Assembly (NCBI GenBank): GCA_024635485.1
Contig: JAGXIV010000005.1
Span: 1 to 45,216, forward strand
Direction: 5' to 3'
Source: a bacterium
GTDB taxonomy: Bacteria; Patescibacteriota; Gracilibacteria; BD1-5; UBA6164
Length of the DNA stretch: 45,216 bases
The notes beneath the pieces are model-generated. The model had not been told where the DNA came from, searched no databases, and saw nothing but the letters and a program-made list of their open reading frames with translations. The translations under genes and the position numbers were made by a program. Every line of letters starts with the position of its first letter. Position 1 is the stretch's first letter. This document shows, piece after piece, positions 1 to 45,216 of this stretch.

Positions 1-18
1 GATGTGTATAAGAGACAG
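1..18. other. Nextera transposon mosaic-end adapter remnant (artefact)
   Basis: The first 18 bases match the Tn5 mosaic end used in Nextera/tagmentation libraries, lacking only its first A. This is library-derived sequence left at a contig edge, not genomic DNA, so genomic sequence starts at about 19. Confidence 0.95.
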
Positions 19-49
19 CATCAAGGTTTTGATTTTCTTGTTCTGCCAT
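19..49 (-). CDS. 5' stub of a gene cut by the contig edge
   Basis: An ATG at 49-47 on the minus strand opens a frame reading MAEQENQNLD before it runs into the adapter. It is divergent from the gene at 232, with about 180 bases between them. Ten residues are too few to identify a product, and the frame could be chance. Confidence 0.3.
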
Positions 50-168
50 GTAATATTTTTATAAAAAATAAGTTCGCTCGTTTGTGTATTTACTCTCTTT
101 AATATACCAAAATAATGGCTTTTCGCAAGGAAAAATGGGCTTTTATGAGTAAATACACTTAAAGTTAT

Positions 169-197
169 TTGACATATATATAATAATAAGTTTAATA
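169..197 (+). promoter_or_regulatory. possible sigma-70-type promoter
   Basis: A perfect TTGACA at 169-174 is followed after 16-17 bases by a TTTAATA-like -10 (about 191-197), some 35 bases upstream of the ATG at 232. The region is extremely AT-rich, so the -10 is weakly defined. Confidence 0.35.
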
Positions 198-231
198 TTT
201 AAACTCTATTTATATTATAAAAATCTAAAAT

Positions 232-519
232 ATGAAAAAAGAAATTTTAGCGGGAATGACTGCCTTAGGTTTATCTGCCTGAGCTGCATCAGCAGAAACT
301 CAAATCCACACTCACTTGCTTGGATGAAACGGAACATCAGAATTTGAAAGTAGGTTTGCCGAAGATGCGAGCAAAGCAATGTCAGGAGAAAATGAAAAAA
401 ATAAGGAAGTTTGTGGACCAATACTCGTGTCGAATCTTCCTCTCGAGTTACAAGAGCTCATATGAAAAATCTGGGGAGATATAGAACAGGTTCGTGAATG
501 TACCCAAGAAATAAAATAA
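232..519 (+). CDS. small secreted protein of unknown function
   Basis: It encodes 95 residues when TGA is read as Gly. The first ~22 residues form a signal peptide: MKKEIL, a hydrophobic core ending LSAGAASA, and a likely cut after ASA. The mature part is hydrophilic with two cysteines (CGP and ECTQE contexts) that could form a disulfide. TGA codons fall inside the signal peptide and the mature chain, so the standard code would split it three times. It stops at TAA and is followed by a T-rich stretch. I do not recognise a family. The next gene also encodes a small secreted cysteine-containing protein, so the two may be related in function, but no similarity is clear by eye. Confidence 0.7.
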
Positions 520-579
520 AAAGCATTTTTTTTATTTTTTATAAAGTTGTGGCAAATAATTTAATTATTAAAAAGTTAT

Positions 580-852
580 ATGATCGTGAAAGCAATGATC
601 CTGTGAGCATCTTTAAGCATATTAGCCGAAAGTTCTAACTGAGCAGAATCAAAATGTGAATCTCAACAAATATGAGATGTATTGACTGTAATTTGTGATA
701 CGAAAGAATTAATTGCTCCCTTATGTGAAGTATTACAAACGGATGCTACATTTAAAGGAATATGTTGAATCCAAACGAAAAAGTGATTTCAAGTTGAGAT
801 TGATTCTCCCAATTGAGATGAACAGTTTTTCACTACAAAAACACAGTGATAA
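580..852 (+). CDS. small secreted cysteine-containing protein
   Basis: It encodes 90 residues under code 25. The N-terminus MIVKAMILGASLSILAESSNGAES looks like a short signal peptide, although the cleavage site is not clean. The mature part has four cysteines (CESQQ, ICDTK, LCEV, ICG), an even number consistent with one or two disulfides. It ends with a TGA glycine directly before the TAA stop. It sits 60 bases after the preceding small secreted protein and is followed by a strong hairpin terminator. No family is recognised. Confidence 0.65.
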
Positions 853-864
853 TTTGCCACACCT

Positions 865-896
865 AACTTTCTCTTTACAATAAGAGAAAGTTTTTT
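865..896 (+). terminator. rho-independent terminator
   Basis: A perfect 11-bp stem AACTTTCTCTT/AAGAGAAAGTT with a 6-base loop is followed by TTTT. It closes the small secreted gene pair before the nucleotidyltransferase gene. Confidence 0.85.
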
Positions 897-908
897 AATT
901 AAAAATAT

Positions 909-2090
909 ATGAAAGCAATCATACTCGCTTCTGGGGAAGGATCTCGACTCAGACCTTTAACAAATACAACTCCAAAACCGCTGCTTAAAATCCTAGGAAA
1001 AAGTCTGATTGAGCACAACCTCGAGAATTTATGATGACTCGTAGAGGAATGTATCATCGTTGTTAAATATATGCCAGAGACTTTCAAAGAATCAATCTGA
1101 AAACAATATAAGAATATTTCTATATCTTATCACTTACAAGGAGAAGAAAATGGAACAGCCGCAGCAATAAAAGATATAAAACATGAAAAAAATGAAGATA
1201 TATTAGTTTTATATTGAGATACTATTTATCCGAGAAAAGAACTTGAAAAGGTAATACAATCAAATAACTACGGATGTTTGGTAAAACATGTAGAAAATCC
1301 AGAAATATATGGAATTTTTGAACAAGAAAATGGATTTGCTTTGAGAGTGATAGAGAAACCAGAAAATTTTGTTTGAAATCTCGCTAATATGGCAGCATAT
1401 AAATTCAATAGCAGTATCATTGAGATGTGTAAAAAAGTACAAATATCAACAAGGTGAGAATATGAAATCACTGATGCGCTCAATACCTTCATACAATATA
1501 ATCCATTTCAACTTCACACGATTGAAAGTGACTTACTTGATATTGGATATGCATGGAATCTCCTCGATGCAAATACACTCTTTTTAGGAAATCTCTCTGA
1601 AAGTGAAATACACTGAAGCATTGAAGAAAATGTACATATTGATGGAAATATAATTCTTGAAGCTGGAGCAATCATCAAATCTGGGACATATATAGAATGA
1701 AATTGTTATTTTTGAAAAGATTCAGCTATTGGACCAAATGCATATGTGAGAGGAAATACATCTCTAGGAGATTGATCAAAAATAGGATTTGCAGTCGAAG
1801 TAAAAAATAGTTATATTGGAGAAAATACAAAGATACCACATCTCAGTTATCTCTGAGATAGTATAATTTGAAATAATGTTAATCTTGGAGCTTGATTCAA
1901 AGTAGCAAACCTAAGACATGATAAAAAAAATATAAGAGTTATGATAAAGTGAAAACTCATAGATAGCTGAAAACATAAATTAGGATGTATCATTGGAGAC
2001 AAGGTAAAGACATGAGTCAATACTCTTATATATCCTGGAAGAGTTTTAGAGACTGGAACTGGTACAAATCCTTGAGAAATAATTAAATAA
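909..2090 (+). CDS. bifunctional sugar-1-phosphate nucleotidylyltransferase/acyltransferase (GlmU-like)
   Basis: It encodes 393 residues. Residues 1-~230 form a nucleotidyltransferase domain with the signature [10 protein letters not shown] at 9-18, the TPKPLL motif just after it, and YGDT for the metal/sugar-nucleotide site. From about 240 on there are hexapeptide left-handed beta-helix repeats ([37 protein letters not shown]). The late segment [11 protein letters not shown] followed by [16 protein letters not shown] resembles the GlmU-like two-domain enzymes best known from Archaea (about 400 residues) more than the ~450-residue bacterial GlmU. The likely role is making an NDP-sugar such as UDP-GlcNAc for surface polysaccharide or peptidoglycan. 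Substrate and acyl donor cannot be read from sequence. The next gene starts 10 bases downstream. Confidence 0.85.
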
Positions 2091-2100
2091 CAAATAATCT

Positions 2101-2520
2101 ATGTCACACGAATCTAATCAAGTCTGGAAAGAGTTTGAAGAAAATGATATAAGCCATTCTGTAGCTCACTATCTTATAGCTATAGATGAGCTCCATCAAG
2201 ATCTTGGCTATGCAAGAGCTGTAGATATTTCAAAAGAATTAGAGATATCTGCTGCAAGTTGTTCAAATGGACTGAAATCTCTACTTAAAAAATGACTCAT
2301 TTGAGAGGATAAAAACAGATTTATATCTCTATCAGATGATGGGCATCAAGCGGTTGAAAAAATAAAAAATAATAGAGAGCTCTTCATAAAATTTTTTAAA
2401 GAAGTACTCTGAGCAAATCTAGAAGAATCAGTGATAAATGCTTGTAAAATTGAACATCTCATCTCCCCACATATTTCAAGGAAACTCTCAAAGTATCTTG
2501 AGAATAAAAAAGTTAGCTAA
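2101..2520 (+). CDS. DtxR/MntR-family metal-dependent regulator
   Basis: It encodes 139 residues, the length of MntR-type two-domain members without an SH3 domain. Residues 15-75 form a winged helix: ...SVAHYLIAIDEL, then ARAVDISKELEISAASCSNG as the recognition helix, then KKGLIG and a beta wing. The C-terminal dimerisation half carries NACKIEHLISP, which aligns with the metal-ligand segment (E/C-x-x-EH) of the family. Such proteins repress metal uptake genes when bound to Mn(II) or Fe(II). No transporter lies beside it here. It follows the nucleotidyltransferase gene by 10 bases and probably shares its transcript. The target genes are unknown. Confidence 0.82.
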
Positions 2521-2533
2521 GGCTAACTTTTTT
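2506..2533 (+). terminator. rho-independent terminator overlapping the stop codon
   Basis: AAAAAAGTTAGC/GCTAACTTTTTT forms a stem whose left arm includes the last codons and the TAA of the DtxR-like gene. The T-run follows directly. Confidence 0.85.
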
Positions 2534-2590
2534 ATTGACTTTTTTCATGTATATTTATAATCCTTACACTTTACTTAATTTTTAGATAAT

Positions 2591-2836
2591 ATGTGAGAAA
2601 TTATTAATTTCTATTGAGATATCAGTCAAAAATCTTGATTTAAAAAACAATTAATTCCCTGATATATTCCTCAATGAATAATTTGTATGCAAGATGAAAA
2701 AGTATGGAGGGAAATTTCGTCAGATAGAATACAAATAGAAAAGGATTACGTCTCCAATGAAATAGATAGAATTATAAAAGAGAGAAAAAAATCTAGAAAT
2801 CAGACGGCTCAAATATTCAACTTTCCTCAGAGATAA
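2591..2836 (+). CDS. small protein of unknown function
   Basis: It encodes 81 residues under code 25 and starts ATG TGA (Met-Gly). Five TGA glycines lie in the first 29 codons, so it is invisible to a standard-code gene finder. The first half is mixed and aromatic (NFYGDIS, GYIPQGIICM). The second half is strongly charged and probably helical (VSNEIDRIIKERKKSRN). There is no signal peptide or membrane segment. It lies between two terminators, so it is probably monocistronic or paired with the next gene. No family is recognised. Confidence 0.55.
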
Positions 2837-2928
2837 ACAAAGCTTAAAATAAATAAGTTCTTTCTTACATAAATAATACATTTTTTACTTATTATAAGAG
2901 TGGAAATTTATTTATTAAACATACTATT

Positions 2929-3105
2929 ATGGCTGAAGAAAATGGAAATGGGGGTAATATAGCAATTATAGTTATATTATTACTAATAATAATTTGAGGT
3001 GGATTTTACTTATTTGCTGGAAATAATCCAGGAACAGCAGATACAGGAAACTCAATTAATGTAGAACTTCCAACACCAGATGCTGGATGAGATACTACTA
3101 ATTAG
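2929..3105 (+). CDS. small single-pass membrane protein
   Basis: It encodes 58 residues: a short Gly/Asn-rich N-terminus (MAEENGNGGN), one strong transmembrane helix (residues ~11-29, Ile/Leu-rich with TGA-encoded Gly), then a ~28-residue Thr/Asn/Pro/Gly-rich tail that ends DAGGDTTN. The helix is bordered by GGG. A terminator follows immediately. No function can be assigned. It may be a small surface-exposed anchor or an accessory subunit of an envelope complex. Confidence 0.6.
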
Positions 3106-3110
3106 TACAT

Positions 3111-3140
3111 AAAAAAGAACTCTATTCAGAGTTCTTTTTT
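3111..3140 (+). terminator. rho-independent terminator
   Basis: AAAAAAGAACTCT/AGAGTTCTTTTTT is a perfect stem with an ATTC loop. It is A-rich on one side and T-rich on the other, so it can work in both directions between the + gene ending at 3105 and the minus-strand tRNA at 3152. Confidence 0.85.
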
Positions 3141-3151
3141 TAAAAAATTTA

Positions 3152-3227
3152 TGGAGCCATTAATGGGATTTGAACCCATGACCTCTCCCTTACCATGGGA
3201 ACGCTCTACCAACAGAGCTATAATGGC
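3152..3227 (-). tRNA. tRNA-Thr (anticodon GGU)
   Basis: The minus strand folds as a 76-nt tRNA: acceptor GCCATTA/TAATGGC, D-arm GCTC...GAGC, anticodon stem TTCCC/GGGAG with loop ATGGTAA giving anticodon GGU, T-arm ATGGG-TTCAAAT-CCCAT, discriminator T and an encoded CCA. The GGU anticodon reads ACC/ACU threonine codons. Its 5' end directly follows the U-tract of the hairpin at 3236-3263. Confidence 0.93.
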
Positions 3228-3235
3228 AAAAAATA

Positions 3236-3263
3236 AAGTGTTATCTACTATGAGATAACACTT
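3236..3263 (-). terminator. hairpin terminator between rpmA and tRNA-Thr
   Basis: AAGTGTTATCT/AGATAACACTT forms an 11-bp stem. On the minus strand it is followed by TTTATTTTTT, which runs right up to the tRNA 5' end. It lies 14 bases past the rpmA stop and looks like the end of the ribosomal superoperon. Confidence 0.8.
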
Positions 3264-3277
3264 TTATAATGAGTAGA

Positions 3278-3550
3278 TTATACAACAGAAACATATACAT
3301 CTTTGTATACTCGACCATCATATCGAGTTCTTTTTTTCTCTGTAAATTGAACCATTCCTGCACTCAGTGCAAAAAGAGTAAAATCTTTTCCTTGAGAAAC
3401 ACCATCTGCTGGCCAATATTTATTACCTTTTTGTCTAATTATGATACCTCCAGCTTTTACTGGTTGATTTCCGTATACTTTGACACCAAGTCGTTTCGCG
3501 TTACTATCACGACCGTTGCTGGTTGATCATTGAGCTTTCTTGTGAGCCAT
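3278..3550 (-). CDS. rpmA: ribosomal protein L27
   Basis: It encodes 90 residues with the hallmark N-terminus [20 protein letters not shown] and [18 protein letters not shown], which place the protein near the peptidyl-transferase centre. The Gly of AQGS is encoded by TGA where other L27 proteins have Gly, good direct evidence for recoding. The start begins at Ala-His directly, with no cleavable Firmicutes-type N-terminal extension. It is the last protein gene of the superoperon, 37 bases after rpsG and just before a terminator. Its usual partner rplU (L21) is not next to it. Confidence 0.95.
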
Positions 3551-3587
3551 AGTTCTTTTTTATAAAATTAATATTTTTTTTGTAAGA

Positions 3588-4028
3588 TTATCTATTTGCA
3601 AATCGTGCAAATGCTTTATTTGCTTCTGCCATTTTATAAACATCTTGTTTTTTCTTAAATGCAGAACCTGATTCGTTTGCAGCTTCTATAAGTTCAGCAG
3701 CAAGAAATCGTGAGAATGAAGCACCTTTTTTACTTCGTGCTGAAGCTATAATCCATTTAGCAGCAAGGAAAAGTTGTCTTGTAGGTTTAACTTCTGAAGG
3801 TACTTGGAAAATTGAACCACCAACTCTTTTTGGTCTTACTTCTATTCTTGGCATAATATTTTCTAAAGCCTTAAAGAATATACCTTGAGGATTTTTTTGT
3901 CCTTTTGCTTCAATTTCCGCAAAAGTTTCTTTCATAATCTGTCGAGCGAGAGATTTTTTTCCATCAAGCATAACGTAGTTCGTAAACTTAGCGATCATGT
4001 CTTGATTATTTTTTTCTGGTAATGCCAT
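3588..4028 (-). CDS. rpsG: ribosomal protein S7
   Basis: It encodes 146 residues and is recognised by LDGKKSLARQIMKET and MPRIEVRPKRVGGSIFQVP, the S7 core that binds the 16S 3' domain. The start is taken at ATG 4028 (MALPEKNN). The N-terminus is shorter than in E. coli, lacking the Arg-rich start. An in-frame TTG at 4040 would add four residues. It follows rpsL after a 145-base gap with no recognisable gene. fusA and tuf, which normally follow rpsG, are absent. Confidence 0.93.
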   Translation of the reverse strand: MALPEKNNQDMIAKFTNYVMLDGKKSLARQIMKETFAEIEAKGQKNPQGIFFKALENIMPRIEVRPKRVGGSIFQVPSEVKPTRQLFLAAKWIIASARSKKGASFSRFLAAELIEAANESGSAFKKKQDVYKMAEANKAFARFANR

Positions 4029-4173
4029 ATGTATGTGCAATAATCAAATAATAATGGAAGAAACCCGGTATTTCAGTTATTGCAAACTTACTCCAAGAAT
4101 CAACCGATTCAAACACAAAGCTTGAAATTCTGAACGAAGAAATATTTTCTTCATCCAAGTTTCAAGTTTTATA

Positions 4174-4596
4174 TTATTTTTTTGGTCGTTTTGCACCGTA
4201 AAGACTTCGACCTTGTTTTCTATTTTTTACTCATTCAGAATCAAGTACACCTCTTACGATATGATACTTAACCCCCGGTAGATCTTTTACTCTTCCACCT
4301 CGAATTGCAACTACAGAATGTTCTTGAAGATTATGACCTTCACCTCCAATATAAGCATTTACTTCATATCCGTTAGTAAGTCTTACTTTTGCTACTTTTC
4401 TAAGGGCAGAGTTAGGTTTTTTAGGAGTCATTGTTGTAACTTTAGTACATACTCCTCGTTTCATAGGACATCCTTTTGGAAGTTCTGTCATTTTACCTTT
4501 TTTGATAGAGTTCTTAATCACTTGAAGTGCTGGTGATTTAGACTTTTTTACTTTATCTTTTCTTGGTTTTTTTACAAGTTGGCTAATAGTAGGCAT
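4174..4596 (-). CDS. rpsL: ribosomal protein S12
   Basis: It encodes 140 residues, against 124 in E. coli. It has [13 protein letters not shown], the [17 protein letters not shown] loop at the decoding centre, and [25 protein letters not shown]. The extra length is an insertion at about residues 26-45 between SPALQ and [12 protein letters not shown] glycine (LDSEG) lies near the C-terminus, so a standard-code prediction loses the last 19 residues, including [12 protein letters not shown]. The PNSALRK loop, where streptomycin-resistance changes arise in other bacteria, has the usual Lys. Confidence 0.95.
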
Positions 4597-4624
4597 TTGT
4601 ATAGTAAATTTGAAATAAATAATT

Positions 4625-5017
4625 TTAACGTTTTGACCATGATGGAGATTTTCTTGCCTTTTTCAGACCTGGTTTCTTTCGTTCAACTTTTCTAGCATCA
4701 CGAGTAAGCAGACCAGCAGCCTTTAAGACTTTTCTATTTCCTGAATCTTTTTCAGCAAGAGCTTTAGCAAGACCATGAGCGATAGCTGCAGCTTGTGAGC
4801 TTTCACCAGATCATTCTACCACGACTGTGAAATATGTTGTTCCATCAACTTTACAAAGTTTAAGTGGAGAAAACACTGTATCGAAGAGATCAGTACGAGT
4901 TATATAATCACTGAGTTTTCGTTCATTGATCATTGATTCTCCTTTTCCTTCAAAAAGTCTCACTTGTGCAGAAGCCGTTTTTTTCTTTCCGACTGAATAA
5001 GTATACGTTTGAGTCAT
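4625..5017 (-). CDS. rpsI: ribosomal protein S9
   Basis: It encodes 130 residues, a standard S9 length. It starts [21 protein letters not shown] and ends [11 protein letters not shown], with the basic tail whose terminal Lys-Arg contacts P-site t[24 protein letters not shown] is clearly the S9 C-terminal region. It sits 14 bases after rplM, the conserved rplM-rpsI pair. A TGA glycine (VVVEG) lies in the middle. Confidence 0.95.
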
Positions 5018-5031
5018 AGCTTAAGATAAAA

Positions 5032-5463
5032 TTATAATGATATTGTTTCTGGTTGTTGAGCATTGTATGTATGCTCGCTTCCTGTGAAGAGTTTCAATCT
5101 TGCTGCCATATCACTTCTTAGTTTATTTTTTGGAAGCATTCAACTTACAGCAGCCTCAAGAGGTCGAGTAGGTTTTTTTACCAATAATTTATTAAGAGGA
5201 GTAGATATGAGACCTCAGAGGTATCCAGTATGTCTGTGATACATCTTATCGTTCATTTTGTTTCCTGTAACTAAGAATTTATCAGCATTGATTACTATAA
5301 CGTAATCACCATTATCCATGTGAGGAGCAAAATCAACTTTATTTTTTCCTCGAAGAGTAGTAGCAATTATTGTAGAAAGTCTACCTAATGTTTGACCTTC
5401 TGCATCAATAACGTACCATTTTCTATCTGAAGAAAGAGTTTGTTTTGGTGTAAGTGTTTTCAT
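5032..5463 (-). CDS. rplM: ribosomal protein L13
   Basis: It encodes 143 residues with [20 protein letters not shown], the conserved L13 start, followed by [30 protein letters not shown] and the segment [20 protein letters not shown] near the C-terminus. Two glycines of the latter half are TGA. Paired with rpsI downstream, 14 bases away. It follows rplQ after 36 bases, as in many bacteria where rplM-rpsI follow the alpha operon. Confidence 0.95.
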
Positions 5464-5499
5464 AATTTCTCTAAAGAGTGACTAAAATTAAAAATATTT

Positions 5500-5862
5500 T
5501 TATACAAGTTCAAGTGCAACGATTTTTGCATTATCTCCATCTCTCAGTTTAATTGGAGTGATTCGAGTAAAACCAGAAGTTTTCTTATCTTTGTATTTTG
5601 GAGCAACATGTGTGAACAGCTCTTTTGAAGCATCTTCAGTAAAAAGATATTCCATAACAAGTCTAATTGCATTCATTTGATCTTTTGTATTTACTGCATT
5701 GATAAGTTTATCAATCATTGGAACAATAGATTTTGCTTTTTTCTCAGTAGTCGTAATTCCTTTGTGAAGAAAAAATGATGTTAATAAGTTTCGTTGCATA
5801 GCTTTTCTATGTTGGAAAGTCTTATTGTTAAATTTGAGATGTTTTCTAACTTTATGTCTCAT
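5500..5862 (-). CDS. rplQ: ribosomal protein L17
   Basis: It encodes 120 residues: MRHKVRKHLKFNNKTFQHRKAM, NLLTSFFLHKGITTTEKKAK, and a C-terminal YKDKKTSGFTRITPIKLRDGDNA. It is a full-length L17, one of the few genes here without any TGA. It directly follows rpoA (37 bases), the usual alpha-operon order. Confidence 0.96.
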   Translation of the reverse strand: MRHKVRKHLKFNNKTFQHRKAMQRNLLTSFFLHKGITTTEKKAKSIVPMIDKLINAVNTKDQMNAIRLVMEYLFTEDASKELFTHVAPKYKDKKTSGFTRITPIKLRDGDNAKIVALELV

Positions 5863-5899
5863 AACTCGTTATAATATGGTAAATAATTTTTTTAATTTT

Positions 5900-6880
5900 T
5901 TAATCGTCTCCTAGAAGTTTGAGACCTCTATCATTGAGAGAACTTCTGATTTCTGTCATAGCTTTTTTTCAAAAACCTTTAATAGAAGAAAGCTTCGTCT
6001 CAGTACATTTTGTCAATTGTTCAATAGAAAGAATATTTCCATTAATAAGTGCATTCAAAGTTCTTGGAGAAAGTCCCATTATTTCTATTGGAGTATAACT
6101 CTCTTTTTCAAGTTCTTCTTTTACTTCTTCTTTTTCTCTAGTAAGTAGATCCTTTACATTTCCGATAAATTGTCCTTCAATTTGTAGAGCATCTTCATTA
6201 AGAAGACCGAAGTATGAAGCAAGCATATCACCAGAAAATTTGAATACCTCTCCTGGAGAAAGAACTCCATTTGTAGAAATAGTCATTTCCATAGCATCTA
6301 GGTTTGTAAGATCAGCAACTCTTGTTGTAGTTACATCATATTTTACATTCAAGACTGGAGAAAAATTAGCATCAATGAGAAGTACATTTACATCATCTTC
6401 TCTTTCTTTCAAGTCTTCAACACTCATGTATCCAACATTTTTTTCTACACGGATTTCAATTTCTAATTCTAGTTTATCTTGGTCAATTTCTGTAATATAC
6501 ATATCAGAATTAAGAATCTTAATTCCAGAAGGAAGTGTTATATCTGAAGCAGTAACTTTTCAAGCTTTCTTTTTAGAAAGAGTGAGCCATTCTATTCCAT
6601 TCTCTTTTTTATCAACAACAAGACCTTTTAGGTTTAACATTATATCAAGTACAGAATCTTTTACTCCAGGAAGCGTTGAATACTCATGACTTACTCATTT
6701 TACTTTTATTCCGGTAACTTTTGTACCTGGAATAGAAGAGAGAGCAACTCTTCTAAGAGAATTTGCGAGAGTAATTCCATATCCTCTAGGAAGAGGACTC
6801 ATAGTAAATACAGCTTGATTGTCGTTAGCGTTATTTTGAGTAATTTTTGGAACCCCGATCGTATTATGAAGAATATGCAT
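5900..6880 (-). CDS. rpoA: DNA-directed RNA polymerase subunit alpha
   Basis: It encodes 326 residues. The N-terminal assembly domain has [38 protein letters not shown] and the long [13 protein letters not shown] region. After a Glu-rich linker ([11 protein letters not shown]) the C-terminal helix-hairpin-helix domain (from ~255) has [20 protein letters not shown] and IKGFGKKAMTEI, the DNA- and activator-contact domain. TGA encodes glycines at VKGMSH and KGFGKK. Without recoding, the gene splits into three pieces. It lies between rpsD and rplQ as in most bacteria. Confidence 0.96.
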
Positions 6881-6930
6881 ATATTTTTATATTTGAAAAA
6901 TAAGATAGGATGATCTGTGCAGTGAAATGA

Positions 6931-7554
6931 TTATTTTGAGTAAAACTCAACAATCTTTTGTATATCAATTACTTGGTCAAAGTCTTCTTTTTCTGGAAGT
7001 GCAGTAACAGTGATTTTTAAATTTTTTACATCCACTTCTATCCATTTTGCACTTGAAATTTTTCATTTTCCTTCTTTTGCAAATTCTTCTAATTCTTCAA
7101 GAAGTGATTTGTAGAGTGGTGATTCTTTTAATTTTGTTCTCAATTCAATAACATCTCCTACTTTAAGAGAAATTGAAGGAATTGAAACTTTAACACCATT
7201 TAGGGTAAAATGAGCATGACCAACAAATTGTCGAGATTGCATTCTCGTTCGAGCAAAACCTGATCTATATACAACATTATCAAGTCTTAATTCGAGAAGT
7301 CGAAGCATCTTTTCTCATGTAGTACCAGCAGCTTGAGATTTTTGAGCTTTCGTAAAATATGAGAAAAATTGTTTCTCTGAAAGTCCAAACATTCTTTTAG
7401 CAAGTTGCTTTTTTCTAAGTTGAGTCCCAAATTCAGAAGTTTTTCGAGAACGAAGAACACTTCGTTTTCCTTTTTCTAAATCGTACTTTTCTGTTCCAAA
7501 AAGGTTTACCCCTTCTCTTCTACATAGTTTTTTCTTAGGTCCTGTATAGCGCAT
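6931..7554 (-). CDS. rpsD: ribosomal protein S4
   Basis: It encodes 207 residues. It begins [20 protein letters not shown] and continues with [17 protein letters not shown] and the S4 RNA-binding domain ([41 protein letters not shown]). The zinc-type CXXC cluster of some S4 proteins is absent, leaving a single Cys near the N-terminus. TGA glycines occur at TTGEKM and EGKGKI. It is in the conserved position between rpsK and rpoA. S4 often autoregulates the alpha operon, but I saw no leader structure that would show this here. Confidence 0.95.
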
Positions 7555-7611
7555 TTTCTAATTTTAAAATACAAATAAAATTTTTAGTGTTTGTGATTAT
7601 TAAGAAGGAAA

Positions 7612-8001
7612 TTACATTCTTCTCACTTTTTTCTTTCTACATCCATTATGAGGAACTGGAGTTACATCAAAGATTGCTCTAAGATCAACACCTCCTGAAA
7701 TAAGGCCTCTGATTGCTTGTTCTCTTCCTACCCCTATTCATTTTATGAAAACATCAACTGTTTCAAGTCCATGAAGAGATTTAGCTTTTTGAACTGCCTG
7801 TTCTGAAGTCATTTGAGCTGCATATGGAGTAGATTCTCTTGCACCTCTGAATCCTACTGATCCACCAGTTGCCCAAGATAATACATTTCCTTGTTCATCA
7901 GTAATACTTACAATAGTATTATTAAATGAAGCCATGATATGAGCTTGTCCAACTTGAACAATTTTTTTCGTTTTTTTAGATTTTTTAGTCTGAGTTGCCA
8001 T
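7612..8001 (-). CDS. rpsK: ribosomal protein S11
   Basis: It encodes 129 residues with [42 protein letters not shown], and the C-terminal [18 protein letters not shown] signature. TGA encodes the Gly of [12 protein letters not shown]. It starts 27 bases after the rpsM stop and is in standard order. Confidence 0.96.
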
Positions 8002-8028
8002 AGATCTATGATTGTATATAAATATAAA

Positions 8029-8397
8029 CTATTTTTTCTTTCCTGCAATTGCAACAGATTTCCCTTTTCTTGTTCGAGCATTTGTTTTAGTATTTTGCCC
8101 ACGAACTGGAAGTCTTTTTTGATGTCGAACACCTCGATACGATCTAATTTCTTGAAGTCTTTTAATATTTCAAGAAATAAGTCTTCTTAGGTCTCATTCA
8201 ACAATATGTTCTTTAATAGTGTCTCGAATAAGATCAAGTTCAGCTTCAGAAAGATCATCAATTTTTCGAGTTCTTTCGATTTTAACTTGATCTAGTATCA
8301 CTTGAGCTTTCGCTCGTCCGATACCGTATATATATGTGAGAGCAATCTCTGCATGTTTTCCACTTGGGATGATTACACCGGCAATTCTAGCAGCCAT
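8029..8397 (-). CDS. rpsM: ribosomal protein S13
   Basis: It encodes 122 residues: [23 protein letters not shown] with the helix-two-turn-helix [11 protein letters not shown], then [23 protein letters not shown] and the basic tail [20 protein letters not shown] glycines occur in EGDLRR and ISGNIK. It stops at TAG. It follows rpmJ by 29 bases, matching the usual infA-rpmJ-rpsM-rpsK-rpsD-rpoA-rplQ block. Confidence 0.96.
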
Positions 8398-8426
8398 AGT
8401 TTTCTAATAGATATATAAATAAAATA

Positions 8427-8555
8427 TTACCCTTGTCTTTGTTTATGTTTTGGGTCACTTGAACATATAACTCGTACACATTTTCTTCATTGAAATCTTC
8501 TGAGTACAATTTTACAGTTCTGACAAATTTTTTTCGCTGATGGTCTTACTTTCAT
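8427..8555 (-). CDS. rpmJ: ribosomal protein L36
   Basis: It encodes 42 residues starting MKVRPSAKKICQNCK and ending PKHKQRQG, the L36 signature. Probable zinc ligands are C11, C14, C31 and H37, so it is the zinc-binding type. The spacing is a few residues longer than the common 37-38-residue form because of an insertion near RRFQGRKCVRV. One TGA glycine lies at FQG, so a standard-code search misses the gene. Confidence 0.94.
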
Positions 8556-8583
8556 ACAATATATTATAAATAATTATTTAAGT

Positions 8584-8808
8584 TTATTTTCTATAAGTGA
8601 TTCTTCATTTTCATGGGTCATATGGACTGAGTTCTATAGTAACTTTATCTCATTCGATAAGTTTTATAAAATTTTTTCGCATATTTCCACTGAGATGTCA
8701 ACGAACAATACCTCATCATAAATCCTCTGGTAATTGAACTTCAAAAACCAGGCCGGGTAGAGATTGGATTATTGTACCTTCTACCTCTATTTTATCTTCT
8801 TTCGACAT
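8584..8808 (-). CDS. infA: translation initiation factor IF-1
   Basis: It encodes 74 residues, a single OB-fold: MSKEDKIEVEGTIIQSLPG, VRGHLSGNMRKNFIKLIEGDKV and SPYDPGKGRITYRK. Six glycines, including a TGA-TGA pair in the DLGGG loop, are encoded by TGA, all where IF-1 commonly has Gly or a turn. It precedes rpmJ by 28 bases. Confidence 0.95.
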
Positions 8809-8882
8809 ATGTGTTGTTATCTCAGTTCAGATTAAAAGCTCGCAAATTGTATCAAAAAAATTTTAAAAGACAAATCTTTTTT

Positions 8883-9305
8883 CTACTTTTTATCTATTTT
8901 ATTATTCTCCTCAATTCTCTGCTCAATTACAGAGCGAACTTGCTTATGTATTTGAGGATATTTCTCAAGAAGTTCTTGCATAGAGAAGTCCAACATTACA
9001 ATAAAACTAGAATCATCCAGAGCAATGACACTTGCATTTCTTTTTGGTGGTTCTCAGAAAAATGCCATTTCTCCTACCATATCTCATACTCAAAGATTTG
9101 CAATTTGACCAAAAACTCATTCATTGTTTTTCTTGTATACACCAATTTCACCAGAAACAATAATGTACATTGCCTGTGGATCATCTCATTCTTGAAATAG
9201 GACATCTCCTTTTGAAATATTTTGTAACTGACAAAAGTCAGAGAGATTTCTTTGTTCCATTTCTGGGATACAAGAAAATAATTCTAAATCTTTGAAATAG
9301 TTCAT
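8883..9305 (-). CDS. cyclic-nucleotide-binding-domain protein
   Basis: It encodes 140 residues consisting of one cNMP-binding beta-roll plus a short C-terminal helix. The start (FKDLELFSCIPEMEQRNL) is typical of CRP/PKA-type domains. The phosphate-binding cassette is MVGEMAFFGEPPKRNASV, with the conserved Glu and Arg. There is no C-terminal DNA-binding helix-turn-helix, so it is not a CRP-like transcription factor. It lies between infB (one base upstream) and infA in the translation superoperon, an unusual place. It may sense a nucleotide or act through partner proteins, but the ligand is unknown. It stops at TAG. Confidence 0.87.
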
Positions 9306-9306
9306 A

Positions 9307-11775
9307 TTATTTTTCAATTACAATTTTATATACTTCTAGAATATCTTTTTCTTCCACATTAATCGTTCATTTTATTTTGAGACCACATTCAACGGGGCCT
9401 TCAAGTTTATGAACTTCTTCTACTCAAGATTTGAGTGAATCAATAGTTCATTTAGCTACAACTTTATCACCTCGTATAACTCTTACTAATGCTTTGTTTT
9501 GAATACTACTTCATTCTTCTTTCAAAATAGCACCTACAATGATAAATTTCTTTGAAGTATAAAATATAGCTCATACCTTTGCCTCACATAACATTACTTC
9601 AACCTCTTTTGGATCAAGCATACCACTTACTATTTTTTCAATTCTATCAGTAATATGATATATAATCTTACTATGGATATACTCTACTCATGATTTTTCT
9701 AATGTTTGTCTTGCATTCACTCATACATCAACTCCAAAACCTATAAGAATTGCTGAGCTCCCTCCACACATAAGGACATCTCCTTCAGTAATATTACCAA
9801 CTCATGAATGAATAATTGAAACATTTGTTTCAGGAGTAGAGAGTTTCTCAAGAGCATTTCTAATCGCTTCTAGACTTCCATTTGTATCTGATTTCAAAAC
9901 AATTTTAAGATGTTTTAGATTTCATGACTTAATTCGTGTCATAAGAATATCAAGTTGAGAAGTTTTAAGCATCTTCTTATTAGCTTGAAATTCCTGGTAT
10001 TCAATTGATTTTTGTCGTGCTACATCTATCCCAGATACTACCTGAAGAATATCTCATCCATTTGCTACCCTGTCAAGTCAGACAACAAGTACTGGCATAC
10101 CAGGAGTTGCAAATTTCACTCATTTTCCAGTATAATCTTTCAGGACTTTAACTTTTCCATAAGAGGCACCACATACTATAGCGCTCCCTTTTTCAATAGT
10201 CCCAGTATTCACAAGAACAGTTGAAACAGGACCAAGCTGCATATCAAGATGAGATTCTATAATAGTAGCAATCCCTTTTCGATTTGGATTCGCTTTCAAC
10301 TCGAGCATATCAGCAGAAAGCAGAATAATTTCTAGTAAATCATCAATACCAAAACCTGTTTGAGCTGAAACAGGTACCATTGGAGTATCTCCACCCCAAT
10401 CTTCAGGAGTAAGTCATTTTTCTGCCAGTTGTCCCTTTACATGATCTGGATTTGCTCCTTCTTTATCCATCTTATTGATTGCGACAATAACTGGAATACC
10501 AGCTTCTTTCGCGTGAGAAATACTCTCAATAGTTTGAGGTTTCACTCACTCATCTGCAGCAACAACAAGTATAGCAATATCAGTTGATTTTGCCCCTCTT
10601 GAACGCATTATAGTAAAGGCTTCATGACCAGGAGTATCAAGAAAGGTTATTTTTCTATCATTATATTCAGCTTGATATGCTCAAATACTTTGAGTAATTC
10701 ATCCAGCTTCTCCAGAAGCTACCTTTGCATTTCGAATATAATCAAGAAGTGAAGTCTTTCCATGATCTACGTGTCACATTATAGAAACTACTGGAGCTCT
10801 CTCTGTGAGCTTAGAAGCGTCATCTTCTGCAAGAAAATCTTTTATATTCCCACTCGCAAGTTCATCGATTCCAACTCAACTAGATGTTTCTTTTTCAAGT
10901 TTTACGTCAAATGCTTCAGAAATAAGTGCTGCCGTATCAAAATCAATTTGAGAATTGATAGTCATCATCATTCCATTTTTCATAAATTCTCCAATAAGAC
11001 CTGAAAGTGGAACTCCTATTTTTTCAGAAAATTCTTTCAACGATAAAAACTCAGGAACTATAACTGTTCATCCTGTTTTAGCTGTAAGATTTTGAGCAAT
11101 ATCTTCTATATTTTTTTCTTCTCTTTTTTTAGTTTTTAGCTTATTTGATCGAGTAAATTGTGAGTCATCTACATCTATTTTATTTCTGTATCGACCGCCT
11201 CTACTATTTCCATAAAATTTTCATTTTTTTCCATTCCGAGAATCATCTTGATTTTCTCAAGATTTAAATCCAGGTTTCACATTTCCTTTTGAAAATCCTG
11301 GTTTAAATTTAGCAGATGGTTTATCTGTTTCTATACTCGCATCAACACGAATTTGACCAGAGTTTTTAGAGTCATGAGACCGTGTTGATTGAGATCTATC
11401 CTGTTGCGTATTTCCTCTGTTTTTTGGAGTATACTCTTTTTTCTTAGGAGTTTCATTTTCCGGAGCACGAGAAACAACGGTCATTTTAGATGCCGTATTT
11501 TTTTCTAATGCTGTATTAAGAGTAGCACCTACAGTATTTACTGAAGGTTTTTTTACTTCTTCTTTTGGAGTAATTTCTTCTGCTTGTTTAGAAACTTGAG
11601 CTGTTGGTTCTTGAGTTACAGTCTGACTTGTTTTTTCTTCTGGTTCTTCAGAAGTCTTTTTTGCCTTTACTTTAATTTTCTTTTTTATAATGGGCTTTTT
11701 TTTCTCACTCGAAGCGTCCGCAGTTGGTTGGTCAGAAGAAATACTCGAATAATAGTCGTCTATATTTTGAGCCAT
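9307..11775 (-). CDS. infB: translation initiation factor IF-2
   Basis: It encodes 822 residues. The first ~170 are Lys/Glu/Thr/Ser-rich and disordered ([18 protein letters not shown]). After a Gly/Arg-rich stretch come an IF2_N-like segment ([20 protein letters not shown]) and the GTPase domain from ~330. Motifs are GHVDHGKT at 334-341 (first Gly is TGA), DTPGHEAF, and NKMD for guanine specificity. Beta-barrel domains follow, with the fMet-tRNA-binding C2 domain at the end (ECGLKIKG). It is the first gene of the minus-strand superoperon, with a good promoter at 11821-11848. The unusual feature is the adjoining cNMP gene instead of rbfA or nusA. Confidence 0.96.
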
Positions 11776-11820
11776 AGGTATTTGAATGTATGAATCGGAA
11801 GTAATAAATTGATAGAGCGA

Positions 11821-11848
11821 ATATTAAGCCTTTTTAATGTATTGTCAA
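11821..11848 (-). promoter_or_regulatory. probable promoter of the infB superoperon
   Basis: On the minus strand, TTGACA (11848-11843), a 16-base spacer and TAATAT (11826-11821) lie about 45 bases upstream of the infB ATG. Confidence 0.5.
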
Positions 11849-11870
11849 AATAAATATAAAAACTTGTAAA

Positions 11871-11899
11871 TTGACCATTTTTAATTACGCTTTTATGAA
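11871..11899 (+). promoter_or_regulatory. possible promoter of the KhpB-like gene
   Basis: TTGACC at 11871-11876 is followed after 17 bases by TATGAA at 11894-11899, about 25 bases before the ATG at 11926. It is divergent from, and close to, the infB promoter. Confidence 0.4.
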
Positions 11900-11925
11900 A
11901 ATATATATCTAAGATACATATATCC

Positions 11926-12417
11926 ATGTGAGAACAAAACATTCAGTGAAAAACTGAAACATTTTTCCAAAAAATGGCTATAGAGATAAGCTCTCTAAAT
12001 ATCGAAAAAGAAGCTGAAAATATTTACAAAATAAAACTGGAAACCCCTGATTCTCATATTGTTATTGGACCCCATTGAAAAAATTTAGAATCAATAACAC
12101 ACATATTAAAACTCCTTCTTTCTCAAGACATTCAATGATACATCACTATTCATTTAGAAGTAAATGACTATTTAGAAAAAAAAGATCAGAAGTTACACAG
12201 TTTCATTCAATCTAAAATCGATTTTGTCCAAGAAACTGGAAAAGTTGTTATTCTTCCTTATCTTTCATCCTATGAAAGAAAGAAGGTGCATACCTATGTT
12301 CAAGAACATTCTAAATCAATTATTACACAAAGTGTGTGAGAGAATGATGCCAGAAGACTTCACCTTATAAAAAAAGAAATCACACTTACTATAGATATAG
12401 ATTGAGACGATATTTAA
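11926..12417 (+). CDS. KH-R3H RNA-binding protein (KhpB/Jag-like)
   Basis: It encodes 163 residues. A KH domain (about 40-100) has the GxxG loop as IGPHGKNLESI, with one Gly from TGA. An R3H domain follows (about 105-150) with SYERKKVHTYVQEH and ENDARRLHL, the nucleic-acid-binding Arg/His motif. These are the two domains of KhpB (Jag/EloR), a global RNA-binding regulator of cell elongation in other bacteria. The long N-terminal Jag domain is missing. In most bacteria this gene follows yidC, but here it is about 10 kb from the rpmH-rnpA-yidC group. It starts with ATG-TGA (Met-Gly). The next gene begins 13 bases downstream. Confidence 0.78.
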
Positions 12418-12430
12418 AAAAAGAAAAATT

Positions 12431-13582
12431 ATGAAACTTCCTGCACTCCAGACCTGGCTTATTATTTGAGCGCTTATAGCAATCTGATATGGTTTTTTTT
12501 ACATAAACACATTGAACTATGGGAAAGAAAAACAAATACAAGCACAGATTGTAAATCATCCTGAAATGCTTCCAAACTCAGAAACTGCAGAAATATCAAG
12601 CTTCTGATTTAAAAATATATTTGCTGATTTTTATTGGCTTTCAGCTATTCAATATATAGGTTCTAATGCTATAGATTGAGAATATAAAAAGTATCTCTGA
12701 GCCATGATACAAATTATTACTGATCTTAATCCATATTTCGAAAGTCCATATGTGATTTGAGAATTACTCCTTCCATCTAATGATGGAGTTGGATGAAAAT
12801 TTTCTGAGTCAGATAACAAAGATAATATTTTACAAGCAGAATCTCTTTGACTCAAATGAGTGAAAAATTTTTGTAACACACAAATGATAGAAGATATCAT
12901 AAATGAAGATGATCTTGAAAAAATACAGACACTAGAAGAATACAAAAATCCTTGTAAAAGTTATAAAATTCCATATTACCTCGCATATATATACTATTTC
13001 TATATGCAGGATTGAGAAAAATCATCTCACTATTATAAAGTTGTTGCAGCTCAAAGTGATGCACCATCAGGTGCAAAAGTACTCGCTGCCATAATGCAAT
13101 GAAGATGAGGAAACAGAGAAAAATCTATATTTATGTTTCTTTCACTTGCAAAGAGTCTTGGATCTCAGGATGATTCATGTAGTTTTATGACTCAAAATAT
13201 AAATGATGCATATGCCTATATTTCAGAAAAAAATCTCCCAATAACATGAGAAATAGTTGCAGCTATTGAAGCAGACAGCAAAAAAATTCTTCCCCCACTG
13301 ACTGAAGAAAATGAAAATGAAATTTTAGATGATACTAAATGTTCTAATTTTCTTGTAAAAGCAATACGTGAAATTAATCTACTCTATTTAGAACAAGCGG
13401 ATGAACGTTATATCCAAAATAACCCAGAGGAAGTATCTGCTATAACTCCTCAAGTACTCTTAGATGGGTGATATATAAACTTCATTCCAACAGATTATCA
13501 ACAATACAGTGATAAAGATTATGGAATTATCTATAAATATAATGATGATATAGAAACATTTGATTATGAAATGTGATACTAA
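12431..13582 (+). CDS. membrane-anchored helical-repeat (TPR-like) protein of unknown function
   Basis: It encodes 383 residues. One N-terminal membrane anchor (residues ~8-25, WLIIGALIAIGYGFFYI) is followed by a large extracytoplasmic domain built of amphipathic helices rich in Tyr and Phe (FADFYWLSAIQYIGS, YLAYIYYFYMQDGEK, GAKVLAAIMQG). The helix pattern suggests TPR-type repeats, but the consensus is weak. Five cysteines are scattered through it. At least fourteen TGA glycines make it invisible under the standard code. It lies 13 bases after the KhpB-like gene and probably shares its mRNA, with a strong terminator following. No catalytic motif was seen. Confidence 0.7.
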
Positions 13583-13610
13583 AAAAGAAGCTTAGAAAGC
13601 TTCTTTTTTT
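13581..13610 (+). terminator. bidirectional terminator between convergent genes
   Basis: AAAAAAGAAGCTT/AAGCTTCTTTTTT is a perfect stem with a 3-base loop and T-runs on both strands. It serves the + gene ending at 13582 and probably trpS, which ends at 13615 on the other strand. Confidence 0.88.
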
Positions 13611-13614
13611 TAAA

Positions 13615-14583
13615 TTAACTCAGTCCTATGATTTTTTTGAGTTCTCTATATTTTATTCCGTGTAACTCATTGGCTCTTTTATTTCCTATATCAAGTTTTT
13701 CTTGTACCAATGCAAAGTTTTCCATATAGAGTTTATATTTTAAACGCGCTTCTTTAAAATATTCAAGTAAAATATTTAAAAGTTCCATTTTTGCATGTCC
13801 ATATCCATATCATCCTGCAAGATATTTTTGTCGAACCGTTTCTCTCTGAGCTTCAGACGCAAAGAAAGAAATCAGCGCAAACACGTTACACGTCTCTGGG
13901 TCTTTGACATCATCAAGTCACTTATCATCTGTAACAATAGACATAACTCTTTTCTTGAGCGTTTTTTCATCATCGAAGACACCAATAAAATTATCATAAC
14001 TTTTGCTCATTTTTCTTCCATCTAGTCATGGAATAAGCTCAACATCTGCTTTAATATATGCTTCTGGAAGTTTGAAAAACTCTTGATTATACGTACGATT
14101 AAAATTACCAGCTATGTCTCTTGCAAATTCTAGATGCTGTTGTTGATCTCGACCTACAGGAACAAGATCGACATCATAGCCAATAATATCAGCAGCCATT
14201 AAAATAGGATAGTTGAAAATAGCCATATTGATATCTGAATTCTTTGTTTGACTATCTTTGAAGCTATGAGCACGAAGCATAAGACTATAAGGAGTGACAC
14301 TCGACAATATCCAAGTAATATCATTTATGTGAGCCATTTCTGATTGCTCAAAGACCGTAAATGGTGCATCATCTGGCATAAGAGCAAAGAGCTCACAGGC
14401 AAGACGCTTTTTGTTTTCTCTCAGTTTTTGTCCATCATGGACTGAGGTAAGAGAATGAAAATCAGGAAGAAATAAAAATGCTTCATGTCCTCGCGCTTGT
14501 TCTAAAAAAGGCTTATACATTCAAAGATAATTTCCAAGATGCATCCCATCTCAGGTTGGTTTTACTCAGGTTAATACTCTCAT
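13615..14583 (-). CDS. trpS: tryptophanyl-tRNA synthetase
   Basis: It encodes 322 residues, close to the usual ~330. It has the class I HIGH-type signature [17 protein letters not shown] at 5-21 and KMSKS at 191-195 within [33 protein letters not shown] is the Trp/dimer region conserved in TrpRS. TGA glycines occur inside the signature (TGVKPTG, LGMYKP), which gives strong evidence for recoding. It loads Trp on tRNA-Trp. In a code with UGA as Gly, tRNA-Trp should read only UGG. The gene stands alone between terminators. Confidence 0.95.
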
Positions 14584-14663
14584 AATACTTCTATATAATA
14601 CATTAATACTCTTATTATACTTAAACTATAGCTTTTTCAATCTCGACTCAAGAAAAACAAAAA

Positions 14664-14693
14664 AAAGAGTCTTACAATGAAGTAAGACTCTTT
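14664..14693 (-). terminator. rho-independent terminator
   Basis: AAAGAGTCTTAC/GTAAGACTCTTT forms a 12-bp stem with a T-run on the minus strand. It ends the transcript of the large surface protein at 14704. Confidence 0.87.
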
Positions 14694-14703
14694 AGGAAAC
14701 AAA

Positions 14704-17700
14704 CTATCTCGCAACCTTTGTGGTATTGATATATTCTCCGATGAATTGACTTACAAGCGGAGCTGGTTTATGGAAAATTCTTGATCCAAAGCTTACTATT
14801 GTACCCACTGATAGCATATTACTATTGCTTGATTTAGCGACATAGTAACGACTATTAACCAGTTGCGTAATATCTCAGTAGAGTGATCCATTTACAACAA
14901 GCTGTACATCTGTATCTTTCGTAGATAGAATTTTACCTCAAACGTTCGCTACTGGGATAGCAATATAAGTCCCATCTAAATGCTTCACTGTATCAGAGAT
15001 AATAATATTTCCTCCTTTTACAACAAAGGCAATATTCTCTTTTACATCTTTAATATCATTTGAAATCGTAAGATTACCAGACTGAATTATAAATGTTGTA
15101 GCTTGTGTGATATTTTGGTAATCACTTGTCTTGAGTGTATAATTACCATTTACAATGTACACATTATCAAGCCCATTATATTTCACAAATTTTCAAGTAT
15201 TTGTAACCGTTTTAATTGTATCACGAGTTGTTTCTATATTCTTAGAATCTTCTTGCGAATTATTCACAGCACCAACATTCGTTGTAGAATCAGAGTAACT
15301 TGAAAGTCCTCCTGACCCTACTGAAGTCCCTACAAAGTTTTTATTATCATCATATCCACTAACATTTTCTGTAACTTTTGATATATCTCATGTTACAGAA
15401 GAATCTTTCACATAACTCGTACCTCCACCAATAGTGGTAACTGCTGGTTTTGCAACTCGAACTTTGAGCTTACCTGCAAAATATGCATTATAGTAATCTA
15501 CTGGTCCATTTTTTACGGTTGTAGTTATCACGCTAGAACCATAATCTATTCCTGCTGGAATCCCTGCTTTATCAGAAGTAAATACTGGATAGAGTTCTTT
15601 ATTATCAAGAGATAGTTGAATATACCTACTTTGAGCTATAAAAGTTCCATTAGCCTGTTTCACAAGATAAAATTTTTCATTTGGATAGAGTACTTTATTT
15701 TGAAGTGAAGCACAATATTCAGCCGATAATCCTTTTACTGAAGGGTCCCCAATAGATTTTGCACAGAGTGCATCGAAACCTAAATCATAATCAGATTTAT
15801 TTTCAATATATGGAATAGTTCGATTTTGGTAAAGAATATTTGTGTTGTGACCAACAATAATATCTCCTATTGGTCCAAATATAAGATCACCACCATTTGG
15901 AGTCGTACTTATACCATCTCCATTTGGAGTAGTGGTTCAACCACCACCTCAGCCTCCACCTCCTCCTCAACCACCATTGAGTGTACATTCATTTGTTGTT
16001 CATGGAGCGTTACATCGGGTTCCTGCAAAATTACCAGTTCCATAATCACATTGTTCTCCTCTTTCAGGTTGTAATACACCGTCTCCACAAATTGGAGCAG
16101 TTTGAATAGTACACGCTTCTGAAGTTCTCCAATCTGATGAAGTAGCATAACTTGTACTCGTAGAATTTGCTCATCCAGCATAACATCGAGGAGTCACAGA
16201 TTCAGCACAAGTAAACTCAGCTATTTTTCGTCCACTTGCTTCTCCAGAATCAACCGCAGATTTTGCTCCAATAAACTTAGGAGAACCATCTATATTTGTT
16301 CCACATTGTAGAGCAAACTTTTGAGTTGAATAATTCCCGAAACATGTATATTGATTTCATGATTTTATAATATCATTACAACTTGGATTTTGTCATCCAC
16401 CACCTCAGCCATTAGTTACCGAAAGTGTTTGAGTACATTTTGGAATAGTTGTTGTTTGATTATTAATCAGACAACTTGCTGTATAAACTCCTACTGAATT
16501 GAGAGTTACACTTCCAGTTTTATCATTAATAGTATTAATGATAGTACCAGCAGCATCTTTTACAACAATTTTATAAGTAGATACATTTGTTCCAGAACAG
16601 TTCAGACTTGTAGTGAGAGAGTTTACTCCACTAATTGGAGTAGCAGTGAATGTATCACATGCATTATTTACTTCTACTTCAACACAGCCTTCTGGAGTTC
16701 AGACTTCTTTGTCGTCATCACATACTGGTGGAGGCGTAGGATTACAATCTATGTTTGTTCATTCACACACTACTGCAAGGTTTCGGACTTTTCCGTTTGC
16801 CTTGTCAGTAATTTTAAAAGAAATGTTAAGTGCCACACTACTTTTAGCTGGAATATTAACAAGAGTTTTATATTCAGCGATTTTTCCATCACCTGAAAGT
16901 ATCCAATTTGCAGAAGGTACTAATGATAGTCATCCGTTAGATGCATCAAAGAAATGATCTTCTACTTTATAATTTTTAGCTTCAACTGAACTATCATTAT
17001 AGACAGTAATAACATACATCACAGTATCTCACGTTTTTACACTAGAAGATTGACCTGCTTTGAGTGATTTAACAAGGTATACATTTGGTATATCTTGATT
17101 TATCTTAATAATAGCAATATCATGATCATCCTCGTCACCACCTGGGTTACATCCGTTTCAAATATTATCATCTATCAATCCATCGTTTTCCTTTTCTCAA
17201 ACTTGATTTCCGTTGGTACTATCAGGAATACTGTCACAATCATCACCATCATCTATCGAAATTTCTGCAAAATTCTTAATGGTAGCAGGAGCACTTGCGT
17301 TTATTATGAAAGTAATAGTTTCAGTTTTACTGGTTCAAACTGCAATGTTTCCATAATCAAGATACGCTTTATTTCAGCTTTTTGACCAAACAGTTCCTTT
17401 GAGATTAAATCATGTTGGAATATAATCAACAACTTGAACCATATTTGCTCTAATATCTCATTGATTAAATACAGAAATATTAAACGTTATTTCATCTCAA
17501 ACTTTATAACTAGACTTAGGGTTTACAATAGTTTTTCTAAGGGCTAAGTCATACTTTTTTTCTACTGGAGGTTTCGTAACTGTAACTGTTTGCTTACAAC
17601 TATTTGAAGTAAGTGTTCCATTTACAAAACATTGGAATTGATATGTTCCTTCACTATTCAGTTGACTACTCCCTGATTTTGCATTAAAAGTATTAACGGT

Positions 17701-18693
17701 AGTACCATCTTTTTTAAGAACAACTTTATAAGTGCTAGCAGCAGTACCAGAACAGTTAAAATTAGTAGTGACACCTGGTGTTCATGAATTTGGTGAAACA
17801 GATAAATTATCACATGATGGAGTTGGTGGAGTAGGGTTTACTACAACATTTTCCTTACAAGCAGAAGAGGTAACTGTATCATTTACAAAACATTGTACTT
17901 GGTAATTTCCAGCATTTACAAAATTAAATGACGCTGACTGTGAATTAAAAGTCTTGAATATATTTGTTCATTGAGTAACTTTGATTGTGTACTTGTTTGC
18001 GTTTGTTCCATTACAACTAATATTAGTATTGAGTGGAGCAACTCCTGTATTAGGTTTTACTACAACATCATTACAAATTGGTGGAGTTGGTTTTGTAATA
18101 GGTTGACATGTAGTACTACATCCACCAGTACCAAATCAAGTTTTAGTCACATCATTTGGATCACAGGTTTCATACACCTTAGTTCCATTGTATTGATCAA
18201 TATAATTATCACGTACACCATCACCACACCATGTTATAGTATATGGTTGATATTCTGTATGAGAACCTCTATCTATCCATGTAGTTCCTACTTTTTCATA
18301 TTCATTTACATCATAAACAATAGAAAGATTATTACTCTTTCTCGAAGTTGGAACATAATCAATGTAGTAAGCATCTGGATTTGATTGAATTACTTTTACT
18401 GAAGTTTTAGGTTGAATATAATATCCATCATTTATAATTTTTGCAGTCCAAGAAAATGATGGATTTGGTCAACCATTGTAATTTCCTTGTTCTGTGAAAG
18501 AAACATTAAAAGATCTCAAATAATATAAATTTGAAGAAAGATTATTATAAACATCGTTAAAATAATATCCTTTTCCATATCTAAGTTTTACAGAAGGAAA
18601 TGTTTGATCATAAGCAGCTGTAGCAAATTGAATACTTCATAGAAGTAAAACAGATACAACCAACAATCGTAAGATTTTATAAAAATCTTTCAT
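14704..18693 (-). CDS. large cell-surface protein with PKD-like and DUF11-type repeats
   Basis: It encodes 1329 residues. The N-terminal signal peptide (MKDFYKILRLLVVSVLLLGS, cleavage near TAA-YDQ) exports it. Three related ~80-residue Cys-containing Ig/PKD-like repeats lie at about 18075-17844, 17820-17585 and 16655-16410. Between the second and third are two DUF11-type modules (YKVGDEITFNISVFNQGD and VKTGDTVMYVITVYND). A Cys-rich region (CGDGVLQPERGEQCDYG) leads to an 11-residue polyglycine linker, then a Ser/Thr/Asn-rich beta domain to the C-terminus. There is no LPXTG or membrane anchor at the end. Likely a secreted adhesin or coat protein. Glycines are written with mixed TGA and GGN codons. 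The next gene (18704-18901) encodes a lipoprotein. Confidence 0.85.
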
Positions 18694-18703
18694 ATGAATA
18701 TAT

Positions 18704-18901
18704 TTATTCAAATAAACTTGGAGCTTCACCATATGATTCTGAGGTATTTTCTTCATTTGGAGCTGCAATTTCTGCAGTACCAGTTTGAGTTTCTACAATA
18801 GAATCATCAGGAATACTACTATTCACTTCTTCTCATTCTTTTTGTGAACCAGAACAAGAAGTAATAAATAATATTGTAACTATTAATAATGTTTTTTTCA
18901 T
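18704..18901 (-). CDS. small lipoprotein
   Basis: It encodes 65 residues. MKKTLLIVTILFITSCSGSQ is a lipoprotein signal with lipobox ITSC, so the mature protein begins at the lipid-modified Cys. The mature 49 residues are acidic, rich in Glu, Ser and Thr, and probably unstructured. It ends 11 bases before the start of the large surface protein gene and is likely cotranscribed with it. It may help to anchor or export that protein, which is an inference from position only. Confidence 0.75.
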
Positions 18902-18924
18902 TTTTGTCAAATTAAAAGTAATAT

Positions 18925-18959
18925 AATAGGTATTCAAATTAGAATACCTATTTTTTTTT
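18925..18959. terminator. bidirectional hairpin between surface genes
   Basis: AATAGGTATTC/GAATACCTATT forms an 11-bp stem with loop AAATTA. The cleaner T-run (nine T) is on the + strand, and the minus-strand side is only T-rich. It directly follows the stop of the gene at 18958-21018, so it probably ends or attenuates that transcript. Confidence 0.6.
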
Positions 18960-21018
18960 ATGCAGGAGCTCAATTATCTGCAGATGCTGAATCAGTACTT
19001 TGTGAACTGTCAGGAGCTTCTGATGGAGCCGACGACTCTCCCTTTCAAGCTCAATTTCAACCAGGAGTAGTAGAATTTCATCTACCTGGAGTATCTCATC
19101 TACCTGGAGTACCACTACCACCTGGTGTGGTAGTATTTGGTCTTTCAGGAGCAGGAGTTCAACCAGGTGTTGTAGTATTAGGAGTATCTGGTGTATCTGG
19201 TGTTGGTCTGTCTTCACCTCGCCCCTCACTTCGTACTGGAGTAGGAGTTTTATCTTTAAATAATGTAGCAAATGATACATTTCCACAGTTATGTGCGATA
19301 AACATTACAACATTCATCTCTACTTGTCATTTTTGTACTAGTTCTTTAAGAGATTCTACTGTAAGATTGTTCACATATCTCAGTTCATTATCAATATCTT
19401 GAATCTGAGCTAAATTCATATTTTCAATAAATTTCATTTTATCAGTCATAGTTTCTTGTATATCCCACGCATTAACTCCATCTATAGTGAGAGCTTCTAT
19501 CGCTCATTTACTAAATCATTCAAGTTGGTTGTTGTTTCCTTTTGTTCTCACTGAAAATGCAGAATCAAATTGTGCATAAGCAGCAGTAAATTTTGTTCCA
19601 GATTGGATTCTTTGTTCTACTGCATCAATAGTTGCAAGTGATTGTTGAACAAAGCCAGAAGAAAGTCCTTCATTTCTCAGTACATCACCTGTTCTTGCTT
19701 GAAGTCTATTTAATTCTTGTGCATATTTTCTTGCAGATTCTCTTCCTTGAGCTATTTCAACAGTATTTCTTCCACCCATAAGTGCGTTAGAAATAAAATC
19801 AAGGACTCGAGTTTGTTCGATTGGAGTTCTTGCTTGAGCAATAGTATTATAGAGTTCCGCCGGAACTTTATTTCTCATAGCTCCGAGTATTGCAGCATGA
19901 GCAGCTGCTATGGCTTGAGGATTTCTACTTTGTTTAGCATTTGTAATTTGTTCTCCGATAGCATTCAGTTCTGTATTTCTTGCATCAATATAATTATCAA
20001 TTCAAGCAAGGTTAGTTGGTACTTCACCTCATCTCTTAAAGAAATCACCAAGTCTTTGGAAAATATTTCTTTGTTGAGTTTGTCTTTCATTTGATGATGC
20101 AGATTGGTTAGCAGGAGCATTCATAAATGATTTCATAGTCGCTCCATTCATATCCATTTTCCCATCACCTGATTGACCAAGTTTTTCTTGTTGATATTTT
20201 TTTAGTGCTGATTCAGTTCCAGGACCAAAAGCACCATCTATTCCATTAGTATCATATCCCATATTAGTGAGAAGATTTTGAAGTACTCGTACATCATCAC
20301 CACTCATTCCTCGTTTGAGTGTTCTTCCAAATTGTACATTAACTGCTTCTCTTGAAGATTCTTGCCCTCTTAAGTTTGTAGCATCTAGTGGAAGAGTAGT
20401 ATCTTCAGGAGCAGTAGATCATGATTTAATTCCTTTTGATTCAAGCATATAGTTGAGAGTTCGTGAGCTTGTAGTTGCACTCGCTTCTAAAATACCACTT
20501 CTTGGTAATCCATGAGCTGTTTGATAATCTGCAAGAGCTTTTTGAGTTCCATTCCCAAAATCACCATCGAATGTACCATTATATCTCGCATCAAATCAAG
20601 CTTCTGTTAAGAATTTTTGTAAAGCTTTTACATCAGCACCTTTAGTGCATCACTTCTCAAGTCTTCGTTGAAATGTATTTTTTTCAAAGTTAGGGATAGT
20701 ATTAGTATCTACTTCTTCTCTATGATTTTTTTGATTATCATTCGTAGCTTGAATCGTGTCATTTCTTTCAACTACAAATCCATTTTCAATAAGACTTTGA
20801 ATTGAAAAACGTCTTCATTCTTCAAGTGTTTTCATATTTGTTTCTCCAAGTACTCTTCTAATTGCTGCTTGAGTCTCTGGTGAAAACTTATTTATATCCA
20901 TCATATCTAAGTCACCATCATGATCAGCATCCACTGAAGATACTAGTTTTTCTCATCATAAATTATTGGCTATACACATCATAAAGAGTGTTCTAAGGTT
21001 TCTAAGTAGTGTAAACAT
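18958..21018 (-). CDS. peptidoglycan-binding-domain protein with EF-hand-like loop
   Basis: It encodes 686 residues. Near the N-terminus (29-45) DADHDGDLDMMD is an EF-hand/dockerin-like calcium loop. Two PG_binding_1-type domains follow, at about 118-180 (GADVKALQKFLTEAGFDA, FGNGTQKALADYQ) and 230-300 (MSGDDVRVLQNLLTNMGYD, FGPGTESALKKYQ). The middle is helical, with IDNYIDARNTELNAI and other heptad-like stretches. The last ~100 residues are a Thr/Pro/Gly-rich stalk with repeated TTTPGG. The N-terminus has only a weak hydrophobic run, so its export signal is unclear. It may bind its own or a host's cell wall. No catalytic domain was seen. Confidence 0.83.
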
Positions 21019-21156
21019 AAGTAAATATGTTATAAAATAATATGTATTTGTGTTTTTATCGAAACAAATAAACACATTTATAGTAACACACTTTTGAAAC
21101 TATAGACAAAAATTATCGCTTGACGAAAATATTTTTTGAGGTTACTTTTTTAAAAT

Positions 21157-21188
21157 AAAAAAATCCCTCAAGTGTTGAGAGATTTTTT
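21157..21188 (-). terminator. rho-independent terminator
   Basis: AAAAAATCCCTCAA/TTGAGAGATTTTTT pairs over about 14 positions with one mismatch and has A/T tracts on both sides. It lies just after the LPQTG gene on the minus strand. Confidence 0.75.
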
Positions 21189-21204
21189 ATAAGTATTATG
21201 TAAG

Positions 21205-21906
21205 TTACGCTTTTCTTCTGAATTTAAGGAAACCAAAACCAAGAAGAAGTGCAGCAAGAGCAAGAAGTATACTCTCAGGTCCTGTTTGAGGAAGCTCAGC
21301 AGGAGGAGTTGGAGTTGTAGGTGGAACTACAGCTGGAGTATCACCTTCAGCAGAAGTAAAGAGTACACATTCTCTATGTACATCAGCATCTACAGAGAGC
21401 TCTCCTCCTTCTTGTACTTGGTGAGTTGCAATATCATATACTATAAGACCTGCATTTTCACCCACTGGAGCTGAATTAGAAGTGAGTTGATACGCGCTCC
21501 CTAGAGTTGATTCAATCCATGTAACTTCATCACCAGCTGGAAGAGCATATCAAAGATTATCTTCATTATAAAGAGCATCTAATTCAACTGTATATTGCCA
21601 AAAATCAACACTTTCACTTGCCTTAACTTCAGTCCATACAGCTCCATTGAGACCAATAACTTTTGGAAGTTCTTGTTCTTCTTTAAAAAGAACTTGTGAA
21701 GCGTCACTTTTATTTGTCCAAACATCTGTAAGTAGACCTTTATTATCACCTTGAACGACACTACCTCCAACGAAACATTCGTTACAGCTATTTGCAGTAA
21801 AATCAGGATTAGAGTCACAACTAGCTACTTCATAGGCAGCATAAGAACTAGTTACTGTATAAGCCAGCATAAGAACTGGAACGAGAACCTTAGAAAGAGT
21901 ATTCAT
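21205..21906 (-). CDS. LPXTG sortase-anchored surface protein
   Basis: It encodes 233 residues. A signal peptide (MNTLSKVLVPVLMLAYTVTSSYA, cut before AYEVASC) starts it. The mature domain has four cysteines near the N-terminus (including NSCNECF). A Pro/Thr linker (TPAVVPPTTPTPPAE) leads to LPQTG, a hydrophobic helix and the positive tail KFRRKA, the full sortase sorting signal. This implies a sortase and a Gram-positive-type wall in this organism. No sortase gene is in the window. Only one TGA glycine is present. A terminator follows and the gene appears monocistronic. The ligand-binding function is unknown. Confidence 0.88.
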
Positions 21907-22002
21907 AATAAAGTAATTTAAAATTAGAATTAACGACTACATACTAAGCGATTGTATACCTTCTGTCAAAAAAAAAGTAAGAAAACGGAAAGAATAAAAT
22001 AT

Positions 22003-23169
22003 TTACTTTTTTATAATTTTATTTACAAACAATTGTTGTAAAATAGCGAAAAGTGTAGATATTCACCAATACAAACCAACTCAAGCAATAAGGGTATAAG
22101 TAAATATACCAACCATAACTGGCATTCCATAGAGCATAAACTTATTCATGAGTTCAGGATCAGGCATCATACTTGAATAACTATTTGAATCTTTCTTTTT
22201 CTCTAATACTACTCCAGTAGTAGTATCTGCTTTTGCTTTATGCATGATAGAAAGCTTCACTTGTACAAATTGAATAGCTGCTACACTGAGAGCTAACAAT
22301 ATTCAAACAAGTCATCCAGAAGCGAGGAGATCCATACCAAAAAATATTGGATCTATTTGAGAAATATGGAACTCTGGAAGAAAGTCATATAAATAGAATT
22401 CATTCTTGAGTGACATTATATCTATAATAATTCTATATATTACTAAAAGAATAGGCATCTGAATAATCAAAAAACCACAAGATCACATAGGATTTACTCA
22501 TTCGTCTTTATAGAGCTTCATGAGTTCGACTCCAATTTGTTGCTGATTTCATTTATGTTTTTCTTGGAGCTTTTTTATTTTAGGTTGAATAGCCTGCATC
22601 TTTCTTTGAGATACAAGCATTTTATGTTGAGGAAAGAGTAGAAGTACTCTAATAATTATTGTTATAGAAATAATAGCAAATCCAAGTGAGTTTCCAAAAA
22701 AATGGATTAAGTACGCCATCAAGTTATAAATTGGAGCATAGAATAAACCAACAAAAGCTTTTCATAGAGTTCCTCTATACTCTACATCAACGGTTGAAAG
22801 GTATTCTTTATCATTTTGAGTCAATTTGAAGATATAATTTCATGGAGTTTCAAAAAGTTCATAATTTGGTGCAAGATTAATGATATTTGTTTCACCAAGT
22901 GCGACCGTTCTATCCTCACAGAACTCTTGAGGATATTCTATGAGTTGACCATTCAAACGAGTTTCTAGATTATCACAGGTATTGAATTTAAAAACTTCTG
23001 ATGTATTATTTTGAACATTTAAAATTATTCCAGCAGGAACTTTGAGGCTATTATCAACTACTTGAAATTGAATTCAAGTTTTTACTGGAGCTTGTTTATC
23101 ACCAGTAAAATACGAGAATATAAAGAAAAATAAGAGCGTAAAAAGGAGAATATCTAAGTATTTTTTCAT
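22003..23169 (-). CDS. yidC: membrane protein insertase YidC/Oxa1
   Basis: It encodes 388 residues. After an N-terminal anchor (YLDILLFTLLFFFIFSYF) comes a ~130-residue extracytoplasmic domain (FQVVDNSLKVPAGIILNV), then the conserved insertase core: NSLGFAIISITIIIRVLLLF, a positive hairpin (KMQAIQPKIKKLQEKHK), MPILLVIYRIIIDIM, and later membrane helices including TYTLIAGVGLYW near the C-terminus. The conserved Arg in the first core helix is present. The gene starts inside rnpA (16-base overlap), as in the usual rpmH-rnpA-yidC order. At least eight glycines are TGA. It inserts membrane proteins with or without SecYEG. Confidence 0.94.
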
Positions 23170-23501
23170 AGTTTTTTATCAAGGAGATAGAGAAGTTCTT
23201 TTTCAAAATTTTTTAAAGAAGTTTCATTATTTTCAAGTTGAGTTTTTGTTTTAACAACGCAAGCGATATCTGAGGGAAACGAATCAATGTATGGTCTACA
23301 AGTTTCAAAATACAATCTACGAAATCGGTTTCGTATTACCGCATTTTTTACTGACTTTCATCAAATTATAATTGCAAATCTTCCATGTCATAGTGTATTT
23401 GGGAGTACATTAAAAACAAGTGTATAAGAAAAAAAAGGTTTTCATATTTTCAAAACCTTTTTTACTTCACGTTCTTTCAGTCGATATATTTTTGAAATCA
23501 C
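23154..23501 (-). CDS. rnpA: ribonuclease P protein component
   Basis: It encodes 115 residues starting at GTG (23501-23499). No in-frame ATG lies upstream. KIYRLKEREVKKVLKIGKPF is the usual start, and the RNR motif is in NAVIRNRFRRLYFE (57-62), which binds the RNA subunit. It processes the 5' end of tRNA precursors. It overlaps yidC by 16 bases, so the two are probably translationally coupled. It is close to rpmH (17 bases). Six TGA glycines hide it under the standard code. The RNase P RNA gene is not in this window. Confidence 0.92.
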
Positions 23502-23518
23502 GAAAAAAATGTGAATGA

Positions 23519-23761
23519 TTATTTTCTTTTTATATAATTTCCCTTCCCATCAAAAGGAGATTTTTTAGCAGTACCACCAGCAATAATATGCATTTTAGAT
23601 TTTCCGTTTATTTCTTGGAATCTCTTTGGATAACTTACAGTAAGTTGGTGTCTTCCTTTTCTTCTTCTGTTTTTTAACACGTTTCTACCTGAATCAGTAG
23701 AGCTTCTTTTCAAAAACCCGTGTACTCTCAGTCTTTTTCTTTTTTTAAGTTTTCCTAACAT
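23519..23761 (-). CDS. rpmH: ribosomal protein L34 with C-terminal extension
   Basis: It encodes 80 residues. The L34 core is [20 protein letters not shown], then [17 protein letters not shown]. Usual L34 has 44-46 residues, so there is a ~35-residue extra tail ([20 protein letters not shown], ending GNYIKRK). The usual N-terminal TYQPS motif is missing. Its place before rnpA and yidC is the conserved one. Confidence 0.9.
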
Positions 23762-23848
23762 AATCTATATTGATGTGTGAGATAATTTTTATAAGCTGCG
23801 ATATCTTATTGCAAAATGACGTCTTGTCAAAAAAATTTTTATATTTTC

Positions 23849-25093
23849 CTATTTATCATTTGTAGAACAAATATACTTTTCAGTAAAGTACAATGCATTA
23901 CAAGCTCCTACTCCTGCATCATTAAAAGTAATGTTATTTATATCTGCTACACTTCGAGTCTGGAGCCAACAATTTGCTGTATAATCTCAACTTGGTTCTG
24001 AATAGGGTGTATCTCGTAGCCACCAATCTCAACCTCATATTGCCTTCCAATCTGAAGCGGTCACTGAGTTCATAGCTACTGAAGTATAACTTCAACCACT
24101 ACTTGGTCTAGAAATTCCAGGTATAACATAAAAATAACTACTCCCATATTTTGTGATAACAGATTGAAGAAATTCTTTTGTTCTTGGAACAAATATATCC
24201 ATTCAAAGTTCTTTACAACTATTATTATCAGTAGATTTAAGTGTTCTTATTCAAGTATCAATTGGATAGAGTGTATATCAACCCCCATCAGTAGTCATAT
24301 CACAATATACTTCTAGTATATCTCAAGTTTTTGTTTTTATGACATATTCTCAATTTTTATCTTTAAAACGAGGTTGATCCTGCAATAGTCTGAGGCAACT
24401 AGAGTATTTTTTCCATCAAGATTGAAAAATCGAGTTTAATAATTGTAAATCAGATCAAGTACCACTTATACTTGATTGGTTCGATACCAAAGAAGTAAAC
24501 AATTCATTGGTGTTTATTATATCAATGTATCAAGATCAACTTGAAACTGAATTTAGTGCCTGTGCAGGTGTATTGATTGTAGATTTTTCTCATGAAATGA
24601 GTATTCATAACTCACTTCCATATACTTTAGGAAATCTTGTTTCATAATTTGCTGCATGTAATGTATTTCATCCTTGAAAAAGATATGAGCTCGTACTTCC
24701 TCTTTCTTCCATAAGCGCAAGAAGTTGAAGTTTTTTTCTACTTTTTGTCACAAAGTAAGTATAGAAAGAATCATCTTTTGGGTCTTTTCACCCATTTGTG
24801 TAGTCAATAGTTTCAAGTACATCGATTCAAACATATCATTGATATGCAATCACATTAGAAGCTCAGCTTGCAGTAATCTCTACATAATCATCTGGGAGAG
24901 GTAAAGATTTATTTGTTGCATACACTTGAAGAGAATCTGAGAGTTTTGTTAGTTGAGAAAAACGATTAGAATCCCTTGCTCCAGTGAGATAATTTGAGTA
25001 AGAAACAAATCCTATAGTAGAAAGAATTCCAACAATAGTAATAACTACGATGAGTTCTACAAGTGTAAAAGCGTGCTTCGTAATTTTATACAT
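23849..25093 (-). CDS. type IV prepilin-like protein with fibrinogen-like YCD...GGG domain
   Basis: It encodes 414 residues. A class III prepilin signal KHA-FTLVELIVVITIVGIL is present, with Glu at +5 and Ala instead of Gly at -1. This is followed by the pilin alpha-helix and a variable region. From about residue 250 it has SCLRLLQDQPRFKDKNGEYV then LEVYCDMTTDGGGYTLYPI, the conserved start of the bacterial fibrinogen-like YCD..GGGW domain, and ends with a Trp/Tyr-rich part (WKAIGGWWLRDTPYS) containing several Cys. Exposed fibrinogen-like domains usually bind glycans or proteins, so this may be a tip adhesin or minor pilin. No other pilus-assembly genes are nearby. TGA encodes more than twenty glycines. 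The stop is TAG. Confidence 0.82.
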
Positions 25094-25165
25094 GAAAAAA
25101 TCCTTAAAAATAATATGTGTATTTATAAGGATTAAGAAGTTCCTTGCAAGAAGAAGTATATTGAC

Positions 25166-25876
25166 TTATTTTTTAGATGTACTAATAATGGTACCAAGAG
25201 TTTTGTTTCAAAGAGTTGCTATAATACTCTCTTTATCAAATTTAGTAATTTGGATTTCTAGATTATTATCTCGAGCTAAAATAATACCAGTTTGATCAAA
25301 AACCTGAAGGTTTTTTTCTATAAACTCATTATATGAAATATTTTCTATTTTATGAGCGTTCGGATTTTTTACTGGGTCACTATCATAGACTCCATCAACT
25401 TTTGTAGCTTTTATCATAACTTCACATTCAAGTTCGATAGCTCTTACAACTCCAGCAGTATCAGTCGAAACATAGGGACTTCACGTTCCTGATGTACAAA
25501 TAACTATTTTTCAAGATTTCAAATATTCACTCGCTTGTAATGAAGTATACCTCTCTAAGAATTCTACTCATAAAGCGTCCATAACAACTGCATCAACAGA
25601 TATTTTCTCAAGGAAATTTTTTAAACTCAATCCATTAAAGACAGTAGAAAGCATACTCATATTATGAGAGTCTGAAGATTTCATTCAAGCATTAATGAGA
25701 GAAGAGCCTCTATAGATATTTCAACCTCCAACAACAATAACAAGTTGAAGTCAATGAGCTGTAATCTCTTTTATTATTTCTGCAACATGTTGTATTTGTT
25801 TGGATTCAAGACCTCATACCCCAACTTCACAAAATGCTTCTCCAGAAATTTTCAGTAAAATTCTTTTATATTCCAT
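25166..25876 (-). CDS. pyrH: UMP kinase
   Basis: It encodes 236 residues of the amino-acid-kinase fold. MEYKRILLKISGEAF is the typical UMP kinase start, with VIVVGGGNIYRGSS as the Gly-rich phosphate loop. Later ICTSGTGSPYVSTDTAGVV and KATKVDGVYDSDPVKNP are the nucleotide-binding and hexamer motifs. It turns UMP into UDP with ATP. Several glycines, including one in the GGGN loop, are TGA. Its usual neighbours tsf and frr are absent. It starts 13 bases after the stop of the interrupted lipoprotein gene. Confidence 0.94.
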
Positions 25877-25889
25877 GACAAGGGTCGAA

Positions 25890-26894
25890 TTATGATTGTA
25901 AGATATCGCGCATGAGTGTATCTACAATTTGAGTATTTGGAAATTCTTTTTCACCAAGTTCAGCATTTTTTTCTTGAATATTTTCACTATCTACTCCAGT
26001 TCCTCGCTCAAGCTCATAGGTTCCATAAAAACCATTTTTGAAATCAGCATAGGTTCTTTCGTAAATATACTCATCCCCCTCAAGTCTAATTACGTTAAAT
26101 CTAATTCATTGGTCTTTTACAATATCTCTACACGTATTCCAATAATACCAAGAGTTCATCTTTTCTTGTAAAAAATCATTGAGATCATCACATGTTAATT
26201 CTGGTACAATTTCCTTTTGTACTTCAAGACTTTTTATTTGAGAATACGTAAAACTTGATTCAGATAACATAATTGGCTCACCATAACTCGAAGCTTTTGG
26301 CAAATCTACGAGTGCTAAATTATCTTCTCATCATACAAGCTGAGTTTCCGTTTCTTGAGCTACTTGACTTTCTTGAGCAGGTATATTAATAGTTATTTCA
26401 GTTTGTGAAACTTCTCCATTTGAAGCAGTAGCAGTTATTAGATAGATATTTTTTCAGTAATCTAAAACTTTTGATTTAGAACTTGCGTTGTACTTGAATA
26501 CTGCATCTCAAGGAGAGAAGGTTTGCAAGGTATAATTGTCAACTGGAAAATCAGAATCTTCATTAGAAAATCTCACACTGATTGATTTGACTTAATCAAG
26601 CGTTTTACCTGTTATTTGAACTTCACCATTGATAGTATCTTGATTTTTAATAGTATCAACTGAAATATATTGAGTATCTGTTATATCCCTCATCTCTACA
26701 TATGAATCACTCTCATTTGTTACTATAGTTCATTGTTCTGCAATATCTGGTGTTTCCACTCACGATACATCATTTTGGTTAAGGGTGACACCTGGATTTA
26801 AAAGCTCTTGTTTCGCAGTCTCTACGTCTGCTTGATTTTGCCCACAAGAAGCAAGAAAAATAGTGAGAAACAGAAAAGAAAGAAAATACTTCAT
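25890..26894 (-). pseudogene. lipoprotein gene interrupted by one in-frame TAA
   Basis: The whole frame is 334 residues plus one internal stop. MKYFLSFLFLTIFLASCGQ is a lipoprotein signal with lipobox LASC. A beta-rich Ig-like middle part (GEVQITGKTLD then VKSISVRFSNED) follows. The C-terminal part has two Cys and Trp/Tyr-rich helices (MNSWYYWNTCRDIV). At codon 101 (26594-26592) the frame reads GAT-TAA-GTC, where neighbours suggest Asp-Gly-Val, so a TGA glycine has probably become TAA. The frame is open on both sides, with normal TGA-Gly use. It is either a single-base error or a recent nonsense mutation. It could also be two separate ORFs, which is less likely since the second has no signal peptide. 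Confidence 0.7.
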
Positions 26895-26946
26895 AGATTA
26901 TTTTTTATAAAAATATGAGTTACATTATAAGAAGAGACAAAAAAAA

Positions 26947-26968
26947 AGCAAAAATCGAAATTTTTGCT
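26947..26968 (-). terminator. rho-independent terminator after RNase J
   Basis: AGCAAAAAT/ATTTTTGCT with a CGAA loop, followed on the minus strand by a run of eight T. It lies just past the TAG of the RNase J gene. Confidence 0.8.
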
Positions 26969-26981
26969 TCTTACATATTTC

Positions 26982-29087
26982 CTACACTTCTGTCACAATT
27001 GGAATAATCATAGGTTCTCTATCCATCTTTTTTAGAAGAAATGATTCTAAATCTGTTCTTAAAATCTTCAGTAGATCTTTCTCATCAATATCAGGAATAT
27101 CTTTCAGAGTATTTTCAAAAACCTCTCGAGATTTTTTAATAATTATTCTATGAATATATCGAACTTCATCTACATAAACAAGACCTCTTGTTTCGACCTT
27201 AATATGTCCTAATATAGCCTTTGTTTTTTTATCAATAGTATATTGAATCACTAACACTCAGGCATTCATCATTTGTTCTCTCGCTTTTATAACGTGACTC
27301 GTAGTGAGCCCCATACCATTTCAGTCAATCACGTACTCCATAATAGGCACTTTGATTTTTGATCTGAAGACTGATCCATTTGGAGCAAAATCTACAATAT
27401 TCCCGTTATCAAGGAGTAATATATTACTTTCTTTTACTCAAACAGACATTGCTGTTTCAGCGTGACGAGTTCTAAAGTATAAGTCACCATAAATAGGCAT
27501 AAAATATTTTGGAGCAAAGAGTCTGAGGAATATTTTTTGTTCTTCTTGGTAGGCATGTCCTGAAGTATGGACCGGGAGATCAGATTTTGTAATAATTTTT
27601 ACTCCATACTTAATGAGTCTGTTTATAAGTCCTCCAACCGAACGCTCATTTCAAGGAACGACTGACGAAGAAAATACAACTGTATCTCCAGATTGGATAG
27701 TAATAGCATTATGTTTTCACTCTGCCATTCTACTCAATGCAGAATATTCTTCTCATTGGCTTCCTGTAGTAATAATTATTTGTTTATTTGCAGGAACTGA
27801 TTGAGTATTTTTAACGGTAAGCTTTTTAATTGTACCTGGTTTCATAGAAAGATAGCCAAGTTTTTGAGCTATAGCTATATTTTCAACCATACTTCTTCCT
27901 GAAAGAAAGATATATTTATCGTGCTTTTGAGCTATATCAATGAGTTGTTGCACTCGTGAAATCCAAGAAGAAAAGGCTGCAATAAGGAGTCTCCCATTAG
28001 TTGTTTCAGCAACAATTTTTTCTAAAGTATCTCCTACTTCCTTTTCACTCATCGAAAATCCTTTTGTAACTGAACCAGTAGAATCACCAAGGTAGAGAGT
28101 AATACCTCTTTTTCCGATTGCTTCATATCTTTCAAAATCAGCTGGTTTATCAAGTCTAGGCGTATGATCTATCTTAAAATCTCCTGTATGAACCATTTTT
28201 GCTCCACCTGGAGTTTCTATATATAAACCTGCACAATCAGGAATAGAATGGTTTACAGAGAAAAACTCAACTGAAAATTGACCAATCTTTGTCATATTCT
28301 CTTTTCCTGCATCAATTTCTACAAACGTAGCATAGGGCATAAGACCAGCTTCTTCGAGTGATTTTTTAATAAGTCCTAAAGTAAGTTTCGTACCATACAA
28401 TGTTGGCATATCTAAAACTGGAAGTACATTTTTCAAAGCCCCAATATGATCTAAATGGGCATGAGTAATCAAAAAACCTTTTATATTTTTTGTATATTTT
28501 GTAAGAAATGAAACATCTGGAATAGAATAATCAGCTCCAAGCATATCTGGTTCAGCAAACTGTACCCCACAATCAATTAGAAGAATATCATCTCCAAATT
28601 GGACCATACTCATATTTTTGGCACCTATTTCATTATTTCATCCTATTGGAATATATCGAGTATAGCCTTCTCTTAATGTAGGAAGAAAGAATTTTGTTTC
28701 AGGAAATTGAATAATTTTTCTTCCGTATTTATTACTTTGAACAGCTCCTGTATTATCTCCTCCAGAATTATTCTGGTTTCTGTTTCGATTATTCTGGTTT
28801 GGATTCCTCTTTTTTTGAACTTGAGGATTATTATTTTTTTGAGGCTGTGTATTTTGTTTTACGGTACTATTTTGATTATGAGTACTTTGAGTTCAAGTAT
28901 TTGCTTTTTTCGGAATCTGTTGTGGTTTTGGACTCTGAGCAGGAGCAATAGAATGAGGCTTATTATGGCTTCTTTGAGAATTATTTTGTTGTTCTGTTTG
29001 TGAAGAACCTGTATGCGAAGAAGTCGCAGAACTATCGGGGATGATACCTTGAACCTCTCGGTCAAGTTCATCAAGAAAATCTTTCAT
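26982..29087 (-). CDS. rnj: ribonuclease J with long Asn/Gln-rich N-terminal extension
   Basis: It encodes 701 residues, against about 555 in Bacillus. Residues ~15-120 are a disordered extension rich in Asn, Gln, Ser and Pro. The metallo-beta-lactamase core begins near 140, with the zinc motif HAHLDH at 209-214, VNHSIPDC and HTGDFKID, and beta-CASP motifs after it: DSTGS, AAFSSWISRVQQLIDIA, SGRSM, and PVHTSGHA. The C-terminal domain has EVRYIHRIIIKKSREVF. It degrades and processes mRNA and rRNA from 5' ends and internally. The start at 29087 gives MKDFLDEL; in-frame upstream starts exist but would add a Tyr-rich leader. The stop is TAG. It appears to be transcribed alone. Confidence 0.92.
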
Positions 29088-29340
29088 TAAATAATATTTA
29101 ATAAATAAAATATTGAAAACTCTACTTCCTCTGAAATACATGTTTATATAATAATATAAATTATGTAAGGCAGGGTATTTTTTATAAAGTTTAGAAGTCA
29201 TTCATCATATCTTTTTTGTGATAGGATGTAGCAAAAATATTAAAATTTTGCGAAATAATAACTTTATGAACTCTAGAAAAAACGGAATATATTGAATTTC
29301 TGCAACACAAAACAAGCGTTCTGTGAGTATGATAGAAAAA

Positions 29341-30243
29341 TTATATTCCATTTTGCATATATTGCAAAAAGTTTTTAATATCAACTCTGAGTTTAGTAAT
29401 ATCCCAATAATAACTCTTGAGTGACGCTTCACCTCAAAAATTTGTTTTTTGAAATTGTCAGTCTGTAAAAATCTCTTCAGCAAAAAAATTATATTTTCGT
29501 GCAAGACTGATTTGATTGAGAGATTTTTGATAAAAATCCTCATTGTGGAGAATAAAGTACAAATAACTTTCAGCATAATCCTCAAATTGGTTCGTAAGAG
29601 CATAACCAGATACAAAATCATTTGAGGATTGTCAGGCGCGAATTACGCTCAGTGATTTCCATGAGACATCATAAAATTTCTGACTGGTCTTATCTGTCTG
29701 CTCTCATCATGTATATATATCAAAATAATGTGCAAATTCATGAATAAATACACTCAAAAACTCTTCTTCTCCTAATTCTAAGGCTCCATATAAATGAATA
29801 GTATGGGCTCGCATCCGTCACCGTACATCTGATGTATTTTCATACATATATATTCCTAAGGTGCTAATACGAGGGAAAATATATTTTTGTTTAAGAAAAA
29901 CCTCCAGTAATGGACTGTAGGAATCTTGCATTTTTGCTTTCACACTTCATGGAAAATATCGGAAAAATATTTCAGGAATATTATGATCTAAAAACTTATT
30001 TTTATATTGTTCAAATATAATCTTATTCACAGTACTCGATATCTTATCTTGATTCATTGTATCAAAACTAGCAAAGTCTGATTCATGTGTTTCAAGAATA
30101 AGTTCTGGACTACTCAGATTGATAAATTGTTCTTCAGGATCATGAATTTTTGACGGAAAAAAAATTTCACTTCCGATAAAAATAAGAAGTGAACAGAGGC
30201 TTGTGTAGAGGACACAAAAAATAAATATTTGTTTCCCAGGCAT
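29341..30243 (-). CDS. membrane-anchored zinc metallopeptidase-like protein (HExxH)
   Basis: It encodes 300 residues. A single N-terminal membrane helix (residues ~5-28) is followed by an extracytoplasmic domain. HEFAH lies at 168-172 (FIHEFAHYFD), and a downstream acidic helix NQFEDYAESYLYF (~219-230) offers the third zinc ligand Glu, in the gluzincin pattern. It starts 6 bases after the stop of the pilin-type gene at 30250, so it is the last gene of a five-gene cassette. It may process or turn over the pilin-like proteins or other surface proteins; this is a guess from position. The family is not identified more exactly. TGA glycines are frequent. Confidence 0.75.
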
Positions 30244-30249
30244 GAAATA

Positions 30250-30657
30250 CTATGAGGTAAATGAAAATATAACTTCTACTATTATTCGTATCAATGCTCA
30301 CGTAACAACAATTGCTAGGAATCAAAGAATAGACCATTTTACTACATCTTTTCATTTTTTAATTCTTTCATCATCTCACAGTGAAATAGTCATAAGAAAA
30401 GCTCCATACACTATTGCACCCACGGATACAAGTGCAAGAAATGTAGCGAGTGCAGTGGTCCAATTCACAATTTGGTTTTTTACATTTCATTCAATCAATG
30501 TTGGCCCACTTGCATCTACTAAATCACTGTCAGATAAACATCCATCAAGAGAACTTCAGATGTTTCCATTAAAAGCACAATCAGCAGCTTCTACTGAGTT
30601 GAATCAAAAAGAAATCAGGAGAAGTAAAAATGTAAGTAAAAATGTGAAAAATTTCAT
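30250..30657 (-). CDS. VirB2/TrbC-like small two-helix protein (4)
   Basis: It encodes 135 residues. The signal peptide (FFTFLLTFLLLLISFGFNSVEA) is cut near AA-DC. A ~45-residue Cys-containing segment with Asp and Ser follows. Two C-terminal membrane helices (TTALATFLALVSVGAIVYGA and ILGFLAIVVTGALIRIIVEV) are joined by a short charged loop GDDERIKKGKDVV. Signal, two helices and a polar loop give the layout of conjugative pilins VirB2/TrbC. The loop is shared with the other three proteins of the cassette. It lies 12 bases after the previous gene. It stops at TAG. No function is proven. Confidence 0.75.
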
Positions 30658-30669
30658 AATTAATTTTAT

Positions 30670-31035
30670 TTAGATATCAATTCCAGCTACAAGTCTTACG
30701 AGAGCATATGCAAAAGCTACTATAAATATTCCAATTGCAGTATATATAAAACTGGTAATAGCTTTTTTAAACTCCTCAGGATTTCACCTTGCTGTGACAA
30801 GTCTTGCTCAAATAAAGAGAAACATAGCAATAGCAATCAATGCCATAAGGGCAAATATAGAATCTCTTACAAATGCAAGAATATAGTCAACCGTACTCAT
30901 CCCAGACTCTGTAGTAGTAAGCGCTGTATTAGAACTTACCGGAACTATTCCTGATTTTAGTTCTTCTTCACTGAGTGCAAAAGTTTGATATTGCATCGAA
31001 ACAAATAATCAGATACTTATATAAAAATATTTCAT
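30670..31035 (-). CDS. VirB2/TrbC-like small two-helix protein (3)
   Basis: It encodes 121 residues. An N-terminal hydrophobic stretch (YFYISIGLFVSM) ends near FALS as a likely signal, followed by a Ser/Thr-rich segment. Two membrane helices (DSIFALMALIAIAMFLFIGA and FIYTAIGIFIVAFAYALVRL) surround the loop RGNPEEFKKAITSF. Its ATG shares its A with the last base of the TAA of the preceding gene (TAATG), a sign of translational coupling. It has the same pilin-type plan as its neighbours, with the loop least like the others. Confidence 0.75.
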
Positions 31036-31394
31036 TAGATTCGGAAGTTATTAACTACATTTATGATAGACCAAGCTGCAACTGAAACAAATACTCATAC
31101 GAGAGACCAAATAATGACAGTTTTTGCTTTTTTTATTTTTTCTTCATCTCAACTAGAGATAAGATACATAATTCATCAAATCATAACAGCAATAACTGCA
31201 AAAATAGCAACATACTGGATAAGCGCAGCTATTATATTTCATAAGACTCCATAGATTTGATCTCAGCTTTCTATCTTACTATCCCCGCAACCTGGAAGTG
31301 CTCCACAACTTATATCTGGAACTGCAGCGTAACTTATAGATATATAAAAATTACAGAGAAGAAAAGCAGAGATACGTGAAATTATTCAATACAT
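31035..31394 (-). CDS. VirB2/TrbC-like small two-helix protein (2)
   Basis: It encodes 119 residues. The signal-like N-terminus (IISRISAFLLCNFYISISYA) cuts before AVPDIS. A short CGALPGCGD segment may form a disulfide. Two helices (LIQYVAIFAVIAVMIGGIMY and VIIWSLVGVFVSVAAWSIIN) enclose the loop SSGDEEKIKKAKT, the clearest copy of the shared motif. The start is taken at ATG 31394, 10 bases after the previous stop. This is the closest of the four to known VirB2/TrbC and pilin-like proteins of CPR genomes. Confidence 0.78.
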
Positions 31395-31404
31395 GAAACT
31401 TTTT

Positions 31405-31791
31405 TTAAGAGTAGAGTAAAAATGCAAAAAGACGAACTATAATACCAGCTGAGAGTGCGATAGCAAGAGAAATGAGTCCTGCCATAAAAATAGATTTTCA
31501 TTTAGAAAGAAATTCATCCTGCCCATGATAAATAATCATATATCATGCTCAGACCGTCATAATAAGTGCAGAAAAAACTCAAAAAACGATAATAATTTTA
31601 TCTAGAATACTTGCAAGGAAATTAGTAACCGTTCCACCTGCATCCTCGCTTATAAGACTTGTTCCACCAGGAGTCACACTTCAAACATCAATCGTAAAAT
31701 TAGGACTTCTAATATCATCAATCGCAAATCACGTCTGAATAGCAAAAAAGATTGCTGATATTAAAATACAGAAAAGAAGCAACTTTTTCAT
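31405..31791 (-). CDS. VirB2/TrbC-like small two-helix protein (1), first gene of the cassette
   Basis: It encodes 128 residues. The signal peptide (KKLLLFCILISAIFFAIQTGFA) is cut before IDDIRS. A Thr/Ser/Gly-rich segment precedes two membrane helices (IIIVFGVFSALIMTVGAGYM and IFMAGLISLAIALSAGIIVR) that enclose the loop YHGQDEFLSKGKS. The charged G-x-x-E...K-x-K loop resembles that of the downstream proteins. It is divergent from the glycosyltransferase gene at 31900, with 108 AT-rich bases between for both promoters. Confidence 0.75.
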
Positions 31792-31899
31792 AAATGAAAG
31801 AAATGAGTAAAAATTAGCAAAATAATAACAAAAATTTTATAAAAAACAAAATAATATTATCCTATGAGAAGAATGATATGAACTCAAAATTACTATACT

Positions 31900-33030
31900 A
31901 TGAAAATCGCAATCGTACATGAAATGCTTATTAAACTCTGATGAGCTGAAAAAGTAGTAGAGAACTGGACTAAACTTTTTCCAGAAGCTCATATATTTAC
32001 ACTGATGTACGATGAATCAAAAGTATGAAAACTATTTCCAAAAAATAAAATTCACCCCCAAGTCTTTGCTTCAAAAACTCAAAAAGTTTATAATTTTACA
32101 AAAAAACAAAGACTCTGTCTCCCATTTATGGCAGCAAGTATTGAAAATTTTGATTTTTCTACATATGATATTGTTCTCATAAGTAGTTCTGGATTTGCTC
32201 ATGGTGCTATTACAAAACCAGAAGCAAAAACTATTGTATACTATCATGCTCCTGCAAGATATTTATGGGACTGGACCAATGAGTTCAAAAAGGATAACTG
32301 AGTTCAGAAATGAATAAAATGATACTTCATGAATACACTTTTTTTAAAGCTCAGACAATGAGATTTTATAGCAAGTCAAAGACACGATATAAGCCTATCA
32401 AATAGTAAAACAACACAAAAAAGAATACAAAAATATTTTAGACTTAGTTCAGAAGTTCTCTATCCACCAATTGAAACTGCGAGATTTGCAAAAAAAATAG
32501 AGACTCAGGTAGAAACACCATTTAAAAATTATTATGTTGTGCTATCTGCTCTCACTGAGTTTAAAAAAATCGATATAGCAGTTCATGCATTTAAAAATAT
32601 ATCTCAGGCTAATCTTGTTATAATTTGAGAATGAGATGAGAGAAACAGACTCGAAGAACTCTGTGAAAGAGCTCCTAACATAGTTTTTGTGTGAGCGAAA
32701 TACGCAGATGAGCTCGTCTCTCTGGTTCAGCAGTCCAGTGGGCTCATCTTTCCTGGAGAAGAAGACTTTTGAATTGTCCCAATTGAAATGATGGCAGCTG
32801 GAAAGCCAGTGTTTGCCCTTAAAAAATGATGACTCACAGAAACCGTGATTGCTGGAAGTACATGAGATTTTTTTTACAAAAATGATGGTTCTGACTTTAT
32901 AGAAAATTTTATAAAATTTGATCTTGAGAATATTGCATGAAAATACAGTGAAAAAAACTGTAGAACTCAAGCCTCAAAGTTTGATAAATCTTTATTTGAA
33001 AACAGAATTCTTGGATTGGTACATTGATAA
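31900..33030 (+). CDS. GT4-family glycosyltransferase
   Basis: It encodes 376 residues. The N-terminus MKIAIVHEMLIKLGGAEKVV is typical of GT4 enzymes of the WbaZ/mannosyltransferase type. VYYHAPARYLWDW is in the acceptor domain. The C-terminal nucleotide-sugar site has VVLSALTEFKKIDIAVHAF, then FPGEEDFGIVPIEMMAAGKP with EDFGIVPIE (288-296) as the E-x7-E motif. It probably transfers a sugar from GDP- or UDP-donor in glycan assembly on the cytoplasmic side. TGA glycines are common, including the paired Gly of LGGAEK. An in-frame ATG 36 bases upstream is an alternative start. It leads a three-gene glycan cluster. Confidence 0.9.
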
Positions 33031-33108
33031 ATCATAGTTATTCTTTTTCTTTACATTCTCTCAAGTGTTTTTATAATTTCTAATATTTATTCCCAATTAT
33101 ATAATTCG

Positions 33109-34458
33109 ATGTACAAAATAGTTCTGTGAGTTCTGCTCTTCATGCTTCCACTTCATGCATTTCTTGTGACGGTTCTAAAATGTAAATTCTCTATTGATAC
33201 TGATATATTAAGATTTTGGAAAGAAGGTCTAATTTTATTTCTCCTTATAGTTACATTTTTTACACAGTATAAGAAAAATTCTTGGTCACTGAGTAAACTC
33301 TATCATAAAAATACGCTTCTAGGACTCACTACAGCCTTCATAATTTGTAGTGCGCTCTATATGTATTTCCCATTCTTTGAACTCAAAGCTGCTTCTGTAC
33401 TTGGATTTAGGTATGATGTATTTTTTCTTTTCGCTCTACTCATTGGTTTATATCTCCCAAATGGAGAACAGGATATTCGTTTTTATATGAAAACTCTCTT
33501 TCTCTCTACCTTTGGTATTTTAATCATATTTCTTCCTTGGTTTTTATTTGGAAATATAGAAAGTACCGTTGATTTATTCTGATATGGAAGTCAGGCATCT
33601 ACCTATACTGCAAATGCCTGTCTAAGTTTTGCACAAAATGTAGAAGGTGGTCACGCACGCTTCCAAGCTACATTTGGATGACCTATAAGAATGTCAGTTT
33701 TCTTTACTTTAGTATGATCTCTCTTTATGGGATATATTCTTTCAGCAACGCGTTTCTTTCAAAAACAAAAGTATATGATGATTACTATTTTTTGAGTACT
33801 CCTTTTGACCGCAATAGTTTTCTCATATTCAAAAACCTCAATGCTCTGAGTCGTCTTCGCAGCGTGTATGTTTAGTTATTTTTCATATAGCTATATTTAT
33901 AGGAAAAAAATTACAAGAAAAATGTACGCAATCTGAGCTGCTATACTAGCACTTCCAATAGTCTGAGTGATGGCTCTCAAATGGGAAATGTTTTTACATC
34001 TTGGTTCTATGGTAAACAGACTCGAAAACCTAGGAAGATCAGCAGAAATGTTCTTTTACAATCCAATGGGATATGGACTTGGAATTGCAGGACCGGCAAG
34101 TCAAATTGGAAAATCAATCGAATCAGCTGGCTGAACTATATTAGCTACCTCAAATGTTCTCACTATTCATAGATTCCTTCCCGAAAACTGGTATGTTCAA
34201 ATATTATTAGAACAAGGAATTATAGGTTTTAGTATCTTTGTTGGCCTTATAATATTTATAGGGTATAGACTCGTAGAACGTATAAAACTACACAGAGATT
34301 TTGTCAGCGTAGGAATAGCTACAGCTTATTTTGCACTGTGTTTTATGGCACTCTTTACACACGCTTTTGAAGAAGCTGCCAGCAGTTATATGCTCTTTTT
34401 CTTTATAGGAATAATATTGCATGAAAGTATGATACAAGAACGTCACTCTAAAAAATAA
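33109..34458 (+). CDS. O-antigen ligase/polymerase-like membrane protein (Wzy_C type)
   Basis: It encodes 449 residues with about ten to twelve membrane helices. A polar stretch with RLENLGRSAEMFFYNPMGYG and a following large loop (GPASQIGKSIESAGG) resembles the O-antigen ligase (WaaL)/PglL signature region. HRFLPENWYVQILLEQGIIG is also typical of the family. It would join glycan units to lipid or protein, or polymerise them, on the outer side of the membrane. The frame is open for 26 codons upstream of the chosen ATG, right from the previous stop, encoding a further hydrophobic run; a non-ATG start there is possible. It starts 78 bases after the GT4 gene. Confidence 0.82.
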
Positions 34459-34460
34459 AA

Positions 34461-36152
34461 ATGAAACTCTCAACCATATTATTCATATGTCTTACTATTG
34501 TTGGAATACTCTACCACTCGTTTTTTTTACAGCTCAATGAAGTATTAAAAGTTGCGGATAGTTTTGCATATTTACAGATGAGTTACTATATCTGACAATG
34601 GGATATCTGAGCATTTTGAAATGGGTGGTTTTGATTTTTATACTCACTTCCTATCGCTGTAGTTGGTATTTTTATTTGAAACCAATTCCTTGCTGCTCAA
34701 ATCACAAACCTTATCCTGCTTACCCTAAGTTCTTATCTTTTATGGGATATCTCTAAAAGATATACGTGAGAATATGCAGCACTATGAGTGGTGATATTGT
34801 TTTTGCTTTCACCTATTTACCTACATTTTAGTATTCACGTTTTATCAGAAAATCTCTATATTCCTCTTTTCTTGCTCCTGTTTTCTATTACATTGAGATT
34901 TTTAGAAGAACTCTATATTTTCAAAAGTCCATCTCTCCATCTCAATAGACAAAAAAAGCAAGTAGTTCAGATTGGAATTGTTATTGGTCTTCTATATTTA
35001 ACTCGAGCAGAAGCTTTTATATATCTTACTTCTATCTGAATTCTAGCACTGGCTTTTACTCTATTAAAAAAAATTACTTGGAAAAATTTCTTCCTTCTTT
35101 GAAGTTTATTTTTTGTAAGTTTCTTAGTTATAATTTCTCCTTATCTTTATTTTCTCCATGATCTTACCTGAGAATGGGGACTTACTAATAAATGAGCTAG
35201 TAATCTCAGACAAGCAGAGCTTCGATGACAAGATAAGATGGATGATGCCTGATTTGAACAAGCTGTAGCTGAACTCACAGCAGATAATCATCATCTCATA
35301 GCTGGATTTGCAGGTTGAATGCCATATGATACACCTCAAATTGAAGGGAGTCTCATACAATTTATTTCTAATAATCCTTCAGATTTTCTGAGAAGGTTTT
35401 TAAAAAATCAATCAAAACTTTATACGCAAAATCTACCAGAAATATTTGTTTGAAAATCACCGAGTTTATACCTCAGTTCTGATTCTCGATTTGCAGGAAA
35501 TATATTCTTTCTTTTATGGGCTTGTATTCCCTTTCTTATTCTTATCTTTTGAGTCATTGAGTTACTGCGAAAAGAAAAAATCTTTGTTGCAAGCAGTATA
35601 AGTTTCTTTCTTCCAGCTTGTATATTCTTTACTCTTTTTTTTACACTCAATAGATATTTTTTGATTTTTCTTCCCCTTATGTTTCTCGTATATATGTATG
35701 GGGTATCAAGAATTTCAGAGTTTTCAAAAATTCTTGCTGTACTCCTGATTTGAAACATTATATCTCTTCTCCTCCTTTCAACTCTTGTATACTTCAATGA
35801 AGAAAAAAACAAAGATGAATACTATTCACTCAAACAAGAGGCCTGAGTTTGGATGAATAAAAATATTGAAAATAATGAAAATCTAAAGATTATGGAACGT
35901 TTTCCTATCGTAAGCTATTACGCATGAAGTAAAATTCGGTATATAACTCCCTATACAGATAATATTTGAGATATATATGAATACTGACTCTTTCATAATA
36001 TAAACTATCTTATAGTTGATTCTATGGACTTTCAGACCTATAGGCCAGAGCTTACAAAATATCTAGAAGAAACACCAGAATGATTTACTTTATTACGAGA
36101 ATTTATAAATGAAAGCTGACAAAAAGTTATTATCTACAAGTTAAATAAATAA
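34461..36152 (+). CDS. GT39/PMT-like polytopic membrane glycosyltransferase
   Basis: It encodes 563 residues, with about ten membrane helices in the first 420 residues and a C-terminal extracytoplasmic domain. The first outer loop (VADSFAYLQMSYY) carries the Asp expected for lipid-phosphate-sugar-using transferases of the GT39/ArnT fold, and HFSIHVLSENLYIPLFLLLF is typical of them. It would transfer a sugar from polyprenyl phosphate to protein or glycan outside the cell. It starts only 2 bases after the O-antigen-ligase-like gene, so it is in the same operon. It contains more than twenty TGA glycines. The giant surface protein next to it is a candidate acceptor, by position only. Confidence 0.82.
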
Positions 36153-36170
36153 TTTTAATAACAGAAATAA

Positions 36171-36203
36171 AAAGAGAGTTGTATTAAAACAACTCTCTTT
36201 TTT
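36171..36203. terminator. bidirectional terminator between convergent genes
   Basis: AAAGAGAGTTGT/ACAACTCTCTTT is a perfect 12-bp stem with a 6-base loop. T-runs on both sides serve the glycosyltransferase operon on + and the giant surface protein on minus. Confidence 0.88.
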
Positions 36204-36212
36204 ATTGAAATA

Positions 36213-39200
36213 CTAACGTACTATATAGCTTGCTTCAATATCATATATCAGCTCGGCAATGACGGAGTTATTTGATTTTTCTATAAGTACATAGCTCATA
36301 TTTTCTCAAACAGATCTATACTCAAGTCTATATCTTTGTTCATTCAAGATTAATCTACCATCCTGAAATACAGTCATTATTGGAGTTTTATTCGTATCAT
36401 TCGTCAAATAAATAGAAATACTTCCTGGATTATAGGGAACTCAGAGAGGGACTCTATAACTTGAAAATCTTTCTTGATTTATTATTTTGAGATAACTTCA
36501 TGGACGGGAAATACTTGTATCTTGAGCTATAACTTGTATATCTTCACTCGGAATTTTCATAAATTGTCTAAACACTGCAGTATTCGCGTAATATATCACT
36601 ACTTCTGGATAAATAGAATTATTGTCTGAATTATTAGATGGAAGTACCTCGATACTTGCAAGTGGACTCAGGAGATTTATTTTCCCAGTATACTCATTAA
36701 TTTCTGCAAGAGGTGCATTCTCATATGATAACACTACTCATGAAGCTGTCATAAGTGATTGAAAATTATATGTTCCATCTTCAAGTGTGGGAATAAACTG
36801 ACCACTATCCTGCTCTTGGAGTCTTTCTATTTGCCCTCATCTAAATCGATATAAACGAACTGGCTCTCACAGAAGTGCCTCATCAATTTGTCCTAATATA
36901 GTATTTTCCTGTATGTCATTAATTTCTGGGACAGGAGCATATACTTCAAAAGGAATATTTTTTGCCGCAGTATTTCCATTATCATCTGTTAATCGAATCT
37001 GGATTTCTTTATTCAAGAGCTCATCAAAAGGACCAAAATTTAGGATGATTCGAGAAGCATTTTGAGAGACACTCACTCAATCGCTATCATTATCATTTGT
37101 AGAATTTCAATCATTATCACTATCAACCATGAGATCCATGTCTATTTCAACTTGAGATATTCAACTAATACCTCCATCTTCATAAATATAAGGGGTGAGG
37201 TCTACACTTTGATTTTGGTACACTGGAATCCTAATTTTTTGATTCAGCCCTATTTGAGGTGGCAATCTATCGCTATATTTTTGTGGTGCAAGGAGAATTT
37301 GATTTGAGAGAGTACCAAGTACATTATCTTTTACTGTCTGAAGCTGTGCATAATAGAAATCATTTGGAATAGAAAGTCGAATCGTATAAGTATCTGAATT
37401 ACTTGATCATAAATCATAGAAAGTATAAGAATCAATATTTCTCATATCAAGTTGCAAGAGTGATCTGTCATAGGACTCGATATCAACATGAGATTCTGGT
37501 CAGAGTACAGCAGGATTCCCTTCAAAAACTATTTTTGAATCTGCAAACATTGGTTTTCATATATAAGAACTAATATTCGTCCCATAAATGTCTTCTTGAA
37601 TTCACATGTCTATGTACGCATTTCAACTTATTCATACAACCGTCGCACTTGATTCAAAGATAATAGAACTATGAGCTGGGACTCGCACATCTCACTGCTC
37701 ACCATTTTTAAAAGTGTATCGTATTCTAAAACTCGAATTTCATGAATATACTTGAGTTCTAGGTGTTATTACAACCTGACCTCCATCTTGAAGTGTTTCT
37801 CAGATGTCTTGTAACTTTTGAGTGGTGAGTTTTAGGCCAGCTATTCTTCAGGTATATTTGAGATAGGCTCTATTTTTTTCTATTTTATATTTGGAACCCG
37901 CTGAAACAATTGGAGTATCGATACCTGAATCAAAGCTATCCACAATATGCGTTGCAAGCTGATTTGATTGATACACGTCTGAAGAATATAAATATCTATC
38001 TACTAAGGTATGATAGGTCATTCTAAATTGAGAAATCTTTGTGTTACTTGGTTTCAGAAAACTTACATTTATAGCTTCATCACTAACATGAGCCTCAGAA
38101 ACATAATTAAGTGCCTCAAAATATTCTCAACTAAAGAATTTATTATTATTTGCTGAAAGAATCAATGGAGGTGTACTAAAATACTTTTTTTCTTGGATAA
38201 TTTTTCTATTCTCTTTGAAATACAGTTTTCCATTCGCCATATACAATATATCTTCATCTTTATCTCCATCTATATCAATGATAGCTGGTTCTTCACTTCC
38301 ATCTAAAATATCAGTATAATCAAAGAGTTTATAATTTTTGCCGTATTCAAGAACGTAGATTCATTCATAGGTATATTGATATGTTCCACTTGGATTACAA
38401 GTTCCTCAAACTGTAGTATTTCCAGGAGCTTGTGGACTTACAGCAGCCAGTTCAGCATTCTTTTTATAATTCGCAAGTCATCCAGAAACTCTTGATTGAA
38501 TATTTTTTGCAGTATTTTCTATTTCAAGCCTTTGAGATTTTGTTGCTTCACTTTCTCCTCCAGCAAGATTTATTGTTGCGTCAAGTGCTTCTAAATTATA
38601 GGATTCAAGCATAGAATTATATACTCAAAATCTTGAACTTTCATTGCTTACTTCAGAAACTTGCGTTACAAATTGTGGAGAAGAGAGTTCTTTTAATTCA
38701 TTTCTTTGTTTGTCTGAATACTCAATTTCTGTTGATATAATATCAACAAGTGTTTGAAACTTATTTTTAGAGTTTTCTTGTAAGTCTGCAATAAATGCGT
38801 CTTCTTTTGTATATTTCAAATTTCTTACTTCTGCCCAAAGATTTTGAAGTTCTTTTGTTGCCTGATCTCACGTCACCGTTTCTGAAGCAAGCTGTGTTCC
38901 CACATATTGGATGAACTGGTCATTGTCCAGTGTCTCATTTGCATTTTCTTGCATGAAACTCAGCATATCTTGTCATTTTTTTGCAAGCATTCCAGCTATA
39001 AGATAGATTCCTTTCGGGTTTTCACTGAGCGGAGCAAGCGAAATATCAGTACTAATATTTCCATTGTTTTCAATATTTATATCAATATCATCAGGAACTG
39101 CACCAGAAAAATCAATGTTAGATATCTTCTGATCAAACATATTTGCAATATTACTTGTTTGACTATCAAGAGGTTCAAGCATAGTCCTTACAGCCTCAAT

Positions 39201-39872
39201 AATAAATTCTGAATCAAATTCGAGATTCACATACGCACTGACCTTTATAGCAGATATCGTAGAATATGAAAAAGCTGGTGCTTGAATATCAATAAAATCC
39301 GTAGGAATATAGCCATTTCTCTCTGTTAGAAATGCAATCTGATCCCCAGCTCTCCATTCAGGAACAAATGGAGAAGTTTTTAAAATACACATTACTTTTG
39401 TAACGAGTTTCATAATATTGAGAATTCACTCAACAGCTCCAAAAAGTTTTGGTATTTTTGGTGGAGGTGGAAGATCAGGAAGGTCTACACTAGGAAGAGA
39501 TGGAAGCTCTGGCATCTCAGGCAGCTCATATCGTGGGAGAATAGGAAGTTCAGGAAGAGTTATATTGGCACTTGGGAGATCTGGAAGTACTAGTCTAGGT
39601 GCAGTTGGCAAGACAATAGGTCGAGGAGAAATATTAAAATCTGGAAGATATACTGTGAGACCGGCTCTAATATTACTCAAATCAAGAATAATATCTGGCC
39701 ATTTTGGAAACTCGATAATAGGTGGACTTGGAATTATTGCAGAGATAAGTCGGAATATAAAATTCTGTAAATCTTGTCTCTCATTTTTACATTCATGACA
39801 TTCTTCTTCATATCAAATAAAGACATCAATCAATAATTGCCAAGATTTTAGTATCGCCTTAATAAAGCACAT
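36213..39872 (-). CDS. C-terminal part of a giant surface protein (probably separated by a frameshift)
   Basis: It encodes 1219 residues from an ATG at 39872 inside the end of the upstream frame. There is no signal peptide, which argues against an independent exported protein. The first 120 residues (KSWQLLIDVFIGYEEECHEC) lead to a proline-rich stalk (about 65-130) with LPELPILP and DLPDLPPPPKIP. A long helical region (NELKELSSPQFVTQVSEVSN), a calcium/FG-GAP-like stretch DIDGDKDEDILYMANGKLYF, and beta-rich modules with a TSP3-like calcium site VDSDNDGNSTNDNDSDG follow. It ends in IEASYIVR with no membrane anchor or LPXTG. Likely the C-terminal third of the adhesin encoded upstream. Confidence 0.75.
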
Positions 39873-42800
39873 AGAGCTCAACCCACGCTTTAAATCTCTG
39901 TCCGTTTGTTCCAATCCATTCTCCCATTAGGCTAGCTATAGCTTCAACATTACAAAGAATTTGTTCAAGCCAGTGTTCTTTCACTTGGATAAGTTTTGAG
40001 AGTCTTTCAGGAAGTTCTTTATATTCTTCAAGAATTTGAATATTTGTTTGGAGTGTATAGAGAAATGCTGAAGCATCTGTATGAGCTTTTATTTTATTAG
40101 CAAGTTCTTGCTGACACCTTTTCTGTTCTCCTGTAGTTGACTCACTACACACTTGTGTAATATTCCAATTTTTTCACGCTGCATCAATCTCATTTTGCCA
40201 TTGATCTGCTGCAAGTTTCCAATCCACCAAGAATCTATTAATTTCAGATTCATCTATCCATGGAATACTCACGTCAATCTGCTGAGTTTCAATATCAAGA
40301 AGAGGAATATTCCCAAGAAATTCATATACTTCAGAGATTCCAGAAAGTGTTTGATTGGTATTTCAAATAGTATTTTTCCCCTGAGCAGCTATAACTTGTA
40401 AGTCTATAGTACGACACCTAAGAGCATCTCTTCCTGAACAGTCAAGAGTCGTTTTTTGAGCTCTGAGTGAATCAATATTTTGAGCATATACATCTCTCTG
40501 CTGAGAATTATCAGCTGCTTTTTCTTGATTAAAATTATTTGTTTTAGATCCAAAATCTGACCAACCTAAATTCATCACTCCACTCACATCTGGAAGAATA
40601 ACTCCAATTTGTGGAAGATTAGTAAGTTTGGAAGTTACTTCATCAAGTTGACGCTCTACCCAATCCATAAGAAAGTTAGGAAATGCGCCGATTCTTTTAT
40701 TTTTTATATCAACAACATCATTGAGATTACCTGTAGCAAGAGCAGAAAGATCTAAATCAACAGAGCTTGACATCAGAGCTCCACTTGTATCACCTCCTAT
40801 ATTTATAAGAGGTTGACTTGGAAGTGTAAAGTTTTCGGTTCACAAATCCATTACTTGATTCATAGCTTGTTTGTACTCTCCGTAGAGTCAGCTTGGAGCT
40901 ACTCAAGTTCTCATGTATTCAAGATAATCTCGAACAAAAGCATCCTCTAATTTTTCCGGTGTAGAGGCTTGGCTTATAGCTCCATCACAATTGCCAGCTA
41001 TAACATCAAAGTCTCTCCCTCAAAATGGATACCCTAAAGAAGCAGGGTCTCACTCTCCTCATTGACAATCAAAAAGTGGCATAGCAGCGACAATACAATT
41101 TCAACCTGGAACAATTGGATGAATACCCATTGGATTTGAGTTTCAAGCTGCAATAGCTGGACCACCAAAACAAGCTGCTATTCCAAATCAACCTGTAAGT
41201 GTCGGGGTCGCAAAAAGTCTCACATTATTAGTAGGTGATGTTACTCAGAGTGAACCACCAGCTCAAGGAACTGAGTTACAAAATCATGTATAAGAACTCT
41301 TTGAAAGCGGCCAAAAAGAAGGAATTTGCATACATCCTCAAAAACTCAGAGGTATATTCATTCCAGTGAATGTAGAGAATATTGGTATTCCAGTACTGAC
41401 GGTTAAAGGTCATAAGGGATATCACATTAATGTAGGTGCAGATCAAGGAGCAAGAGGAGCCCAGTTGAGTGGTGTGGCGATACAACTTCATCCACCAAAT
41501 CAACAACTTAATCACTCTATAAGTGTATCTATTTCTTCAGATATTTGATCTATTGACTCATTAATTTGATCAAGCTGAGCTAAAAAGTCTGATTGATTTT
41601 CAGAACCATTCATGCTATCGTCTCTATCAGCAATACCATCATTATCACTATCTCTCATGAGGTCAGCAAGTGCACTATTTGCATATTCTGCTAAAACAGG
41701 ATCTACAGAATTATCTCTACTTCCACCACTCGGTGTACTTGAGGCTGAGAGTGAACTTTCATAAACTTCTTGAATATAATCAGGAACTCCATCATTATTT
41801 TCATCTTTGAGTTCTGGAAAACTATTACCTACATCAAGTGCATCATTATCACATGTAGGATTTTTGATTCCACCTTGATAGCTTCTAACTGCAGTTGATC
41901 TATATATTTGAGCTTCTAATCAACAATTTTTTTCATCTTTTTTCAGTAAGATATCCCCATATTCATCATCTCATAATTCTCAGTCTTCAAAGAGTCCAAC
42001 TTGTAAATATCAGAACTTCAAAGGGAGTGTTTCTAAGTTATATCGTACTTTTACGACTTCTCAAGGTTGTATTCTGAGACCATCTAAAAGTATTTCATAA
42101 TTTCAAATTCAAGGCTTTCTTCTGACTTCTGTATTATCTTCTGATAAAATTGTAAATATATCATCTTTAAATTTAAAATATTCAGGAATTTCATCAACAT
42201 ATGCAACATTATTAATAGTTCTATTCCCAGTATTTTCAAGAGTAATATCGTAATAAATCGAATCTCCATTTTGAAGTTTTCAACCATTTACATCTCTATA
42301 ATTTTTAGAAATTTTAAGCCCCTCATTAAGAGCGTATTGTGATTTCAAAAAACTTGTATCTGGACGTTGTCCATTTTGAAAACCTGAATAGCTAATATAT
42401 GAATCATATGAATCTAAAAAATTATTTAATTCATTTCACTGTCCACTCATAGCTTCAGCTTGGTCTGATCCTCCTATGCTGGAGATATCAGCATTAAAAG
42501 AATTCACAAGATTTTCTTGTGGAGTGAGATTATCATATCAAGTTGGAACATATGGAAGTGTGACATACAGAAGACTCTCAACAAGTGGCTCGTTTATAAA
42601 TTCAGGAGCTTTCGTTGCTTGCCCGTCAGTTCATAATGAATCGAGGTATTCTTGTGACTGTGCTAAAATATCGGCTGCCTTTTCTGGATTAATTTGTGTT
42701 AGACCATCAAAATATACAGCTCATCCATAATTTATGCTTGCATTTCGAAGCGATATAGAATAACCATCTCCAATATATTTTTTAGTAAAAACAGGATTTG

Positions 42801-45216
42801 TTGCACTTCATCAACCATAAAAGATGTATACGAGTCAACTATCATCCAATGTTACGATATCATCATTCCCATCAATATCCATATCAAAACTTCGAGCCTG
42901 AATAATACTTCAGCTTAGATTAAATATATCAGAAAGATCTATTCTTCTGAAGTCTTTTTCTACATTATTGTAAAGAGAAGCTTCTCCAGCATCATTTACA
43001 AAAAAGATATCATCGTATCAATCTCAAGTAAAATCTCAGGTTTGAATTAATCTTGGAGCTCACGCATCAGAACTGTAGACCAAATTATCATGTGCTATAA
43101 ATCAACCCTCAATTGCAGCATTTTCAAATAACTGCATATATCCATCTCCTTTTATAGTTAAGATGTCTTGTAGATCATCTTGATTATAATCAAAAGTTTG
43201 AAATCAAACAAGTCCATCTGAGTCATCAATAATTTCTCAGAGAGTAGAATCAAATGGTTTAATCTCATTTGGACTTCCAGGAAATGTATTTTTGAGGGCT
43301 TTCAGAGAGACAACTGGATCACCGAGATTAATAAGTGAAAAACTTTGAAAATTTTTGCTTGAGGCACCGACACTTTCTCAAGCAGAAAATTGTAACAGCA
43401 TTGTGTTAGAATCTTGCCAACCAATTCCGGGATCCCGCGATACTTGCTCTCAACCAAGCATATCATTTGAATGAAAATCATCCAGAGCATTGCTATCAGA
43501 GAATGGGTCTTGTGCATAAAAATTCCATTGTGACCTATTATCAGAACTGAGTATTTCTCTAGAAGAATAGCTATTTGAAGTAAGATGAACAATAAGAGTA
43601 TTATCTAGACTCTGGAGCTTATTCTCTAAAAGATTTTCATTTCTTGTAATATTTATCCCAAAATTTCCAGAAATAGTGATACTTCCAGCCATTGTATTTC
43701 ATTGCAAAATCTGCAATTTTATTCCAGGTCAACTATGAGTCGTATCAAGAGTAAGAGTCACTCAGGCTTTTCGAACAAACCTTCCTGAATCATACGCTTC
43801 AAAAATAGTTTTTCCAGACGGGTCTCTTAGAAATACATCTTTTCCTTGTTCTTTGTAACTATAAGCTTGATTTTCATTTACTTGTATATCTATAGTACTT
43901 GATGACGAGATATTATAATACACTCTGCCAACATATTCATCAGTAGCAGCATTATGAATATCAACTATAAGCCTTCATTTAGTATCAAAACTGGGATTGT
44001 ATTGTAGATCTTGCGTCATATTTCAACTTTGGATTTTTCAAAGAAACCCATTTTTTTCTATTGAAAAAATATCATCAAATTTATATGGAGTATTAAGGAG
44101 TGAACTCACTGCAAGTGAACTATTATCTCTATCAAAGAGCATTCATCATGCTAAATAGTCTTCTTGTGTTACATCTCCATAAGGAGCTCACCATAAAACT
44201 GAGTAGAGACCGTTATAGGCATTTCATGAAATATCTTCCTCATTCCAGAAATAATATGTTTCAATACTTCCGGCATTTTCTCAAATACCTGAAACTGTGA
44301 GAAAATTTGTTTCATCCCAAAAATCAGAAACTTCTTTTTTTAGAGTACTTGAAAGCTGAGAATATGCTTCACTTGAAGTTAAAGAATCTTTTCTGCTAAA
44401 AAGTGTGATAAAAGTTTTTCCATCATTAAAGTCTTTGAAAAATTTTTTTCAGAGACTTGTAAGATCTCATTGAGCAGTTTTAAATCAATTTATTTGTAAT
44501 CTGTCTCTGTTAAAAGGAGCTTGACCATCGAGCTTAAAACTATTTTTTGATAAATCAGGAATCGAAGCTATTTTAAAATATGCAGTTCATGGAACTGCTG
44601 TTCCTGAAATTTGAAACTGAGCCTTTCCATCTACAACAGTTTTTTTATTTTTTCAAATTTGAGCAATAGCAGTACTTCACTCAAAAATACTGGCTTGTAA
44701 TTGAGTACTATTATCAGTAAAAACAGTATTTCCATATCTATCTTTCAGACTCACATCTATAATAGATTTTGCATCGGCAGAAGCCTCAATTTTTGTATCA
44801 CTCAGAGCTAAGTCTATTTTTATAGGTGCATCAGGGAGAATATTAATAGTTTTTTTATAAATATCGTTTCATCCTTCAACCTGCAGCTCTACTCATATAT
44901 TTCTTCCAGCAAGACTTGCCGTATTTAAGGTAATGATTCCAACTCAGTTTTTTACTTCACTATAAGCTTGAGCCACATTTCCATACATTTTTGGAAGTGT
45001 GAGATAGACTCTGGAATTTAATTTGCTAATAGTATTTCATGAAGAGTCTATAAAAACAGCTCTGAGTCTATAATTTTTTCCTCAAACTTTTGGTGTTCCA
45101 TCCAAGTATTCAAGACGAAGTCTCATATCAGAAATTGTCTGGATTTGATATTTTTTTGAATCTATAAGCTTCCCATTCTTATCTGATAATTTGAGGATAA
45201 TAGTATTATTTGAAGC
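39859..45216 (-). CDS. giant surface protein, N-terminal side (truncated by window edge)
   Basis: It contributes 1785 residues without a TAA/TAG in frame, running off the right edge. Recognisable from N to C: Big_1/invasin-like Ig repeats (KFIDLALSDTKIEASADAKS-like region near 44850; QIDVSLKDRYGNTV), an FG-GAP-like repeat part (DYNQDDLQDILTIKGDGYMQ, DFTGDGYDDIFFVNDAGE, DMDIDGNDDIVTLDD), a DUF11-type module (NGDSIYYDITLENTGNRTIN), a TSP3-like DSDNDGIADRDDS, and a Cys/Gly-rich part rich in TGA codons. It stops at TAA 39861, with the same-product reading continuing in the next frame. Likely a cell-surface adhesin or stalk of more than 3000 residues in total. The signal peptide must be outside the window. 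Confidence 0.78.

What the first reader, a model, noticed from the sequence alone, without database searches (positions are those of the whole stretch)
29341..31791. Five-gene cassette: four VirB2/TrbC-like two-helix proteins plus a membrane HExxH peptidase
Four consecutive minus-strand genes each encode a protein of 119-135 residues with a signal sequence, two C-terminal membrane helices and a short charged loop between them (GQDEFLSKGK, GDEEKIKKAK, GNPEEFKKA, GDDERIKKGK). The genes are 10, -1 and 12 bases apart, and the metallopeptidase gene follows after 6 bases. Conjugative pilins have the same layout but usually come as one copy with VirB4/VirB6 homologues, none of which lies here. A set of diverged paralogues with a dedicated surface peptidase suggests a heteromeric filament or membrane assembly with its own maturation or turnover enzyme.
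Basis: partly seen in the sequence, partly recalled or inferred. Interest (0 to 1): 0.78.

Follow-up and report, generated by a model that had tools for sequence, protein, structure and literature searches.

The report
Four-subunit VirB2-like pilin operon
Tiny, probably host-dependent bacteria of one Gracilibacteria order carry an operon of four different pilin-like membrane proteins, each a separate old lineage kept in a fixed order, followed by a surface metallopeptidase; such pilin arrays are already known in these bacteria, but the fixed four-part set and its operon with a peptidase appear undescribed.

Summary
Three of the four pass the Pfam cut-off for T4SS_pilin (PF18895); the first is a weak TrbC match. 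Tandem VirB2-like arrays of 2-11 divergent pilins are published for Patescibacteria, and one is essential in a Saccharibacterium, so the kind is known. New here: (1) the same four-gene set lies directly upstream of the peptidase in 48 of 51 testable genomes of the order (three families). (2) The four pilins are four separate orthologous lineages kept in fixed order, which favours specialised subunits over an antigenic-variation reserve. (3) The peptidase is a class-wide Mx1/ATLF-like gluzincin that has no pilin array beside it in 40 loci from other families; even within the order the array survives without it. So it is a recruited partner, not an obligatory maturase. VirB4 is present in 58 of 60 genomes but at other loci. 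Best reading: a virB4-unlinked, four-subunit VirB2-like assembly of the Patescibacteria T4SS, with an accessory surface peptidase. Substrate, assembly and activity are untested.

The parts
31405..31791 (-). pilin 1: 128 aa, signal peptide, two-helix hairpin with loop GQDEFLSKGK
   Evidence: TrbC PF04956 only weakly, E 0.012, below cut-off; separate clade of 48/48 in the tree, support 0.82; low-depth AlphaFold model shows helices 51-87 and 92-127
31035..31394 (-). pilin 2: 119 aa, two Cys in the N-terminal part (ISCGALPGC), loop GDEEKIKKAK
   Evidence: PF18895 E 7.8e-10, above cut-off; position-2 profile recovers held-out orthologues
30670..31035 (-). pilin 3: 121 aa, loop GNPEEFKKA
   Evidence: PF18895 E 2.6e-10, above cut-off; clade 48/48, support 0.99
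30250..30657 (-). pilin 4: 135 aa, N-terminal Cys pair, loop GDDERIKKGK
   Evidence: PF18895 E 4.2e-6, just above cut-off; clade 48/48, support 0.94; two Cys before the hairpin in 41 of 48 orthologues
29341..30243 (-). membrane-anchored HExxH gluzincin, 300 aa: N-terminal transmembrane helix, HEFAHYFD (168-175) and NQFEDYAES (218-226)
   Evidence: weak PF15890 for this member; Mx1/Mx/ATLF across orthologues, best 4.8e-10; H168, E169, H172, D175, E221, D222, E225 invariant in 28 orthologues

Best explanation
An operon of four non-interchangeable VirB2/TrbC-like subunits of the chromosomal Patescibacteria type IV secretion machine, followed by an accessory surface metallopeptidase. Inferred steps: each pilin is exported through Sec, loses its signal peptide, and stays in the membrane as a two-helix hairpin with a short basic loop on the cytoplasmic side and a variable N-terminal part outside. 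Powered by the VirB4 ATPase encoded elsewhere, the four are assembled in a set composition (for example base, shaft and tip, or a mixed membrane ring) into a pilus or conduit for contact with a host or prey cell. The peptidase, anchored by its N-terminal helix with its catalytic domain outside the membrane, most likely acts near that assembly: trimming or removing pilins, or cutting surface proteins of the cell or its partner. Shown: gene content, order, family membership of three pilins, fixed orthology, distribution, and presence of VirB4. Inferred: assembly, function, and the peptidase's substrate.
For: PF18895 matches above cut-off for pilins 2-4. Same four genes in order directly upstream of the peptidase in 48 of 51 testable loci across three families. 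Profiles trained on family f2 place 119 of 120 f1 pilins and 8 of 8 f3 pilins by position. In the tree p1, p3 and p4 are clades of 48/48 and p2 groups 43/48. The three genomes whose peptidase lies elsewhere, and G044, which has none, still carry p1-p2-p3-p4 in order. One VirB4 (CD1110-family profile, above cut-off) in this genome and orthologues in 58 of 60 genomes. Peptidase catalytic motifs invariant. An essential array of six divergent VirB2-like pilins is reported in Southlakia epibionticum (PMC12857230).
Against: The array is not linked to virB4. Pilin 1 fails the family cut-offs. No VirB6 was found by PF19590. The hairpin model gave no significant match in PDB, and a profile of the pilins found no solved pilin, so assembly into a pilus is unproven. 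The peptidase's neighbours also include RNase J in 25/30 f1 and 16/16 f2 loci, so part of the linkage could be general synteny.
Confidence: 0.55

Rival explanations
1. The array is a reserve of variant pilins for switching surface variants or host range, as proposed for Bartonella Trw and suggested for Patescibacteria arrays.
For: Published suggestion for Patescibacteria arrays (PMC12102498); low identity within arrays, 20.9% on average here.
Against: Members are fixed in number, order and lineage across three families; recombining or expanding repertoires should mix positions and vary in number.
Confidence: 0.12
2. The peptidase is a dedicated pilin maturation or turnover enzyme.
For: Operon position with 6-base spacing in the window; linked in 48 of 51 loci; retained in the two f3 loci, where neither the glycosyltransferase nor RNase J was detected alongside.
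Against: Class-wide gene with no adjoining co-directional pilin array in 40 other loci; not found in G044 although the array is intact there; apart from the array in G019, G026 and G034.
Confidence: 0.22
3. The peptidase is an independent surface protease for nutrition or for interaction with a host or prey cell that was captured into the pilin operon for co-expression.
For: Standalone in other families; related by profile to Mx1/ATLF-type gluzincins; host-dependent lifestyle proposed for Gracilibacteria (PMC11452946).
Against: Stable tight linkage with pilins in this order needs a reason beyond chance; substrate unknown.
Confidence: 0.4
4. The four proteins are not pilins but small two-helix membrane proteins of another machine (channel or holin-like).
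For: Pilin 1 is below the pilin cut-offs; a weak holin match for pilin 2; hairpin fold unspecific; no linked T4SS genes.
Against: PF18895 above cut-off for three of four; PF18895-type proteins lie near virB4 in many Patescibacteria (PMC12102498).
Confidence: 0.15

Closest known systems
VirB2 pilin arrays of Patescibacteria (PMC12102498)
   Same: PF18895-type small pilins, 2-11 in tandem, divergent (about 25% identity), in genomes with a Patescibacteria-clade VirB4
   Different: This set is unlinked to virB4, has a fixed composition of four orthologous lineages across an order, and ends in a peptidase gene; the text read for this report mentions neither feature
Essential six-pilin array of Southlakia epibionticum (reported in PMC12857230)
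   Same: Several structurally similar, sequence-divergent VirB2-like pilins
   Different: There it belongs to the T4SS locus; no linked peptidase is mentioned in the passages read
Bartonella Trw pilin amplification
   Same: Several VirB2 copies in one system
   Different: There the copies are sequence variants proposed to vary the surface (PMC12857230, PMC12102498); here they are ancient, position-fixed lineages
Peptidase_Mx1 / ATLF-like gluzincins (Pfam PF15890, PF07737)
   Same: HExxH plus downstream NxxEDxAE motif; Mx1 matched by 26 of 28 orthologues
   Different: The window member is below the Pfam cut-off; variable N-terminal region; linked to pilins

Membership tests
T4SS_pilin (PF18895) / VirB2-like pilins | Profile match above the curated cut-off, pilins 2-4 | tested here: met
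   39.1, 40.7 and 27.2 bits vs 26.6
T4SS_pilin (PF18895) / VirB2-like pilins | Profile match above the curated cut-off, pilin 1 | tested here: not met
T4SS_pilin (PF18895) / VirB2-like pilins | Signal peptide plus two transmembrane helices with a short basic loop | tested here: met
   Sequence; hydrophobic N-terminal stretch in 188 of 191 and AXA-like site in 185 of 191 members by a simple rule; helices in the pilin 1 model
T4SS_pilin (PF18895) / VirB2-like pilins | Assembly into a pilus or secretion conduit | not testable with these tools
   Needs microscopy or a structure
Patescibacteria T4SS | VirB4 ATPase in the same genome | tested here: met
   C5 gene; NCBIfam NF045971 347 bits, above cut-off 325; orthologues in 58 of 60 genomes. 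Membership of the Patescibacteria VirB4 clade was not tested by a tree
Patescibacteria T4SS | Pilin genes near virB4 | tested here: not met
   Array on C10, virB4 on C5; in the single-contig genome G024 the array with its peptidase and virB4 are about 1 Mb apart by coordinates. A common but not universal feature: 1135 of 1948 assemblies in PMC12102498
Patescibacteria T4SS | VirB6 homologue | tested here: not met
   PF19590 no match in this genome; PMC12102498 reports VirB6 homologues as scarce or absent in Microgenomatia and Gracilibacteria
Peptidase_Mx1 (PF15890) | Profile match above cut-off | tested here: inconclusive
   Window protein 18.4 bits vs 25.6; 26 of 28 orthologues match at E <= 0.01, best 4.8e-10
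Peptidase_Mx1 (PF15890) | Gluzincin zinc site HExxH with a downstream Glu | tested here: met
   H168, E169, H172 and E221/E225 invariant in 28 sequences; activity not testable

The most novel reading that the evidence does not exclude
A T4SS-type filament or conduit built from four obligate, different VirB2-like subunits in set positions, with an operon-encoded surface gluzincin that processes or releases them, used for contact with host or prey cells in one Gracilibacteria order.
Probability: 0.15. Interest if true: 0.72.

Novelty: new variant of a known kind. Interest (0 to 1): 0.45.

Why it matters
Multi-pilin arrays are common and, in one case, essential in Patescibacteria, yet it is not known why several pilins are needed. 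The fixed four-lineage composition shown here turns 'variation or specialisation' into a testable question, and names an enzyme whose linkage can be followed. It would bear on how uncultured, probably episymbiotic bacteria contact their hosts. Without experiments it remains a genomic pattern.

Tried and rejected
Structure of the peptidase: model from two sequences too poor to use (pLDDT 39.5). Fold search with the pilin 1 model: no match better than E 0.87, unspecific hairpins. Profile of eight pilins against PDB: nothing relevant. Phage and defence libraries: nothing convincing. Promoter and terminator scan: no more sites than shuffles. PF12846 as a VirB4 marker in relatives was too insensitive, so the own VirB4 protein was used instead. 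Neighbours of the peptidase in other families of the class: no recurrent functional partner, mostly housekeeping genes. A search of genome contigs with the peptidase gave one relative, from a Candidatus Gracilibacteria MAG.

Full report
Observation. Read with TGA as glycine (table 25), the five minus-strand genes are exactly as described: 128, 119, 121, 135 and 300 residues with gaps of 10, -1, 12 and 6 bases. The window is contig C10 of a 1.14-Mb, 39-contig genome, 93% complete.

Families. Pilins 2, 3 and 4 pass the Pfam cut-off for T4SS_pilin (PF18895), pilin 4 only just; pilin 1 has only a weak TrbC/VirB2 match. NCBIfam gives sub-threshold matches of pilins 2-4 to a pilin-like conjugal transfer protein. 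The genome has 16 PF18895 matches at E <= 1, ten of them listed as over the cut-off. They include two proteins on contig C26 with three pilin domains each. The peptidase has an N-terminal membrane helix and HEFAHYFD...NQFEDYAES. It is below cut-off for Mx1 by itself, but 26 of 28 orthologues match Mx1 and 13 match ATLF at E <= 0.01. A weak sequence match to the catalytic part of anthrax lethal factor (peptidase family M34) fits the same superfamily and says nothing about substrate.

What is already known. Tandem VirB2 arrays of 2-11 pilins, about 25% identical, are published for Patescibacteria: 441 arrays in 383 assemblies, interpreted as possible host-range versatility (PMC12102498). An essential six-pilin array in Southlakia epibionticum is described in PMC12857230. 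The array as such is therefore not new. In the passages read I saw no mention of a linked peptidase or of fixed orthology; supplementary tables were not readable here.

Conservation in the order. The peptidase is found in 57 of 60 genomes searched (own plus relatives), from three families. Of 56 loci examined, five are cut by a contig end, leaving 51 testable: 48 have the four pilins in the same order and strand directly upstream, and three do not. Profiles trained by position on family f2 assign 119 of 120 f1 pilins and 8 of 8 f3 pilins correctly. Trained on f1, they assign positions 2-4 of f2 well (47 of 48) but position 1 poorly (7 of 16), and they miss f3 position 1. In a tree of all 192 pilins, positions 1, 3 and 4 are clades of 48 of 48 and position 2 groups 43 of 48. 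Same-position identity across families is 25-34%, against 21% between positions within an array. The domains are short, so single branches are weakly resolved, but the three tests agree. So four lineages existed before the families split and stayed in place, which speaks against an exchange repertoire.

The peptidase is recruited. Across the class it is found in 246 of 288 genomes. In the phylum sample, the matches outside the class are five weak ones. In 40 loci from other families of the class no co-directional pilin array adjoins it; two loci have pilin-profile matches nearby on the opposite strand. Genomes of three other families (G114, G194, G068) carry related five-pilin arrays elsewhere, next to a gene that reads as methionyl-tRNA synthetase. 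In G019, G026 and G034 the array is intact but apart from the peptidase. In G044 the array is intact with no peptidase found, and an RNase J-like gene lies further downstream. RNase J flanks the peptidase in 25/30 f1 and 16/16 f2 loci, so synteny alone explains part of the linkage. In the two f3 loci neither RNase J nor the glycosyltransferase was detected alongside, yet the pilin-peptidase operon remains.

The machine. A single VirB4 is encoded on C5 and has orthologues in 58 of 60 genomes. A VirD4-like candidate is on C31, cut by the contig end. PF19590 (VirB6) finds nothing, in line with what the literature reports for Gracilibacteria. The pilin operon is thus, by inference, a distant part of a genome-encoded T4SS.

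Mechanism and limits. I favour four specialised subunits assembled with the distant VirB4, with the peptidase as an accessory surface enzyme. Assembly, topology, substrate and activity are inferences. The pilin 1 structure model is a helical hairpin with no specific match, and the peptidase model is unusable.

Noticed in passing
L094:6819-7724 and 7737-8711 (own genome, contig C26): Two proteins of 301 and 324 aa each hold three PF18895 pilin domains in one chain; long frames with several pilin domains also appear in G066 and G194. Possible stand-ins for the missing VirB6.
   Followed up: partly
L149, L150, L151: Five-gene pilin arrays next to a metG-like gene in other families of the class, with a position-1-like first gene and a position-2-like third gene: perhaps the older form of the four-gene set.
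   Followed up: partly
window 30250-30657 and 31035-31394: Paired cysteines between signal peptide and hairpin in pilin 4 (41 of 48 orthologues) and pilin 2 (28 of 48) suggest external disulphides.
   Followed up: no
window 23849-25093 and L094:5079-6404: Type IV pilin-like genes with N-terminal FTLVELIVVITI and large C-terminal domains; the two share a near-identical first part and then differ.
   Followed up: no
L074, L075, L079, L082, L089 (family f2): Peptidase orthologues are shorter (about 230 aa) and seem to begin with a cleavable signal peptide instead of a membrane anchor plus long linker.
   Followed up: no
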